The position numbers were made by a program, and so were the translations under genes. A DNA stretch of 64,000 nucleotides. It comes from Rathayibacter tritici. Lineage in GTDB: Bacteria > Actinomycetota > Actinomycetes > Actinomycetales > Microbacteriaceae. Within the stretch, counting starts at the first letter, position 1; the number at the start of each line of letters is the position of its first letter. The notes beneath the pieces were generated by a model. It did not search any database. It was not told the DNA's origin and worked only from the letters and a program-made list of their open reading frames with translations. This document shows, in pieces, positions 1 to 64,000 of this stretch. The stretch is from the NCBI RefSeq assembly GCF_002932875.1, contig NZ_PSWS01000053.1, positions 1 through 64,000 of the forward strand, read 5' to 3'.

Positions 1-96
1 TCCGCCCTCGGCTTCCGCAACCTCACCAACTACATCGCCCGCAGCCTGCTCGAAACTGGCGGCTTCAGACCCCGACTACACCCTCAATTACGATGA
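1..96 (+). pseudogene. C-terminal tail of an ISL3-type transposase (partial, cut by window edge)
   Basis: Frame 1 is open from the first base to a TGA at 94-96 and encodes 31 residues. They include FRNLTNYIARSLLETGGF, the characteristic end of ISL3-family (IS204/IS1001/IS1165) transposases from actinobacteria. Whether a full transposase lies to the left cannot be seen. No terminal inverted repeat is recognisable after the stop; instead a different open frame already runs through bases 62-96. The IS tail and the next gene remnant therefore appear fused by a deletion rather than separated by a clean IS end. Confidence 0.75.
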
Positions 97-639
97 GCCC
101 CATAAGCGTCTGATGCCTTTCTTGGTGACAGTGTTGCGAGCACTTGCGGACACACATCCTCGAGGCAGCTCCTACGGTTACGTTTCGCAGTATTCGAGTC
201 GTGAAGCACTGATGGAGCTCGTCACTGAGGATGGCCGCGACAGTATTCGATCACAGGTGCGTGGGCAGCGCGAGTTGCTCGCGACAGCTGCCTGGGATGA
301 AAAGTACCAAAGGCAGCTCATCCATTCCCGATTGGCCTTCATTTTAGGACAGATGCTTGGAGATCCTGGGGCATGGGACGTTCCGGATGGAATATTCATT
401 CCGGAAATGATCTCTCGCTTTCATGCATTCAAGGTCGTTCCTTCCTCAATATTGGCACGACGCCCTGGTTTCAGGCTTACAGAAAACTCAGTGATCTTGT
501 CTACAACTATGTGTTCTGGCTCTGTGGGGTAAGTCTTGTCGAGAGGATAGCCATACTCGAGACGACCCTGTTTGCAGCGCATGAAGACGGTTGGAGGCTG
601 GCTTCACTCATCGACGACAAGTCGGCGCCGCCTGCATGA
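62..639 (+). pseudogene. Frameshifted, 5'-truncated gene remnant, possibly the C-terminal part of a thiopeptide/LanB-type (SpaB_C-like) biosynthesis protein
   Basis: Frame 2 is open from base 62 with no start before an internal ATG at 113. It reads to about base 440 (HSRLAFILGQMLGDPGAW, then SRFHAFKVV). The protein-like signal then moves to frame 1 (TPWFQAYRKLSDLVYNYVFW, then GVSLVERIAILETTLFAAHE) and stops at 637-639. The two pieces look like one protein broken by a single-base indel near 420-470 and missing its beginning. The tail pattern YRKLxDLVYN...GVxxxER...AHE resembles the end of thiopeptide-type bacteriocin biosynthesis (lantibiotic dehydratase elimination or pyridine synthase) domains, and its position just before a LanB gene fits that. 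The family call is by eye only. Base composition is less GC-rich than in the chromosomal genes further right. Confidence 0.4.
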
Positions 640-672
640 TTCGTTGAGCTGTTCGCCCATCGTGGAGGGTCA

Positions 673-3099
673 ATGATAGAGGAATTCGAACGTATTGTGG
701 TGCTTCGATGGAACCCCGTCCCACAGCGCTCGCTCGCAAGCCCCGAATGGAAAGCCAAGCTGAGGCGACGTGAAGCGAGTTGGTCGAGATTCCGCCGCCT
801 GCGAGTCGACACCGCGTGTTTGCTAGAGGAAATGATCGGTGCGGACGCGGAGTCCACGAAGGGTGGGCGGTCGCGGGAGCTACTAAACATCGCACGGAAG
901 GTTCGACGATCCCGGATGGCGGCGTTGAACGCCTATCACCAGTATCGGACCACTGAGCGTGGGTCCGTTTTCGCGGCATGGGATGGGGTAGTCGAGGCGC
1001 TGCAGGATCTCGGGGACGATCTCGCGCGATCCGAGGCGGATGAGCTTCGTCGGGAGAGGAGTGCTCTGCGAGATGTCCTGCGGCTTGACTGCGTGCAGTT
1101 GCACGTGTCTTTGAGATCTCCCGACCTGTATGACGGCATTTCCCGTCTTCTCGAGGAGGACCCGAGAGCCGGTTGCGCCGTGATCCCCAAGGATGAACGG
1201 CATTTCCTTGATCTCGCGTATCGAGCCATGTACCGAACCAGCCCGCTGGGGCGACTGACGGCTGTCACCATCGGTCTGGCTTCTGAGCGCGGTCTGGCCG
1301 CTGAGGACGGCCCGGTCGGATCGCTTTGTAGTCCCTCGTCTTTGATCACGTCCACTCCGTTGGTGGTGAGCGCACGCGTCTATGCCGATCTGTCCGCTCG
1401 ATCCATCGACGCGTCATCGGGTGGTGACGTATCTAGCGCGCTGACTCTGAACCCGTCTCTGCGGCTGGCCGCGGAGAGAGTCGTCTTCGTGCGGAGCGTC
1501 GCCGGGGCGGCGGAGCGGGTGCCAGTCCGGGTCACACCCCTGCTGGACCACGTCGTCCAGCTCGTCCAGAATGTGAGCCTGACCCGCACCGAGCTGGCCG
1601 ACGAACTCGCTGCGAGGTTCTACGACGGAAATTCGGAGGCATCCACGGCCTTTGTCGAATCAATGATCCGAGAGCGTCTTCTGGTCACGTCGCTTCCCGG
1701 ACCGACGATCTTCGGAGAGAACCGTCTCGACACCTTTCCGGTGTCGGCGCTCGACACGTCTATCGAGGACCTCGCGACATCGGAGCCTCACAGACGACGT
1801 GTGCGCGTCGAGGGCATCAAGTCCGACCTGCGTCGTCGGCTCGCTCGCGAGGGGGTGGTCACCGAGCCGGTGCTCTACGAGGACCTCGGCGGCGTCGCTG
1901 CATTCGGGTCGGTAGAGCCTCTTCGGCGGGCGATCGCGCCGGGTCTCCGGCTGCTTGCTGCATTCGACACCAACCTCGACCTCGCGCTCATCTCGACGGA
2001 CGTGTTCCACCGGCGCTTCGGGAACTCGACGCAGAATCTCATCGATTGCGGGGTGGCGCTCAACAGGGAGACGCGCGCCTCGTATGAGCATTTCCTCCAG
2101 CGACCGTCGCTCGATGTCGCGGAGCAGTTGGGCCTGCGTCGATTCGCACAGCTCGTTCGGGCGCGAGCTGAGGTGACGGACGCAGTCGACGCCATGTGGG
2201 AGAACAAGACGCTGGACTTCGACATCCGTTCGGATCAGCTGGCAGCGTTGAACGACTCTCTGATCGAGAGCGGCACGTCGAGATCGCCTCGTGCCTACTC
2301 CGTCTTCGCGCAGGGCCAAGGCGGTGACTGGGTCGTCAATGACGCGCTCGGGGGAGGGGGTGCCCTTTGGGCCCGGTACCTGCCGAGCCCGGACGCCGGT
2401 CGCTCGGGGTCGGACCTCTGGGACTATCTCCGCAAAGAAGCCGCGTCGCGTAAGATGGAATCGGTGCAGGATACCTCGTTGCACGGGGTCTCGATCTCGA
2501 ATTCCCCGCTGATCTCTCCCCGATCGGCGCGATGGGAGGACTGGCGGGGCATCAGCGTGCACTTGGATCCCGCGTCGGGGGGGCTCCTGCGATTCAACAG
2601 CGCCTTCTCGGACAGGGATGTTCCCGACTACCTCGGCGCTGGGGCGCCATGGCTCTTGGGGCCCTTCACGGGCCTCCTTCACTGGCACCGTGCTGGTGGC
2701 CGGCTGGGCGCTTCGCGGTTGCTGCTGGATGCTTATGGGGAAAGCGCACCAGGATGCGGCAGGTTGCGGATGAACGGCATCATCTTCCACCGTCGAAGCT
2801 GGAGCGTCCCCGAACTGAGCGTCAAACTCGGCAACGCGATGACCCGCTCTTTTGTGGAGATGTTCGATTTCTGGGTCGATGAAGGGCTCCCCTTTCAGGG
2901 GTTCTTCAAGCATCGGGACGGCGGCCGGGGAGCGAAGCGCGCCAAGCCGGTGTACTTCGACGCGAGCAGTGTCGCCTCGATGGTGACGCTCGGGCGTCGC
3001 CTGGGTGAACTCGAACGATACGGACTCCTTCAGGAGGCGTTTCCGGTTCCGGTCGACGGCGAGCGCGCGATGGAAATCATGTTGAATGCGAAGGTGTAG
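673..3099 (+). CDS. Lantibiotic dehydratase, N-terminal (glutamylation) type
   Basis: An 808-residue protein with the layout of the LanB N-terminal domain (Lant_dehydr_N). The recognisable block YRTSPLGRLTAVTIGL (about residues 188-203) corresponds to the RTTPFGLFAGV-type motif of the family. LQLH/LRSPDLYDG-like segments precede it and long conserved tracts follow. The family uses glutamyl-tRNA to glutamylate Ser/Thr of a precursor peptide before elimination to dehydroalanine/dehydrobutyrine. In split systems (thiopeptides, goadsporin) the N-terminal protein is about this size and elimination is done by a separate small protein. No C-terminal elimination domain is visible here, and the only candidate partner is the broken remnant just upstream. 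ATG start with a GGAGGG ribosome site 5 bases before it. First intact gene of a four-gene plus-strand operon. Confidence 0.8.
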   Translation: MIEEFERIVVLRWNPVPQRSLASPEWKAKLRRREASWSRFRRLRVDTACLLEEMIGADAESTKGGRSRELLNIARKVRRSRMAALNAYHQYRTTERGSVFAAWDGVVEALQDLGDDLARSEADELRRERSALRDVLRLDCVQLHVSLRSPDLYDGISRLLEEDPRAGCAVIPKDERHFLDLAYRAMYRTSPLGRLTAVTIGLASERGLAAEDGPVGSLCSPSSLITSTPLVVSARVYADLSARSIDASSGGDVSSALTLNPSLRLAAERVVFVRSVAGAAERVPVRVTPLLDHVVQLVQNVSLTRTELADELAARFYDGNSEASTAFVESMIRERLLVTSLPGPTIFGENRLDTFPVSALDTSIEDLATSEPHRRRVRVEGIKSDLRRRLAREGVVTEPVLYEDLGGVAAFGSVEPLRRAIAPGLRLLAAFDTNLDLALISTDVFHRRFGNSTQNLIDCGVALNRETRASYEHFLQRPSLDVAEQLGLRRFAQLVRARAEVTDAVDAMWENKTLDFDIRSDQLAALNDSLIESGTSRSPRAYSVFAQGQGGDWVVNDALGGGGALWARYLPSPDAGRSGSDLWDYLRKEAASRKMESVQDTSLHGVSISNSPLISPRSARWEDWRGISVHLDPASGGLLRFNSAFSDRDVPDYLGAGAPWLLGPFTGLLHWHRAGGRLGASRLLLDAYGESAPGCGRLRMNGIIFHRRSWSVPELSVKLGNAMTRSFVEMFDFWVDEGLPFQGFFKHRDGGRGAKRAKPVYFDASSVASMVTLGRRLGELERYGLLQEAFPVPVDGERAMEIMLNAKV

Positions 3100-3107
3100 G
3101 AGCAATC

Positions 3108-4730
3108 GTGGAGTATGTGATGCGGCCGGGTGCGACGATGGCTTTTCTACCGGAGAAGGGGGTCTATTTCGGTTCCTCTGAGAAGGCGGTGGTCATTCCG
3201 GGTGGAAGGCCGCTCTTCGAGTACTTATCTGATCGTGAGGAGGAGCTGCGCGAGGGCCTTCCCGTCAGCGAGCTGGCCAGTCGTTTTCCCCAGATATCCG
3301 CAGGGGCCTTATCTGGTCTGATGGACCGGCTCCTCGCTGCAGGTCTCGTCCGTCAGCGAACCTTCCCGGACCGTGACCTTCGAGAAGGGCTCTCCGAGCT
3401 CATCCGCTCTGTGCCCGGGCTGATGGCTGAAATCGAAGATCTCGTCGACCGTCCTGAGTACCTGTTGTCCCGATTCGTGTCCGATGAGAGACCAGTGATC
3501 TCGGGTTCCAGGGACCTGGTTGAGGCGGTCGAGAGCGAATTCGTGCGCATGCGAGTCCGTGCCTCGCGTGACGATCATGTCACCCGGATTCGCGAGGCAG
3601 TCGATTCGTCGGGCGGACTGGGGCACGCGCTCTGCCTCGTCCTTCGTTCCACGCGCATCGTCTCGTACGTCGTGTCCGGTGCGACCGGCGCGTTCTTGTT
3701 CAGTACGGATCGAAGCTCATCGGCTGTCGGCGAGTTGGCGGTACTCAGTCGATGTGTGGGTGAACCTGTGGAGGGTGGGCCGGAGGCGCATCTTTATGAA
3801 CTACCGCTACGCAGAAGCTTACCGGGCATGACCGTGTCGAGTCACGTTCGTCAGTCGGTGCTCGACGCGGGTTTCGAGATATTCGAGTTGCGGTTCGAAC
3901 CTCCTTTTCTTCGGCGTCGTGATGGGCGTCAAGAGTTCGCCCGCACGGGCAAGCCGAAGGGCACGTCCTCGGAATCCGAGGAGTCTCGCCTTTCGCGGGA
4001 ATGGCTGAAGCCGTTCACCAGCGTCGGAATGACGATCATGCTGGTCGACCTCGACGAGGTTGACCAGCTGCCCACGTACTTCCAGGCCGCAGAGACCCGG
4101 TCGACCGCGCGGAGTCGTATTCTCGCCTGGAGCCCCAAGAGCCTAACGGATGCCTCCAAGTGCGCAGTTCTTGCCGCGTGCCGCGACTACGCGAGTTCTG
4201 TGGGCTCTCGTGGCTCGGGTCGGGGCGTCGGCGTGGCAGGAACGTCGGTCGACAGACGTTTCGTCGATGCCGCTCTGCGGCTGTCCGCGGTGGAGGAGCA
4301 TTCCCTTGTGGCGTTGAGCGAGAGCGAATTGGACTTCTCTCCCGTGTCCGCCACGCTGGTCCGTGAGTTGGAGCAGTTTCTCGAGTTCTCCGTGCATCTC
4401 GGGAAGGTGTCGGGTACAGCTGTACACGTTGCCTGTGTTCTGACGGGTGGACGTACTTTCACCACGTACGAGGCGGATCCACAACTGGCCATCGTCCACT
4501 CCCTGGTGCGGCTCAAGGCGGTGACTCAGCTGAACAGAGGTGGCGACGTCTACCGGGTCGAGGAGATCGATACGTCCTTCCTCGAGCGTCTGGATAATCG
4601 CGCCCTCGGCGAACTCGTCGCGGGTCTCAGCCGGAAACCTCTTGTCGGTGATGTGGTGGAGGTGTCGAATCGGTTCGTCGATGCGGGGCAGTGCGTCATG
4701 GGGGTCTCGTACAGGGTCGGTGCGCGTTGA
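3108..4730 (+). CDS. TOMM leader-peptide-binding/ocin-ThiF-like component (divergent)
   Basis: 540 residues, GTG start 8 bases after the LanB stop, with a GGAG site overlapping that stop. Residues ~30-85 (RPLFEYLSD, then LPVSELASRFP, then LSGLMDRLLAAGLVRQ) form a winged-helix pattern like the RiPP recognition element at the N-terminus of TOMM leader-binding (E1/ocin-ThiF-like) proteins. The remainder is poorly recognisable. I see no CxxC zinc pairs and no clear E1 nucleotide-binding loop. Position directly before a YcaO gene that begins with the typical ThiF-like 'GP...PCxxCL' piece suggests the usual C protein is divided between these two genes. Expected role: bind the precursor leader and present the core to YcaO. 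Function is inferred from context and the N-terminal fold. Confidence 0.55.
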   Translation: MEYVMRPGATMAFLPEKGVYFGSSEKAVVIPGGRPLFEYLSDREEELREGLPVSELASRFPQISAGALSGLMDRLLAAGLVRQRTFPDRDLREGLSELIRSVPGLMAEIEDLVDRPEYLLSRFVSDERPVISGSRDLVEAVESEFVRMRVRASRDDHVTRIREAVDSSGGLGHALCLVLRSTRIVSYVVSGATGAFLFSTDRSSSAVGELAVLSRCVGEPVEGGPEAHLYELPLRRSLPGMTVSSHVRQSVLDAGFEIFELRFEPPFLRRRDGRQEFARTGKPKGTSSESEESRLSREWLKPFTSVGMTIMLVDLDEVDQLPTYFQAAETRSTARSRILAWSPKSLTDASKCAVLAACRDYASSVGSRGSGRGVGVAGTSVDRRFVDAALRLSAVEEHSLVALSESELDFSPVSATLVRELEQFLEFSVHLGKVSGTAVHVACVLTGGRTFTTYEADPQLAIVHSLVRLKAVTQLNRGGDVYRVEEIDTSFLERLDNRALGELVAGLSRKPLVGDVVEVSNRFVDAGQCVMGVSYRVGAR

Positions 4731-4744
4731 GCGCGGAGACGGCA

Positions 4745-6544
4745 GTGGCGATCGTCGAGGGGGTGTCTTACCGCGATCTGCATCAGAGGGCATCACTCGC
4801 TGCTCTCCGAGCGCCAGCCGTGGTTCCCATCTACACGCGCGGTGGCGATGTCCTCGTCGGACCGGTTTACGTAGCGGGGGCGTCCGACATGCCCTGTCTG
4901 GGCTGCCTCGAGTACCAGCTCACGAACTTCGACTCGCATGCGGGCCTTGCCGTCTCTCGCGCCGCTGCGGGCGCTCGCATCGGAGCATCGCACGGTCTCG
5001 ACATCCGTGAGGCGCGCGACCTTCTCGTCGACGTCGTCTTCCGGTCTGGCGGGGACCGATCCGGTGGTCGGGCTGTCGTCGGGACACTGTCGGGCGAGTG
5101 CGTGGGCGTGGGGAATCTGACGATCTCTCCGCTCTGTCGCCTGGGCGGCCACGTCGCTACTTGTGTGGGCGTCGAAGGGCCACGAGCGGCCGGAGGCGAT
5201 GCGGATCTGCTGGTGCCCGGATTGCGCGGAGGGCGCTTCGCGTCGGCGCAGAGCAGACGAGACATGATCGCCATGTCCTGCGATTCTCTTTTCGGGCCGG
5301 TCGTCGGACCACGGAGATTTGAATCGATCTCGCCAGGAGTGTTGTCGGGTTCCGTTGTTCCTCCGGTGAAGAACGCAGGCTGGGGCCGCAAGAGGACGTC
5401 GCTGGATGCGGATTTCGTGGGGGTCCTGGAGGCTCTGGAGAGAATGTCGAGCCTCCCGTACCATGACAACGCGGTGGTGCGTCAGATCGACGGTGACGAG
5501 CGGTGCCTCGGTCCTGCTGATCTCGGGGGCTATCACGAGGACCAGTACACGCATTCGTCGAGTCGGATCAGTGCGGATGCTCCCGAGGAGTGGGTAGCGG
5601 GATGGGGGATGGACGGCGCTCGTGTCTGGGTCCCGGCGGAAGTAGGCTTCTACAGCTACTTCCCTGAGTACGGTATCGCCGACATGGCTTCTGTGTTCGA
5701 TGCGGAGCGCACTCCTCTTCGACGTTACGAGGAGTCGTCGAGTGGGAGTGCGACGGGTGCGACATACGGCGAGGCCTGTACGCACGCATTGCTGGAGGTG
5801 GTGGAACGGCATGCGTTCATGAGCTTCTGGTACTCCAGCGTCCTGTTGCCCCGTATTCCGAGTGAGGTCCTGTCGGGGTTCGCTCGCGAGGTGGAGCAGT
5901 GGATCTCGAACCGCGGGCACGAGGTGTCTCTCCTCTTGTTGTCGAGCCCGTATCCGATCATCTCGGTGGCCTGCGTTTCGTTCAACGCTCGTGGTGAGTA
6001 TCCTGCGGTGATTCTGAGCGCAGCGAGCGGTCTGGACTTCGACGCGGTGTGCGAGACAGCCCTCTGGGAAATGACGAACATGGTCGGCGGAGAACGCACT
6101 CTCTCGGAGAGCGAGGCGCGCGCCAGATTGATCTCCAAGTGGGATGTTATGGAGGCGGAGGACCACATCGCTTTCTGGGCTCTGCCGGAGCGAGCTCCCT
6201 TCATCCGCGCGAAGTGCCGTGGCAGTCTTCTGTCCGAGGGCGAGGTCGAGAAGCTTCGTGGTCGTCGTGGGGCGGGGAGCCGTCTGGATGCGTTGTCGGC
6301 GCTCAGCTACTTAATATCGGAGTTCCCCTCCCATGATCTGGGCGCGCCGGTCTTCGTCGATCAGACCAACGTGACGATCGGCGCCCTGGGAGTCAGCTGC
6401 GTGAAGTGCATCGTCCCGGGCGCGCTCGGCGTGTCCTTCGGCTTCGCTCACCAGCGCGTGGCGGAACTGCGTGTCCTCGAACGGTTGGGTAGAAGCGACC
6501 TGTTGGCTTCCACAGACGACCTCCTGCCCCATCCTTTTCCGTAA
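4745..6544 (+). CDS. YcaO-domain azoline cyclodehydratase with N-terminal ThiF-like segment
   Basis: 599 residues from GTG 4745, chosen because a GGAG lies 6 bases upstream. A TTG at 4727 overlapping the previous stop is the alternative. Residues ~15-45 contain VVPIYTRGGDVLVGPVYV and PCLGCLEYQ, the segment that ends ocin-ThiF-like proteins. The YcaO domain follows, with SSSGSATGATYGEA and ALLEVVERHAFM matching the ATP/Mg-binding S-G-x-A-x-G and E-x-x-ER motifs. The protein ends LLPHPFP, a PxPxP C-terminus; in azoline-forming YcaO proteins this tail is needed for cyclodehydration. Expected reaction: ATP-dependent cyclisation of Cys/Ser/Thr in a precursor to azolines. It forms an operon with the LanB-like and SagB-like genes. 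Confidence 0.82.
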   Translation: MAIVEGVSYRDLHQRASLAALRAPAVVPIYTRGGDVLVGPVYVAGASDMPCLGCLEYQLTNFDSHAGLAVSRAAAGARIGASHGLDIREARDLLVDVVFRSGGDRSGGRAVVGTLSGECVGVGNLTISPLCRLGGHVATCVGVEGPRAAGGDADLLVPGLRGGRFASAQSRRDMIAMSCDSLFGPVVGPRRFESISPGVLSGSVVPPVKNAGWGRKRTSLDADFVGVLEALERMSSLPYHDNAVVRQIDGDERCLGPADLGGYHEDQYTHSSSRISADAPEEWVAGWGMDGARVWVPAEVGFYSYFPEYGIADMASVFDAERTPLRRYEESSSGSATGATYGEACTHALLEVVERHAFMSFWYSSVLLPRIPSEVLSGFAREVEQWISNRGHEVSLLLLSSPYPIISVACVSFNARGEYPAVILSAASGLDFDAVCETALWEMTNMVGGERTLSESEARARLISKWDVMEAEDHIAFWALPERAPFIRAKCRGSLLSEGEVEKLRGRRGAGSRLDALSALSYLISEFPSHDLGAPVFVDQTNVTIGALGVSCVKCIVPGALGVSFGFAHQRVAELRVLERLGRSDLLASTDDLLPHPFP

Positions 6545-6572
6545 AACCCGACTTCGAAGTGGATTCGCAGTG

Positions 6573-7781
6573 ATGACTGAGGCATTCGACTATTTTACGT
6601 TATGGCAAGTCGGTCCGGGCAAGCGGCTGAGGGCGGACTACCGCGGGAACGATCTCGATGACGAGTCGGGTCGCGCGAGCGGGGCGATCGTTCGTCGTGC
6701 TGACGTCGCTTCCGCGTACGTGTTGTTCGATCAAGTATCGGTGCAGACGGATTCAGTGACGGAGGGGCCTCCGAATGTGGGGATTGCCGATCTGCTGGCG
6801 TGCGCCCTCGCCGTCATCAGAATCGAGCCGTCCAGCACCTACGCACTGCATCCGCCTTATCCCTCGGTTCGGGCGAAGATCCCGGTACGTCTGGTCGACG
6901 TGCAAGAGCGCACGTCCTTCGATCCATGGCGTTGGGTCTGGCGCAGTTGGACCGAGGCTCCGGCGGAGATCGGGCCGGTAGACCGGTCGATGTTCCGGCT
7001 CGAGATCATCCCCGAGTATCTGCCCACGTTCTACGGCGAGCTGCGCCCGATCATCTGCTGGACCGAAATCGGGCTCGTCCTGCGGGTGATGACCATCATT
7101 GCGAACAGCCTGGGATACCGCCTCACCGTGGAGTATGTGGCGTCAGAGGGAGTGCATTTTTCGGTGATGCGCGAGCATTCGGCGTATGAGAGTCCGCGAG
7201 GATCCAGCAGCGCAGACACCTCCCTCGGCATGCTCTTCCGCGAACGGCAGTCCGGGCGTTTGGGCGGGGGGCTGTTCGGCACATATCTGCGCGACCCTGT
7301 GGGTTTCGACGCGGACCCGTTCCTGTCGTGCTTCGACGCGAAGCAGGGTCTTCCGTTCGACGGCAAAGCTCATCTTGACGTGCGCACTCTGTATCTGACG
7401 CGAAGCGGGCGCTGGAAGTCGGGTGATGTTGAGATCGCTGGCGTCGACAAGGTGCTGAAGCCGCTGTCGGGTACGACGAGCCTACGCGGAGGAAATCGAC
7501 GCGCACGCGCCGAGATGCTGTTCTTCGTTACTGCCGACCTCTCGGCGGTGGTCAGCGAGGAGGGCGAGGTCGGGGTCATCAAGAGTTTCATCGGCGCCGG
7601 CTGGCACGGCTACGAGCAGTGCGCGAGCGCCACGTTGGCAGGTCGTGTCCTGCGGCCCGTCCGGGAGTTCGATGACTTCGAGGTGGCCGAGCTGCTGGAT
7701 CTGCCGCGCGCGACGCATGTCCTGCTCGCGGGATTCGGCGGCCTCGCTCGTGAGTTCGGAGCGGTTCACAACCTTGTCTGA
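6573..7781 (+). CDS. SagB-type (nitroreductase-like) azoline dehydrogenase, divergent
   Basis: 402 residues from ATG 6573; a GTG directly in front could also serve. Frames further upstream overlap the YcaO gene and are not needed. The C-terminal third (AEMLFFVTADLSAVVSEEG, then GWHGYEQCASATLAGRVLRP, then ELLDLPRATHVLLAGFGG) follows the pattern of SagB/nitroreductase-fold FMN enzymes: a strand, a helix at the dimer/FMN site, then the glycine-rich end. SagB proteins oxidise azolines to azoles. The N-terminal half is weakly conserved, as is usual for two-domain SagB proteins of actinobacteria. Last gene of the RiPP operon, 28 bases after the YcaO stop. Function rests on context plus the C-terminal pattern. 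Confidence 0.6.
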   Translation: MTEAFDYFTLWQVGPGKRLRADYRGNDLDDESGRASGAIVRRADVASAYVLFDQVSVQTDSVTEGPPNVGIADLLACALAVIRIEPSSTYALHPPYPSVRAKIPVRLVDVQERTSFDPWRWVWRSWTEAPAEIGPVDRSMFRLEIIPEYLPTFYGELRPIICWTEIGLVLRVMTIIANSLGYRLTVEYVASEGVHFSVMREHSAYESPRGSSSADTSLGMLFRERQSGRLGGGLFGTYLRDPVGFDADPFLSCFDAKQGLPFDGKAHLDVRTLYLTRSGRWKSGDVEIAGVDKVLKPLSGTTSLRGGNRRARAEMLFFVTADLSAVVSEEGEVGVIKSFIGAGWHGYEQCASATLAGRVLRPVREFDDFEVAELLDLPRATHVLLAGFGGLAREFGAVHNLV

Positions 7782-7801
7782 CGGGATCACCCGGGCGGTG
7801 A

Positions 7802-7951
7802 TTAGATGCGGATGCGATTGCAGCCCTCGTCATCCGGCAGCCGGAGGTTCGCCCGCGAGAAATCCGCCTCTCGCAGGATCCGGAAATCATGCTTCAGTGT
7901 GCTCGACGTCGCCTCGTAGCCGGTCATCGAGCCTGTCATCGAGCCTGTCAT
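7802..7951 (-). pseudogene. Small minus-strand reading frame, probable gene tail next to IS remnant
   Basis: 49 codons end at TAA (complement of 7802-7804). The frame reads TLKHDFRILREADFSRANL and ends CNRIRI, with G/C at most third positions. It therefore looks like a genuine coding tail rather than noise, in contrast to the opposite strand. The first 12 residues come from the tandem repeat described below (MTGSMTGSMTG), which supplies three successive ATG codons. I do not recognise a family. It may be the 3' end of a gene cut by the IS256-type element immediately upstream of it. Convergent with the SagB-like gene. Confidence 0.25.
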
Positions 7952-7962
7952 CGAGCCTGTCA
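7923..7962. repeat. 12-bp direct repeat, three tandem copies plus partial fourth
   Basis: The unit GTCATCGAGCCT occurs at 7923-7934, 7935-7946 and 7947-7958, followed by GTCA. It abuts AAGTTGTGTGTAAG, which on the minus strand reads CTTACACACAACTTGACA and resembles a terminal repeat of IS256-type elements. The repeats therefore sit exactly at the outer edge of the IS remnant. Confidence 0.85.
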
Positions 7963-7993
7963 AGTTGTGTGTAAGCGCGTGGTCGTCGGGGGT

Positions 7994-8335
7994 TCAGAGG
8001 CAGTGGTGGACTCGTTCGGGGAATGCGATGGAGAGTTGCTCTACGGCCTTTCTCTAGTTCGTGAAAACTTGTCCTTCGACGAGGCGTCCCTCGGCTCCAT
8101 GTTCCGCGGCGGGGCGTCCTCGGTCGCGGGTTCGTTTGTCTTCGATGTCGCGGATCGCGAGCCAGAGGAGCTTGATCACGGCGTCGTCGTTGGGGAAGTT
8201 TCCGCGGTTATTCGTGACTTCGCGGAGCTGAAGGTTCAGCGACTCGATCGCGTTGGTCGTGCAGATCACTCGGTGGGCGTCGGGCAGCAACGCGAGGAAA
8301 TGGTGTGGGCCGCTCCCAGGCGCTCTCGGACGCCG
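7994..8335 (-). pseudogene. Degenerate IS256-family transposase, C-terminal remnant
   Basis: The minus strand encodes LPDAHRVICTTNAIESLNLQ, then NNRGNFPNDDAVIKLLWLAI and EGRLVEGQV, the signature end of IS256-family transposases. The frame meets TAG at 8054-8056 exactly where the family has Trp (TGG to TAG), and then continues RKAVEQLSIAFPERVHHC to TGA at 7994-7996, so this is a nonsense mutation. Upstream, SAWERPTPF (about 8303-8328) lies in another frame, indicating a frameshift near 8300. The 5' two thirds, including the catalytic DDE residues, are absent. The element is inactive. It marks the right boundary of the RiPP operon. Confidence 0.85.
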
Positions 8336-8652
8336 CTGCCGCGTTGCGGGTTCTCGCGCCCCGACTCCGACGCCGTGAACGCCTCAATCGCCGTCCTGGC
8401 TGCGTCCGCGGTCGGTGCTTACTAGACCGGCTTCAGCGCGGCGGAGACGGCCTTGTGCTCCGCGCGGTTTTGCGAGCCGGGAGTGGTCGTGCGAGCAGGA
8501 GTGGCGGGGCGCCGACGACGCCGACGGAACGGCCCAGCCGGGGACCTGATGAAGCTATGGGCGTCCGTCACGATCGGCGACCCGAGCAAGTCCGGGGAAC
8601 GAGCGTGTTGGCGTCCCTGGGAGCGGGACAGAGTGGATGAGAGACTCATTGC
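8336..8652. other. Gene-poor spacer with no supportable gene
   Basis: Several overlapping frames are open on both strands, but none has a recognisable family, a good ribosome site or consistent codon bias. The left part may contain more decayed IS256 transposase (an ARTRNAAAASES-like stretch around 8330-8370, minus strand). The remainder looks like scarred DNA between the IS remnant and the acetyltransferase. Confidence 0.4.
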
Positions 8653-9231
8653 ATGGAGCAAACGGTGCCGCTGATCCTCATCACTCGTCGCCTCGACATC
8701 ACGCGCTTCGACCACGGCGACCTGGATGACCGTCTCGCATACCAGTCGCGTGAGGACGTCGCCCGCTACCTCTACCGCGAGCCGCTGAGCCGGGACGCCT
8801 GCGCGGCGGGCATCGAGCGGGCCATCGCGACGACGGCGCTCGAGGCCGACGGCGACACTCTGGTATTCGCGGTCCGGGTGCACGGGGAGCGGCGCGTCAT
8901 CGGGGAGGTCGTCCTCACCCTGTCGGATCGTCGGGCCTCGCAGCTCGAGATCGGCTGGGTCTTCAATCCCGAGGACGCTGGCAGGGGATATGCCACCGAG
9001 GCTGCGCGGGCGATCGCCGAACTCGCGTTCTCGGAGTATGGCGCGCATCGGCTGTTCGCCCGGCTCGATGCTGAGAACGAGCGTTCGGTGCTCCTGTGTC
9101 GACGGCTGGGCTTCCGACCTGAGGCGCACCTCATCGAGAACGATCGACGCCTGTCGGGGGCGTGGGGGAGCGAGTTCGTCTATGCGGCGCTCAAAGGGGA
9201 TCTCTTCCGTGACGACACACCGCGGCGATAG
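8653..9231 (+). CDS. GNAT family N-acetyltransferase (RimJ/RimL-like)
   Basis: 192 residues, ATG start. The order is typical of the RimJ/RimL/SAT branch: N-terminal LILITRRLDITRF strand, VIGEVVLTL, then QLEIGWVFNPEDAGRGYATE, where the (R/Q)-x-x-G-x-A-like loop (GRGYAT) binds acetyl-CoA, and the C-terminal NERSVLLCRRLGFRPEAHL. Such enzymes acetylate alpha-amino groups of ribosomal proteins or small amines. Goadsporin-type clusters contain an acetyltransferase, but an IS remnant separates this gene from the RiPP operon, so a link is speculative. Confidence 0.8.
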   Translation: MEQTVPLILITRRLDITRFDHGDLDDRLAYQSREDVARYLYREPLSRDACAAGIERAIATTALEADGDTLVFAVRVHGERRVIGEVVLTLSDRRASQLEIGWVFNPEDAGRGYATEAARAIAELAFSEYGAHRLFARLDAENERSVLLCRRLGFRPEAHLIENDRRLSGAWGSEFVYAALKGDLFRDDTPRR

Positions 9232-9484
9232 TTGCGCGGCCTCAGCCACTGATGTCGCCCGAGTACGGCTGACGCCTGCGCCGATCGGGGACGCCGTCCT
9301 CGGCCGGAGGGCGTTGGGTGCGACCAGGTGTTGTGTCACGCGGGCGGGGCACCTCTGTGTCGGCCGCGAAAGCGGAGCGGATCGATGAGCGTCGCAGCGA
9401 GCGCCTCCTCGTGCGATCAGAAGCGGCCGACCGGTACCGTGGGGCGCGGCGGGACGGCCATAAGCGGACAGCACGGGGAACAGG

Positions 9485-10930
9485 ATGAGCAGTATCGACA
9501 GCGTGGACTTCACGAATTGGGATTGGCTTCCCCGTGCGGCGGAGGAGGTGGAGGGCTATGTGCAGCGGTTGCTCGCCGAGTCGAGTATTCAGCCGCATGC
9601 CGTGTCGGCGCGAGCGAAATCGATAGCGTCTTTTCAGCGGAAGCAGCGGGCGAAGAAGTACGCGGATCCGATGGGAGAGATTACCGACATCGTCGCGATC
9701 CGCATCATCACCTACTCGAATACGGATCGGGACCGGGTCGGCGAGCTGATCCGCTCCCGATTCGCGGTGCTGCCCGGGGAGGACCGGAACCCTGGAGAGG
9801 AGAAGCCGAAGCGCCTGCGCGGATACGACTGTCTGCACATCGTCGTGTCGGGAGAAGTCCACGGCCATGATTCAGACTGGGTCGTCTCCGGCGGAGAACT
9901 CGAGCGCTATTTCACGACGTTCGGAGGGCTGGAGATCCAGATCCGCACAGTGGCCGGACACGCGTGGGCCGAATTCGAGCATGCACGACGATACAAAGGC
10001 GCGCAGTACGAGGCGGTCGGCGAGCAGGACAGAGTCACGATTGACCAGCTCTTCGGAGCGGCATCCGACGCTCGTCGTGCGCTCGATGAGACGTTTGTGG
10101 CGATCGACCGGATTCTCGCGCGGCCGTCGTTCGACGAGGAAAGCCGGCGCGACCAGGTCCGTGTCGAGCGGGAGGCCGGTCCGGGGGACACCACCGCGTC
10201 GACTCCTCTGGACGTCCGGGCGCTCTGCGAGTTCCTGGAGTCGAGGTTCCCCGACGACACGGACGGCAGCGCGAAGGGGATCGAATTCGGAATCGAGCTT
10301 GCACGATGCTGCGGGATCGACACGGTCGACCAGCTGGAATCGGCCTTGGAGGACGTCGACAGCGAGCAGGTGCGGGCGCTGATGGAATCGGGTGGTCCGG
10401 TCACTCGGGTCCGGCGTCTCGACGACGAGCTGCTCGCGCGCTTCGGGCAGGACTACATCGAGAAAACCACGAACACGGGGACCGCTCGCCATCGCGGCCG
10501 GCAGCTCGAATGGCGTTACGACCGGTTGCGAGGAAAAACACGGTATCGGAGCTATCTCCTGCTGAGCCGTTCAGCTCGGACGGAGTTCGACGCCGGGCCG
10601 TACACGGCAATCGGTGCTCTGCGGGAAGTCGCGCGAATCATCGCGAGCAAATGCGGGAGGGAGGCCGTCGCTCTTCCGGGAGTCGTCTCCTTAGAACCCG
10701 ATCTGCCCCCGAGGACGAGGGCCAAGAGGGTCTCGGTCGACGACGACTCGGACGTCTGGGTGATCTCGAATCTCGGTCGCGAGGCGGTGGAGGGCGTCAT
10801 GGCGGACCTGCTCTCCCGGGTCTGCCCCTTCGACCTCCGGGTTGTGCGCGGCGATGTCGTGGTCGCCGACGGCCGGAGCGATCGCCCCGAGCGCGCGGCG
10901 GACGACACCGAGCGCGATCTGCGCCGGTGA
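9485..10930 (+). CDS. RelA/SpoT-domain (pyro)phosphotransferase with long C-terminal extension
   Basis: 481 residues, ATG with GGGGAACAGG just upstream. Residues ~35-175 carry the RelA/SpoT synthetase pattern: SARAKSIASFQRKQ (R-x-K-S), ITDIVAIRII (D...A-x-R), GYDCLHIVV in place of the usual GYRSLH, and EIQIRTVAGHAWAEFEHARR, then YKG. There is no HD hydrolase domain, no TGS and no ACT. The remaining ~300 residues match nothing I know; they include an acidic helical stretch (~240-320) and a compact ending (VWVISNLGREAVEGVMADLL). It may make (p)ppGpp, or belong to the toxSAS group that pyrophosphorylates tRNA or makes (pp)pApp. The Arg-to-Asp change in the GYxxLH motif is noteworthy. It sits at the edge of accessory DNA as an apparently single gene. 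Confidence 0.75.
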   Translation: MSSIDSVDFTNWDWLPRAAEEVEGYVQRLLAESSIQPHAVSARAKSIASFQRKQRAKKYADPMGEITDIVAIRIITYSNTDRDRVGELIRSRFAVLPGEDRNPGEEKPKRLRGYDCLHIVVSGEVHGHDSDWVVSGGELERYFTTFGGLEIQIRTVAGHAWAEFEHARRYKGAQYEAVGEQDRVTIDQLFGAASDARRALDETFVAIDRILARPSFDEESRRDQVRVEREAGPGDTTASTPLDVRALCEFLESRFPDDTDGSAKGIEFGIELARCCGIDTVDQLESALEDVDSEQVRALMESGGPVTRVRRLDDELLARFGQDYIEKTTNTGTARHRGRQLEWRYDRLRGKTRYRSYLLLSRSARTEFDAGPYTAIGALREVARIIASKCGREAVALPGVVSLEPDLPPRTRAKRVSVDDDSDVWVISNLGREAVEGVMADLLSRVCPFDLRVVRGDVVVADGRSDRPERAADDTERDLRR

Positions 10931-10997
10931 TGCGATCCGATCGACGGTGCTCTTGGTCGTGCCGATCCGCGCCTACGCACCCGTCTAGGCTCGCCAC

Positions 10998-11681
10998 ATG
11001 ACTCGTCTCGACGGTGCCGTCGTCCTCGTTCTCGGAGCCTCGGGCGGCCTCGGCCGCCTCCTGGCGGATGCGCTGGACGCGCGCGGAGCCGTCGCAGTGC
11101 GCTCGGGGCGCACCCGGGCCGCCCTCGGCGACGCTCCGCTCGTCGCCGACCTGCGCGGGGAGGACGAGCCGCGCCGTCTGATCGCTGAGGTGCTGAAGCG
11201 GCACGGGCGCCTGGACGGCGTGGTCGTGGCGGCGGGCGTGGTGGCGTTCGGTCCGTCCGCCGAACTCGATCCGGCCGTGCTGGAGGAGCTGGTCGAGGTG
11301 AACGCGCTCGCGCCGATCCGCGTTCTGACCGCGGCCCTGCCGTCGCTCGTCACCTCGGCGGGCAAGGGGGGCGAGCCGTTCGCGCTGACCATCAGCGGAG
11401 TGGTGGCGGAGGCGCCGACCGCCGGTCTCGCGGCGTACTCCGCCTCGAAGGCAGCACTGCACGCCTTCGTGAAGGCCTCGGCGCGTGAGTACAAGCGGGC
11501 CGGCGTGCTGCTGCTTGACGCGCGGCCCGGGCACACCGAGACGGAGCTGTCCCGGCATCCGCTCGCGGGCGACGCTCCGCGCTTCGGTGCGGGGCTTGCT
11601 CCGCAGGCCGTCGTCGACCGTCTCGTCGCCGGCCTGGAGAGCGGTGAGGCCGACCTGCCTCCGGCCGTCTTCAGGGGCTGA
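10998..11681 (+). CDS. SDR family NAD(P)-dependent oxidoreductase
   Basis: 227 residues. GASGGLG (residues ~13-19) is the TGxxxGxG dinucleotide loop, VVVAAGVV is the NNAG-like strand, the catalytic Ser is in TISGVV, and YSASK supplies the Tyr/Lys pair. This is a classical short-chain dehydrogenase of normal length; the substrate is unknown. A TAGGCT box ends 6 bases before the ATG, suggesting a leaderless transcript. It is the first gene right of the accessory region, with typical high-GC codon use. Confidence 0.85.
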   Translation: MTRLDGAVVLVLGASGGLGRLLADALDARGAVAVRSGRTRAALGDAPLVADLRGEDEPRRLIAEVLKRHGRLDGVVVAAGVVAFGPSAELDPAVLEELVEVNALAPIRVLTAALPSLVTSAGKGGEPFALTISGVVAEAPTAGLAAYSASKAALHAFVKASAREYKRAGVLLLDARPGHTETELSRHPLAGDAPRFGAGLAPQAVVDRLVAGLESGEADLPPAVFRG

Positions 11682-11780
11682 GCACGTTCGCCCTCGAGGT
11701 CGAGAGCGCCGAGCGGGTGGCGACGGCCCCGTTCGGCGGGTCGATCGCAGCGCTGGTTCGCTGCCTTCAAGGGATGACGT

Positions 11781-11854
11781 CTGCACAACGAAGGTTGGGG
11801 CGCTCGAACGGGCGCCAGAGGGCCGCTGGTTGGCTTCCAGCCTTCGTTGTGCAG
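11781..11854. repeat. Dispersed palindromic element, copy A
   Basis: Arms CTGCACAACGAAGG (11781-11794) and CCTTCGTTGTGCAG (11841-11854) are perfect 14-bp reverse complements around a GC-rich 46-base centre. The same arm recurs at 30969-31039 and 32030-32097. This copy lies between the SDR gene and ppk2. It can fold into a hairpin and may act as a terminator or be a non-autonomous REP/MITE-like element. Confidence 0.8.
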
Positions 11855-11920
11855 GCGCGGGCCCGCCGCCGGTCACCGCGCGTTCACCGGCGCGTCGCCC
11901 GGGCGCACTACGGTCCCTTC

Positions 11921-12880
11921 GTGCCCGACGACGCCCCCGAGACTGCCCACGACGCCCTCCGTCCCACTGCCGAGCTGCTCCGCTCGCTCGCACCCGACGA
12001 CGCGCGGGACCTCGTCGTGCTCGACGAGGACGACGACGACCCGGTGCTGCTGCGCCGGGACGGCACGCAGATCGACACCTGGCGCGAGGGCTACCCGTAC
12101 GACGAGCGGATATCGCGTGAGGAGTACGAGGCGGGCAAGCGGCTCCTCCAGATCGAGCTGCTGAAGCTGCAGAACTGGATCAAGAAGCACGGTCGGCGGC
12201 TCGTGGTCGTGTTCGAGGGGCGCGACGCGGCGGGCAAGGGCGGCACGATCAAGCGCTTCACCGAGCACCTCAACCCGCGCGGAGCCCGCGTCGTCGCGCT
12301 CGAGAAGCCGACCGAGCGCGAAGCCGGACAGTGGTACTTCCAGCGCTACGTCTCGCACCTGCCGGCCGCCGGTGAGATCGTCCTGTTCGACCGCTCCTGG
12401 TACAACCGGGCCGGCGTGGAGCGGGTGATGGGCTTCTGCACGCCCGCGCAGTACGACGAGTTCATCCGTCAGACGCCGCTGTTCGAGCGGATGCTGGTGG
12501 GCGAGGGCATCGATCTGGTGAAGCTGTGGTTCTCGGTGTCGGCGGAGGAGCAGCGCACGCGGTTCACGATGCGGATGATCGACCCCGTGCGGCAGTGGAA
12601 GCTCTCGCCGATGGATTTCGCCTCGCTCGACAAGTGGGGCGACTACACGGCGGCGAAGGAGGCGATGATGGCGGCGACCGACACCGACGATGCTCCGTGG
12701 ACCATCGTGAAGAGCAACGACAAGAAGCGCGCGCGGCTCGAGGCCATGCGCTACGTGCTGAGCCTCTACGACTATGACGGACGGGACGAGGAGGTCGTCG
12801 GGCCGCGGGGTCCGGACCCCCTGATCGTCGGGTCGGCCGCCGACGTCTACGAGCGCGGCGAGCACGCCGCGACGAGCTGA
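11921..12880 (+). CDS. ppk2: Polyphosphate kinase 2 family protein
   Basis: 319 residues from GTG 11921. A TACGGT box sits 6 bases before it (leaderless pattern), and the upstream in-frame extension runs through the palindromic repeat, so it is rejected. Walker A GRDAAGKGG (~101-109), Walker B FDRSWYNRAG (~156) and a lid region rich in Arg (EEQRTRFTMRM) match class I PPK2 enzymes, which transfer phosphate between polyphosphate and nucleotides. The acidic N-terminus (LDEDDDDPVLLRRDG) is common in actinobacterial members. Length is normal. The phosphopantetheinyl transferase gene starts 14 bases downstream, so the two are probably co-transcribed. Confidence 0.92.
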   Translation: MPDDAPETAHDALRPTAELLRSLAPDDARDLVVLDEDDDDPVLLRRDGTQIDTWREGYPYDERISREEYEAGKRLLQIELLKLQNWIKKHGRRLVVVFEGRDAAGKGGTIKRFTEHLNPRGARVVALEKPTEREAGQWYFQRYVSHLPAAGEIVLFDRSWYNRAGVERVMGFCTPAQYDEFIRQTPLFERMLVGEGIDLVKLWFSVSAEEQRTRFTMRMIDPVRQWKLSPMDFASLDKWGDYTAAKEAMMAATDTDDAPWTIVKSNDKKRARLEAMRYVLSLYDYDGRDEEVVGPRGPDPLIVGSAADVYERGEHAATS

Positions 12881-12894
12881 TCGGGGGACGGGAG

Positions 12895-13653
12895 ATGAGG
12901 GAGTCGGGGATCGGCGCGGAGCTGCCGGGGGTGCATCTGCGCTGGCTGGCGCTGGACGAGCAAACCCTGGATGCGCGACGGCTGCTGCCGCTGCTGAGCG
13001 CGCCGGAGCGGGAGCGCTACGTCGGTACGGTCGCCGCAACGACGGCGGAGCGGTTCGTCTTCGGCCGAGTGCTGCTGCGGATGCTCGCCGCCGAACTCAC
13101 GGGCACGCGCGCATCGGAGGTCCGGGTCGTCGCCCGCTGCGCGCGCTGCGGAGGAGCGCACGGCCGGCCTCGCCTGGAGGGGCGGGAGGGCGCGCTGGAG
13201 CTGCTCTCGGTGAGCATCGCGCACTGCGCGGGAGCGGTGGTCGTCGCGGCGAGCAGCGCCGGAGTGGTCGGTATCGACGTCGAGCCGTCCCTTGGGACAC
13301 CGGAGCGCGATGAACGGATCACGCGGATTGCGGGGGCGCCGTTCGCAACGGGCGGCATACGCCCCGCAGACCCCGTCCTGCACTGGACCCGGATCGAGGC
13401 CGCGCTGAAGGCGGACGGCCGCGGGCTCGAGCTTGACCCGCGCCGCGTGCACGTGCACGAGTCGCGGCACGCGGCGGAGGCGCGGATCGACAAGGTCCGT
13501 TTCCGGCTGGCCGAGCCGCGGCTCGATCCGACGCTGCGGGTCAGCGTCGCTCTGGGGCCGATGGGGGACTCGGGTGCCGGGCCGATCATCGGCTGGCGGC
13601 GCGAGCACGGCGACGCGCTCGCGGACTCGTTGGTCTCAGCGGGCGGGCGGTAG
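12895..13653 (+). CDS. 4'-phosphopantetheinyl transferase (Sfp/Gsp type)
   Basis: 252 residues, ATG start. The motifs are those of Sfp-type PPTases: RFVFGRVLLRMLAAEL (~44-59), SIAHCAGAVVVAASSAGVVG followed by IDVEP with the Mg-binding Asp/Glu (~103-127), and HWTRIEAALKADGRG, the W-x-x-EAxxKaxGxG motif (~162-176). It transfers phosphopantetheine from CoA to the carrier-domain serine. The obvious local client is the T domain of the Pls-like NRPS on the opposite strand. Its 3' end overlaps the convergent M1 peptidase gene by 18 bases. Confidence 0.85.
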   Translation: MRESGIGAELPGVHLRWLALDEQTLDARRLLPLLSAPERERYVGTVAATTAERFVFGRVLLRMLAAELTGTRASEVRVVARCARCGGAHGRPRLEGREGALELLSVSIAHCAGAVVVAASSAGVVGIDVEPSLGTPERDERITRIAGAPFATGGIRPADPVLHWTRIEAALKADGRGLELDPRRVHVHESRHAAEARIDKVRFRLAEPRLDPTLRVSVALGPMGDSGAGPIIGWRREHGDALADSLVSAGGR

Positions 13654-14961
13654 CGGCGGCAGCTCCTCGTCGAGGAGCCAGGCGTCGAGCAGGTCGTCCA
13701 CGCCGTCGCCGAGCAGCTCGGTGCAGAGGTCGCGGAACTCCTCGTCGGTGACGGCGGCGAAGGCGTAGCGGGAGGTCCAGGCGTGCAGAAGCCCGAGGAA
13801 GGGCTCGTCGCCGACGGTGAGCCGCAGCGCGTGCAGGGTGAGCGCGCCGCGTTTGTAGACGCGGTCATCGAACAGCGCGACCGGGCCGGGGTCGGCGAGC
13901 ACCAGATCCTGCGCCGCAGCCCGGAGCACTGCATGGTGGCGGCGGGCGCAGGCGTCGGTGGAGGCGTGGCCCGACTCCTCGGACCACAACCACTCCGCGT
14001 AGCAGGCGAAGCCCTCGTTGAGCCAGATGTGCCGCCAGCGGGCGATACCGACGCTGTTGCCGAACCACTGGTGCGCGAGTTCGTGCGCGATCAGGCGCTC
14101 CGACCCGCCGCGGCCGTCGACGTGGTTCGCTCCGAAAATGGCCATCGCCTGCGCTTCAAGCGGGATCTCGAGCTCGTCCGCGGTGACGACCACGCAGTAG
14201 CGGGCGAAGGGATACGGCCCGAAGAGCCGCGTGAACAGGGCGAGCATGCGCTCGAGCGGAGCGAAGTCACGGGCAACCCGCGCGGCCAGGGCGGCGGGGC
14301 GGGCGAGGGTCACCGTGACTCCGGCGAGCACACGCTCCTCGAGCACGTACCGGCCGATCTGCACCGAGGCGAGATACGCGGCAGTGGGCTCGCGCTGCTC
14401 GTAGAGCCAGGTGCGGCGGCCCGAGCGGGCGCTCGAGTCGAGGAGTATCCCGTTCGCGAGCACGGCGTAGCCCTCCTCGGCCGTGATGCGGAAGCGGTAG
14501 GGCGCCTTGTCGGCGACGTCGTCGTTGCAGGGGAACCAGGTGGAGGAGCCGGAGGGCTGCGAGGCGACGAGCACGCCATCCTCCAACTCCTCCCAGCCCA
14601 ACTCGCCCCAGTGGCTCGCGCGCGGGGCGGGGTAGCCGCTGTACTCGATCTCGACGACGATGCGCTCGCCGGTGACCAGGGGTTCGGCCGGGGTGACCCG
14701 CAGCTTGTGCGGTGCCTGCTCGTGGCGGGCGCGGCGCCCGTCGATGCGCACCCGGGCGACGCGGAGTCGGGAGAGGTCGAGGGAGAAGCGCCGCAGCGGC
14801 TGGAGGGCGACGATGCGCAGCACCGCCCGGCCGGTCAGCCGGTTCGAGGCGACGCGGTAGTCGAGGTCGAGGTCGTACGACTCGACGCGGTAGCCGGTAT
14901 TCCCGATGCCGGGGACATCGGGGTCGCCGGCCGTCTCGAGTCCGGTCCGGGTCGGGCTCAC
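13636..14961 (-). CDS. M1 family (gluzincin) metallopeptidase/aminopeptidase
   Basis: 441 residues from GTG 14961, whose GTGA overlaps the stop of the upstream NRPS gene (translational coupling). HELAHQWFGNS (zinc His pair and catalytic Glu, ~292-302) is followed by WLNEGFACYAEWL with the third zinc ligand (~315). A Tyr in VYKRGAL is the likely transition-state residue. The usual GAMEN exopeptidase motif is altered to a LEAQAMAIFG-like stretch. It is about half the length of aminopeptidase N, so it is a short M1 member without the C-terminal helical domain. Coupling to a Pls-like synthetase suggests degradation of the polymer product, as known for poly-lysine degrading enzymes; that role is inferred. 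Confidence 0.88.
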   Translation of the reverse strand: MSPTRTGLETAGDPDVPGIGNTGYRVESYDLDLDYRVASNRLTGRAVLRIVALQPLRRFSLDLSRLRVARVRIDGRRARHEQAPHKLRVTPAEPLVTGERIVVEIEYSGYPAPRASHWGELGWEELEDGVLVASQPSGSSTWFPCNDDVADKAPYRFRITAEEGYAVLANGILLDSSARSGRRTWLYEQREPTAAYLASVQIGRYVLEERVLAGVTVTLARPAALAARVARDFAPLERMLALFTRLFGPYPFARYCVVVTADELEIPLEAQAMAIFGANHVDGRGGSERLIAHELAHQWFGNSVGIARWRHIWLNEGFACYAEWLWSEESGHASTDACARRHHAVLRAAAQDLVLADPGPVALFDDRVYKRGALTLHALRLTVGDEPFLGLLHAWTSRYAFAAVTDEEFRDLCTELLGDGVDDLLDAWLLDEELPPLPPAR

Positions 14962-17900
14962 GCGACGGGCGTGTGGTAGTCGGCGACGCGCACCTCGCGC
15001 CACGGGCCGATCGGGTTCCCGCTCCACCGGCTGCCCGCAGGCACCAGCTCGCCGCGCATGACGAGGGAGGCGGGGCCGACTGTGCCGTGCTCGGCGATTC
15101 GCGCGGCGGGAAGGATCACGCTGTGCGGGCCGAGGGTGGCGCCGGAATCCAGGCTCACGACATCCATGCTCATGATTCGATCATGGAACAGGTGAGTCTG
15201 CACGACGCAGCCCCGATTCACGGTCGCGCCGTCGCCGAGGGAGATCAGATCCGCCTCGGGGAGCCAGTAGCTCTCGCACCAGACGCCGCGGCCGATCCGG
15301 GCGCCGAGGCTCCGCAGCCACCAGATCAGAGCGGGGGTCCCTGTGGCCGCGTGGGCGAACCAGAAAGCGGCAACCATTTCGGTGAAGGTGTCGGCCAGTT
15401 CGCTCCGCCAGACGAAGGAGGACCACAGCGGCTGCTCGCTCGGCTCGACCCGCTGGATCAGGAGCCACTTCGCGGCGGTGGAGACGGTGGCGGCGACCGC
15501 CCCGGCCGCCAGCAGCACCACGCCTCCGATGAGCGCGGCGAGCACGGCGCCGAGCGCCAGGATCAGCGCCAGCAGGCCCACGACGACCCCGAGGCCGATC
15601 GCGACCGAGACGACCACCGGGACGAAGCGGCTGAGCTCCCAGGCGATGCGGGCCGCGCGGAGCCGTCGCGCCGGGCGGAAGGTGCGCGCCGACTCCGCCT
15701 CCACGACCGTGCGCCGCAGCCGAACCGGTGGCGACCCCAGCCAGGACGAGCCCGGTTTCGACGTCCGTGGCGCGGAGGAGAGCACGGCCACCAGTCCGCC
15801 GGCGGGCACCGTGTGGCCGGGAGCCGCCATGCCGGAGTTGCCGAGGAACGCGCGCTCGCCGATCTCGGCGCGGGCGAGCCGCATCCACCCGCCGCCGAGG
15901 GCGTAGGAGGCGACGAGTGTGTCGTCGGCGAGGAATGCGCCGTCGCGGATGGTCGTCATCGCGGGCAGGAGCAGCACGGTCGAGGCTTCGACGTCGCGAC
16001 CGACCCTCGCGCCGAGCAGCCGCAGCCAGACCGGAGTGAACAGGCCGGAGTACAGCGGAAAGAGGAGGACCCGCGCGGAGTCCAGCAGCCGCTCCGTCGA
16101 CCACACCTGCCAGCCGATCCGACCGTGCACCGGATGCGTGCCCGGCTCGACTCCCCGGCCGAGCAGGCGCACGAGGACGACCACCAGGGCGGCGAGGACG
16201 ACTCCGGAGACGACGACGGCGGGCACGAGTGCCGCGAGAGCCGGCCCGAGTGCGGCGCCGAGGTCGGCCGAGCCCTGTGCAGCCGCGGCGACGACGGCGA
16301 GCCCGGCCGCGAGGGCGAGCACCGGGATCGCCGCGAGGCCAACCGCCGACACGGCGTAGGCCCAGACCCACCCCGGACTGCGTGCCGGACGCTCCGCAGG
16401 GAACCCGGTGTTCGCCCGGCCGAGCCGCTGGGCGGGGGAGCCGCCCCAGCGCTGCCCGGCCGGCACCCGCCCGAAGACGGCCGAACCGGGCTCGATCTGC
16501 GCATGCTTGCCGATCCGAGCGCCGGGGAGCAGTGTGCTGCGTGCTCCGACCGTGCTGCCGGCCCCGACCCGGACCGCGCCGACGCGCAGGACGTCGCCGT
16601 CGATCCAATACCCGGAGAGGTCGACCTCGGGCTCGATCGCGGCGCCGCGGCCGAGCGTGAGCATGCCGGTCAGCGGCGGGAGCGAGTGCAGGTCGACGTC
16701 GTCGGCGATGCGGGCGCCGAGCGCGCGGGCGTAGTAGGCGACCCAGGGCGCTCCGGCGAGGCTCACGGCCTTCAGCTGAAACGCGATCTGCTCGGCCAGC
16801 CACAGCCGCAGGTGCACGCTGCCGCCGCGCGGATGATCGCCCGCGCGGATCCCGCGCAGCAGCGTGCGCGCGGCGAGGACGGTGAGCCCCATCCGCCCGA
16901 AGGGCGTGAGGAAGAGCGCGAACGCGGGGATCAGGGCGGCGAGCGGAGCGGTGGGCAGCCAGCTGAAGCCGGGCACCAGGTCGAGCACGGCGGTGGCGGT
17001 GAGGATCGCCGTGACCCAGCGGGCGCTACCGAGCACGAGCAGCGGTGCGCCGAGGAGGGTCTGTAACACGCGCATCCGGAGGGGGACCGGGGCGATCCGG
17101 TGTGCGGAGACCGCCTGGGTGCCGGGTGCGCGGTTCTGGATCTCGGCGGACATCGCGGCCAGGCGCGGGTGGGCGTAGACGTCGGCCACCGTGAACTCGG
17201 GGTCGCGCTCGCGGATCCGCGCGACGAGCTGAGCGGCGGCGAGGGAGCCGCCGCCGAGGTCGAAGAAGTTCGCGCGCTCATCGACCGGCACGCCGAGCAC
17301 GTCGCGCCAGAGACCGGCGAGCCAGGCCTCCTCGGGCTTCAGGGACGCGTCCTCGGTGACGCTGTCGGCGAGCGGCCAGGGGAGCGCGGCGCGGTCGACC
17401 TTGCCGGAGACGCGCGTCGGGAGTTCGTCGACGACGGCCAGCAGCGGCACCAGGGAGGCGGGCAGTTCCTCGCGCAGGCGCGTCAGCGCGACGTCGCGGT
17501 CGAGCGCGCGCCCGTCGGCCAGGGCGAGGTAGCCGACGAGGACCTGATGCCCCGCCGCGGTGGTGCGGACTGCGGCGGCCGCCCCCGAGACTCCGGGGAG
17601 CGCCTGGAGCGCTGCCTCGACCTCGCCGAGCTCGATCCTGCGTCCGCCGAGCTTCACCTGGTCGTCGGCGCGTCCCTGGAAAACGAGGCCGGCGCTCTCG
17701 AAGCGCACGAGGTCGCCGGAGCGGTAGGCGCGATCCCAGCCCAGGAGCGGCGCGGGCGCATACTTCTCGGCGTCCTTCACCGGGTCGAGGTAGCGTGCGA
17801 GCCCGACCCCGCCGATGACCAGCTCCCCGACCTCGCCCTCTCGGACGCGTCGTCCGTCCGCGTCGACGACGGCGAGTCTCCAGCCGTCCAGCGGCAAACC

Positions 17901-18896
17901 GATGCGCACCGGAGCGGGCCCGCCGAGCGGGGCGGCGCAGGCGACGACGGTGGCCTCGGTCGGGCCGTAGGTGTTCCACACCTCGCGGCCCTGGACAGCG
18001 AGGCGTTCGCCGAGTTCGGGCGGGCAGGCCTCGCCGCCGAAGATCAGCAGGCGGACGTTCTCGAGCGACTCCGCGGGCCAGAGCGCGGCGAGCGTCGGCA
18101 CCGTCGAGACCACGGTGATGCCGTGCGTGGTCAGCCACGGGCCCAGGTCCATGCCGCTGCGCACGAGCGAGCGCGGCGCAGGGACGAGACAGGCGCCGTG
18201 CCGCCAGGCGAGCCACATCTCCTCGCAGGAAGCATCGAAGGCGACGGACAGACCGGCGAGTACCCGGTCGCCGGGGCCGAGCGGCTCCTCCTGGAGGAAC
18301 AGGCGGGCTTCGGCGTCGACGAAGGCGGCGGCGGAGCGGTGGCTGACCGCCACGCCCTTCGGGGTGCCGGTGGAGCCGGACGTGAAGATGATCCAGGCGT
18401 CGTCCTCGAGCGAGGGCGGCTGCAGCAGCGGGATCGACGCGGTGCTCGGGTGCGGCGCGCTCGCGGTGAACAGGCGCGCGGCCGGCTCCTCGGCGCCGCT
18501 GCGCTCGAAGCGTCCGGGGCCGGTGATCACGCCGCGGACGGCGGCCTCGCCGAAGACGAGGCGGGCGCGCTCCTCGGGGTCGTCGGCGTCGACCGGGACG
18601 TAGGCGCCTCCCGCGGCGAGGACGGCCAGGATCGCGAGATACAGCTCCCGCGAGCCGCTGGGCATGCGGACCCCGACACGGTCGCCCCGACGGACGCCGG
18701 CGGCGGTGAGTTCCCCGGCGAGCTGCACCGTGCGGGCCAGCAGCTCTCGGTAGCTCAGCGCGCCGGCCGGGTCCTCGAGAGCGGAGGCGTCGGGGTGGCG
18801 CTCGGCGGTGTCGCGGAGGACGTCGACCAGCGTGCGCGCTGGAGTCGTCGCGGCTCCGGCGTCGAGCACGTCCTGCGCGCCGTCCGTCTCAGTCAC
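14958..18896 (-). CDS. Pls/PosA-type non-ribosomal peptide synthetase (poly-amino-acid or isopeptide synthetase)
   Basis: 1312 residues, very close to the epsilon-poly-L-lysine synthetase Pls. GTG start with GGAG 7 bases ahead. The adenylation domain occupies ~1-510: A3 FTSGSTGTPKGVAVSH (~174), A5 NTYGPTEATVVA (~312), A7 YRSGDLVR, A8 DQVKLGGRRIELGEVE (~418). The carrier domain has FFDLGGGSLAAAQ with the phosphopantetheine Ser at ~549. From ~620 there are several membrane helices interleaved with left-handed beta-helix hexapeptide segments (for example IGERAFLGNSGM), the tandem C-terminal domains of Pls. No condensation or thioesterase domain. FDASCEEMW in the pocket gives an acidic residue where basic substrates are often recognised, suggesting Lys, Orn or diaminobutyrate. 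A 4'-PPTase, exporter and peptidase surround it. Confidence 0.88.
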   Translation of the reverse strand: MTETDGAQDVLDAGAATTPARTLVDVLRDTAERHPDASALEDPAGALSYRELLARTVQLAGELTAAGVRRGDRVGVRMPSGSRELYLAILAVLAAGGAYVPVDADDPEERARLVFGEAAVRGVITGPGRFERSGAEEPAARLFTASAPHPSTASIPLLQPPSLEDDAWIIFTSGSTGTPKGVAVSHRSAAAFVDAEARLFLQEEPLGPGDRVLAGLSVAFDASCEEMWLAWRHGACLVPAPRSLVRSGMDLGPWLTTHGITVVSTVPTLAALWPAESLENVRLLIFGGEACPPELGERLAVQGREVWNTYGPTEATVVACAAPLGGPAPVRIGLPLDGWRLAVVDADGRRVREGEVGELVIGGVGLARYLDPVKDAEKYAPAPLLGWDRAYRSGDLVRFESAGLVFQGRADDQVKLGGRRIELGEVEAALQALPGVSGAAAAVRTTAAGHQVLVGYLALADGRALDRDVALTRLREELPASLVPLLAVVDELPTRVSGKVDRAALPWPLADSVTEDASLKPEEAWLAGLWRDVLGVPVDERANFFDLGGGSLAAAQLVARIRERDPEFTVADVYAHPRLAAMSAEIQNRAPGTQAVSAHRIAPVPLRMRVLQTLLGAPLLVLGSARWVTAILTATAVLDLVPGFSWLPTAPLAALIPAFALFLTPFGRMGLTVLAARTLLRGIRAGDHPRGGSVHLRLWLAEQIAFQLKAVSLAGAPWVAYYARALGARIADDVDLHSLPPLTGMLTLGRGAAIEPEVDLSGYWIDGDVLRVGAVRVGAGSTVGARSTLLPGARIGKHAQIEPGSAVFGRVPAGQRWGGSPAQRLGRANTGFPAERPARSPGWVWAYAVSAVGLAAIPVLALAAGLAVVAAAAQGSADLGAALGPALAALVPAVVVSGVVLAALVVVLVRLLGRGVEPGTHPVHGRIGWQVWSTERLLDSARVLLFPLYSGLFTPVWLRLLGARVGRDVEASTVLLLPAMTTIRDGAFLADDTLVASYALGGGWMRLARAEIGERAFLGNSGMAAPGHTVPAGGLVAVLSSAPRTSKPGSSWLGSPPVRLRRTVVEAESARTFRPARRLRAARIAWELSRFVPVVVSVAIGLGVVVGLLALILALGAVLAALIGGVVLLAAGAVAATVSTAAKWLLIQRVEPSEQPLWSSFVWRSELADTFTEMVAAFWFAHAATGTPALIWWLRSLGARIGRGVWCESYWLPEADLISLGDGATVNRGCVVQTHLFHDRIMSMDVVSLDSGATLGPHSVILPAARIAEHGTVGPASLVMRGELVPAGSRWSGNPIGPWREVRVADYHTPVA

Positions 18897-19001
18897 GTCT
18901 CGTCTCCGTCCCGGCCGCGCGTCCCGGAGCGCGGCGGCCGGGGCGACACCGTAGGGAGGCGGGGTGTCGCGGAGGTGAACACGCGGGGCGGCTCGCCCTG
19001 C

Positions 19002-20477
19002 TCAGTGCGCCATCGGCAGCGGCGCGTCCGACTCGGCCGGGCGGCGGACGAAGAACGCGGCGACGATCGCAACGGTCGCGATGGAGGCGCCCCACAGGAA
19101 AGCGGAGTGGATGCCCCCGGCGTAGGAGGCCGCCTGGTCGGCGCCACCCTGCGCGAGTTCCGCCGAGCGAATCGAGAGGACGGTGACGAACAGCGCCGTT
19201 CCCGCCGCCCCGCCCAGCTGCTGCACCGTACCGATGATCGCGCTGCCGTGCGAGTAGAGGGAGGGGCGGACCGAGCCGAGTCCGGCCGTGAACAGCGGCG
19301 TGAAGACGAAGGCCAGCCCGAGGCTCAGGGTCACATGCAGCGAGAGCACGAACCAGGGCGACGAGTCCGCCGCGAGCAGGGTGTACCCCCAGAGCGCGCC
19401 GGCGACCACGATCGATCCGGGCACGAGCAGTACCCGCGGGCCGAAGCGGTCGTACCCGCGGCCGACGAACGGCGCGAGCAGACCCATGAGCAGCCCGCCC
19501 GGGAGCAGCAGCAGCCCGGTCTCGAGCGGCGTGAGCCCCAGCACGTTCTGCGTGTAGAGGGGCAGCAGGATCAGCGTGCCGAACAGCGCCGACATGCTCA
19601 CGGCCATCATCGCGATGACGATGGTGAAGTTCGTGGAGGAGAAGGTGCGCAGATCGAGCAGGGCGCGGTCGGTGCGCTGAAGGAGCAGCTGGCGCGCGAT
19701 GAAGCCCGCGAGGCCCAGCCCCGCGACGACGAAGGGGATCCACGGCCCGAGGACCGCGGCTCCGCCCTCGCCCAGGCTCGACAGGCCGTAGACCAGACCG
19801 CCGAAGCCGAACACCGAGAGGACCACCGAGAGCGAGTCGATCGGGATCGAGCGCGGCTCCGTGACGTTCTCGACCTTGCGCAGGCCCAGCAGCAGCGCGC
19901 CGATCGCGATCGGCAGCACGATCCAGAACATCCAGCGCCAGCCGAGGAAGTTGAGGATGACACCCGAGATCGTGGGCCCGACGGCCGGCGCCACGGAGAT
20001 CACGATCGAGATGTTGCCCATCATCCGGCCGCGGATCGCCGGCGGCACCAGCGTCATCACGGTCGTCATCAGCAGCGGCATCATGATCGCCGTGCCGCCG
20101 GCCTGCACCACGCGGGCGGCGAGGAGGACGGCGAAGGTCGGTGCGAGCGCGGCGCTGAGCGTGCCGAGGCTGAACAGGACCATCGCGGCGGCGAAGAGCG
20201 TGCGGGTGTGCAGCCGCTGGATCAGGTATCCGGTAATCGGGATGACGACGGCCATCGTCAGCATGAACGCGGTCGAGAGCCACTGGCCGACGTGCGCCTC
20301 GACGCCGAAGTCGCGCATGAGGTCCGGCAGTGCCACGCTCATGATCGTCTCGTTGAGGATCACGACGAACGCCGAGACCAGCAGGAGGCTGATAACCAGG
20401 CGGCTGCGCGGCTCGAGGGTCGTGGCGGCGGCGGGCGTGGCGGGCCGTGTCGCGGGAAGGGTGCTGCGCTCGGTCAC
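19002..20477 (-). CDS. DHA2 family MFS drug/metabolite exporter (14-TM type)
   Basis: 491 residues from GTG 20477, preceded by GGAG; a longer in-frame start has no ribosome site. The MFS signatures of the EmrB/QacA branch are present: LNETIMSVALPDLMRDFG at helix 1 (motif D1), QWLSTAFMLTMAVVIPITGY, GNISIVISVAPAVGPTISGV (motif C, antiporter), GWRWMFWIVLPIAIGALLL, and a second half beginning SSTNFTIVIAMMAVSMSALF. It is a proton-driven exporter of amphiphilic or cationic compounds. It lies 105 bases upstream of the Pls-like synthetase on the same strand, so export of that product or self-resistance is a plausible role (inference). Confidence 0.88.
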   Translation of the reverse strand: MTERSTLPATRPATPAAATTLEPRSRLVISLLLVSAFVVILNETIMSVALPDLMRDFGVEAHVGQWLSTAFMLTMAVVIPITGYLIQRLHTRTLFAAAMVLFSLGTLSAALAPTFAVLLAARVVQAGGTAIMMPLLMTTVMTLVPPAIRGRMMGNISIVISVAPAVGPTISGVILNFLGWRWMFWIVLPIAIGALLLGLRKVENVTEPRSIPIDSLSVVLSVFGFGGLVYGLSSLGEGGAAVLGPWIPFVVAGLGLAGFIARQLLLQRTDRALLDLRTFSSTNFTIVIAMMAVSMSALFGTLILLPLYTQNVLGLTPLETGLLLLPGGLLMGLLAPFVGRGYDRFGPRVLLVPGSIVVAGALWGYTLLAADSSPWFVLSLHVTLSLGLAFVFTPLFTAGLGSVRPSLYSHGSAIIGTVQQLGGAAGTALFVTVLSIRSAELAQGGADQAASYAGGIHSAFLWGASIATVAIVAAFFVRRPAESDAPLPMAH

Positions 20478-20620
20478 AGGGGTTCTCCGGTCGTCGGGGG
20501 GATCGGCGTGAGGGGCGCATCGACGGCTCGATTCGCGGTCGCGGATGCGGGGTACGGACGGGAGAACAGTGCCGGACACCTCCGACATTCCCGATCGGCG
20601 AGGATCCGCTGCGAAAGGAC

Positions 20621-21727
20621 TCAGGCGAGGACTGCGGCGAACGCGGAGGAGGCGGCCTGCGCCTCCTGAAGCGTGGCGCCCTCGCCGAAGCTGAACCGCA
20701 CGGCTGTCTGGGCGAGCTCGGGGGCGAGCCCCAGGGCGAGCAGCGCAGGCGAAGGCTCGTCGCGCCCGGCCGCGCAGGCCGAGCCGCTGGAGACCACCAC
20801 GCCGCGCTCCTCCAGCGCGAGGAGGGTCGACTCACCGCTGCGTCCGGGCACGGCGAACGCGGCGATCGAGGGGAGTCGGTGCGTCGCAGAGCCCAGCGGA
20901 ACGGCGCGCGGCGCGAGGGTGGCGACCTGCTGGTCGAAGGCGTCGCGCACCGCAGCGACCCGGGTGGCGCGCGCCGGATCGAGCAGGCGCACGGCGGTGC
21001 CGAGCGCGACCGCGAAGGCGACGTTCTCGGTACCCGAGCGCCGCTGGCGCTCCTGGCCGCCGCCGTGCAGCAGCGGCTCGAACGGCAGGCGGCTGCGCAG
21101 CAGCAGCGCCCCGACGCCCTTGGGCGCCCCGAGCTTGTGCCCCGAGACCGAGATCGCGTCGGCGCCCCAGCCCGCCACGTCCAGCCAGCCCGCTGCCTGC
21201 ACGGCGTCCACGTGCAGCGGCACGCCCCCCGAGCGGCAGAGCGCCGCGATCGCCGGCACGTCCTGCACCGTCCCGATCTCGTTGCTCGCGGCGAGCATCG
21301 ACACCAGCGCGGTGTCCGGTCGGATCAGCGCGGCGAGTGCCTCGAGATCGAGCAGACCGGAACCGTCGACGGGGGCCACCGACACCGTGAATCCGTGCAG
21401 CCGCCGCAGGTGGTCGGCCGACTCGACGCTCGCCTCGTGCTCCAGCGCCGAGAGCACCAGGTGTCGGCCGCGCGGCGCTCCGAGTGCGAGACCCTTGATC
21501 GCCGTATTGATCGACTCCGTGCCGCCCGAGGTGAAGAGCGTCTCGGAGGCGCGCCCGCCCAGGAACCGGGCCACCTGCCCGCGCGCCGCCTCCAGCGCGC
21601 GGGCAGCGGCGTCGCCGAGCGCATGGCTGCTCGACGGGTTGCCGTACTCGGCAGTCAGGAACGGCCACATGGCCTCCAGCACCTCACGGCGCACCGGCGA
21701 GGTCGCCGCATGATCGAGGTAGATCAC
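20621..21727 (-). CDS. Cysteine desulfurase (IscS/NifS-like) of the NAD operon
   Basis: 368 residues, GTG start overlapping the nadC stop (GTGA). IYLDHAATSP at the N-terminus, EHEASVES, VDAVQAAG, the PLP lysine in SGHKLGAPKGVG (~200) and the active Cys in SSGSACAAG (~321) define a class V PLP cysteine desulfurase. It releases sulfur from cysteine for Fe-S assembly. Position as the last gene of nrtR-nadA-nadB-nadC suggests it serves the 4Fe-4S cluster of NadA, like NadS/NifS in other bacteria. Confidence 0.9.
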   Translation of the reverse strand: MIYLDHAATSPVRREVLEAMWPFLTAEYGNPSSSHALGDAAARALEAARGQVARFLGGRASETLFTSGGTESINTAIKGLALGAPRGRHLVLSALEHEASVESADHLRRLHGFTVSVAPVDGSGLLDLEALAALIRPDTALVSMLAASNEIGTVQDVPAIAALCRSGGVPLHVDAVQAAGWLDVAGWGADAISVSGHKLGAPKGVGALLLRSRLPFEPLLHGGGQERQRRSGTENVAFAVALGTAVRLLDPARATRVAAVRDAFDQQVATLAPRAVPLGSATHRLPSIAAFAVPGRSGESTLLALEERGVVVSSGSACAAGRDEPSPALLALGLAPELAQTAVRFSFGEGATLQEAQAASSAFAAVLA

Positions 21728-22575
21728 TCGACCGCGATGTCCAGGCCGAGGTCGAGCGAGCGGACGCTGTGGGTCAGCGCGCCGACCGAGATCACGTCGA
21801 CCCCCGCCTGGGCGATCGCGCGCACGGTCGAGAGGTCGACGCCTCCGCTGGCCTCGACCACGGCGCGCCCGTCGATGAGCGCGACGCCCTGCCGCAGGAG
21901 CTCGGGCGTGAAGTTGTCGAGCATGATCGTGTCCGCCCCACCGGCCAGTGCGGGCTCGATCTGGTCGAGCCGGTCGACCTCGACCTCGAGGTGCGCGGTG
22001 TGCGGGATCGAGGCGCGCGCCGCCCGCAGCGCGGCGGTCAGGTCGATCCCGCGGGCGGCGAGCACCGCGAGGTGGTTGTCCTTCGCGAGGACCGCATCCG
22101 AGAGCGAGAAGCGGTGATTGCGGCCGCCTCCGCTGCGCACCGCGTGCCGCTCCAGCGCGCGCAGGCCCGGCGTGGTCTTGCGGGTGTCGACGATGCGGGC
22201 ACGCGTCCCCTCGACGGCGGCGACGTACTGCGCCGTCAGGGTGGCGATCCCGCTCATCCGCTGCACCAGGTTGAGCGCGACCCGCTCGCCGCGGAGCACT
22301 CCTGCAGCCGGGCCCTCGATGCTCGCCAGGGACTGCCCGGCCTCGAAGGCCGCGCCGTCCTCGACGAGCACCGAGCAGTGGATCCGGGAGTCGGCCTGCC
22401 GCATCGTGCCGACGAGCACGGCGCCGCCGCTGAAGACGCCCGGCTCGCGGGCGATGAGGGCAGCGTCCGCCGTGGCGTCCGGCGGGATCAGGGTGTCGGA
22501 GGTGAGGTCGCCCCAGGGCGCGTCCTCGTCGAGGGCGAGGGTGACGACGCGGTCGATGCTCTGGCGGGTCAGCAC
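21724..22575 (-). CDS. nadC: Nicotinate-nucleotide diphosphorylase (carboxylating), quinolinate phosphoribosyltransferase
   Basis: 283 residues from GTG 22575, which overlaps the nadB end; the longer frame upstream is out of register with any homology. EDAPWGDLTSD at the start, GERVALNLVQRMSGIAT, DTRKTTPGLRALERHAVRSG (PRPP/quinolinate site), HRFSLSDAVLAKDNH and the EASGGVDLSTVRAIAQAGVD phosphate-binding end are hallmark NadC. It converts quinolinate and PRPP to nicotinate mononucleotide. Third enzyme of the operon. Confidence 0.95.
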   Translation of the reverse strand: MLTRQSIDRVVTLALDEDAPWGDLTSDTLIPPDATADAALIAREPGVFSGGAVLVGTMRQADSRIHCSVLVEDGAAFEAGQSLASIEGPAAGVLRGERVALNLVQRMSGIATLTAQYVAAVEGTRARIVDTRKTTPGLRALERHAVRSGGGRNHRFSLSDAVLAKDNHLAVLAARGIDLTAALRAARASIPHTAHLEVEVDRLDQIEPALAGGADTIMLDNFTPELLRQGVALIDGRAVVEASGGVDLSTVRAIAQAGVDVISVGALTHSVRSLDLGLDIAVE

Positions 22576-24077
22576 GGGAGGGCCGCCTCTCTGGTGGGGG
22601 CGGCGGTGCTCGCCGTCGCGGGGGAGTCGGTGCGGTAGTGGGCGGAGTCGGTGCGGTAGTGGGCGCCGACGGAGTCGGTGCGCTTGAGCGCCGCGTCGAT
22701 CAGTGCGAGGGCGCAGGCCAGCAGGTTCGCGTCCTCGAGGGTCCGCAGCTCCAGCGGGGCGGGCGAGGCGGAGGCGACGAGGGCGTCGCGCGCGGCCTCG
22801 AGGCCCGCCGCGTCCCGGGCCAGGCCGGCTCCGGCCCACATCGCGTCCTGCAGGGCGGTGCGCTCCAGCGCCACAGGGACGAGGGCGGTCGAGGGGGCGA
22901 CTGGAGCGCCGACAGAGGGAAGGGAGTCGAGAGCGGCCGCCGCGCGACGGGCGAACACGACGCCCTCGAGCAGGCTGTTCGAGGCCAGGCGGTTCGCGCC
23001 GTGGACGCCGGTGCGGGCGACTTCGCCGACCGCGAGCAGTCCGGGGAGGCTCGTGTGCCCGTCGAGGTCGGTGGCGATGCCGCCCATCCAGTAGTGCGCA
23101 GCCGGAGTCACGGGCAGGAGGTCATCGGCGAGGGAGAGCCCGTTCGCGCGGCAGACGGCCGAGATCGTCGGGAATCTCCGGGCTAGCACCTCGCGGTCGA
23201 TACCCCGCGCGTCCAGGTGCACGGGCAGTCCGCCCTGGAGTCGCATCCGCTCAGCGATCGCCCGCGCCACGATGTCGCGAGGCGCCAGTTCCGCCTCGGG
23301 GTGCACGCCGACCAGGAACCGCTCGCCCGCCGCGTCGCGGAGCACCGCGCCCTCACCGCGCACCGCCTCCGAGACGAGGAACCCGCCCGGCAGGGCGAGC
23401 GTGGTGGGATGGAACTGGTAGAACTCCAGATCCGCCGTCGCCGCTCCGGCCCGCAGTGCCGCGGCGAGCCCGTCGCCGGTCGCCACGGTGGGGTTGGTGG
23501 TGTGCCGGTACAGCTGACCAGCGCCCCCGGTCGCCAGCACCACCGCATCGGCGGCCAGGCGCTCGGGCACCCCGTCGTGCAGGACGTCGACGCCCCTGAT
23601 GGAGCCGCCCTCCCGCACCAGGTCGACCAGGGCGGTGTGCTCGCGCAGCTCGACGCCCGCCCTGCGCACCGCTGTGACCAGCGCCGCCTCGATCGCCGCA
23701 CCCGTCGCGTCGCCACCCGCGTGCAGAATCCGCGGCCGCGAATGCGCGCCCTCGAGCCCGCGCGCCGTCTCGCCACCCTCGCGATCGAAGTCGACACCCC
23801 ACTCCTGCAGCGCCGCGACCGCCGCCGGCCCCTCGGCGCAGAGCACCTCGACCGCCGAGCGCACAGCCACCCCCGCTCCGGCCGAGAGAGTGTCCTGCAC
23901 GTGCAGCGACACGGAGTCGCCAGGCCCGGTGACCGCGGCGATCCCGCCCTGCGCGGCCCGGGTCGACGACTCCGCGAGCGTGCCCTTGGTGATGAGCAGC
24001 ACCTCGTGGAGGAGGCAGGCCGTCAGGGCGGTGACCAGGCCGGCGATCCCGCTGCCGACGACGATGACGCGCGCCAT
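22569..24077 (-). CDS. nadB: L-aspartate oxidase
   Basis: 502 residues from ATG 24077, one base after the nadA stop. N-terminal FAD loop VIVVGSGIAGLVTAL, the SSTRAAQGGIAAVTGPGD flavin/active-site region, HSRPRILHAGGDATGAAIE, FYQFHPTTL, ATGGAGQLYRHTTNP, HYWMGGIATDLDGHTS and ANRLASNSLLEGVVFARRAA are all canonical for NadB. It oxidises aspartate to iminoaspartate for NadA. Slightly short at the C-terminus compared with E. coli NadB (540), which is normal in actinobacteria. Confidence 0.95.
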   Translation of the reverse strand: MARVIVVGSGIAGLVTALTACLLHEVLLITKGTLAESSTRAAQGGIAAVTGPGDSVSLHVQDTLSAGAGVAVRSAVEVLCAEGPAAVAALQEWGVDFDREGGETARGLEGAHSRPRILHAGGDATGAAIEAALVTAVRRAGVELREHTALVDLVREGGSIRGVDVLHDGVPERLAADAVVLATGGAGQLYRHTTNPTVATGDGLAAALRAGAATADLEFYQFHPTTLALPGGFLVSEAVRGEGAVLRDAAGERFLVGVHPEAELAPRDIVARAIAERMRLQGGLPVHLDARGIDREVLARRFPTISAVCRANGLSLADDLLPVTPAAHYWMGGIATDLDGHTSLPGLLAVGEVARTGVHGANRLASNSLLEGVVFARRAAAALDSLPSVGAPVAPSTALVPVALERTALQDAMWAGAGLARDAAGLEAARDALVASASPAPLELRTLEDANLLACALALIDAALKRTDSVGAHYRTDSAHYRTDSPATASTAAPTREAALPC

Positions 24078-24078
24078 G

Positions 24079-25368
24079 TCAGCGTGCCGGTCCGACGGGC
24101 GGCACCGCCGCGAGCATCCGCTCGAGCGCCACCCGCGCCTCAGCCTGCACCGACTCGGCGACCTCGATGCGGTTGAGCACGGTCCCGGCGACCAGGCCCT
24201 CCAGCACCCAGGCGAGGTAGCCCGGGTGGATGCGGTACATGGTCGAGCACGGGCAGACCACGTCGTCGAGGCAGAAGATGGTGTGCTGCGGGTACTGCGC
24301 GGCAAGGCGCTGAACCAGGTTGATCTCGGTGCCGATCGCGAAGGTCGAACCCGCGGGCGCCGCCTGGATCGCCTTCACGATGTAGTCGGTCGAGCCGTAC
24401 TCGTCGGCCGCGTCCACGACCGCCATCGGGCACTCCGGGTGCACGATCACGCGCACGCCCGGTTGCTCGGTGCGCGCCTTCGCGATCTGGGCGGTCGTGA
24501 AGCGCTTGTGCACCGAGCAGAAGCCGTGCCAGAGGATCACCTGCGCGTCCAGGAGCGTCGCCGTGTCGGAGCCGCCCTGCGGCTTCCGCGGGTTCCACAT
24601 CGGCATCCGCTCCAGCGGCACGCCCATCGCCTTCGCGGTGTTGCGGCCGAGGTGCTGGTCGGGGAAGAACAGCACCCGCTGCCCGCGTGCGAACGCGTCC
24701 TCGAGCACGGTCGCCGCGTTCGAGGAGGTGCAGACCACGCCGCCGTTGCGCCCGCAGAACGCCTTCAGTGCGGCGGAGGAGTTCATGTACGTCACCGGGA
24801 CGAGCGGCACGCGGCCGTCCGCGTCCGGCTCGCTGCCGTAGAGGTCGGTCAGCTCGGCCCAGGCGTCCTCGACGGAGTCGATGTCGGCCATGTCGGCCAT
24901 CGAGCAGCCGGCCGCAAGGTTCGGCAGGATCACGGCCTGCTGCGGCCCCGAGAGAATGTCGGCCGTCTCCGCCATGAAGTGCACTCCGCAGAAGACGATC
25001 GCCTCCGCGGTCGGTCGGCTGGTCGCCGCCTTCGCCAGCTGGAACGAGTCGCCCACGTAGTCGGCGTACTGCACCACTTCATCCCGCTGGTAGAAGTGGC
25101 CGAGCACGACCACCCGCTCGCCGAGAGTCTCCTTGGCGGCCAGGACGCGGTGGTGCAGCTCGTCGGCGCTCGCGGTCTGGTACTCCTCGGGCAGGCGGCC
25201 CTGAACCGGTGCGTCCGCGGGAATCGGGTCGGCCTGGGAGGCGCCGGGGCCGTAGGCGGGCAGGCCGAGGTCGAACGACCAGGGGGCCTCCGCGAGCTCG
25301 GGTGCGCAGGTGGCGCCGGGCGCGGATCCGCCCTCGATGAGCCGGATGGTGCTGTCGACGGATGTCAC
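24079..25368 (-). CDS. nadA: Quinolinate synthase
   Basis: 429 residues, GTG with GAGGAGA ahead. The three cysteines that bind the 4Fe-4S cluster are visible in FCGVHFMAETADIL (~127), WHGFCSVHKRF and VVCPCSTMYRIHP; VVLGHFYQRDEVV and HPECPMAVVDAAD are substrate-site blocks. An N-terminal extension of about 75 residues, typical of actinobacterial NadA, precedes the catalytic fold. It condenses iminoaspartate with DHAP. Second gene of the nrtR-nad operon, 49 bases after nrtR. Confidence 0.95.
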   Translation of the reverse strand: MTSVDSTIRLIEGGSAPGATCAPELAEAPWSFDLGLPAYGPGASQADPIPADAPVQGRLPEEYQTASADELHHRVLAAKETLGERVVVLGHFYQRDEVVQYADYVGDSFQLAKAATSRPTAEAIVFCGVHFMAETADILSGPQQAVILPNLAAGCSMADMADIDSVEDAWAELTDLYGSEPDADGRVPLVPVTYMNSSAALKAFCGRNGGVVCTSSNAATVLEDAFARGQRVLFFPDQHLGRNTAKAMGVPLERMPMWNPRKPQGGSDTATLLDAQVILWHGFCSVHKRFTTAQIAKARTEQPGVRVIVHPECPMAVVDAADEYGSTDYIVKAIQAAPAGSTFAIGTEINLVQRLAAQYPQHTIFCLDDVVCPCSTMYRIHPGYLAWVLEGLVAGTVLNRIEVAESVQAEARVALERMLAAVPPVGPAR

Positions 25369-25417
25369 GGTGTTCTCCTCGTGAGGCGTGAGGCGTGCGG
25401 TGAGGCGGGCGGCGGGC

Positions 25418-26095
25418 TCAGACGGGCAGCGGGCCGTTGTCGACGAGCGCGGCCGACTCGTCGTAGCGGTACAGGCGCGGAGGGCGGTGACGGGTACCCG
25501 TCAGCCGCTGCCCGGTCGGCACCACGGTTCCGGAGCTCTCGATGGTGCGGCGGAAGTTGGCCGGGTCGAGCGGCTTCTGCAGGACGGCCTCGTGGACCTC
25601 GCGCAGCTGGGACAGGGTGAAGGTGTCGCCGAGGAAGGCGTGCGCGATGCGGGAGTACTCCATCTTGTTGCGCAGGCGCCAGAGGGCGTAGTCGATGATC
25701 AGGCCGTGGTCGAAGGCGAGGTCGAGCGGGAGGTCGGTGCAGAGCCAGGTGACGTTCTCTCCCACGATCGCCTCATCAGCCTCGGCGGAGCGCACGAGCG
25801 CCCAGTAGACGATCGACACGACGCGGTCCTCGCCCGGGGAGCGATCGGTGCCGCCCACGGCGTAAAGCTGCTCAAGGTAGCGCGGAGCGAGGCCCGTGGT
25901 CTCGTGGAGGGTGCGGCGGGCGGATTCGGCGAGGTCCTCGTCGGGATGCAGCGGTCCGCCGGGCAGGGCCCAGAGCCCCTCGAACGGCTCGCGGATGCGG
26001 CGGACGACGGGGATCCAGACAGTGCTCGCGCCGGTCTCGGGGTGTGGTCGCAGGGCGAAGATCACCGTCGAGACCGCGAGGTGCACATCCGGCAT
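25418..26095 (-). CDS. nrtR: NrtR-type Nudix-related transcriptional regulator of NAD synthesis
   Basis: 225 residues, ATG with GGGAG. A Nudix domain (~5-140) is followed by a winged helix (~150-215: LGDTFTLSQLREVHEAVL, then RTIESSGTVVPTG), the NrtR architecture. The Nudix box GGPLHPDEDLAESARR followed by TLHETTGL lacks two of the catalytic glutamates (Thr at both REuxEE positions). It therefore probably senses ADP-ribose or a related metabolite without hydrolysing it. As first gene of the nad operon, with a palindrome just upstream, it probably autoregulates. Known NrtR proteins repress NAD genes and are released by ADP-ribose. Confidence 0.88.
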   Translation of the reverse strand: MPDVHLAVSTVIFALRPHPETGASTVWIPVVRRIREPFEGLWALPGGPLHPDEDLAESARRTLHETTGLAPRYLEQLYAVGGTDRSPGEDRVVSIVYWALVRSAEADEAIVGENVTWLCTDLPLDLAFDHGLIIDYALWRLRNKMEYSRIAHAFLGDTFTLSQLREVHEAVLQKPLDPANFRRTIESSGTVVPTGQRLTGTRHRPPRLYRYDESAALVDNGPLPV

Positions 26096-26108
26096 TCGAA
26101 GCTCCCAA

Positions 26109-26131
26109 CTAAGAGTCGCTTTGACTCTAAG
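26109..26131 (-). promoter_or_regulatory. Palindromic operator upstream of nrtR-nadABC, probable NrtR site
   Basis: CTAAGAGTC-GCTTT-GACTCTAAG: 9-bp arms with one mismatch around a 5-base spacer, starting 14 bases upstream of the nrtR ATG. NrtR operators in other bacteria are ~21-bp palindromes in the same position. The ribosome site GGGAG lies between the palindrome and the start. Confidence 0.65.
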
Positions 26132-26254
26132 TGCTGAAGCAACCTTAGTGTCATCACCACCTGAACACCAAGCGCGGCCCGCGACACGCCGAGCGAGACC
26201 GGCCCCGCCCGCTAGGCTGACCGCACAACCGAATACCGGGCCGCAATACCCGAC

Positions 26255-26435
26255 GCGGGAGAGCCGACTCCGGTCGGCACCGAAGGAGCAAGCCTCCCCG
26301 CCAATCTCTCAGGTCTTGTACCGCGTCGAACTGGCCACTCTGGAAAGCGATCCGCTTGGATCCGCCGACGGTGAAAGCGAAGGACCCCTCCGGTCGGCGC
26401 GAATCTCTCAGGCACCACGACAGAGGGGGAGTTCC
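26255..26435 (+). ncRNA. Tandem glycine riboswitch
   Basis: Two successive aptamers. The first, from GCGGGAGAG (~26255), has CCGAAGGAGCAA and CCAATCTCTCAGG (~26302-26315). The second, from CTCTGGAAAGCGA (~26337), has CGGTGAAAGCGAAGG and GAATCTCTCAGGCACC followed by GACAGAGGGGGA (~26432). These are the conserved cores of the glycine (gcvT) riboswitch, and both aptamers appear complete. It precedes gcvT by ~70 bases and is expected to switch on glycine cleavage when glycine is abundant. Confidence 0.95.
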
Positions 26436-26501
26436 CACGGCACTGCTGTGCTCTGCCGCATCGGCGGCGCGAGTCCAGCACTGCGACGAATTGGAGAACT
26501 C

Positions 26502-27680
<1,179 letters not shown>

Positions 27681-27681
27681 C

Positions 27682-28056
27682 ATGGCCGTACCCTTCGAGC
27701 TGCAGTACACCTCCGATCACGAGTGGATCCGCGTCGACGGAGACAGTGCGACCGTCGGCATCACCGCCTACGCCGCGGACAAGCTGGGCGACGTCGTCTT
27801 CGTCGAGCTCCCCGAGGCGGGCTCCCGCGTCGAGGGCGGCAGTGTCGTCGGCGAGATCGAGTCGACGAAGTCGGTGGGCGAGCTGTTCGCGCCCGTCGAC
27901 GGCGAGGTCCTCCAGGCCAACACGGCCGTCGTCGACAGCCCCGAACTCGTCAACTCCGACCCGTTCGGCGAGGGCTGGCTGATCCAGGTCCGCTTCGACG
28001 CTCTGCCGGACGGCCTCCTCGACGCCGCCGCCTACACCGAGCTGGTCGGCGAGTAG
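27682..28056 (+). CDS. gcvH: Glycine cleavage system H protein
   Basis: 124 residues, ATG one base after the gcvT stop. [31 protein letters not shown] and the lipoylation lysine in [19 protein letters not shown] (~63) are diagnostic. It shuttles the aminomethyl group between P, T and L proteins. Normal length. Confidence 0.97.
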
Positions 28057-30963
<2,907 letters not shown>

Positions 30964-30968
30964 TTCGC

Positions 30969-31039
30969 CTGCACAACGAAGGCTGAGAGTTCTGATCCGC
31001 CGCCGGGAGGCGGCTGACGAGGTCTCAGCCTTCGTTGTG
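30969..31039. repeat. Dispersed palindromic element, copy B
   Basis: Arms CACAACGAAGGCTGAGA (30972-30988) and TCTCAGCCTTCGTTGTG (31023-31039) are perfect 17-bp reverse complements, with a second small hairpin (CCGCCGCCGGGAGGCGG) in the loop. It starts 9 bases after the gcvP stop, a position suited to transcription termination. Same arm as copies A and C. Confidence 0.85.
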
Positions 31040-31171
31040 AGGGGGCTGCGTCGAGTCCTCCGTCGAGGAGTGGTCGCCGAGCGTCCCTCCACAGTCGACG
31101 GATGACGTCCGCTGTCCACAGACGCCGGACGATAGGCCCCGACGCGGTCGCCCGCCGGTCATCGTTGCCGG

Positions 31172-32056
31172 ATGGAGAGACTTCTCGCCGTTCTCGCCGA
31201 GCTGGGCGGCTTCGCCTCCGCGGCTCAGCTCGCCGCAGCCGGCTGCACGCGCCACCACCTGCTGAGCGCCGTTCGCACCGGTGCGGTGCTCCGAGTCCGC
31301 CGCGGGTGGTTCGCGCTGCCCGGTGCGCCGGAGGCCGAAATCGCTGCCGTCGCCGCGGGCGGTGTGCTCACCTGCGCCTCGGCGCTCGTGGCGGCAGGGC
31401 TGTGGGTGCTCGCGGAGGGGCCGCTCCACGTCGCCGTGCCGCCGAACGCGACAGCGCGCCCGCGACCGGGGGTGCTGCTCCACTGGCGGCGCTGGCCCGG
31501 GTGCGGCACCGGGACGGCGTCGGTCGACGGCATTCGCTCGTCCGTCCTGCACGTTCTGACCTGCCTCCCCGCTGAGGAGGCGGTCATGGCCCTCGACTCC
31601 GCGGTGAACTCCGGCGTGATCGCCTACTCGGATCTCCTCGATCTGCGCGGCATCGCTCCGGTCGGCAAGCGCGCCCTGTTCGATCTCGTTGAACCGCTGT
31701 GCCAGTCCGGGCTGGAGACGAGGATCCGCCTCGCCGCCGTTCGGATCGGAGCCCCTGTCCGCGCGCAGGTCCACGTCCCCGGAGTCGGGCGGCTGGACAA
31801 CCTGATCGGGGACCGGCTGTGCGTGGAGACCGACGGGCGCCGGTTCCACGCCGGCTCGGTGCAGCTCGAGGAGGACTACCGGCGCGGCCTCGCCCTCCAC
31901 GCCAGGGGGTTCGTCGTCGTGCGTCTGTCTGCGCGCCAGGTGCTCCACGAGTGGCCCGCGACTGAGGCGGTCCTCGCGTCGATGGTCCGGCAGGGAGTCC
32001 ACCGCTGGGGCACGAGGACTCGCCCACTCCTGCACAACGAAGGCCGGGAGCGCTGA
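31172..32056 (+). CDS. AbiEi-like N-terminal domain fused to a DUF559 (Vsr-like) endonuclease-fold domain
   Basis: 294 residues. The N-terminus (LLAVLAELGGFASAAQLAAA, then VRRGWFALPG, residues ~1-55) is the winged-helix domain of AbiEi-type antitoxins. Residues ~205-270 (GRLDNLIGDRLCVETDGRRF, then EEDYRRGLALHARGFVVVRL) are a DUF559 domain with a D...E-x-D constellation of the PD-(D/E)xK nuclease fold. Such fusions are common orphan genes in Microbacteriaceae and lack an AbiEii toxin partner; none is adjacent here. Function is unknown, with possible DNA-binding or nuclease activity. The last residues (LLHNEGRER) are encoded by palindromic repeat copy C. Confidence 0.7.
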   Translation: MERLLAVLAELGGFASAAQLAAAGCTRHHLLSAVRTGAVLRVRRGWFALPGAPEAEIAAVAAGGVLTCASALVAAGLWVLAEGPLHVAVPPNATARPRPGVLLHWRRWPGCGTGTASVDGIRSSVLHVLTCLPAEEAVMALDSAVNSGVIAYSDLLDLRGIAPVGKRALFDLVEPLCQSGLETRIRLAAVRIGAPVRAQVHVPGVGRLDNLIGDRLCVETDGRRFHAGSVQLEEDYRRGLALHARGFVVVRLSARQVLHEWPATEAVLASMVRQGVHRWGTRTRPLLHNEGRER

Positions 32057-32097
32057 TGAGCCCGAGAACCCCCCGCTCCGCGTGCTCAGCCTTCGTT
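32030..32097. repeat. Dispersed palindromic element, copy C (imperfect)
   Basis: The left arm CTGCACAACGAAGG is at 32030-32043 and the right arm GCCTTCGTT at 32089-32097, diverging afterwards (CTG instead of GTG). It overlaps the 3' ends of two convergent genes, encoding the last residues HNEG of the AbiEi/DUF559 protein and QNEG of the CPBP protease. Placement between convergent genes suits a bidirectional terminator. Confidence 0.7.
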
Positions 32098-32886
32098 CTG
32101 TCGGGACGGAGGCGCGAACAGCTCGGGCCAGAGCGCCACCGCCAGGGGGTACCCGACGAACGAGACGGTGTCGATGATCGAGTGGGCGATCACCAGCGGC
32201 AGCGTCCGCCCGAAGCGCTGGTAGAACAGTCCGAACACCACGCCCATGATCACGTTCCCGATGAACGGGCCGATGCCCTGGTAGAGGTGGTAACTGCCCC
32301 GCAGCAGCGCGCTGGTCATCAGGATCCGCCACCGCCCCCAGCCCAGGTCGCCGAGTCGGGCGTAGAGGTAGCCGATCACGATCACCTCCTCCTGCACCCC
32401 TGCCCGGATCGCCGAGAGCACGAGCACCGGAACCGTGTACCACCGCCAGTCGTCCGGCGCCGCGCTGACCGCCACCGTGATGCCCAGCGCTCGCCCGAGC
32501 ACGTAGAGCCCGATGCCCGGCGCGCCGATCGCCACCGCCAGGATCGTCCCGGTTCCCAGATCGGAGAGCGGACGGCGCAGATCGAGCCCCAGGCGCCCGA
32601 ACGGACGGCCCGTGCCCTGCCAGAGCAGGAACGCGCACAGGGCGACGGGGACGAGATCGAAGAAGATCGCGAGGAGGTGGTAGATGAGATCGAAGCTCGG
32701 ACGGTCGCTGAGCGCGCCGTTGATTGTCGCCGTCTGATCGCCGAGGGCCGTGGGGCGGGTCAGCCGATTCGTGATCGACACGATCGAATACACCGCGGAG
32801 GCGCCGAGCGAGAGCCCGAGCACGAGCACGATCTCGACATAATGTCGAGAAAAAGGCCATCGAGACCCTGACAAGTCGGTGGACAC
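32086..32886 (-). CDS. CPBP family intramembrane metalloprotease (CAAX protease/bacteriocin-processing)
   Basis: 266 residues from GTG 32886, chosen for the GAGGAG ~9 bases before it. Several membrane helices. Conserved blocks: motif 1 IRAGVQEEVIVIGYLYARL (Glu-Glu), motif 2 LLRGSYHLYQG (His), and the final VIAHSIIDTVSFVGYPLAV (His/Asp). The arginine of the EExxxR form is replaced, as is frequent in actinobacterial members. CPBP proteins are glutamic-type intramembrane proteases in prenyl-protein processing, bacteriocin immunity or signalling; the role here is unknown. Divergent from the oligopeptide ABC operon across a 271-base intergenic region. Confidence 0.82.
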   Translation of the reverse strand: MSTDLSGSRWPFSRHYVEIVLVLGLSLGASAVYSIVSITNRLTRPTALGDQTATINGALSDRPSFDLIYHLLAIFFDLVPVALCAFLLWQGTGRPFGRLGLDLRRPLSDLGTGTILAVAIGAPGIGLYVLGRALGITVAVSAAPDDWRWYTVPVLVLSAIRAGVQEEVIVIGYLYARLGDLGWGRWRILMTSALLRGSYHLYQGIGPFIGNVIMGVVFGLFYQRFGRTLPLVIAHSIIDTVSFVGYPLAVALWPELFAPPSRQNEG

Positions 32887-33157
32887 TTCGTGCGACTCCT
32901 CTGGGTTCGATGTGTTGCGCGGTACCCGGCTTTCGCGCACGTTTCGTGCAGACCGACGCAAGGATTCCACCTCCCTGTTACCGCTGTGTAACGGTTGCCA
33001 CCTGCTTTTGTGCAGATAGCGCATGAATACATAGTCTCGATCACGGCATTCGCGCGACGGCCACCAGTCTCGTGCGCCGCCGCCGTCGCCACGCGCACGG
33101 CACTCCACGCGTCAGGGAAACCACTTCTCGCGCGCCCCCACATCACTGGAGGAATTA

Positions 33158-34777
33158 GTGAATATCAGACGTTACGGATTCGGGGCTCTGGCGCTCGTCG
33201 CCGCGAGCACGCTGGTCCTGGCCGGCTGCAGCAGCTCGGGCGACTCCGGCGGGGGTGCATCGGGAGGCGACGCCGCCGCGATCATCTCCACCAACGGCTC
33301 CGAGCCCCAGAACCCGCTGGTCCCGACGAACACCAACGAGGTGGGCGGCGGCAAGATCCTCGACGAGATCTTCGCGGGCCTGGTCTACTACGACGCCAAG
33401 GGTGCGCCCGAGAACGACGTCGCTGAGTCCATCGAGTCCAGCGACGCGCAGAACTACACGATCACGATCAAGTCGGGCCTGACCTTCACCAACGGCGATC
33501 CGGTCACAGCCAGCTCGTTCGTGGACGCCTGGAACTACGGCGCCAAGCTCTCGAACAACCAGATCAGCTCCTCGTTCTTCTCGAACATCGAGGGCTTCAG
33601 CGACACCGAGGACAGTGAGCTGACCGGTCTGAAGGTCGTCGACGACACCTCCTTCACGGTCGCGCTCAAGGCGCCGCAGTCCGACTTCCCGATCAGTCTC
33701 GGCTACTCGGCGTACTACCCCCTGCCGGCCGCAGCCTTCACCGACATGGCCGCTTTCGGCGAGAACCCGATCGGCAACGGACCGTACAAGCTGGCCGGTG
33801 ACAACGCCTGGCAGCACGACGTCCAGATCGAGCTGGCCAAGAACGAGGACTACACCGGCCCCCGCGAGGCGCAGAACGGCGGGCTGAAGATCGTCTTCTA
33901 CGCCACGCAGGACGCCTCCTACGCCGACCTTCTCGGCGGCAACGTCGACGTGATCGACCAGATCCCGGACTCGGCCTTCGGCACCTTCGAGAGCGACCTC
34001 GGCGACCGCGCCGTGAACCAGCCCTCGGCCGTGTTCCAGTCCTTCACCATCCCCAGCCGTCTCCCGCACTTCGACGGCGAGGAGGGCAAGCTCCGCCGCC
34101 AGGCCATCTCGATGGCCTTCGACCGCAAGGAGATCACCGACGTGATCTTCGAGGGCACCCGCACCCCGGCCTCCGACTTCACCTCCCCGGTGATCGACGG
34201 CTACAGCGACGCCCTCTCCGGCGCCGACGTGCTCTCGTACAACCCCGACGAGGCCAAGGCGCTGTGGGCGCAGGCCGACGCCATCAGCCCCTGGGACGGC
34301 ACCTTCAAGATCGCGTACAACGCTGACGGCGGCCACCAGGGCTGGGTCGACGCGGTGACCAACTCGGTCAAGAACACGCTGGGTATCGACGCCGAGGGCG
34401 ACGCGTACCCGACCTTCGCCGAGGCGCGGACCAAGATCGTCGACCGCTCGATCGAGACCGCGTTCCGCACCGGATGGCAGGCCGACTACCCGAGCCTGAA
34501 CAACTTCCTCGGCCCGCTGTACGTGACCGGCGGCTCCTCGAACGACGGTGACTACTCGAACCCCGAGTTCGACTCCCTCGTTCAGCAGGGCCTGTCGGAC
34601 GCCGACGCCAGTGCTGCGAACGCGACGTTCCAGCAGGCGCAGGAGATCCTGCTGCAGGATCTCCCCTCGCTGCCCCTGTGGTATGCGAACGTGACCGGCG
34701 GCTACGGCGAGGGTGTGTCGAATGTCGAGTTCGGCTGGAACTCGGTGCCGCTCTACTACGAGATCACCAAGAACTAA
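33158..34777 (+). CDS. Oligopeptide ABC transporter substrate-binding lipoprotein (family 5)
   Basis: 539 residues, GTG with GGAGGA 6 bases upstream. The signal peptide ends in LVLAGC, a lipobox, followed by a Ser/Gly linker. SBP_bac_5 pattern: NPLVPTNTNEVGGGKILDEI, GLTFTNGDPVTASSFVDAWN (the G-x-x-x-T/F-x-D/S family signature region), FPISLGYSAYYPLP, NGPYKLAG, QAISMAFDRKEITDVI. It binds peptides outside the membrane and delivers them to the permeases encoded next. A strong hairpin separates it from the rest of the operon. Confidence 0.93.
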   Translation: MNIRRYGFGALALVAASTLVLAGCSSSGDSGGGASGGDAAAIISTNGSEPQNPLVPTNTNEVGGGKILDEIFAGLVYYDAKGAPENDVAESIESSDAQNYTITIKSGLTFTNGDPVTASSFVDAWNYGAKLSNNQISSSFFSNIEGFSDTEDSELTGLKVVDDTSFTVALKAPQSDFPISLGYSAYYPLPAAAFTDMAAFGENPIGNGPYKLAGDNAWQHDVQIELAKNEDYTGPREAQNGGLKIVFYATQDASYADLLGGNVDVIDQIPDSAFGTFESDLGDRAVNQPSAVFQSFTIPSRLPHFDGEEGKLRRQAISMAFDRKEITDVIFEGTRTPASDFTSPVIDGYSDALSGADVLSYNPDEAKALWAQADAISPWDGTFKIAYNADGGHQGWVDAVTNSVKNTLGIDAEGDAYPTFAEARTKIVDRSIETAFRTGWQADYPSLNNFLGPLYVTGGSSNDGDYSNPEFDSLVQQGLSDADASAANATFQQAQEILLQDLPSLPLWYANVTGGYGEGVSNVEFGWNSVPLYYEITKN

Positions 34778-34790
34778 GCTCGAACCACTG

Positions 34791-34843
34791 GGGCGCTTCG
34801 CCCGTGCTGTCGGCCGCCCGGTCGCGGCACGGGCGAAGCGCCC
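34791..34843 (+). terminator. Strong hairpin between substrate-binding protein and permease genes
   Basis: The arms GGGCGCTTCGCCCGTGC (34791-34807) and GCACGGGCGAAGCGCCC (34827-34843) are perfect over 17 bp, followed by TGTTTCGG. Inside the operon it probably acts as a partial terminator or 3' stabiliser, giving more binding protein than permease. Confidence 0.75.
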
Positions 34844-34904
34844 TGTTTCGGTCACAATCGAATGAGGTCCCCATCCATGCGACTCCGGAACCGGCTGGGC
34901 TGAC

Positions 34905-35834
34905 ATGCTCGCCTACATCGTCCGACGCATCCTGCAAGCCGTCCCCGTGCTCATCGGCACCACGTTCCTCATCTACTTCATGGTCTTCTCCATGCCGGGG
35001 AACCCGCTCCTGTCGCTTTTCGGCGATAAGACGCCGAGCCCCGCGCTCCTGGCCCGCCTCGAGGAGCAGTACCACCTGAACGAGCCCTTCTTCGTGCAGT
35101 ACCTGTACTACCTGGGAGGCGTCGTCCGCGGCGACTTCGGCATCTCGTTCTCCGGCCAGTCCGTCAACGAGATCCTCGCCCGCACCTTCCCGGTCACTCT
35201 GACGCTGGCGATGATGGCGATCATCATCGAGATCGTCGTCGCGCTGTCCATCGGCCTCATCAGCGGTCTGCGCAAGGGCAGTTTCTTCGACGCGAGCGCG
35301 CTGGTGGTCAGCCTTCTGCTCGTCTCGGTGCCGATCTTCGTGCTCTGCTTCATCGCGCAGTCGTTCTTCGCGATCCAGCTGGGGTGGTTCCCTCCGACCG
35401 TCGGAGCCGACGCGTCGTTCCAGAGGCTGCTACTGCCCGCGATCGTGCTGGCCCTCTTCGTGGTCGCCTCGGCCATCCGCCTCACGCGCGGCTCGGTCAT
35501 CGAAACGGCCGGCTCGGACTTCGTGCGCACGGCGTACAGCAAGGGGCTCTCGCGACGCCGCGTCATCCCCGTGCACGTCCTGCGCAATTCGCTCATTCCG
35601 GTCACGACGCAGTTCGGGGCCGACTTCGGCCTCCTGATCGTCGGCGCGACTGTGACCGAGGGCATCTTCAACGTTCCCGGAGTCGGGAACACGCTCTACC
35701 AGGCGATCATCCGAGGGGAGCGACCGACCGTCGTCTCCTTCGTCACGGTCATGGTGCTGTTCTACCTCGTGGTGAACATCCTCGTCGACCTGCTCTACGC
35801 CGTACTCGACCCGAGGATCCGCTATGCCACATGA
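34905..35834 (+). CDS. Oligopeptide ABC transporter permease (DppB/OppB type)
   Basis: 309 residues, ATG. The start IVRRILQAVPVLIGTTFLIY and a periplasmic segment with FFVQYLYYLGGVVRGDFGIS are standard OppB features; the EAA loop is around SRRRVIPVHVLRNSLIPV, and it ends VLDPRIRYAT. Six membrane helices are expected. It overlaps the next permease gene by 11 bases. Confidence 0.93.
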   Translation: MLAYIVRRILQAVPVLIGTTFLIYFMVFSMPGNPLLSLFGDKTPSPALLARLEEQYHLNEPFFVQYLYYLGGVVRGDFGISFSGQSVNEILARTFPVTLTLAMMAIIIEIVVALSIGLISGLRKGSFFDASALVVSLLLVSVPIFVLCFIAQSFFAIQLGWFPPTVGADASFQRLLLPAIVLALFVVASAIRLTRGSVIETAGSDFVRTAYSKGLSRRRVIPVHVLRNSLIPVTTQFGADFGLLIVGATVTEGIFNVPGVGNTLYQAIIRGERPTVVSFVTVMVLFYLVVNILVDLLYAVLDPRIRYAT

Positions 35835-36792
35835 GTTCACCGGCGGCGCGCAGAAGCCCCGCCGCATCGACCACGTCGTGGCACCGCTCGAGGAGACGCC
35901 GATCGCGTCGATCGACGCGGTCAGCCTCGACGAGAAGCCCAGCAACCTCTGGACCGACGCGTGGCGGGATCTCCGCACGCGCCCGATGTTCTGGATCTCC
36001 GGGGTCCTGATCCTCGTCGTGATCGCGGTTGCGCTCTTCCCCGGCCTGTTCACGTCGGTGGACCCGCGGCAGTGCGCGCTCTCGTTCAGCAACCAGGGCC
36101 CGGGTGACGGCAGCCTGCTCGGCTACACCAAGCAGGGCTGCGACGTGTTCTCGCGGATCATTCACGGCACGTCGACCTCGCTGACGGTGGGGCTCATCGT
36201 GATCGTGATCACGACGGTCTCCGGAGTCATCGGCGGCGCCCTCGCCGGCTTCTTCGGCGGCTGGGTCGACACCGTCATCATGCGCCTGGGCGACATCTTC
36301 TTCTCGATCCCCTACATCCTCGCCGCGGTCGTCATTATGTCCGTCTTCTCGGCCTACCGGAACGTCTTCGTCATCGCCCTGGCGATCGGCGCGTTCGCGT
36401 GGCCGACGACGGCGCGCGTCCTGCGCTCCGAGGTCCTGCGCGTGAAGCAGTCCGACTTCGTCGGTGCCGCGACCGCGACCGGCCTCTCGCGCATGGCGAT
36501 CCTGTTCCGGCACGTGCTGCCGAATTCGATCGCCCCCGTCATCGTCGTCACGACGATCTCGCTCGGCGCGGCGATCACCGCGGAGGCGACGCTGTCGTTC
36601 CTCGGCGTCGGCCTGCCCGGCTCGGTCATGTCGTGGGGCAACGACATCAGCCAGGCCCAGCGCGACCTGCGCACCAACCCGCAGACGCTGATCTATCCGT
36701 CGGTCGCCCTGACGGTGACGGTGCTGAGCTTCATCCTCCTCGGCGAGTCGCTCCGCGACGCGCTCGACCCGAAGGCGAGGGCCCTCCGATGA
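35824..36792 (+). CDS. Oligopeptide ABC transporter permease (DppC/OppC type)
   Basis: 322 residues, ATG 35824 inside the end of the previous gene. A cytoplasmic N-terminal segment (SNLWTDAWRDLRTRPMFWIS) is followed by the first helix, then GTSTSLTVGLIVIVITTVSG, and the EAA loop GLSRMAILFRHVLPNSIAPV. It ends LRDALDPKAR as is usual in OppC. The stop overlaps the ATPase start (ATGA). Confidence 0.93.
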   Translation: MPHEFTGGAQKPRRIDHVVAPLEETPIASIDAVSLDEKPSNLWTDAWRDLRTRPMFWISGVLILVVIAVALFPGLFTSVDPRQCALSFSNQGPGDGSLLGYTKQGCDVFSRIIHGTSTSLTVGLIVIVITTVSGVIGGALAGFFGGWVDTVIMRLGDIFFSIPYILAAVVIMSVFSAYRNVFVIALAIGAFAWPTTARVLRSEVLRVKQSDFVGAATATGLSRMAILFRHVLPNSIAPVIVVTTISLGAAITAEATLSFLGVGLPGSVMSWGNDISQAQRDLRTNPQTLIYPSVALTVTVLSFILLGESLRDALDPKARALR

Positions 36793-38525
36793 CCGCGACG
36801 ACACCGAACGCTCCGCAGGGGCACCTGCTCGAGGTCACCGATCTCGAGGTCGGCTTCCAGACCGGCAGCGGCCTGGTCCCCGCCCTGCGCGGCGTGAGCC
36901 TCACGATCGAGCACGGCCAGACCGTCGCGATCGTGGGGGAGTCGGGCTCCGGCAAGTCGACGACCGCCGCCGCGATCATCGGCCTGCTCCCCGGCACCGG
37001 CCGGGTTACCGCCGGCTCCGTGCTGTTCGACGGCAAGGACCTCGCCACGGCGACGAGGACCGAGCTGGAGGACATCCGCGGCCGACGCATCGGCTACGTG
37101 CCGCAGGACCCGATGTCCAACCTCAACCCGGTGTGGTCGGTCGGCTTCCAGGTGGAGGAGACCATCAAGGCCAACGGCCTCGCGAGCGGCCGCAAGGAGG
37201 TACGCGCCAAGGCGATCGAGGTCCTGCAGAACGCCGGTCTCGCGGACGCCGAGAAGCGACTCAAGCAGTTCCCGCACCAGTTCTCCGGAGGCATGCGCCA
37301 GCGCGTGCTGATCGGCATCGGCCTGGCCGCGGCTCCGCAGCTGCTGATCGCGGACGAGCCCACCTCGGCGCTCGACGTCACGGTCCAGCGCCGCATCCTC
37401 GACCACCTCGAGACGCTGACGAAGACCGACGGCACCGCCCTGCTCTTCATCACGCACGACCTGGGTCTGGCCGCCGAGCGGGCCGAGAAGCTCATCGTCA
37501 TGTACAAGGGTCGCATCGTCGAGTCCGGCGCCTCGGTGGAGGTACTGCAGAACCCGCAGCACCCCTACACGCAGCGCCTGATCGCGGCGGCGCCGAGCCT
37601 CGCGTCGCGCCGGATCCAGTCGACGGCCGGTCGGGCCGTGGAGTCGGTGCGCGGCGAGTCCGAGGCCGTCCGCGAGGTCGACCTGGTCGGCGCGGGTGCC
37701 GCGCACCACGCCGGCGCGGTCGCTTCGGGCGCCCCGATGATCGAGGTCGACGGCCTCACCAAGGTCTTCAAGATCCGCCGCGGCGGGCTGAAGGCGGAGG
37801 ACTTCACGGCCGTCGACTCCGTGTCGTTCTCGATCCCGAAGGGCACCACCACGGCGCTCGTCGGCGAATCCGGCTCGGGTAAGTCGACCATCGCGCGCCT
37901 CGTCCTGGGGCTCGAGACGGCCACGTCCGGAGCGATCTCGATCGCCGGACGCCGAACCGAGAAGCTCAAGGGCCGCGAGATGCTGGCACTGCGCCGCTCG
38001 ATGCAGCCCGTGTTCCAGGATCCGTACGGCTCGCTCGACCCGCTGCACAACATCGGCAACACCATCTCGGAGCCGCTGCGGGTGCACAAGGTCGGGGACC
38101 GGACGTCGCAGCGCGAGCGGGTCCTCGAGCTGCTCGATCAGGTGTCCCTGCCGCGGGTGATCGCGAGCCGGTACCCGAACGAGCTCTCCGGCGGCCAGCG
38201 CCAGCGGGTCGCGATCGCTCGTGCGCTGGCGCTCAAGCCCGAGATCGTGGTGCTGGACGAGGCGGTGTCGGCCCTGGACGTCCTCGTCCAGGCGCAGATC
38301 CTGCGTCTTCTCGCCGATCTCCAGGCGGAGCTCGGGCTCACCTACCTGTTCATCACGCACGACCTGGCGGTGGTCCGCGTGATCGCCGACGACGTCTGCG
38401 TGATGCAGAAGGGCCGGATCGTCGAGCACGCCCCAACGGATACCGTGTTCGACTCCCCGCAGCAGGAGTACACCCGTGAGCTGCTCGACGCCATCCCGGG
38501 CGCGGGCATCGAGTTCGCGGTCTGA
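36789..38525 (+). CDS. Oligopeptide ABC transporter ATP-binding protein, fused DppD-DppF
   Basis: 578 residues from ATG 36789. Two complete NBDs in one chain: Walker A GESGSGKST twice (~residues 52 and 360), signatures FSGGMRQR and LSGGQRQR, Walker B LLIADEPTSALD and IVVLDEAVSALD. Each ends with the oligopeptide-ABC tail (NPQHPYTQRLIAAAP and SPQQEYTRELLDAIPG). In many bacteria these are separate genes; the fusion is common in actinobacteria. It powers the importer encoded by the three upstream genes. Confidence 0.94.
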   Translation: MTATTPNAPQGHLLEVTDLEVGFQTGSGLVPALRGVSLTIEHGQTVAIVGESGSGKSTTAAAIIGLLPGTGRVTAGSVLFDGKDLATATRTELEDIRGRRIGYVPQDPMSNLNPVWSVGFQVEETIKANGLASGRKEVRAKAIEVLQNAGLADAEKRLKQFPHQFSGGMRQRVLIGIGLAAAPQLLIADEPTSALDVTVQRRILDHLETLTKTDGTALLFITHDLGLAAERAEKLIVMYKGRIVESGASVEVLQNPQHPYTQRLIAAAPSLASRRIQSTAGRAVESVRGESEAVREVDLVGAGAAHHAGAVASGAPMIEVDGLTKVFKIRRGGLKAEDFTAVDSVSFSIPKGTTTALVGESGSGKSTIARLVLGLETATSGAISIAGRRTEKLKGREMLALRRSMQPVFQDPYGSLDPLHNIGNTISEPLRVHKVGDRTSQRERVLELLDQVSLPRVIASRYPNELSGGQRQRVAIARALALKPEIVVLDEAVSALDVLVQAQILRLLADLQAELGLTYLFITHDLAVVRVIADDVCVMQKGRIVEHAPTDTVFDSPQQEYTRELLDAIPGAGIEFAV

Positions 38526-38625
38526 TCGACGGATCCACGGGCCCCGGCCCCGCAAGGAACGCCCTGCACAGGGCTGTCCGGAGTGGGGATCCGGGGCCCT
38601 TCGCCGTGCGGACGCCTCGCTGCGG

Positions 38626-38631
38626 TACGAT
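38626..38631 (+). promoter_or_regulatory. Probable -10 element for typA
   Basis: TACGAT 45 bases before the typA ATG, in the 151-base gap after the ABC operon. A GC-rich inverted structure (around 38536-38600) before it may terminate the ABC operon. No clear -35 is seen. Confidence 0.4.
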
Positions 38632-38676
38632 GGATGGTCCCCTTTTTGCACGAGAACACGAGACGAGTCCGTATCC

Positions 38677-40581
<1,905 letters not shown>

Positions 40582-40606
40582 GCCCCGGGCGCTCTGGCGC
40601 CCGCAC

Positions 40607-40651
40607 ACGACGAGACCGGCCGGGGAGCATCGCTCCGGCCGGTCTCGTCGT
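40607..40651. terminator. Bidirectional terminator between typA and the DsbA-like gene
   Basis: 17-bp perfect stem ACGACGAGACCGGCCGG (40607-40623) / CCGGCCGGTCTCGTCGT (40635-40651), 11-base loop, between two convergent genes. Confidence 0.85.
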
Positions 40652-40674
40652 CTCCCCACCCGCGTAGCGCGGGG

Positions 40675-41583
40675 TCAGCCCGCCGGAGTGGGTGACGGAG
40701 TACCAGACTCCGCGTCGAGCGTCGAGGTGACGAAGGAGACGAACGCCGACGCGTCATCGGGCTTCCCCGTGTACTGCTTCCCGTTCACGAGCACGGTCGG
40801 AGTCGACGCGAGCTTCGCGAGTGACGAGTTGGCCACCGGTCGGGTCGTCGCCCGGTCGGTGGCGGCTTTCACCCACGGGCGGAACTCTCCGCTGGTCATG
40901 CAGGCGAGGACGTTGTCGTTCGTCGCTCCCGCCCCGACCACGAGCGTTCGCAGCGCGTCGTCGCTCAGGCCCGTCGTCCCCTCGGCCGGCTGCTGCGCGA
41001 ACAGCGCTGCGTTCACGGCGAGGAAGTGGTCGGGATCCTCATCGGCAACGCAGGCCGCCGCGTTCGCCGCGCGACTGGAGTACTCCGAGCCGGCCGAGGA
41101 CGAGTCGAGGATCGCGACCGGGTGGATCTCGAGCGTGATCGCGCCCTTCGTCAGCCAGGACTGCAACTGTTCGGCGTTCGTCTTCTCGAACTGACTGCAG
41201 TAGGGGCAGAGGTAATCGACGTAGAGGTCGACCGCCACCACTCCGCCCGCCCGGGTCGCACTCTCGTCGGTCGGCACGGGCGAGGCCTCCGGAGCGATCG
41301 CGGCCGTCGTCTTCACCGTCACGGCAGAGCCGTCGCCCGCGAGGACGATGCCGTCGCTGAGCATGTTGGCGGGGCCGGCGGTCGCGATCTCCTGCTGCGA
41401 CCAGACGTTCCAGCACACCAGCGCGACCACGGCGAGCAGCCCGACCCCGAGGCCGCCGTAGCCGAGCAGACGATTCCGGCGCCGTCTGCGCCTCTCCGTC
41501 TCACGGCGCTCCCGCGCCTCGGCTCGGGCGAGCTCCTGGCGCTCGCGTTTGGTCAGACCGTTTCTCGCACTGTTCCCGGACAT
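40675..41583 (-). CDS. Membrane-anchored DsbA-like thioredoxin-fold protein
   Basis: 302 residues. A basic, charged N-terminus (KRERQELARAEARERRETER) is followed by one membrane helix (LLGYGGLGVGLLAVVALVCW) and an extracytoplasmic thioredoxin domain with active site LCPYCSQFE, the cis-Pro region STPTVLVNGK and a helical insert. Matches the actinobacterial DsbA/FrnE-like oxidoreductases of Microbacteriaceae. It probably forms or isomerises disulfides outside the membrane. It lies downstream of efeB on the same strand, separated by a repeat. Confidence 0.85.
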   Translation of the reverse strand: MSGNSARNGLTKRERQELARAEARERRETERRRRRRNRLLGYGGLGVGLLAVVALVCWNVWSQQEIATAGPANMLSDGIVLAGDGSAVTVKTTAAIAPEASPVPTDESATRAGGVVAVDLYVDYLCPYCSQFEKTNAEQLQSWLTKGAITLEIHPVAILDSSSAGSEYSSRAANAAACVADEDPDHFLAVNAALFAQQPAEGTTGLSDDALRTLVVGAGATNDNVLACMTSGEFRPWVKAATDRATTRPVANSSLAKLASTPTVLVNGKQYTGKPDDASAFVSFVTSTLDAESGTPSPTPAG

Positions 41584-41670
41584 CGCCGCCGACGCTACGA
41601 GAGCGCGCTATGGGCCACCGAGGAGCGCGCCCGCTGACGCCTGGGACGGCGTGCGGATGCTCTCAGGATC

Positions 41671-41731
41671 GTCCGAAGAGGGGATTGTCCGAAGAGGGGG
41701 TCAGCCGAAGAGGGGGGGTCAGCCGAAGAGG
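41671..41731. repeat. Imperfect tandem repeat at the 3' end of efeB
   Basis: CCGAAGAGGG-type units begin at 41673, 41689, 41705 and 41723, separated by short spacers (ATTGT, GGTCAG, GGGTCAG). The 41723 copy contains the last codons and stop of efeB (LFG-stop), so the other copies look like repeated duplications of the gene end. Confidence 0.75.
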
Positions 41732-43053
41732 CCCGAGCCGAGGAAGTCGCTCTCGTCCCGAGCGCCGGGCGGTACCGCGAACACGGCGGAGCCCACGTGC
41801 TTGACGTACTCGTTCAGCGCGTCCGTCGCGAGGTTCCGCTGAACGGCGATGAACTGGTCCGGTGAGCGCTGGAAGGAGAGGAAGAACAGTCCCGCGTTCA
41901 GGCGGCCGAGCTCGTCGTTGCCGTCGACGAAGTTGTAGCCGCGGCGCAGGAGCCGTATGCCGTTGTTCCCGCTCGGATGCGCGAGGCGCACGTGCGAGTC
42001 CTTATCGATCAGGGGAGCGCCGGTCGCTCCGGCCGCGGTGAAGTCGGGCTCGGCGAACTCCGCGCCGCCCGAGAGCGGAGCGCCGGAGCCCTTGCTGCGT
42101 CCGATGACCCGCTCCTGCTCGCCGAGCTGGCTGCGGTCCCAGGTCTCGATGATCATCCGGATCTTCCGCGCCACCAGATAGCTCCCGCCGACCATCCACT
42201 CCGGGCCGTCGGAGGAAGACACCCAGACGTGCTCCTGCACGGCGTCGGCCTCCTCGGACTTCACGTTCGCGGTGCCGTCCTTGAAGCCGAACAGGTTCCG
42301 CGGGGTCGCTTGGGCGGTCGACGTCGAAGAGGTGCGGCCGAAGCCGAGCTGCGACCAGCGGAGCGAGGCGCGCCCGAACGCGATCCGGCTCAGATTGCGG
42401 ATGGCGTGCACAGCGACCTGCGGGTCGTCGGCGCAGGCCTGGATGCAGAGGTCGCCACCACCGGCCGCGGGCACGAGCGCGTCGCCGCGGAAGCGAGGCA
42501 GGGCCTGCAGCTGGGCAGGGCGGCGGTCGGCGAGGCCGAAGCGGTCGACGCCGGACTCGTCGGTGAAGAGCGTGGGGCCGAAGCCGACGGTGATGGTCAG
42601 CGAGGCGGCGTCGAGCCCGAGGGCCTCCCCGGTGTCCTCGGGCGGTGCGGTGTCCGGTCCGTCCACCGCGCCGGTCTCGCCGACCTCGAGCCCCTGGGTC
42701 ATCCGCGAAGCGGCGAGCGTCCAGTCCTGCAACAGCTCGATCAGATCCTCGCGGGTACTACCCGCCGCGAGGTCGAAGGCGGCGAAGTGCAGACGGTCCT
42801 GCGCCGCGGTGGTGATCCCCGCCTGGTTGGCGCCGAAGAATGGCACGGTGCGCGCGGCGGAGGGTGCGGTTGCGCCGGCGGAGGAGGTCACGGCGAGCGT
42901 CCCGCCGACTCCGGCGGCCAGCCCCGCGGTACCCGCCGAGACGAGGCCGAGCAGCCCGCGCCGCGAGAGGCGGTGGGGCTGCTCGGCGGGCTGCACCTCC
43001 GGGTGGTCGGCGGAGCGCTCGGGCGCGGGATCGGGGTGCTGCTCGGCGTTCAC
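41719..43053 (-). CDS. efeB: Deferrochelatase/Dyp-type peroxidase EfeB
   Basis: 444 residues, GTG overlapping the efeO stop (GTGA). A twin-arginine signal SRRGLLGLVSAGTAGLAAGV (~29-48) directs Tat export. The DyP GxxDG motif is FGFKDGTAN (~256), and SYLVARKIRMIIETWDRSQL with the C-terminal GNNGIRLLRRGYNF supplies the proximal His/Arg region. It extracts or oxidises iron at the cell surface as part of EfeUOB. tatB later in the window encodes part of its export route. Confidence 0.94.
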   Translation of the reverse strand: MNAEQHPDPAPERSADHPEVQPAEQPHRLSRRGLLGLVSAGTAGLAAGVGGTLAVTSSAGATAPSAARTVPFFGANQAGITTAAQDRLHFAAFDLAAGSTREDLIELLQDWTLAASRMTQGLEVGETGAVDGPDTAPPEDTGEALGLDAASLTITVGFGPTLFTDESGVDRFGLADRRPAQLQALPRFRGDALVPAAGGGDLCIQACADDPQVAVHAIRNLSRIAFGRASLRWSQLGFGRTSSTSTAQATPRNLFGFKDGTANVKSEEADAVQEHVWVSSSDGPEWMVGGSYLVARKIRMIIETWDRSQLGEQERVIGRSKGSGAPLSGGAEFAEPDFTAAGATGAPLIDKDSHVRLAHPSGNNGIRLLRRGYNFVDGNDELGRLNAGLFFLSFQRSPDQFIAVQRNLATDALNEYVKHVGSAVFAVPPGARDESDFLGSGLFG

Positions 43054-44303
43054 TCCGCGGTCGGCTCCTGGACACCGAGGACCGTGTGGGTCAGCTGCGA
43101 GAGCGGCTCGGAGAGGGCGTTCACCTGGTCCGAGAGTTCCTTCTTCTGCTCGGCGGTCAGGGTCGAGTAGGCGACGAAGCCGGAGTCGATCGAGCCGTAC
43201 TGCGCGAGGCGGGCGTCCAGCTCCGAGAAGCGCTGCGTGATCTGCGCGGTGAGGTTCGCCCCGTCGTCACCGCTGGCGGTCGCGATCGGTTCCACGTTGC
43301 CGAAGGCCACCTGCGCTCCCTGCACGTTGGCGGCGAAGTCGGTCAGGTCGGTGCTCGACCACCAGTCCTCCTCGCCCGTGATCTTTCCGGCGGCGACCTC
43401 GTCGAGCAGGCCGATGGCGCCGTTCGAGATGTCGCCCACCGAGACGGTGAAGTCCGGGGAGTTGACGAGGTCGGCGAGGCTCTGCACATCCGCGACGAGC
43501 CCCTGGCCGAACTGGGCACGCTGCTCGGCCGTGGAGGGCGCCCAGTCGAGGAGGGCACTCGTCCCGTCCGAGTTGAGCGCGCCGTCCGCGGGGACCCAGA
43601 GATCCTTCTCGATGCGGTGGAACCCGGTCCAGTCCAGGCCTTCGGCGACTGCGTCGACCTCGCGGTAGTCGATGCGCGGATCGAGATCGCCGAACGCCTC
43701 AGCGGTCGGCTCGATGCGCTCGTAGAAGACGCGGGTGGAGGCGAAGAGGCTGCGCGCCTTCTCGTCCTCGCCCGCCTCGTAGGCCTGCGCGAACTCGGTG
43801 ACCGCGGGAAGCAGCTCGCCAACCTGCGACTTCACGTACGAGACGTAGTTGGTGACCGCCGCTTGCGTCGCCGCTTTCTCGTCGGCCGACTGCGCGGTCG
43901 CCTGACCGGTGACGGTGAGGGCGCTGAGGCCGATCGGGGCGCCGACCTGCTGGAACTTGCAGGCGGTGTAGTAGGTGCCCGGTTCGAGCTGCGCGACGTA
44001 GGAGACGCTCTGCCCGGGGGTCAGGTTCTCCTTCTCGCCGACGATCCGCAGCTTGTCCTCTGCGAGGATCTCGAACTCGTTGACGTCCGATCCGCCGTTG
44101 GTCAGCGTGAACGTCACGGCTCCCGCTTCGGCGGTGGCCGCCGAGACCTCGCACGCGTCATCTCCGATCGCGACGTGGAGCGCAGCGGAGGAGGAGGCGG
44201 AGGAGGTGTTCGGCACGCACCCCGTCAGCACGAGCGCCAGAGCGCCCGCTCCGGCGAGGCCGAGAGTGACGCGGGGGAGGGTGGGACGAGCGCGCGAGGA
44301 CAT
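43050..44303 (-). CDS. efeO: Iron uptake system lipoprotein EfeO
   Basis: 417 residues, ATG with AGGAGA. The lipobox LVLTGC (~24-29) anchors it to the membrane. An N-terminal cupredoxin domain (residues ~40-130, VTFTLTNGGSDVNEFEIL, then TYYTACKFQ) precedes the M75-type helical domain with GFHRIEKDLW, the HxxE metal motif (~203). It binds and delivers iron to EfeU. The cupredoxin plus M75 layout is the complete EfeO form. Confidence 0.95.
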   Translation of the reverse strand: MSSRARPTLPRVTLGLAGAGALALVLTGCVPNTSSASSSAALHVAIGDDACEVSAATAEAGAVTFTLTNGGSDVNEFEILAEDKLRIVGEKENLTPGQSVSYVAQLEPGTYYTACKFQQVGAPIGLSALTVTGQATAQSADEKAATQAAVTNYVSYVKSQVGELLPAVTEFAQAYEAGEDEKARSLFASTRVFYERIEPTAEAFGDLDPRIDYREVDAVAEGLDWTGFHRIEKDLWVPADGALNSDGTSALLDWAPSTAEQRAQFGQGLVADVQSLADLVNSPDFTVSVGDISNGAIGLLDEVAAGKITGEEDWWSSTDLTDFAANVQGAQVAFGNVEPIATASGDDGANLTAQITQRFSELDARLAQYGSIDSGFVAYSTLTAEQKKELSDQVNALSEPLSQLTHTVLGVQEPTAE

Positions 44304-44371
44304 GCTTCTCCTGGGATCGGGGTGGATGCGTCGGCGGGGCCGAAGCGGGTCGGACGGACTGCGGAAGCGGG

Positions 44372-45238
44372 TCAGACGGAGCGGGAAGCGGGAGCGGTGA
44401 CCGGGGCCGCGCTGCCTCGTCGCGGACCGCGTCGGCGGATCTGGCGGACGAAGAGGCCGCCGACGACGACGAGGTACAGCAGCCAGACCGCGAACTGCAG
44501 GGCGGTCGGCTCTGGCGTGTAGTTGAACAGACCACCGACCACGGCGGTCACGGACGGCGGGAGGATCGGACCGAGCGAGAACAGCGGGGCGCCCCAGCCG
44601 GGCAGGAGCGCTGCCTCCTGCAGGTCGCCGACTCCGTACGAGAGCACGCCGGCGGCCACCAGGATGAGGAAGGCGCCCGTCCAGGTGAAGAAGCGGCCGA
44701 GGTCGATCCGGACGAAGCCGTGGAAGATCAGGTACGAGACCACGACCGAGCTGAGAATGCCCATCAGTGCGCCGATCGTGCCGACCCAGGCGCTGGAGCC
44801 GGACCCCGCGCTACTCGAGGACACGCTCGCCCAGACGAACAGTGCCGTCTCGATGCCTTCGCGTCCGACGCTGATGAACGCGATGGCGACAATCCCCAGC
44901 GCCGAGCCGGAGACCGCGCCGTCGAGCTTGGACTCGAGCTCGCCCTTCAGGCTGCGGGCGTTGGCGCCCATCCAGAAGATCATCCAGGTGACCAGGCCGA
45001 CCGCAAGGATCGAGAGGCCGCCTCCGATCAGCTCCTGCGCCTGGAAGGAGAGAGTCGAGGGCCCCCAGGTGAGGATCGCGCCGCTCGTGAGGGAGATCAC
45101 GACGGCTGCGCCGATCCCGATCCAGAGCCGCGGCAGCACGTCGCGCCGGCCGAGCTTGGTCAGGTAGGCCACGAGGATGCCGACGACGAGGCCGGCTTCG
45201 AGGCCTTCGCGGAGGCCGATGAGGTAGTTTGCGAGCAC
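44372..45238 (-). CDS. efeU: Iron permease EfeU (FTR1 family)
   Basis: 288 residues, GTG start. Seven membrane helices expected. The two REGLE-type iron-binding motifs are LIGLREGLEAGLVVG (residues ~6-20) and VGREGIETALFVW (~122-134). First gene of efeU-efeO-efeB, with an iron-box-like palindrome in its promoter region. It imports iron across the membrane. Confidence 0.95.
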   Translation of the reverse strand: MLANYLIGLREGLEAGLVVGILVAYLTKLGRRDVLPRLWIGIGAAVVISLTSGAILTWGPSTLSFQAQELIGGGLSILAVGLVTWMIFWMGANARSLKGELESKLDGAVSGSALGIVAIAFISVGREGIETALFVWASVSSSSAGSGSSAWVGTIGALMGILSSVVVSYLIFHGFVRIDLGRFFTWTGAFLILVAAGVLSYGVGDLQEAALLPGWGAPLFSLGPILPPSVTAVVGGLFNYTPEPTALQFAVWLLYLVVVGGLFVRQIRRRGPRRGSAAPVTAPASRSV

Positions 45239-45314
45239 GCGTGTTCTCTTGGTCGAAGGTGGACGAGGAGGGGGCGACTCCGCCCCGGGTCGATTCGGTC
45301 GGCGGGGCTACTTA

Positions 45315-45333
45315 TTCGGTAAGCCTTGCCTAA
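45315..45333 (-). promoter_or_regulatory. DtxR/IdeR-like iron box upstream of efeU
   Basis: On the minus strand TTAGGCAAGGCTTACCGAA, 76 bases before the efeU start, matches the 19-bp DtxR/IdeR consensus (TTAGGTTAGSCTAACCTAA) at about 15 positions, with the conserved inner TTAGG...CTNACC. It predicts iron repression of efeUOB. Confidence 0.7.
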
Positions 45334-45414
45334 CCCGGGTCGACTGTAGTCCGCTGCCCGATCGCTGTCCAGAAGCGCGGCGCGGCGGAGGCCGCGTGGG
45401 ACGAGAGGCGGAGA

Positions 45415-46620
45415 GTGGACGCAGGCCGGGACACAGTAGCGGAGCGCGTGGTGGCGGTGCACGCCCACCCCGACGACGAGACGATCACGATGGGCGGGAC
45501 ACTGGCGCGATTGGCGGCGCAGGGCGCCTGGGTCACCGTCGTGACCGCCACTCGGGGGGAGTGCGGCGAGGTCATTCCCGAGGATCTCGCGCCACTCGAG
45601 GGCTCGGCCGAACTGGCCGCGCACCGCACGACCGAGCTTGTCGTTGCACTGACCGCGCTCGGCGTCGCCGACCACCGCTTCCTCGGCGAGGCGGGCGCCC
45701 GCGCGCCCGGGCTCGCGCCGCGCATCTACCGGGACTCCGGCATGCAGTGGGGGCCGGGCCGCGTGCCCGTTCCGCTCGAACCCGTGCACCCCGACTCCTT
45801 CACCGCCGCAGCTGAGGACGAGGAGGTGGCCGACCTCGTCGCCGTCCTCCGCGAGGTCGACGCGGGCGTTGTGCTCTCGTACGACGCGGGCGGCGGCTAC
45901 GGCCACCCCGACCACGTCCGCACCGCCCGGGTCGCCGAGCGCGCTGCGGAGCTGCTCGGCCTGCGTCTGCTCGCCGTCCTGCCCGATGCGGCCCCGCCCC
46001 TGCCCGGCGATGTCGCGATCGAACTCACCGCCGAGGACTTCGCCCGCAAACGCGCCGCATTCGAGGCGCACGCCACACAGCTGGTGGTCGAGGGTGAGCA
46101 GGCCCGGCTCTCCAGCGGTCCGTCGTTCCCGATCGGCCGCGTCGAGCGCTTCCGCCCGAGCGCGCAGCCGACCGCGCCTGCTGTGCCGGTGCCGGAGCGG
46201 CCGACGCTCGCCTCGCGCGCGCTGTCCGGAGTCGTCGGCGTCCTGGTCGGGGCAGTCGTTGGAGCGATCACCACCGTGGCGCACCAGAGCACCGTCTCCC
46301 TCGGATCAGTCGTCGTCCCGCTCGGCCTCGCCGCCTCCCTCACCGGCGTGCTGCTGCTCCTGCTCGGGCTTCGGCTCGTGCTGATCGACCGCTTCGTCGC
46401 GTTCTGCACCGCGATGGGGCTGCTCGGGATGATCGGGCTGCTCGCTCTGCGCAGCGCCGGCGGCTCCGTGCTCGTCCCCGCCAACGGCCTCGGCGTGGCC
46501 TGGACCTTCCTCCCCGCCCTGATCGCCCTGGTCGTGATCGCGTGGCCGCGGTTGCGCGCCGCCGCGCCCGCCGCCGAGCAGCCCGCGGACGCCGACCCCC
46601 CGTCGGCCCCCGTACGATAG
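45415..46620 (+). CDS. PIG-L family deacetylase with C-terminal membrane segments
   Basis: 401 residues, GTG 45415; a GTG at 45451 is possible. AVHAHPDDETITMGGTLARL carries the zinc-binding HPDDE, and GHPDHVRTAR supplies the second His motif; together they define LmbE/PIG-L N-acetylglucosaminyl deacetylases such as MshB and Mca. After residue ~260 come four hydrophobic stretches, so the enzyme is tethered to the membrane by an added domain. The substrate is unknown; mycothiol metabolism or GlcNAc-lipid deacetylation are candidates. Confidence 0.8.
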   Translation: MDAGRDTVAERVVAVHAHPDDETITMGGTLARLAAQGAWVTVVTATRGECGEVIPEDLAPLEGSAELAAHRTTELVVALTALGVADHRFLGEAGARAPGLAPRIYRDSGMQWGPGRVPVPLEPVHPDSFTAAAEDEEVADLVAVLREVDAGVVLSYDAGGGYGHPDHVRTARVAERAAELLGLRLLAVLPDAAPPLPGDVAIELTAEDFARKRAAFEAHATQLVVEGEQARLSSGPSFPIGRVERFRPSAQPTAPAVPVPERPTLASRALSGVVGVLVGAVVGAITTVAHQSTVSLGSVVVPLGLAASLTGVLLLLLGLRLVLIDRFVAFCTAMGLLGMIGLLALRSAGGSVLVPANGLGVAWTFLPALIALVVIAWPRLRAAAPAAEQPADADPPSAPVR

Positions 46621-46649
46621 ACACACTATTCGAAGGGATCTGGAGCACC

Positions 46650-46970
46650 GTGACCTACGTGATCGCACTTCCGTGCGTCGATGTCAAAGACCGCGCCTGC
46701 ATCGACGAGTGCCCGGTCGACTGCATCTACGAAGGCGAGCGCTCGCTCTACATCCACCCCGACGAGTGCGTCGACTGCGGTGCCTGCGAGCCGGTCTGTC
46801 CCGTCGAGGCGATCTACTACGAGGACGACCTCCCGGAGCAGTGGTCGGACTACTACAAGGCCAACGTCGAGTTCTTCGATGAGCTCGGCTCCCCGGGTGG
46901 AGCCGCCAAGGTCGGCGTGATCGCGAAGGACCATCCGGTCATCGCGGCGCTCCCTCCGCAGAACCACTGA
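46650..46970 (+). CDS. fdxA: Seven-iron ferredoxin
   Basis: 106 residues, GTG with TGGAG ahead. CVDVKDRACIDECPVDCIY and CVDCGACEPVCPVEAIYY hold the 3Fe-4S and 4Fe-4S cysteines, then the C-terminal tail EQWSDYYKANVEFFDELGSP of actinobacterial FdxA. A TACGAT -10-like box at 46613-46618 overlaps the end of the preceding gene. dapC starts 10 bases downstream, the usual order in actinobacteria. Confidence 0.95.
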   Translation: MTYVIALPCVDVKDRACIDECPVDCIYEGERSLYIHPDECVDCGACEPVCPVEAIYYEDDLPEQWSDYYKANVEFFDELGSPGGAAKVGVIAKDHPVIAALPPQNH

Positions 46971-46980
46971 GGCGGCTCCC

Positions 46981-48090
46981 GTGGCCCTCGGCGCGCTGCC
47001 CGATTACCCCTGGGATCTGATGGCGCCCTTCGCCCGCACGGCGGCGGAGCACCCCGGCGGAATCGTCGACCTCTCGATCGGCTCGCCGGTCGATCCGACA
47101 CCCGGTCCGATCCGTGACGCACTGGCCCGCGCCACCGACTCCCACGCCTACCCCACGACGGTGGGCACACCCGCCCTGCGCGAGGCGATCGCGGCCTGGT
47201 ACGCGCGGCGACGGGGGGTCACGGGTCTTCGCGTCGACGAGGTGCTGCCGACGATCGGCTCGAAGGAGCTCGTCGCCTGGCTGCCCTTCCTGCTCGGCCT
47301 CGGCGAGGGCGACGTGGTCGTGCATCCGCGTGCCGCCTATCCGACCTACGCGATGGGCGCGGCGATCGCGGGAGCCGGGGCCATCGCCTCCGACGACCCC
47401 GACGAGTGGCCGGAGGCGACCCGTCTTATCTGGCTGAACTCTCCCGGGAACCCCGACGGTGCTGTGCTCGACGTCCCCGCGCTGCGGCGGGCGGTGGTCA
47501 GGGCGCGGGAGCTGGGCGCCGTCATTGCCGGCGACGAGTGCTACGCCGAGCTCGGCTGGGACGGTCGCTGGGCCGAGGAATCGATCCCCAGCGTCCTCGA
47601 TCCGCGCGTCGTGGGGGAGGACCGCGCGGGCGTCCTCGGCGTGTACTCGCTGAGCAAGCAGTCGAACCTCGCCGGCTATCGCGCCGCGTTCGTAGCCGGC
47701 GACGCAGCATTGATCGCGCGCCTGGTCACCGTCCGCAAGCACGCCGGCATGATCGTCCCCGGTCCGCTCCAGGAGGCGATGGTGGTCGCCCTCGCCGACG
47801 ACGAGCACGTCGCCGCACAGAAGCAGCGCTATCGCTCACGGCGCGACCGGCTCCGGCCCGCCCTCGAGTCCGCGGGCTTCCGGATCGATCGCAGCGAGGC
47901 CGGTCTGTATTTATGGGCCACCGAGGGGCGTCCTGCCTGGGAGTCCATCGAACGACTCGCGCGGGTCGGCGTGCTGGCCGGCCCCGGCGTGTTCTACGGC
48001 GACGGCTTCCCCGAGCACGTGCGCCTGTCGCTGACGGCGTCCGACGAGCGGATCGACGCGGCCGTAAAGCGCCTGGCGGACGGTCTCTGA
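46981..48090 (+). CDS. dapC: Succinyldiaminopimelate transaminase
   Basis: 369 residues, GTG start. It begins LPDYPWDLMAPFARTAAEHP as actinobacterial DapC does. Class I aminotransferase features are DLSIGSPVDPTP, SKELVAWLPFLLGLGEGD, NSPGNPDGAVLD, AGDECYAELGW and the PLP lysine in YSLSKQSNLAGYR (~224). It makes N-succinyl-LL-diaminopimelate for lysine and peptidoglycan synthesis. dapD and dapE lie 2-4 kb downstream, completing the succinylase branch. Confidence 0.93.
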   Translation: MALGALPDYPWDLMAPFARTAAEHPGGIVDLSIGSPVDPTPGPIRDALARATDSHAYPTTVGTPALREAIAAWYARRRGVTGLRVDEVLPTIGSKELVAWLPFLLGLGEGDVVVHPRAAYPTYAMGAAIAGAGAIASDDPDEWPEATRLIWLNSPGNPDGAVLDVPALRRAVVRARELGAVIAGDECYAELGWDGRWAEESIPSVLDPRVVGEDRAGVLGVYSLSKQSNLAGYRAAFVAGDAALIARLVTVRKHAGMIVPGPLQEAMVVALADDEHVAAQKQRYRSRRDRLRPALESAGFRIDRSEAGLYLWATEGRPAWESIERLARVGVLAGPGVFYGDGFPEHVRLSLTASDERIDAAVKRLADGL

Positions 48091-48297
48091 GCGCTCGTCG
48101 TCTCGATCCTGGCGGGATTCCACAAAGCCGTCACCCGAGTGCTGGGCAATGTCACAGTGCCCGAACTTTGCCCATAGGCTGTATGCGGTTCGGTCGACGG
48201 CGCCACGCGAGGCCCCGGCTGCACCACGATCCAGACCCGGCGCCGCCGCTCCGTGCGAGCGCTTCCGGGGTGCGACCGCGACGACCTGGGAGGCGTT

Positions 48298-49683
48298 GTG
48301 ACCGAATCCGGCACGCAGAGCGACGGAACCGCGACGGTGAGTTCCGCTGAGCCCGCTACCGGGAGCGCCACCACGCAGCCTCCCGTACCGGCGGAGCAGC
48401 AGCTCCCCGAGAAGGTTACTCTCACCTTCGGCGACCGGAGCGCGGAGTTCCCGGTCCTGCGCAGCGTCGACGGCTCCTCCAGCATCGATTTCTCGACCCT
48501 GTCGAAGCAGACCGGCTTCATGTCGCTCGACTACGGCTTCGTGAACACAGCGGCGACGAAGTCGCAGATCACCTACATCGACGGCGACCAGGGGATCCTG
48601 CGCTATCGCGGCTACCCGATCGAAGAGGTCGCCACCAACGCGACCTACCTCGAGGTGGCCTGGCTCCTCATTTACGGCGAGCTGCCGACTGCCGACGAAC
48701 TCGCGAGCTTCGACGAGCGGATCCGTCGCCACACGCTGCTGCACGAGGACCTCAAGCGCTTTTTCGATGCGCTCCCGCACAGCGCGCACCCGATGTCGGT
48801 CCTCTCGGCCGGAGTCTCGGCTCTGTCGACGTATTACGAGGACAGCTCCAATCCGAAGGACCCGGAGGCGGTCGAGCTGTCCACCATCCGGCTGCTCGCG
48901 AAGCTGCCGGTCATGGCGGCCTACGCGCACAAGAAGAGCATCGGCCAGGCGTTCCTCTACCCGGACAACTCGCTGAGCTTCGTCGACAACTTCCTCCGCT
49001 TGAACTTCGGCACGATGGCCGAGCAGTACGAGGTCGATCCGGTGCTCTCGAAGGCGCTCGATCGCCTCCTGATCCTGCACGAGGACCACGAGCAGAATGC
49101 GTCGACCTCGACCGTCCGCCTCGTCGGCTCGACGGAGGCGAACCTGTACGCCTCCGTCTCGGCCGGCATCAACGCTCTTTTCGGCCCGCTGCACGGCGGA
49201 GCGAATGAGGCCGTGCTGACCATGCTCGGTCGGATCCGGGAGTCGGGTGAGAGCGTGTCGACGTTCGTCGAGCGGGTGAAGAACAAGGAGGAGGGCGTGC
49301 GCCTGATGGGCTTCGGCCACCGGGTCTACAAGAACTACGACCCGCGCGCCAAGCTCGTCAAGGAGAGCGCCTCCGAAGTGCTGCAGTCGCTCGGCGTGAA
49401 GGACCCGCTGCTCGATATCGCGATGGAGCTCGAGGCCCTCGCGCTCGAGGACGACTACTTCAAGGAGCGCCGGCTCTACCCGAACGTCGACTTCTACACC
49501 GGCGTCATCTACAAGGCGATGGGCTTCCCGACCCGCATGTTCACCGTGCTTTTCGCGATCGGTCGCCTGCCCGGCTGGGTCGCGCATTGGCGCGAGATGA
49601 ACATCGACAAGCAGACCAAGATCGGCCGCCCCCAGCAGCTGTACATGGGCTCGCCGGAGCGCCACTGGCCCACTGACCGCTGA
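48298..49683 (+). CDS. gltA: Citrate synthase
   Basis: 461 residues from GTG 48298 with GGGAGG ahead. A flexible N-terminus (~35 residues of Ser/Thr/Pro/Ala) precedes the type II citrate synthase core: YIDGDQGILRYRGYPIEE, DHEQNASTSTVRLVGSTEAN (catalytic His), PLHGGANEAVLTML and MGFGHRVYKNYDPRA (catalytic His and Arg), with the catalytic Asp in YPNVDFYTG. TCA cycle entry. A hairpin follows the stop. Confidence 0.96.
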   Translation: MTESGTQSDGTATVSSAEPATGSATTQPPVPAEQQLPEKVTLTFGDRSAEFPVLRSVDGSSSIDFSTLSKQTGFMSLDYGFVNTAATKSQITYIDGDQGILRYRGYPIEEVATNATYLEVAWLLIYGELPTADELASFDERIRRHTLLHEDLKRFFDALPHSAHPMSVLSAGVSALSTYYEDSSNPKDPEAVELSTIRLLAKLPVMAAYAHKKSIGQAFLYPDNSLSFVDNFLRLNFGTMAEQYEVDPVLSKALDRLLILHEDHEQNASTSTVRLVGSTEANLYASVSAGINALFGPLHGGANEAVLTMLGRIRESGESVSTFVERVKNKEEGVRLMGFGHRVYKNYDPRAKLVKESASEVLQSLGVKDPLLDIAMELEALALEDDYFKERRLYPNVDFYTGVIYKAMGFPTRMFTVLFAIGRLPGWVAHWREMNIDKQTKIGRPQQLYMGSPERHWPTDR

Positions 49684-49692
49684 CTCGACCGC

Positions 49693-49725
49693 CGAGAGCC
49701 CGCCCCCGTCTGGGGTGGGCTCTCG
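49693..49725 (+). terminator. Terminator after gltA
   Basis: CGAGAGCCCGCCCC (49693-49706) pairs with GGGGTGGGCTCTCG (49712-49725) with one G-T wobble and a 5-base loop. It starts 10 bases after the gltA stop. Confidence 0.8.
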
Positions 49726-50030
49726 CCGCATCGGCCCGAGGACGCGCGGCGTCGAGCGGAGAGGCCATCTTTGAGGACATGCCCTCCGTCTGCCTCCTCG
49801 AATGCTGCCAGCGACTCCGCTGGCGGTACTCGGACGCCCGCCCGCCCGTGTCGAGCCGCGCCGAGCGGGAAGCGCTGGTGCACAGCGATGACTCCGCGTT
49901 GCGGTGCGCGTCGAGAAGCAGGTCGGGGCCCGCCTGCCGGTTGATCGGGCGGAGTGAGCGCCGTGCGGCAGGGGTGGGTCTCGAGGGGCCGGGTGCGGCG
50001 CCTCCTCGACCCGCAGGGACAGGGGTGTGG
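49726..50030. other. Intergenic stretch without a supportable gene
   Basis: About 300 bases between the gltA terminator and the dapD stop. Short frames on both strands lack ribosome sites and recognisable motifs. No repeats seen. Confidence 0.5.
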
Positions 50031-51026
50031 TCAGGCGTGCAGGGCGGTGTTCAGCTCGATGCCGGCGCCGGTGCGGGGGAGGACTTCGACGGCACCGGTG
50101 AGCGAGTTGCGGCGGAACAGCAGGTTCGGGACTCCGGACAAGTGCACCGCCTTCATGGTCTGCGGGGTCCCGTCGGTGCGTGGCGCACCGCCGACCACGA
50201 CGACCTTGGTCCCGGCGGTCACGTAGAGGCCCGCCTCGACCACGGTGTCGTCGCCGATCGGGATGCCGACGCCCGAGTTCGCGCCCAGCAGTGCCCGCGC
50301 GCCGATCGAGACACGCTGAACTCCTCCGCCCGAGAGCGTCCCCATGATCGAGGCGCCGCCGCCGATGTCCGAGCCATCGCCGACCACGACGCCCTGCGAG
50401 ATCCGCCCCTCGACCATCGAGCTACCGAGAGTCCCGGCGTTGAAGTTCACGAAGCCCTCGTGCATCACGGTCGTGCCCGGAGCGAGGTGCGCCCCGAGGC
50501 GCACGCGCGACGTATCCGCGATCCGCACCTTCTCCGGCGTGACGTAGTCGGTCAGCCGCGGGAACTTGTCGATGCCGGTGGCCTGGATGCCGTGCCGCCG
50601 CAGCGACGGGCGCAGGCGCGTGAACGACTCGGGCGAGACCGGCCCGGCGTTGGTCCAGACCACGTTCGGCAGGTGCGCGAAGATGCCGTCCAGATTGACC
50701 TCGTTCGGCCGGACCAGGAGGTGGGAGAGCAGGTGCAGGCGCAGGTACGCGTCCGAGGTGGACGCGGGGGGCGCCTGCACGTCGATCTGAAGCGTGACCA
50801 CGTCGATCCGGACCTCACGGCGCGGGTCCTCCCCGGCCTGCTCCTCGAACTCCGAGGGCACGATCCACGGGTCGCGTCCCGCGGGGATCGTGCCGAGCCG
50901 CGGCTCCGGGAACCAGGTGTCCAGGACGGTGCCGTCGGAGGCGATGGTGGCGAGCCCGTAACCCCAGGCGGAGGAGGGCACGGGGGAGTCTGCGGAGTGC
51001 TCGAGGGTCATGCCGTTCAGGGTCAT
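50031..51026 (-). CDS. dapD: 2,3,4,5-tetrahydropyridine-2,6-dicarboxylate N-succinyltransferase
   Basis: 331 residues from ATG 51026; an ATG 15 bases further in (51011) is the alternative. SSAWGYGLATIASDGTVLDT, RVRLGAHLAPGTTVMHEGFV and NFNAGTLGSSMVEGRISQGV with the following hexapeptide repeats (left-handed beta helix, IGGGASIMGTLSGGG) mark actinobacterial DapD. The start codon lies 7 bases after a TACCCT box, so the mRNA is probably leaderless. A 15-bp tandem duplication at the start gives a repeated MTLNG. It succinylates tetrahydrodipicolinate, the step before DapC. Divergent from dapE. Confidence 0.94.
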   Translation of the reverse strand: MTLNGMTLEHSADSPVPSSAWGYGLATIASDGTVLDTWFPEPRLGTIPAGRDPWIVPSEFEEQAGEDPRREVRIDVVTLQIDVQAPPASTSDAYLRLHLLSHLLVRPNEVNLDGIFAHLPNVVWTNAGPVSPESFTRLRPSLRRHGIQATGIDKFPRLTDYVTPEKVRIADTSRVRLGAHLAPGTTVMHEGFVNFNAGTLGSSMVEGRISQGVVVGDGSDIGGGASIMGTLSGGGVQRVSIGARALLGANSGVGIPIGDDTVVEAGLYVTAGTKVVVVGGAPRTDGTPQTMKAVHLSGVPNLLFRRNSLTGAVEVLPRTGAGIELNTALHA

Positions 51027-51032
51027 GCCGTT

Positions 51033-51065
51033 CAGGGTAGCGCGGAGCCGGCTGCCGCTACCCTG
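51033..51065. promoter_or_regulatory. Mirror-symmetric divergent promoter for dapD and dapE
   Basis: CAGGGTAGCG (51033-51042) and CGCTACCCTG (51056-51065) are perfect inverted repeats. Each arm holds a -10-like TACCCT exactly 7 bases from a start codon: dapD ATG at 51026 and dapE ATG at 51072. Both transcripts would start at or near the ATG. The whole intergenic region is 45 bases. Confidence 0.65.
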
Positions 51066-51071
51066 GGGCGC

Positions 51072-52169
51072 ATGTCCGACGTGACCGCTGCCCCTCCACT
51101 CGATCTGCGCACCGATCCGGTCGCTCTCACCCAGGTCCTCTGCGACATCCCATCCGTCTCGGGCGACGAACGTGAGATCGCGGACGCGGTGCAGTGGGCG
51201 CTCGAGCAGTACGAGCATCTCGAGGTGATCCGCGATGGGAACACGGTCGTCGCGCGGACGAACCTCGGCCTGACGCAGCGTGTCGTGATCGCTGGGCACC
51301 TCGACACGGTGCCGGTCAACGGAAATCTCCCGGTCGTCGCCGAGACGATCGACGGCGTCGAGCACCTCGTGGGCCGCGGCACGGTCGACATGAAGGCGGG
51401 GGTCGCCGTGCAGCTCGTGCTCGCCGCCGAGCTCACCGACCCCGCTGTCGACATCACCTGGATGTGGTATGACAACGAGGAGGTCGCCTCCGACCTCAAC
51501 GGTCTCGGTCGGCTCTCCCGGCACCGCCCCGACCTCTTCTCCGCCGACTTCGCCGTGCTGAGCGAGCCGACCAGCGGAGCCGTGGAGGGCGGCTGCAACG
51601 GCACACTCCGTGTCGATGTCGTCGCCCGGGGGATCCGCGCGCATTCTGCCCGCAGCTGGGTCGGCGAGAACGCCATCCACGCCGCCGCGCCGATCCTGGC
51701 GCGCCTCGCCGCGTACGAGCCGCGCGAGGTGGAGGTCGAAGGCCTGGTCTATCGCGAGGGAGTCAACGCGGTGCGCATCAACGGCGGAGTCGCGGGAAAC
51801 GTGATCCCGGACCTCTGCACGGTGCAGGTCAACTATCGTTTCGCCCCTGACCGTTCCGGTGAGGAGGCGCTCGCGCACCTGCGGGAACTCTTCGAGGGCT
51901 TCGAGGTGACGGTGGACGATCTGGCCGAGGGTGCCCGGCCGGGCCTGGACGCGCCCCTGGCCCAAGGCTTCCTCGCAGCGGTCGACGCGCCGGCGAGACC
52001 CAAGTACGGCTGGACCGACGTCGCCCGCTTCTGGGGGATGGGGATCCCCGCCGTGAACTACGGGCCGGGCGATCCGCTCCGGGCCCACGCCGACGACGAG
52101 CGCGTGGCGGTGCACGAGATCACGGAGTGCGCCGAGGGTCTGCGCCGTTGGCTCACCGCGGCCTCATGA
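51072..52169 (+). CDS. dapE: Succinyl-diaminopimelate desuccinylase
   Basis: 365 residues from ATG 51072. M20 peptidase motifs: AGHLDTVPVNG with zinc-binding His/Asp (~76-78), GRGTVDMKAGVAVQLV with the bridging Asp, YDNEEV with catalytic Glu/ligand Glu, and a late His in LRAHADDERV. VEGGCNGTLRVDV begins the dimerisation domain. It yields LL-diaminopimelate, following DapD and DapC. The stop overlaps the next gene (ATGA). Confidence 0.95.
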   Translation: MSDVTAAPPLDLRTDPVALTQVLCDIPSVSGDEREIADAVQWALEQYEHLEVIRDGNTVVARTNLGLTQRVVIAGHLDTVPVNGNLPVVAETIDGVEHLVGRGTVDMKAGVAVQLVLAAELTDPAVDITWMWYDNEEVASDLNGLGRLSRHRPDLFSADFAVLSEPTSGAVEGGCNGTLRVDVVARGIRAHSARSWVGENAIHAAAPILARLAAYEPREVEVEGLVYREGVNAVRINGGVAGNVIPDLCTVQVNYRFAPDRSGEEALAHLRELFEGFEVTVDDLAEGARPGLDAPLAQGFLAAVDAPARPKYGWTDVARFWGMGIPAVNYGPGDPLRAHADDERVAVHEITECAEGLRRWLTAAS

Positions 52170-53377
52170 GCGCGACTACTGCACCCGAGCCGGTCCGCCT
52201 GCGCCTGATCCCCTGGTGGGCCCGGGTGCTCGCGGTGTATGTCGCGACCCGAGTGGTCACGACGGTGATCCTCCTGCAGTTCGCGGCGGAGCAGCTCGCC
52301 AACCCGTGGACCGGGCCCTCGCCCTCCTACTCCGCGTTCGCCTCGCTGTGGGACGGGCGCTGGTACGAGGTCATCGCGGCAGGTGGCTACCCGACGTCGC
52401 TGCCGATCACCCAGACCGGCCATGTGGGGGAGAGCGCCTGGGCCTTCATGCCGCTGTATCCGGGTGTGGTGAAGGTGGTGACGGCCGTCACCGGCCTCGC
52501 CTGGGCTCCGGCCGCCGTCGCCGTCTCGGTGCTCTTCGGGGCCGGCACCTGCCTCGTCCTCTACCGCCTGTTCCGCCACTCCCTCAGTGAGTCGCAGTCC
52601 CTCGTGGGGGTGCTGCTGTTCTGCGTGGCACCGACCTCCCCGCTCCTTCAGCTCGCCTATGCGGAGTCGATGGCGATGCTGCTGACGGCCGTCGTGCTCC
52701 TGCTCCTGGTGCGCCGTCGCTGGCTGGCGGTCGTGCCGGTCGTGCTGCTGCTGGGTCTGACCCGGCCGAGCGGACTCGCTTTCGCTGCGGCGCTGGGCCT
52801 CTACATCGTTTTCCGCTTCGTTCGGCGCCGCTCCGAGCCGTTTCCGCGGTCGGAGTGGCTGCCCGCCCTGGGCCTGACCGCGTGGGGTCTCGTCGTCGGC
52901 TTCCTCTGGCCCGCGATCGCCTGGGCGGTGACCGGGTCGATGACGGCCTACACCGACACCGAGCTGGCCTGGCGCTCCGTCTACATCGGGTACCAGGAGC
53001 TGCTGCCGCTGACGCCGTGGTTCCAGGGCGGCGCGTGGTGGGGCTCGTGGTGGTTCGGCGCTCCGGGAATCGGCATCGCTCTGGTGGTGCTCCTGCTGGC
53101 GGCCTTCGTCGGGATACTCGCGGCCCCGTGGACGCGCAGACTCGACGTGTTCAGCCGGGCGTGGGTCGCCGGCTACGGCCTGTATCTGGTGGCGTTCTTC
53201 TTCCCGCAGTCCAGCACATTCCGGCTGCTCGGCCCGATGTTCCCGCTCGTCGGGGCGCTCGCCGTCCCGCGCTCACCGATCTTCCGCGTCGCGCTGGTCC
53301 TGATCGGGATCGGCGGCCAGATTGTCTGGATCTCGATCTGCTGGGCGGTGACCGGTTCCGACTGGACCCCGCCGTGA
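52166..53377 (+). CDS. Polytopic membrane protein, GT-C/PIG-V-like glycosyltransferase
   Basis: 403 residues, ATG overlapping the dapE stop. About ten hydrophobic segments. The first external loop has SLWDGRWYEVIAAGGYP, resembling the W-D-(S/G)-x-W(Y/F) motif of PIG-V-type mannosyltransferases, followed by AFMPLYPGVVKVV and TSPLLQLAYAES. GT-C enzymes of this sort use polyprenyl-phosphate sugars to modify envelope glycans or proteins. Donor and acceptor cannot be read from the sequence. Confidence 0.65.
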   Translation: MSATTAPEPVRLRLIPWWARVLAVYVATRVVTTVILLQFAAEQLANPWTGPSPSYSAFASLWDGRWYEVIAAGGYPTSLPITQTGHVGESAWAFMPLYPGVVKVVTAVTGLAWAPAAVAVSVLFGAGTCLVLYRLFRHSLSESQSLVGVLLFCVAPTSPLLQLAYAESMAMLLTAVVLLLLVRRRWLAVVPVVLLLGLTRPSGLAFAAALGLYIVFRFVRRRSEPFPRSEWLPALGLTAWGLVVGFLWPAIAWAVTGSMTAYTDTELAWRSVYIGYQELLPLTPWFQGGAWWGSWWFGAPGIGIALVVLLLAAFVGILAAPWTRRLDVFSRAWVAGYGLYLVAFFFPQSSTFRLLGPMFPLVGALAVPRSPIFRVALVLIGIGGQIVWISICWAVTGSDWTPP

Positions 53378-53464
53378 TCGCCGCAGCGCTTGCCAGCGAG
53401 CGCGGTTCATCGCGACCCCGCGGATGCACGATAATAGAGGGATACGTCACGAAAGGGGAACTCT

Positions 53465-53638
53465 ATGGCGGCCATGAAGCCGAGGACCGGAGACGGACCA
53501 ATGGAGGCTGTTAAGGAGGGTCGACTCATCGTCGTGCGTGTTCCGCTCGAAGGAGGCGGACGCCTCGTCGTCTCGGTCAACGATGCAGAGGCGAAAGAGC
53601 TGCACGACGCGCTCGCGTCGGTGGTGTCTCCCGACTGA
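53465..53638 (+). CDS. DUF3117 domain small protein
   Basis: 57 residues, ATG 53465 with AAAGGGGAAC before it. AAMKPRTGDGPMEAVKEGR is the invariant start of DUF3117, then a beta-rich end with LVVSVNDAEAKELHDAL. The family is nearly universal in actinobacteria; its function is unknown. Followed by a very strong hairpin, so it is a discrete, probably well-expressed transcript. Confidence 0.93.
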   Translation: MAAMKPRTGDGPMEAVKEGRLIVVRVPLEGGGRLVVSVNDAEAKELHDALASVVSPD

Positions 53639-53651
53639 TCCGCACCGTCGA

Positions 53652-53684
53652 GAACGCCCGTCGCACACCGTGCGACGGGCGTTC
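53652..53684 (+). terminator. Terminator after the DUF3117 gene
   Basis: 14-bp perfect stem GAACGCCCGTCGCA / TGCGACGGGCGTTC with loop CACCG, 13 bases after the stop, followed by CCCTCTGT. Confidence 0.85.
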
Positions 53685-53766
53685 CCTCTGTGCCGACGCG
53701 CCGCAGAGGCCCGTGAGCGGGAGCCTCCCGGTGCTCGCCCGCGGGCGCAACGGCGGAGGGGGCCCG

Positions 53767-54399
53767 TCAGGCGCGCCGCTTATTGGCCTGGAGCAGGCCG
53801 TCGCCGATCGGCGAGAGCACGCTGACGACGGCGGGGGAGGCGCACACCTCGGCTACCAGCGTGCGGAACGCGGTCGCGATCTCGTCGCGCTGCGCGGGGT
53901 TGGCCACCCGACCGCGCCAGAGTGCGTGCGGCACCAACACCGTGCCGCCCGGGCGCACGAGCCGCAGGGCGTGCTCGACGTTCTCGATGACCTGCAGCGG
54001 GTCGCCGTCGACGAAGACGATGTCGTAGGAGTTCTCGTTCATCCGCGGCAGCACCTCGAGGGCGCGGCCCGGGATCAGCCGGAGCCGGTTGGGTGAGATG
54101 CCGGCCTCGTGGAACTGAGCGCGCGCATGCTGGTGGTGCACGGCCTCCGAATCGATGGAGGTGAGCATCGCCTCGGGTGCGCCGTCCAGGAGCCACAGCC
54201 CGCTGACTCCGGTGCCGGTGCCGATCTCGATGATGGACGTGGCGCGCGCGGCCGCTGCGACGAGCGCGGCCTGCGCACCGATCGAGGGGGAGACGGCGTC
54301 GATGCCCAACTCGACCGAGAGCCGGCGAGCCGAGGCGATCGCCTCCGACTCGAGGATCGCGTCCTCGGCGTATTTCCAGTTGGCATCCTTATCGGACAC
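53767..54399 (-). CDS. O-methyltransferase (class I SAM-dependent, Rv1220c-like)
   Basis: 210 residues from GTG 54399 with AGAGGAG. The SAM loop is IIEIGTGTGVSGLWLL (~57-72), acidic SIDSEAVHHQHA, and the metal/substrate strand DIVFVDGDPLQVIENVEHAL, then RPGGTVLVPHALWRGRV: the COMT-like O-methyltransferase_3 family. The substrate is unknown. It is the conserved neighbour of sigE/tatB regions in actinobacteria. Divergent from tatB. Confidence 0.88.
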   Translation of the reverse strand: MSDKDANWKYAEDAILESEAIASARRLSVELGIDAVSPSIGAQAALVAAAARATSIIEIGTGTGVSGLWLLDGAPEAMLTSIDSEAVHHQHARAQFHEAGISPNRLRLIPGRALEVLPRMNENSYDIVFVDGDPLQVIENVEHALRLVRPGGTVLVPHALWRGRVANPAQRDEIATAFRTLVAEVCASPAVVSVLSPIGDGLLQANKRRA

Positions 54400-54507
54400 G
54401 GGTGGGCTCCTCTGATCGGTGCACCGCGCGGATCGCGCCCGGGCATCGTCAGGGTACGGTGGCGCGCGGGCTCCACCGCGCAGGCGCGGCGGGTTAGTGT
54501 TGTCCTC

Positions 54508-54924
54508 GTGTTCGGTCTGACGTTCGACAAGCTCCTCATCATCGGGGTCATCGCTGTCTTCGTGCTGGGTCCCGACCGCCTCCCGCACTACGCCGCCCAG
54601 CTCGGGCAGCTCGTGCGGAAGGTGCGTGGATTCGCCACTCAAGCGCGGGAGCGCGTCAAGGACGAGATGGGCGACGAGTTCGACGAGGTCGACTGGAAGA
54701 AGCTCGACCCGCGCCAGTACGACCCCCGCCGCATCATCCGTGACGCCCTGCTCGATGACGACCCGGTCCCCACCGTGAAGCCGCCCTCCGCCGTCGCCGC
54801 TCCCGTCGTCCCGGGCGGCACCGGATCCGCTCAGGACAGCTATTACACGACCATGCAGCGTTCCGTCGGGTCGGGCACGCTCGCAAGCGTCGCGCCGCCG
54901 CCCATCGACTCCGAGGCCACCTGA
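54508..54924 (+). CDS. tatB: Sec-independent translocase protein TatB
   Basis: 138 residues from GTG 54508. FGLTFDKLLIIGVIAVFVLG, then PDRLPHYAAQLGQLVRKVR, is the single N-terminal helix, hinge and amphipathic helix of TatA/B; the length, acidic middle and Pro-rich tail favour TatB. TAGTGT sits 7 bases upstream of the start (leaderless pattern). Forms the Tat receptor with TatC, for substrates such as EfeB. A GCTCCCGCGGGAGC palindrome follows the stop. Confidence 0.9.
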   Translation: MFGLTFDKLLIIGVIAVFVLGPDRLPHYAAQLGQLVRKVRGFATQARERVKDEMGDEFDEVDWKKLDPRQYDPRRIIRDALLDDDPVPTVKPPSAVAAPVVPGGTGSAQDSYYTTMQRSVGSGTLASVAPPPIDSEAT

Positions 54925-54957
54925 GTTCTGCTCCCGCGGGAGCGGGCCGATGGCGCG

Positions 54958-56103
54958 TCAGCCGACAGCGAGTGGTAGCCGTCGCCCCGTGAGCCCTCGG
55001 GGTCGTGACGCGAGGGTCGCCGCCAGGGCATCAATCGCCCGCGCCGCCGGATCCTCGGGGTCGCCGACGACGACGGGTACCCCGTCGTCGCCCCCGGCTC
55101 GCAGGGACACGCTGATCGGCAGCGACGCGAGCAGCGGCACTGCATCTCCTGCGGCGGAGAGTCGGCGGGCCACCTCGGCTCCGCCTCCGCTGCCGAAGAG
55201 TTCCAACACCGAGCCGTCGGCCTGAGGGAGCCCCGACATGTTCTCGACGACGCCGATAATGCGCTGACCCGACTGCCGGGCCAGCGCACCGCTGCGCTCG
55301 GCCACGTCGGCCGCCGCGGGCTGCGGAGTCGTGACGATCAGCACCTCCGCGTGGGGGAGCAGCTGACCGATCGAGATCGCCACGTCGCCGGTACCGGGGG
55401 GCAAGTCGAGCAGCAGGACGTCGAGGTCGCCGAAGTAGACGTCGGTGAGGAACTGCGAGATGGTGCGGTGCAGCATCGGGCCGCGCCACGAGACCGCGGC
55501 GCCGCGCGTATCCCCCTCGAGGAACATCCCGATCGAAATGACCTTCACGCCGTGCGCCACCGGAGGCAGCATCAGCTCGCCGACGCGGGTCGGACCGGCG
55601 ACGCGTCCGTCTCGCATCAGCCCGAGCAGGCCCGGGATCGAGAAACCGTGCACGTCCGCGTCGACCAGACCGACCGCGAGCCCCCGCTGAGCCAGCGCGA
55701 CCGCGAGGTTGGCGGTGACGGTTGACTTGCCGACGCCGCCCTTGCCGCTGGTCACCGCGTAGACGCGAGTGAGCGACTCCGGACCGAAGGGCATGCTCCG
55801 CCGCCCGCCCTGCAGGCGCTCGGTGAGCGCTGTGCGCTGCGCTGGCGTCATGACTCCGACCGCGACCTCCACTGCCGTGACCCCGGGTACCGACGCCACG
55901 GCCTCGCGCACGGTGCGCTCGATCGTCGAGGCGGCCGGGCAGCCGACGATGGTCAGCCGGATCGCGACGCGGACCGCACCGTCGGCCGCCGCCCGGACCG
56001 ATTCGACCATGTCGAGCTCGGTGATCGGCTTGCGGATCTCCGGATCGAGGACGCGGGCCAGCGCCGCCCGCACCGCCGCGTCGAGAGCGGCGGCGTCAGG
56101 CAT
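54958..56103 (-). CDS. Mrp/ApbC family P-loop ATPase (Fe-S cluster carrier)
   Basis: 381 residues, ATG. An N-terminal MIP18/DUF59 domain (LDPEIRKPITELDMVESVRA) is followed by the deviant Walker A SGKGGVGKSTVTANLAVALA (~119), DADVHGFSIPGLLG, Walker B LLLDLPPGTGD and ENMSGL. Mrp proteins hold and transfer Fe-S clusters. The CxxC pair usual after the ENMS motif is absent, replaced by LPQADGSV, as is frequent in actinobacteria. Overlaps the DUF1003 gene end by 8 bases. Confidence 0.92.
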   Translation of the reverse strand: MPDAAALDAAVRAALARVLDPEIRKPITELDMVESVRAAADGAVRVAIRLTIVGCPAASTIERTVREAVASVPGVTAVEVAVGVMTPAQRTALTERLQGGRRSMPFGPESLTRVYAVTSGKGGVGKSTVTANLAVALAQRGLAVGLVDADVHGFSIPGLLGLMRDGRVAGPTRVGELMLPPVAHGVKVISIGMFLEGDTRGAAVSWRGPMLHRTISQFLTDVYFGDLDVLLLDLPPGTGDVAISIGQLLPHAEVLIVTTPQPAAADVAERSGALARQSGQRIIGVVENMSGLPQADGSVLELFGSGGGAEVARRLSAAGDAVPLLASLPISVSLRAGGDDGVPVVVGDPEDPAARAIDALAATLASRPRGLTGRRLPLAVG

Positions 56104-56626
56104 CGCGCCGCTCGGGAGCCTGCGCCCGGTCCTTCTCGAGCTCCTCGAGCAGGCCGCGCAGCTCTGAGCGAATGAAGTCTTTGCTCGCCATATCGCGGAT
56201 CGCGAGGCGGAGGGCGACGACCTCGCGCGCCAGGTACTCGGTGTCGGCGAGATTGCGCTCAGCCCGCTGGCGGTCCTGCTCGATCTGCACCCGGTCGCGG
56301 TCGTCCTGCCGGTTCTGCGCGAGCAGCAGCAGGGGCGCGGCGTACGAGGCCTGGAGCGAGAGGATCAGCGTCAGCACTGTGAAGCCCAGTGCCTGAGAGT
56401 CAAAGCGCGAGTCCGCGGGCCCGTAGGTGTTGAACATCAGCCAGAAGACGCAGAAGATCGTCATGCCGACCAGGAACCAGGGTGTTCCCATGCCGCGGGC
56501 GAACGACTCGGTCAGACGTCCGAACCGGTCGCTGCTCGGGCGGTTGCGCCGCGAGAGCACGCGGGTGCGCAATCCCTTCGGGGCGTCGAGCCGGCGGTCC
56601 TGCTTGCTGTCCCTAGCCACGCGCAC
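56096..56626 (-). CDS. DUF1003 domain membrane protein
   Basis: 176 residues, ATG. Two membrane helices around WFLVGMTIFCVFWLMFN and FTVLTLILSLQASYAAPLLL, then the diagnostic LLLAQNRQDDRDRVQIEQDR coiled segment (~105-125) and a charged helical tail. Conserved next to the MgtE/CBS gene in actinobacteria; the function is unknown, possibly linked to Mg/Co handling. Overlaps both neighbours by a few bases. Confidence 0.9.
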   Translation of the reverse strand: MRVARDSKQDRRLDAPKGLRTRVLSRRNRPSSDRFGRLTESFARGMGTPWFLVGMTIFCVFWLMFNTYGPADSRFDSQALGFTVLTLILSLQASYAAPLLLLAQNRQDDRDRVQIEQDRQRAERNLADTEYLAREVVALRLAIRDMASKDFIRSELRGLLEELEKDRAQAPERRDA

Positions 56627-57956
56627 CCCTCCGTCCTCGTCGTGCCCTGCCGGTCGACACGGGTGCCGGCGGTAGGAGCGGGACGCCCTGCGTCGCCGTG
56701 CTCACCGGCGTCCTCGGTTCGTCGTCGTCGCCGTGGCTGCGCCAGTCGTCGGGGAGGAGGTAGTCGAGGACGTCATCGATGGTCACCACACCGACGAGGC
56801 GGTGGGAGGCGTCCACGACGGGCACCGAGACGAGGTTGTAGCTCGCCAGGATGCGGGCGACCTCGGCGGCCGAGGTCTCGGGCGTGATCGGGTCCATGCT
56901 CGCATCCAGCAGGGTGCCGAGGCGCTCGTGCGGCGGGTACCGGAGCATCCGCTGGAAGTGCACCATCCCGAGGAAGCGGCCGGTCGGTGGCTCGTAGGGC
57001 GGCAGGGTGACGCACACGGCGGCTCCCAGCGCGGGCGCGAGCTCGTGGCGTCGGATGAGGGCGAGGCCCTCGGCGACGGTCGCCTCCGAGGAGACGATGA
57101 TCGGCTCCGTCGTCATCAATCCGCCGGCCGATTCCGGGGCGTAGGTGAGGAGCATGCGGACGTCCTCCGCCTCCTCCGGCTCCATCAGCTCGAGCAGCGC
57201 CTCGCCGCGCTCCTCGGAGAGCTGCGCGATCAGATCGGCCGCGTCGTCGGGCTGCATCTGATCGAGCACATCGGCGGCGCGGTCGTCGTTGAGTCGGCCG
57301 AGGATCTCGACCTGCTCGCTCTCGGGCATCTCCTCGAGCACGTCGGCGAGACGCTCGTCCGAGAGTTCGCCGGCCACCTCCAGCATCCGCTGCTGGGGAA
57401 GGTCGAGGAGCGTGCTGGCGAGGTCGGCGGGCTTGAGCTCGGAGAGGCTGGCGACGTAGTGCTCGGCGGACTGCGCCTCGGTCGAGACGCTCTCGCGGAC
57501 CTCGCGCCAGGCGGCGAACGCGGTCGCGCCCTTGGCGAAGGGGGAGGGGCTGGTCTTGGGGCGCCGAACGAAGAGCTGCGCGAGTTCCCACTCGCCAGGG
57601 GCAGCCTCCTCGATCGCGACGTCCTCGACGGTCGCGTCTCCGGAGCCGTCGATGAAGCTCACCCGGCGGCCGAGGAGCTCGGCGATGACGCGGACCTCGC
57701 CGCCGCGCTGCTCGAAGCGACGCACGTTGATGAGCCCGGTGGTGATGATCTGGCCGCTGCCGATGCTGGTGACCCGCCCGATCGAGACGAAGACGCGTCG
57801 GCGCCCGGGGATCTCCACCACCAGTCCGACCACCCGCGGGGCGTCGTTCTGCCGGTAGACCAGGAGCACGTCGCGGACCTTGCCGACGCGATCGCCGGCG
57901 GGGTCGAAGACACTGCATCCGGCCAAGCGCGCGACGAAGACTCTGGCGGAACTCAC
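56613..57956 (-). CDS. MgtE-N/CBS-domain protein with PRC-barrel N-terminus
   Basis: 447 residues, GTG with TAGGTT 7 bases upstream (leaderless pattern). PRC-barrel-like start (residues ~1-110), MgtE intracellular N domain made of repeated DERLADVLEEMPESEQVEIL-type helices (~165-275), then two CBS domains (GLMTTEPIIVSSEATVAEGL and MDPITPETSAAEVARILASY). The membrane domain of the MgtE Mg2+ channel is absent, so this is a soluble sensor, not a transporter. First gene of a three-gene unit with DUF1003 and mrp. Confidence 0.9.
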   Translation of the reverse strand: MSSARVFVARLAGCSVFDPAGDRVGKVRDVLLVYRQNDAPRVVGLVVEIPGRRRVFVSIGRVTSIGSGQIITTGLINVRRFEQRGGEVRVIAELLGRRVSFIDGSGDATVEDVAIEEAAPGEWELAQLFVRRPKTSPSPFAKGATAFAAWREVRESVSTEAQSAEHYVASLSELKPADLASTLLDLPQQRMLEVAGELSDERLADVLEEMPESEQVEILGRLNDDRAADVLDQMQPDDAADLIAQLSEERGEALLELMEPEEAEDVRMLLTYAPESAGGLMTTEPIIVSSEATVAEGLALIRRHELAPALGAAVCVTLPPYEPPTGRFLGMVHFQRMLRYPPHERLGTLLDASMDPITPETSAAEVARILASYNLVSVPVVDASHRLVGVVTIDDVLDYLLPDDWRSHGDDDEPRTPVSTATQGVPLLPPAPVSTGRARRGRRGARG

Positions 57957-58065
57957 GGCTACAAACCTAGACCCGCGCGCCCGGGCGGACGCCGAGGGTG
58001 CCCGGTTCGGTATCGATCGGTTCTCCTGAACCGTACAGAATGCTTCAAGTCCGCTGTGCCAGTCT

Positions 58066-58647
58066 GTGGAGGTGACTCAGCAGACGCCGTTCAGCGGCCG
58101 AGGGCCGGCCTTTCCCACGATCCCGCGCGGGGAGATCCTCGCCACCTTCGACACTTACCAGGAGGCGCAGGCCGCGGTGGACGTCCTCGCCCGAGCCGAC
58201 TTCCCGGTGCGCCAGCTGGCCATCATCGGCAACGAGCTCAAGAGCGTCGAGCGGGTAACGGGCAAACTGACCTGGGGCCGAGTCGCCCTCGCCGGTGCGG
58301 CCTCCGGCGCGTGGCTGGGTGTGTTCCTGGGGCTTCTGCTCATCATCTTCTCGCCGACGACGGAGTTCTCGTTCCTGATCGCGGCCGTGCTCCTCGGCGC
58401 GGGATTCGGCATGCTCTTCGGGCTCGCGTCCTACGCCGTCAACCGCCGCCGACGCGACTTCACCTCGACCATGCAGGTGATTGCAACCAGCTACTCGGTG
58501 CTCGTGGACCCCGAGGTCGTCAACCGCGCTCGCAACCTGCTCGACGGGAGCGCTGTCCCCGCCGAGACGCCGCAGACAGCCTGGGCGCCGCCGCCCGCCG
58601 CGGCCGGCGACCCGCAGCCCGTCCGTCCCGAGGACGACCAGCGCTGA
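58066..58647 (+). CDS. General stress protein 17M-like membrane protein
   Basis: 193 residues; start GTG 58066 or 58072, neither with a convincing ribosome site. The N-terminal YflT/17M fold (GEILATFDTYQEAQAAVDVL, then FPVRQLAIIGNELKSVERV) is followed by two membrane helices (WLGVFLGLLLIIFSP and AAVLLGAGFGMLFGLASYAV) and a Pro/Ala-rich tail. The family is stress-linked with unknown biochemistry. Divergent from the MgtE-N gene. Confidence 0.8.
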   Translation: MEVTQQTPFSGRGPAFPTIPRGEILATFDTYQEAQAAVDVLARADFPVRQLAIIGNELKSVERVTGKLTWGRVALAGAASGAWLGVFLGLLLIIFSPTTEFSFLIAAVLLGAGFGMLFGLASYAVNRRRRDFTSTMQVIATSYSVLVDPEVVNRARNLLDGSAVPAETPQTAWAPPPAAAGDPQPVRPEDDQR

Positions 58648-58658
58648 CGATCCTCCAC

Positions 58659-58686
58659 GAAGGCCCCCGGTCCGCCGGGGGCCTTC
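58659..58686 (+). terminator. Terminator between stress protein and histidine kinase genes
   Basis: 12-bp perfect stem GAAGGCCCCCGG / CCGGGGGCCTTC with a TCCG loop, between convergent genes. Confidence 0.85.
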
Positions 58687-58706
58687 GATGCTCCCGGGGA
58701 GGCTGC

Positions 58707-60116
58707 TCAGGCGGAGCCGACGGGCGGCAGGACGATGTCGACGGCGAGACCGCGGGGGGAGCGGTTGACGAGGGCGACCGTCCCGCCGGCGGACAGCACC
58801 GTCGTGTGCACCAGGGCGAGCCCGAGTCCACTGCCGCCCGAGGCCAGTGCCCGGGAGTCATCCGGTCGGGAGAAGCGGTCGAAGGCGACGGGGATGAAGG
58901 CGGCGGGCATGCCGGGGCCGTCGTCCGAGACGGTGAGGAGCAGGCGTCCGTCCTGCTGTGCGAGGCAGGCGACGATCATGCCGCCGCCGTCCATCGCCTG
59001 GATCGCGTTCCTGACCAGATTGTCGATCACGCGCCCGAAGTCCTGGGTCGCCACGGCGTACAGGCGGGCCGGCTCGCGCTCGTCGATCTCATAGTCGATC
59101 TCGACCCCCGACTCCGAGGCGAGTAGGCGCGTGCGGTCGACCGCGCCGACCAGCTCCTCGACCAGCTCGGCGAAGGGAGCTGTCGGCCGGACGGTGCGGC
59201 TCTCGATGCGCGAGATGTCGAGCAGGGCGGAGGCGAGCCGCACGAGGCGGTCGACGCTCTTCTGCGCATCGAGGATGACCCGGTCCACCGCGGCGGGGTC
59301 CTCGACGCGGTGGTGGGCGATCTCGAGCTGCGCCGAGAGCGCGGCGAGCGGCGTACGCAATTCGTGACTCGCATCCGACACCATCTGCTTCTCGCGAGCG
59401 AGCGAGGCGGTCTGCTTGGTCAGGAACGCGTTCAGCGTTACCGCGAGCTCGTCGATCTCGTCGCGCGAGCCCACGACGGGGAGCTGATCGCCGTGGCCGG
59501 GCTCGGCGGCGATCTGATCCGCGCGCGCCCGCATGCGACGCACCGGCGCGAGCGCGGCTCCGGTCAGGATCCACGAGGCGAGACCGAAGGTGACCACGAG
59601 GAAGATCGCCGCGTAGACGAGGACGTGCGCGAAATCGTCGAGTACCAGCTGCGAGGCCGCCTGGTCGCGCGCGGTGACAACCTGCCAGACGCCCTTATCG
59701 GTGGTGATCGCAGTGAACCGGACCAGGTAATTGCCACTCGCAGTGGTCACCTGGGAGTACCGGGGCGAGGTGTCCGCCGGTTCGGCCGCGAGGGCGGTCA
59801 GGACGTCGCCGCTGAGGCGCGAGGGCATGGTGGACGTACTGACGATCCCGTCCGGCGCGAGGGCCAGGAACAGCTGCCCGATCGAGGAGCCCTGGGTGCG
59901 AGGCACGGTGCCCGCCGAGATGTCGCGACGCACCTCGTCCTCGATCGACATCAGGATCGTCCGCTCGCTGCGCTCGACGATGCCGGTGACCACCTGGTAG
60001 AAGAGCATCGCCGAGAGCGCGAACAGGGCGGTTGCGACAGCGACGGTCCCGATGGTGATCCTCGCGCGGATCGAGAGCGCGCCGGCCCGGCGGCGTGCAG
60101 TGCCCATCCGCGGCAC
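58707..60116 (-). CDS. Sensor histidine kinase
   Basis: 469 residues. Membrane helices at ~20-45 and ~170-195 enclose a ~125-residue extracellular sensor. A HAMP segment (APVRRMRARADQIAA) leads to the H-box SDASHELRTPLAALSAQ (~248), N-box NLVRNAIQAMDGGG, G1 DDGPGMP and G2 GSGLGLALVHTTV. It autophosphorylates and signals to the response regulator encoded 3 bases upstream. The signal is unknown. Similar to TcrY/PrrB-type kinases. Confidence 0.93.
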   Translation of the reverse strand: MPRMGTARRRAGALSIRARITIGTVAVATALFALSAMLFYQVVTGIVERSERTILMSIEDEVRRDISAGTVPRTQGSSIGQLFLALAPDGIVSTSTMPSRLSGDVLTALAAEPADTSPRYSQVTTASGNYLVRFTAITTDKGVWQVVTARDQAASQLVLDDFAHVLVYAAIFLVVTFGLASWILTGAALAPVRRMRARADQIAAEPGHGDQLPVVGSRDEIDELAVTLNAFLTKQTASLAREKQMVSDASHELRTPLAALSAQLEIAHHRVEDPAAVDRVILDAQKSVDRLVRLASALLDISRIESRTVRPTAPFAELVEELVGAVDRTRLLASESGVEIDYEIDEREPARLYAVATQDFGRVIDNLVRNAIQAMDGGGMIVACLAQQDGRLLLTVSDDGPGMPAAFIPVAFDRFSRPDDSRALASGGSGLGLALVHTTVLSAGGTVALVNRSPRGLAVDIVLPPVGSA

Positions 60117-60119
60117 GGA

Positions 60120-60794
60120 CTACTCGACCGGGCGGAGGAAGTAGCCCTTGCCGCGGACGGTCACGATGGCGACGCCGGTGTCCTCGGTCGGCAGTTTCTT
60201 GCGCAGGTAGCTGACGTACTGGTCGACGATGTTGTTGTCGACGATCTCGCCGCCGCCCCAGATCTCCGAGAGGATCCGCTGGCGGGTCACGACGGAGCCG
60301 ACGGGGGTGATCAGCAGCTTGAGGAGCTCCAACTCCTTGGGGCTGACATGGATGCGCGAGCCGTCAGCCGTGCGCCGGATGCTCGAGCCGTCCACCGTGA
60401 TCCGGCCGACGTCGATCGACGTCGACATCAGCGAGGGACTACGGCGCAACAGGGCGCGGAGGCGGGCGTTGAGTTCGGTGAAGGCGAACGGCTTGGTGAG
60501 GTAGTCGTCGGCACCGGCGTCGAGCCCGAACACGCGGTCCTCGATCGCGTCGCGCGCCGTCAGGAGCATGATCGGCGTCGGACGTCCGAGCTCGCGGATC
60601 CGCCGACAGATCTCGAAGCCGGACATCGCCGGCAGCATGACGTCCACGATCGCGGCTGAGAACTCGGCGTTGCTGAACGCGACGAGCGCGTCGATGCCGT
60701 TCGTGGTCAGCACGGATTCGTAGCCGGCGTCTTCGAGGCCGCCCACGAGAGCCTCACCCATAGCCGGATCATCTTCGACGAGAAGGATATTCAC
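60120..60794 (-). CDS. OmpR/PhoB-family response regulator
   Basis: 224 residues, ATG with AAGGATAT. Receiver: VEDDP acidic pair, phosphorylation Asp51 in IVDVMLP, Lys in YLTKPFAF (~100). The C-terminal winged helix has ELLKLLITPVGSVVTRQRIL and VDQYVSYLRKKL, then the wing TVRGKGYFL. It pairs with the adjacent kinase. The first gene of the pair. Confidence 0.95.
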   Translation of the reverse strand: MNILLVEDDPAMGEALVGGLEDAGYESVLTTNGIDALVAFSNAEFSAAIVDVMLPAMSGFEICRRIRELGRPTPIMLLTARDAIEDRVFGLDAGADDYLTKPFAFTELNARLRALLRRSPSLMSTSIDVGRITVDGSSIRRTADGSRIHVSPKELELLKLLITPVGSVVTRQRILSEIWGGGEIVDNNIVDQYVSYLRKKLPTEDTGVAIVTVRGKGYFLRPVE

Positions 60795-61027
60795 GTGCTT
60801 ACCCTACGGCCCGGCTCTTGGGAAGATCCGCTACGCCGGCCGTGTATCCAACCAGGTGAGAGCGGACCCCTCTGATGGGCGCCAGGCGGCGAAAAACGGC
60901 ATGTCCGGCCCGGGATAGCGGCGGAGGTGGCGCGATTCGGTGGCGCGATTTTACTCTTCTGCCCAGGTGAGGCCGATGATACTGTTCGCCGAGTTCACCC
61001 CCACCGTCACCCGAAGGCGGCACAAAA

Positions 61028-61204
61028 ATGCTCACCACCCTCTCCATCTGGGCGCGTCTTGCGCTGTCGATTCTTCTCTGGATCGTCTTCCTGCCCGTCA
61101 TGCTGATCCTGCTCCCGTTCCGTACCGGCCGAAGCGCCTCGCGCTCCACTCGCCCGCCCGTGACGGCACCGACGGTGGCGGTTGACTCGCGGGGCGCCTA
61201 CTGA
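61028..61204 (+). CDS. Small single-pass membrane protein
   Basis: 58 residues, ATG 61028 with AAGGCGG 6 bases ahead. One long helix (LALSILLWIVFLPVMLILLP) with Arg-rich cytoplasmic tail (FRTGRSASRS) and a Pro/Val end. No family known to me; good ribosome site, GC3 bias and a sensible membrane topology support it. A GATACT -10-like box lies ~50 bases upstream. Confidence 0.55.
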   Translation: MLTTLSIWARLALSILLWIVFLPVMLILLPFRTGRSASRSTRPPVTAPTVAVDSRGAY

Positions 61205-61406
61205 CCCCCTTTTCGAAGGCGGGCGCCTCCCGTCTCCTGCTGACGAGCGCGCCTGGGTTGTCAGTCGGCGACGCGTCCGGAGTTCCCACTCCGACAGGCG
61301 TCACTCTCGGGTACTACCGACCACGATCTCCGTCAAGCCCTTCGTGGGTTCTCAGAAAGCCGCAATACGGTGCTTCCACACGGTTCACCGATCAGAAGGA
61401 ACACGG

Positions 61407-61631
61407 ATGCCCCGCGCCGCGCCCGACACCGCTGGGATCCCGCTCGACCCGACCGCGGACGCTCCCGTGCGCTCGGATCCGCCGGTCTCGGTCGTCGCGT
61501 CGGGACCCCGGAGCCTGCTGTCGCGGATGCTCGGACGCCGCCGCTGCGAGGCGTGCGGCGCCGCCCTGGCCCGCCGCCGCGACGGATTCTGTTCGGACGC
61601 CTGCGCAGGCACCTTCCACCTCTACGAGTGA
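61407..61631 (+). CDS. Small zinc-ribbon-like protein
   Basis: 74 residues from ATG 61407 with AAGGA 7 bases upstream. A low-complexity Pro/Asp/Ala N-terminus is followed by RRCEACGAALARRRDGFCSD with a final AC: a Cys-x2-Cys-x11-Cys-x3-Cys arrangement resembling a treble-clef/MYND-type zinc knuckle. Function unknown; possibly nucleic-acid or protein binding. Confidence 0.6.
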   Translation: MPRAAPDTAGIPLDPTADAPVRSDPPVSVVASGPRSLLSRMLGRRRCEACGAALARRRDGFCSDACAGTFHLYE

Positions 61632-61850
61632 GGCCGGTCGGCCGAGCTGCGGCGAGGGTCCTCCCGAAGGTCCGTGATCAGCGATCGCGGGCCTTTGCGC
61701 TGTGCGCGCGGGGCGGTACGGCCGTGCACGGCTGCCCCGGAGCAGCTGGAGGAGACGAGTCGACGGGCCGCTCGACCGAGGGGTGCTCCGTCGGAACGGG
61801 GAAGGAGTGGGGCGCCGCGGTCGTGTGCGCAGAGGGAGTGCCCGCTCAAC

Positions 61851-61883
61851 CGTGCCTCAGAAGACAGTCGTGCCTCAGAAGAC
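61851..61883. repeat. 15-bp direct repeat downstream of tRNA-Arg
   Basis: CGTGCCTCAGAAGAC at 61851-61865 and 61869-61883, 3 bases apart, directly after the 3' end of the tRNA gene (minus strand). It could be a remnant of an attachment-site duplication or a slippage product; it does not match the tRNA sequence. Confidence 0.6.
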
Positions 61884-61884
61884 G

Positions 61885-61956
61885 TGCCCCCAGTAGGATT
61901 CGAACCTACGCCCCTGCCTCCGGAGGGCAGTGCTCTATCCCCTGAGCTATGGGGGC
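61885..61956 (-). tRNA. tRNA-Arg (anticodon CCG)
   Basis: 72 bases on the minus strand: acceptor GCCCCCA/TGGGGGC with discriminator A, D arm GCTC...GAGC, anticodon arm CTGCC-CTCCGGA-GGCAG with anticodon CCG, T arm GTAGG-TTCGAAT-CCTAC. CCA is not encoded. All stems pair. A TAATGT box ~15 bases upstream could be its -10. Reads the CGG codon. Confidence 0.95.
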
Positions 61957-62038
61957 CAGGAGTGCCTGACAACATTAGCACCCGGGCGGAGCGGGCCCCG
62001 ACGCGGGGAGCGCGCCTGCTGCGTGCCACGATGGAGTC

Positions 62039-62833
62039 ATGCTGCGCACCGTCTCCGCCTCGCTGGATCTGCGTCTGAACGGTCCGACCGACCTGATCTT
62101 CCTCGTGGCTGCGACGCCCACGGGCGACTCCTTCGAGGACTCCTTCACCGTCCACCTCGACGGCGAGCCGGTCCCGGTACGGGAGTTCCCGGGCCGGCAC
62201 GGGGCGCGGGTGCACCGCGTTGCCGGCATCCGGGGTGAGCTGCGGGTCGAGTACCGGGCGCGGGTCCTCGGACACGGTGCCCCGGACGAGCCGAGCGAAC
62301 TCGAGCTGGTCGAATACTTGCGGCCGAGCCGGTATGCGGAGGCGGACGTGCTCGGCGGTATCGCCCGCCGCGAGTTCGGCCGGGCTCGCGGCTTCGAGGC
62401 GCTGACGGCGGTCGAGGAGTGGGTGCACGGGCACCTCTCCTACGTCTACGGCTCGACGATCGGCACCGGGGGAGCGGCGCAGGTGGTCGAGAGCGGGCAG
62501 GGCGTCTGCCGCGACTTCGCGCATACCGTCGCCGGCTTCCTCCGCGCCCTCGACATCCCCGCCCGGGTCACGGCGGTCTATGCACCGGGCCTGGCACCGC
62601 GTGACTTCCATGCGGTGACGGAGGCCTGGGTGGGCGGCGCCTGGCACGCGGTGGACGCGACGCGGTTGGCTCCGCGCGGGTCGATGCTCCGCATCTCGTC
62701 GGGTCGGGACACGGCCGACACGGCGTTCCTCAGCAGTTACCTGACCGATCTGAGCTTGACGGGCATGGACGTTGACGCCGACTGCGACGCCGCGCTCGTC
62801 GACGACCACGTGTCGCCGGTGCGGCTGGGCTGA
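62039..62833 (+). CDS. Transglutaminase-like domain protein
   Basis: 264 residues, ATG 6 bases after CACGAT (leaderless pattern). An N-terminal beta domain (~1-90) precedes the transglutaminase core: GQGVCRDFAHTVAGFLRALD with the catalytic Cys (~160), DFHAVTEAWVGGAWHAVDAT with His and Asp (~193-209). Family members include cysteine proteases and amidases as well as cross-linking enzymes; here a cytosolic protease-like role is possible. No signal peptide. Confidence 0.88.
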   Translation: MLRTVSASLDLRLNGPTDLIFLVAATPTGDSFEDSFTVHLDGEPVPVREFPGRHGARVHRVAGIRGELRVEYRARVLGHGAPDEPSELELVEYLRPSRYAEADVLGGIARREFGRARGFEALTAVEEWVHGHLSYVYGSTIGTGGAAQVVESGQGVCRDFAHTVAGFLRALDIPARVTAVYAPGLAPRDFHAVTEAWVGGAWHAVDATRLAPRGSMLRISSGRDTADTAFLSSYLTDLSLTGMDVDADCDAALVDDHVSPVRLG

Positions 62834-62888
62834 CGGGCGGGCTCAGTATCGACTCGCCGGCTGGGCCCACTGCCGCCTCACCCTGTGC

Positions 62889-63416
62889 TCAGGCGGCGAG
62901 CGCTCCGAGCGCCGACCGAATGATCGGCTCGGGGTCGCCGGGCTCGATGAAGGAGGCGCTGGAGGACTCGATCCAGTACTCGCCGACGAAAGCGTCCGCG
63001 ACTCCGCGCCCCTCCGTCACCTGGTAGTAACCCTCGACCTGCGACGGCTCGCCGTAGGTGGGGACGGCCTTGCTCGTGGTGAAGAACTCGTTCTTGAGCG
63101 CCTCGATCACGTCGGGGTCGAGGTGCGCGACGGCGAGCTGCAGCTGGGCCCCCGAGTCGTCGGACCAGCCGCAGACCAGGCCGTTGTACTGCGCGATCTC
63201 CTGCGAGACGGCGGTCCGCTCGACGTCGTCGGTCGGCAAGAAACCACTCCACAGCCCGCTCAGCGCCGAGGCGGGCACCAGCTGCTCGCAGGAGAGGGGG
63301 ATCGGAGTTCCGCTGACAGCGCCGCTCGCGCTCGGCTCCGGGTCGGCGGCGGGGGAGCAGCCGGCGAGGGTCGTCGCGGTGAGCGCGACGAGGAGGAGGG
63401 TGAGGGGACGGCGCAT
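62889..63416 (-). CDS. Putative lipoprotein
   Basis: 175 residues from ATG 63416. Signal peptide RRPLTLLLVALTATTLAGC with a lipobox, then PIPLSCEQLVPASALSGLW and two further Cys (one in GLVCGWSD), a pattern like DUF3558-type actinobacterial lipoproteins. Function unknown. TAGGGT ends 7 bases before the ATG (leaderless pattern). Divergent from argS across 92 bases. Confidence 0.75.
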   Translation of the reverse strand: MRRPLTLLLVALTATTLAGCSPAADPEPSASGAVSGTPIPLSCEQLVPASALSGLWSGFLPTDDVERTAVSQEIAQYNGLVCGWSDDSGAQLQLAVAHLDPDVIEALKNEFFTTSKAVPTYGEPSQVEGYYQVTEGRGVADAFVGEYWIESSSASFIEPGDPEPIIRSALGALAA

Positions 63417-63508
63417 GCGTGGCACCCTAGCAACGCCTCCCGGCCGAGCGGCCGCGCGGTGTCGGGAGGCGGAGGGCGCGGGCGCGACGGCCGGTAGAAT
63501 CGGGCCCC

Positions 63509-64000
63509 GTGACTCCTGAACAACTCGCATCCTCCCTGCACGCTCTCGTCCTCGACGCCGTGCAGCGACGAGGGAGCGACGCGGGCGTGGAGCTCCCTGA
63601 CGTGGTGCTGGAGCGGCCGAAGAACCGCGATCACGGTGACTGGTCCTCGAACATCGCGATGAAGCTTGCGAAGCGGGTCGGCGCTAACCCGCGCGAGCTC
63701 GCGGCAGAGCTGGCCGAGGGCCTGGGCGCTGTCGACGGCGTGGCCACGGTCGAGGTCGCCGGGCCCGGCTTCCTCAATGTGCGGGTCGAGGCCGCGGCGG
63801 CGGGGGCCCTCGCGGGCGTGATCGTCGAGGCGGGCGAGGCGTACGGCACCGGGTCCGCCTACTCCGGGGTGCGGATGAACCTCGAGTTCGTCTCGGCCAA
63901 CCCCACCGGACCGATACACATCGGCGGTACCCGATGGGCGGCGGTCGGCGACAGCCTGGCCCGGATGCTGCTCGCCCAGGGCGCCGACGTGACCCGGGAG
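63509..64000 (+). CDS. argS: Arginyl-tRNA synthetase, N-terminal part (cut by window end)
   Basis: 164 codons are visible from GTG 63509 and the frame is open at 64000. The N-terminal Add-1 domain ([20 protein letters not shown]) recognises the tRNA elbow; [20 protein letters not shown] contains the HIGH-equivalent HIGG of class Ia ArgRS. TAGAAT at 63495-63500 leaves 8 bases to the start, suggesting a leaderless transcript. A tRNA-Arg gene lies 1.5 kb to the left. Confidence 0.95.

Follow-up and report, generated by a model that had tools for sequence, protein, structure and literature searches.

Introduction

The Ser-rich thiopeptide clusters of Streptomyces are the described systems closest to the locus analysed here. 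PMC9769785 prints SSGSIGTSSSSSSTCSAC as the core of such a cluster in Streptomyces venezuelae NRRL B-65442, and this S. venezuelae cluster has been called cryptic. Its enzyme families recur in our window, by which we mean the whole stretch of 64,000 nucleotides that was analysed, but the window has neither precursor nor elimination gene, and its pyridine synthase gene has lost the front half. The lactazole pathway (lazA-F) likewise has LanB, RRE protein, YcaO and dehydrogenase activities in common with the window, according to PMC7210931; in lactazole, however, elimination and dehydrogenation reside in one protein, LazF, whereas the dehydrogenase of the window stands alone. The goadsporin cluster shares the same kinds of enzyme, namely a YcaO, a dehydrogenase and a split LanB (PMC5303826 and PMC4603692), but is described, in a comparison with the coryneazolisins, without a pyridine synthase, of which the window holds a remnant. 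Three Streptomyces plasmid clusters (L003, L006 and L007) appear lactazole-like by gene order and carry a LanB-C-type gene after LanB, whereas in the window a pyridine synthase remnant stands before LanB. Staphylococcus thiopeptide plasmids (L002), which we take to be of the micrococcin type, share the YcaO family with the window (E = 1e-12, identity only 21.6%) and carry an annotated thiocillin/thiostrepton-family precursor, but differ in gene order and host.

In a complete cluster, to judge from the protein families and from published work on lactazole and goadsporin, the RRE protein would hold the precursor leader while the YcaO enzyme converts Cys, Ser and Thr to azolines, which the dehydrogenase would oxidise to azoles. 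LanB would glutamylate Ser and Thr with Glu-tRNA as donor, and a separate elimination protein would then take off the glutamate, giving dehydroalanines. From two of these the pyridine synthase would form the central ring, with release of the leader.

Results

Family profiles were built from 42 related loci, with the window sequence left out, and were run alongside reversed and shuffled controls. These relatives, 41 from Streptomycetaceae and one from Phycicoccus, are a sample, namely the loci with a YcaO match of E = 5e-32 or better among the best 80 of at least 532 confirmed. The preliminary description of this DNA had recognised an operon of LanB-type, leader-binding-like, YcaO and dehydrogenase genes, and the profiles bore it out: all four genes lie between 673 and 7781 in the same direction, between two transposase remnants. 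The LanB-type glutamylation protein (673..3099, plus strand, 808 aa) is full length, matching PF04738 (1.1e-6) and positions 7-824 of the 840 of its family profile (E = 7.5e-55). It is followed by a PbtF/TbtF-like leader-binding (RRE) partner protein of 540 aa (3108..4730, plus strand), found by its family profile at E = 5.4e-20 when the window was searched and at 3.7e-20 with the protein itself; its top fold match is the RRE of PbtF (8t19_A), at a weak E of 2.9e-3. The YcaO cyclodehydratase (4727..6544, plus strand) starts either at TTG 4727, in which case it overlaps the preceding stop codon, or at GTG 4745, and ends in PHPFP. Its matches to PF02624 (1.6e-42) and to positions 23-630 of the 630 of its family profile (E = 1.2e-85) place it, like the LanB product, in the family expected for it, and it keeps the key residues E232, E235, R236, S335, E346, E354, E357 and R358. 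The last gene (6573..7781, plus strand) encodes an FMN-type azoline dehydrogenase of the nitroreductase fold (402 aa), assigned by family profile (E = 3.5e-21) and fold match; Pfam and NCBIfam searches did not name it. Thus the locus has a split LanB, a YcaO with an RRE partner and an azoline dehydrogenase, by which thiopeptide clusters are recognised, the dehydrogenase being usual in such clusters and not universal.

Among the matches listed, the window YcaO is at most 35-36% identical to its relatives, and a quick tree, in which its position within the set is not settled, joins it to the 42 in one set with 98% SH-aLRT support on a long branch (1.69). It departs at two near-invariant sites, C131S (C in 40 of 42 relatives) and D359H (D in all 42), and the dehydrogenase is, by matched-stretch lengths, about 80-150 aa shorter than in most relatives; both features may reflect divergence rather than decay. 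Near-invariant columns are departed from at 40/100 positions in LanB, 41/110 in YcaO and 16/42 in the dehydrogenase, and at 16/36 in the RRE protein, an unsafe figure given that its alignment held out-of-frame N-terminal stretches of the preceding gene. Such counts, which are similar to or above those of the most diverged relatives, some of them truncated or badly cut, cannot tell decay from divergence. Sequence searches of the PDB gave weak YcaO matches (TruD, LynD, MusD), none for LanB and chance-level ones for the RRE protein and dehydrogenase. With LanB as query the plasmid collection gave no match at E = 1e-3, and a single-sequence YcaO scan of genome contigs returned no relative in a first pass. 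Against five whole genomes, LanB matched two at 1e-3, while tblastn matched three of four of their in-group loci besides the unmatched L092; since LanB was missed in genomes whose loci tblastn matches, it is a weak probe on its own.

The usual gene order in the relatives is precursor, pyridine synthase, LanB, RRE protein, YcaO, dehydrogenase and elimination protein. At E = 1e-6 the six enzyme genes were present in 37 (pyridine synthase), 40 (LanB), 42 (RRE), 42 (YcaO), 42 (dehydrogenase) and 38 (elimination) of the 42 loci, and by profile-set membership in 36, 40, 40, 42, 39 and 38, respectively. Within 600 bases, pyridine synthase is followed by LanB in 29 of the 37 loci with both (the exceptions, more than 600 bases away or not before LanB, are L015, L017, L018, L041, L047, L048, L050 and L051, with the synthase behind LanB in the last), LanB by the RRE gene in 36/40, RRE by YcaO in 41/42, YcaO by dehydrogenase in 40/42, and dehydrogenase by the elimination gene in 38/38. 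A search for Cys/Ser/Thr-rich short ORFs near related operons, proposed in the preliminary description, yielded a precursor-like ORF in 33/42 relatives; the nine loci without one (L022, L024, L026, L027, L031, L046, L050, L051 and L059), some of them short contigs, were kept in all counts. In 25 of 31 cases this ORF precedes the pyridine synthase by at most 2 kb; it is not near it in L013, L025, L028, L036, L037 and L052. The core SSGSIGTSSSSSSTCSAC occurs in 10/42 relatives, and a literature search with six core motifs gave published matches for one. Public profiles name several of these proteins: two relatives' precursors match NF033400 above the cut-off, two elimination proteins match PF14028 and TIGR03891 above the cut-off, and two pyridine synthases match NF045556 (7.1e-36 and 5.7e-34), both below its 325-bit cut-off. 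Elimination proteins of the relatives also match NF045556, weakly, and their dehydrogenases match Pfam Nitroreductase only below the cut-off.

In the window, the position just upstream of LanB is taken by a broken ORF (98-639) that Pfam and NCBIfam searches did not name. The pyridine ([4+2]) synthase profile matched piece 1 (98..415, plus strand), before which the first half of the gene is gone at the insertion sequence end, at about 104-289, equivalent to profile positions 163-226 of 368; the ORF 2-529 scored 23.3 bits (E = 1.7e-6) and 98-529 scored 22.2 bits, compared with 11.9 for the best of 2000 shuffles. Piece 2, in a different frame (436..639, plus strand), matched at about 457-546 (profile positions 309-337) with 9.8 bits, the best of 2000 shuffles giving 4.8. 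The frame changes between the matched stretches (289-457; by eye at about 415-436) in the one sequence at hand. These profile matches show that the ORF is a thiopeptide pyridine synthase reduced to its 3' half, broken off where the ISL3 element ends and divided between two frames.

As described previously, both flanks are insertion sequence remnants. Positions 1..100 (plus strand) form the 3' end of an insertion sequence of the ISL3 family, with transposase C-terminus and terminal repeat, so that position 1 of the window falls within the element. Eight plasmid records match here, with the match ending at 99-100 in seven and at 66 in one; three of them carry the annotation ISL3 transposase. A Curtobacterium locus (L001) shares this right end, with a left terminal repeat (17/24 bases) about 1.39 kb upstream. 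On the other side, the slot right behind the dehydrogenase, which holds the elimination gene in relatives, contains the tentative tail of another gene (7805..7924, minus strand, 40 aa; best Pfam match PF00805, sub-threshold at E = 0.064) and the C-terminal part of an IS256/Mutator transposase (8054..8455, minus strand), of which 8054-8290 matches PF00872 (E = 8.8e-10) and 8121-8455 matches plasmid CP000541 at 76% DNA identity. Beyond this remnant lies a GNAT acetyltransferase gene (8653-9231). A PPK2 gene at 11717-12880 shows at most 76% identity to genomes of a single large family, probably Microbacteriaceae, in the order to which Phycicoccus belongs.

The preliminary description had seen no intact elimination protein, pyridine synthase or precursor, and within the window this holds. 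The elimination (TbtC-like) profile matched none of 926 window ORFs, nor any shuffled ORF, and the pyridine synthase is present only as the truncated 3' remnant in two frames. Two filters made for thiopeptide-type precursors were applied, the stricter of which finds a precursor in 15/42 relative loci and the looser in 33/42: the first returned no ORF with a leader motif in the window, and the second three C/S/T-rich ORF tails without leader motif, none convincing.

Among 395 genomes of the presumed host family, inferred to be Microbacteriaceae, we found no YcaO of the window's type (best E = 5e-19; three candidates per genome scored), while the control genomes gave one at 2.2e-43 or better in 4/4 cases. 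GC content per kb is 61-65% over 1-8 kb and 65-76% past 11 kb; of the 53 blocks in the latter part, 33 have 70% or more and one drops to 64.9%. This contrast is weak evidence for transfer. The putative thiopeptide remnant was probably acquired horizontally.

Discussion

We conclude from sequence comparison that the locus is very probably the leftover middle part of a thiopeptide cluster, inactive and with both ends lost. Since the pyridine synthase is truncated and lies in two frames, the locus is classed as a remnant and not as a working member, and as it stands it probably makes no thiopeptide, even though its four middle genes still have long open frames and match their families. The thiopeptide assignment follows from the broken pyridine synthase adjoining LanB, as in most relatives, and from the closest YcaOs among the matches listed, which lie in clusters with thiopeptide-type precursors. 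The preliminary description had left the choice between a thiopeptide and a goadsporin-like pathway. That this was a goadsporin-like cluster which never had a pyridine synthase is extremely unlikely: the shared enzyme kinds and the GNAT acetyltransferase would suit it, but the acetyltransferase lies beyond the IS256 remnant, the leader-binding protein is separate with PbtF as its top, if weak, fold match, and the remnant at 98-639 speaks directly against it.

It had also offered a decaying island or a tailoring module, of which the broken pyridine synthase and the insertion sequence ends favour the island, no positive evidence having emerged for the module. A working module, with precursor and elimination protein encoded elsewhere and linear azole/dehydroalanine peptide production by the four enzymes continuing, is very unlikely; all four ORFs are open with many conserved residues kept, and the LazF elimination domain, from another pathway, served goadsporin enzymes in vitro (PMC5303826), but a broken pyridine synthase lies in the same locus, and the window fills neither the elimination nor the precursor slot seen in the relatives. 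The four open frames and retained YcaO residues fit recent loss and continued use alike. We give very little credence, nonetheless, to the idea that these genes, far from Streptomyces, have been kept for use as a thiopeptide machine that turned to linear azole/dehydroalanine peptides after loss of the pyridine synthase, with a precursor elsewhere and another elimination protein. Unlikely, too, is a cluster merely split by an ISL3 insertion within the pyridine synthase gene, the pathway being interrupted but mostly present beyond it: the break coincides with the end of the element, inside which the window opens, but the opposite end has lost its elimination gene as well and the leftover synthase pieces lie in two frames. 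What precedes the insertion sequence lies beyond the window, and a precursor and the front half of the pyridine synthase could still exist there; missing parts could also sit elsewhere in the genome.

A RiPP cluster lacking its precursor can be read in this way, since comparison of gene positions and profiles with complete relatives recovers both the missing parts and the class. The locus has little direct importance beyond this approach and the case itself, which adds a deeply diverged, broken example to the set of Ser-rich thiopeptide clusters.

Four genes of a probable thiopeptide-type operon

The four genes at 673-7781 run in one direction. Their products are assigned by family to LanB (glutamylation), RRE (leader binding), YcaO and dehydrogenase. 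In a scan with the public Pfam and NCBIfam profiles, the YcaO was matched firmly (1.6e-42) and LanB scored 27.6 bits, just below the cut-off of 28; neither collection gave a name to the leader-binding protein or the dehydrogenase. Profiles of six protein families were built from 42 relatives with the window left out and run against the 926 ORFs of the window. For LanB (7.5e-55), RRE (5.4e-20), YcaO (1.2e-85) and dehydrogenase (3.5e-21) a single ORF each was matched, at the expected place, which bears out the gene set of the preliminary description and keeps the LanB and YcaO products within their families. Reversed ORFs gave no match to any profile at E up to 10, nor did five shuffles per ORF with the trimmed RRE and elimination profiles. 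Besides RRE, the predicted fold of the RRE protein (3108-4730; m4e6375fd86ff) weakly matches structures of YcaO proteins (6ci7, E 5e-3 and above).

Relatives with thiopeptide-type parts

At least 80 YcaO loci came out of an alignment-based scan across genome contigs, and those with E 5e-32 or better among the matches listed were taken as the 42 relatives (41 Streptomycetaceae, one Phycicoccus). A YcaO tree with 109 rows joins these relatives and the window in one set of 43 with 98% support. A second long-branch YcaO (1.17) within this set belongs to L051, a locus of Streptomyces sp. NBC_01214 (3885-13887) in which the pyridine synthase lies behind LanB, a precursor was looked for and not found, and the best tblastn match to the window dehydrogenase among the 42 relatives occurs (2e-7).

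Among the relatives' proteins scanned, matches above cut-off were obtained for two precursors (NF033400) and for two elimination proteins (PF14028 and TIGR03891); two pyridine synthases match NF045556, below its strict cut-off. An ORF with the C-terminal end SSGSIGTSSSSSSTCSAC is present in 10 of the 42 relatives among the matches listed (L014, L019, L020, L021, L023, L035, L038, L039, L040 and L044); a table in PMC9769785 gives SSGSIGTSSSSSSTCSAC as the core of an S. venezuelae thiopeptide cluster, and it recurs in PMC11256431, where the text speaks of a cryptic thiopeptide. Core types in the relatives comprise CC-Ser7-CC, CC-Ser5-TCCC, TSSSSSTCSSSTC and SSGSIGTSSSSSSTCSAC, and four loci (L016, L017, L028, L047) hold two adjacent precursor-like ORFs. 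YcaO matches occur in 18 plasmid records, which come from Streptomyces, Actinomyces, Paenibacillus and Staphylococcus. For nine of these the neighbourhood was examined, seven with annotation over the stretch: a thiopeptide-type precursor is annotated near the YcaO in L002, L003, L006, L007 and L008, a thiopeptide pyridine synthase in L012, and a thiopeptide-type biosynthesis protein, without an annotated precursor, in L011.

Both ends of the cluster are missing

Among the matches listed, 37 relatives hold both pyridine synthase and LanB, and in 29 of them the pyridine synthase lies at most 600 bases ahead of LanB; in all 38 with an elimination gene, this gene comes directly behind the dehydrogenase. 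A look for short precursor ORFs near orthologous operons, as had been proposed, found a precursor-like ORF in 33 of the 42; in 31 a pyridine synthase is present as well, and in 25 of these the ORF lies at most 2 kb ahead of it. In the window, the elimination profile matched none of the 926 ORFs and the pyridine synthase profile only one, a fragment upstream of LanB (1.7e-6, 23.3 bits), so that the earlier statement that neither protein is intact here stands. Read from position 98, the fragment scores 22.2 bits against 11.9 for the top of 2000 shuffles, and a second piece in a different frame matches the profile end (9.8 against 4.8 bits, again the top of 2000 shuffles); the change of frame falls between 289 and 457 (about 415-436 by eye). 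The match starts at about profile position 163 of 368, and the end of an ISL3-family element at about 100 occupies the expected place of the first half; position 1 of the window already lies within this element. The dehydrogenase stop (7781) is followed by what seems to be the end of a different gene, on the minus strand, and by an IS256 remnant (8054-8455). The cluster parts expected at both ends are thus absent from the locus. Between dehydrogenase and IS256 remnant, a 12-base unit (TCATCGAGCCTG) stands in three tandem copies (7918-7962).

Pathway and state of the genes

As described in PMC7210931 and PMC5303826, azolines are formed by an RRE protein together with YcaO and are then oxidized by an FMN dehydrogenase. 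LanB adds glutamate from Glu-tRNA, dehydroalanine arises through an elimination domain, and a pyridine synthase carries out ring closure and leader release. Judged by family, the window proteins fit the first four roles: putative azoline formation by RRE protein and YcaO, putative azoline oxidation by the dehydrogenase and putative Glu-tRNA glutamylation by LanB. Predicted folds are likewise consistent with the dehydrogenase role and, weakly, with that of the RRE protein. Without a precursor, an elimination protein and a pyridine synthase, the locus would be expected to yield no thiopeptide.

All four genes are open frames, and the YcaO retains the conserved residues E232, E235, R236, S335, E346, E354, E357 and R358. 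One of its four CxxC cysteines is gone (C131S) and the motif ERDAF reads ERHAF. With a YcaO identity of at best 35-36% and a tree branch of 1.69, the window ranks, by sequence, among the most diverged members of its set. The dehydrogenase has 402 aa; the matched stretch spans 480-549 aa in the 38 relatives listed, except L026 (315 aa, on a short contig). The YcaO changes and the short dehydrogenase are compatible with relaxed constraint and with old divergence alike.

Origin of the locus

Operon GC is 63% (61-65% per kb over 1-8 kb); beyond 11 kb it is 65-76%, with 33 of 53 blocks reaching 70%, but one block there is as low as the operon stretch, so GC alone is weak evidence. With three candidates per genome scored, a YcaO of the window type was not found in 395 genomes from the presumed family, eight of which hold other YcaOs (best E 5e-19); the same query matched four of four genomes known to hold the type (2.2e-43 or better). 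Together, the GC contrast and the lack of such a YcaO in these genomes point to horizontal acquisition of the operon. Two genes directly after the IS256 remnant (8653-10930), at 65-67% GC, may be part of the same acquired island; they encode a GNAT acetyltransferase and a RelA/SpoT-domain protein of 481 aa.
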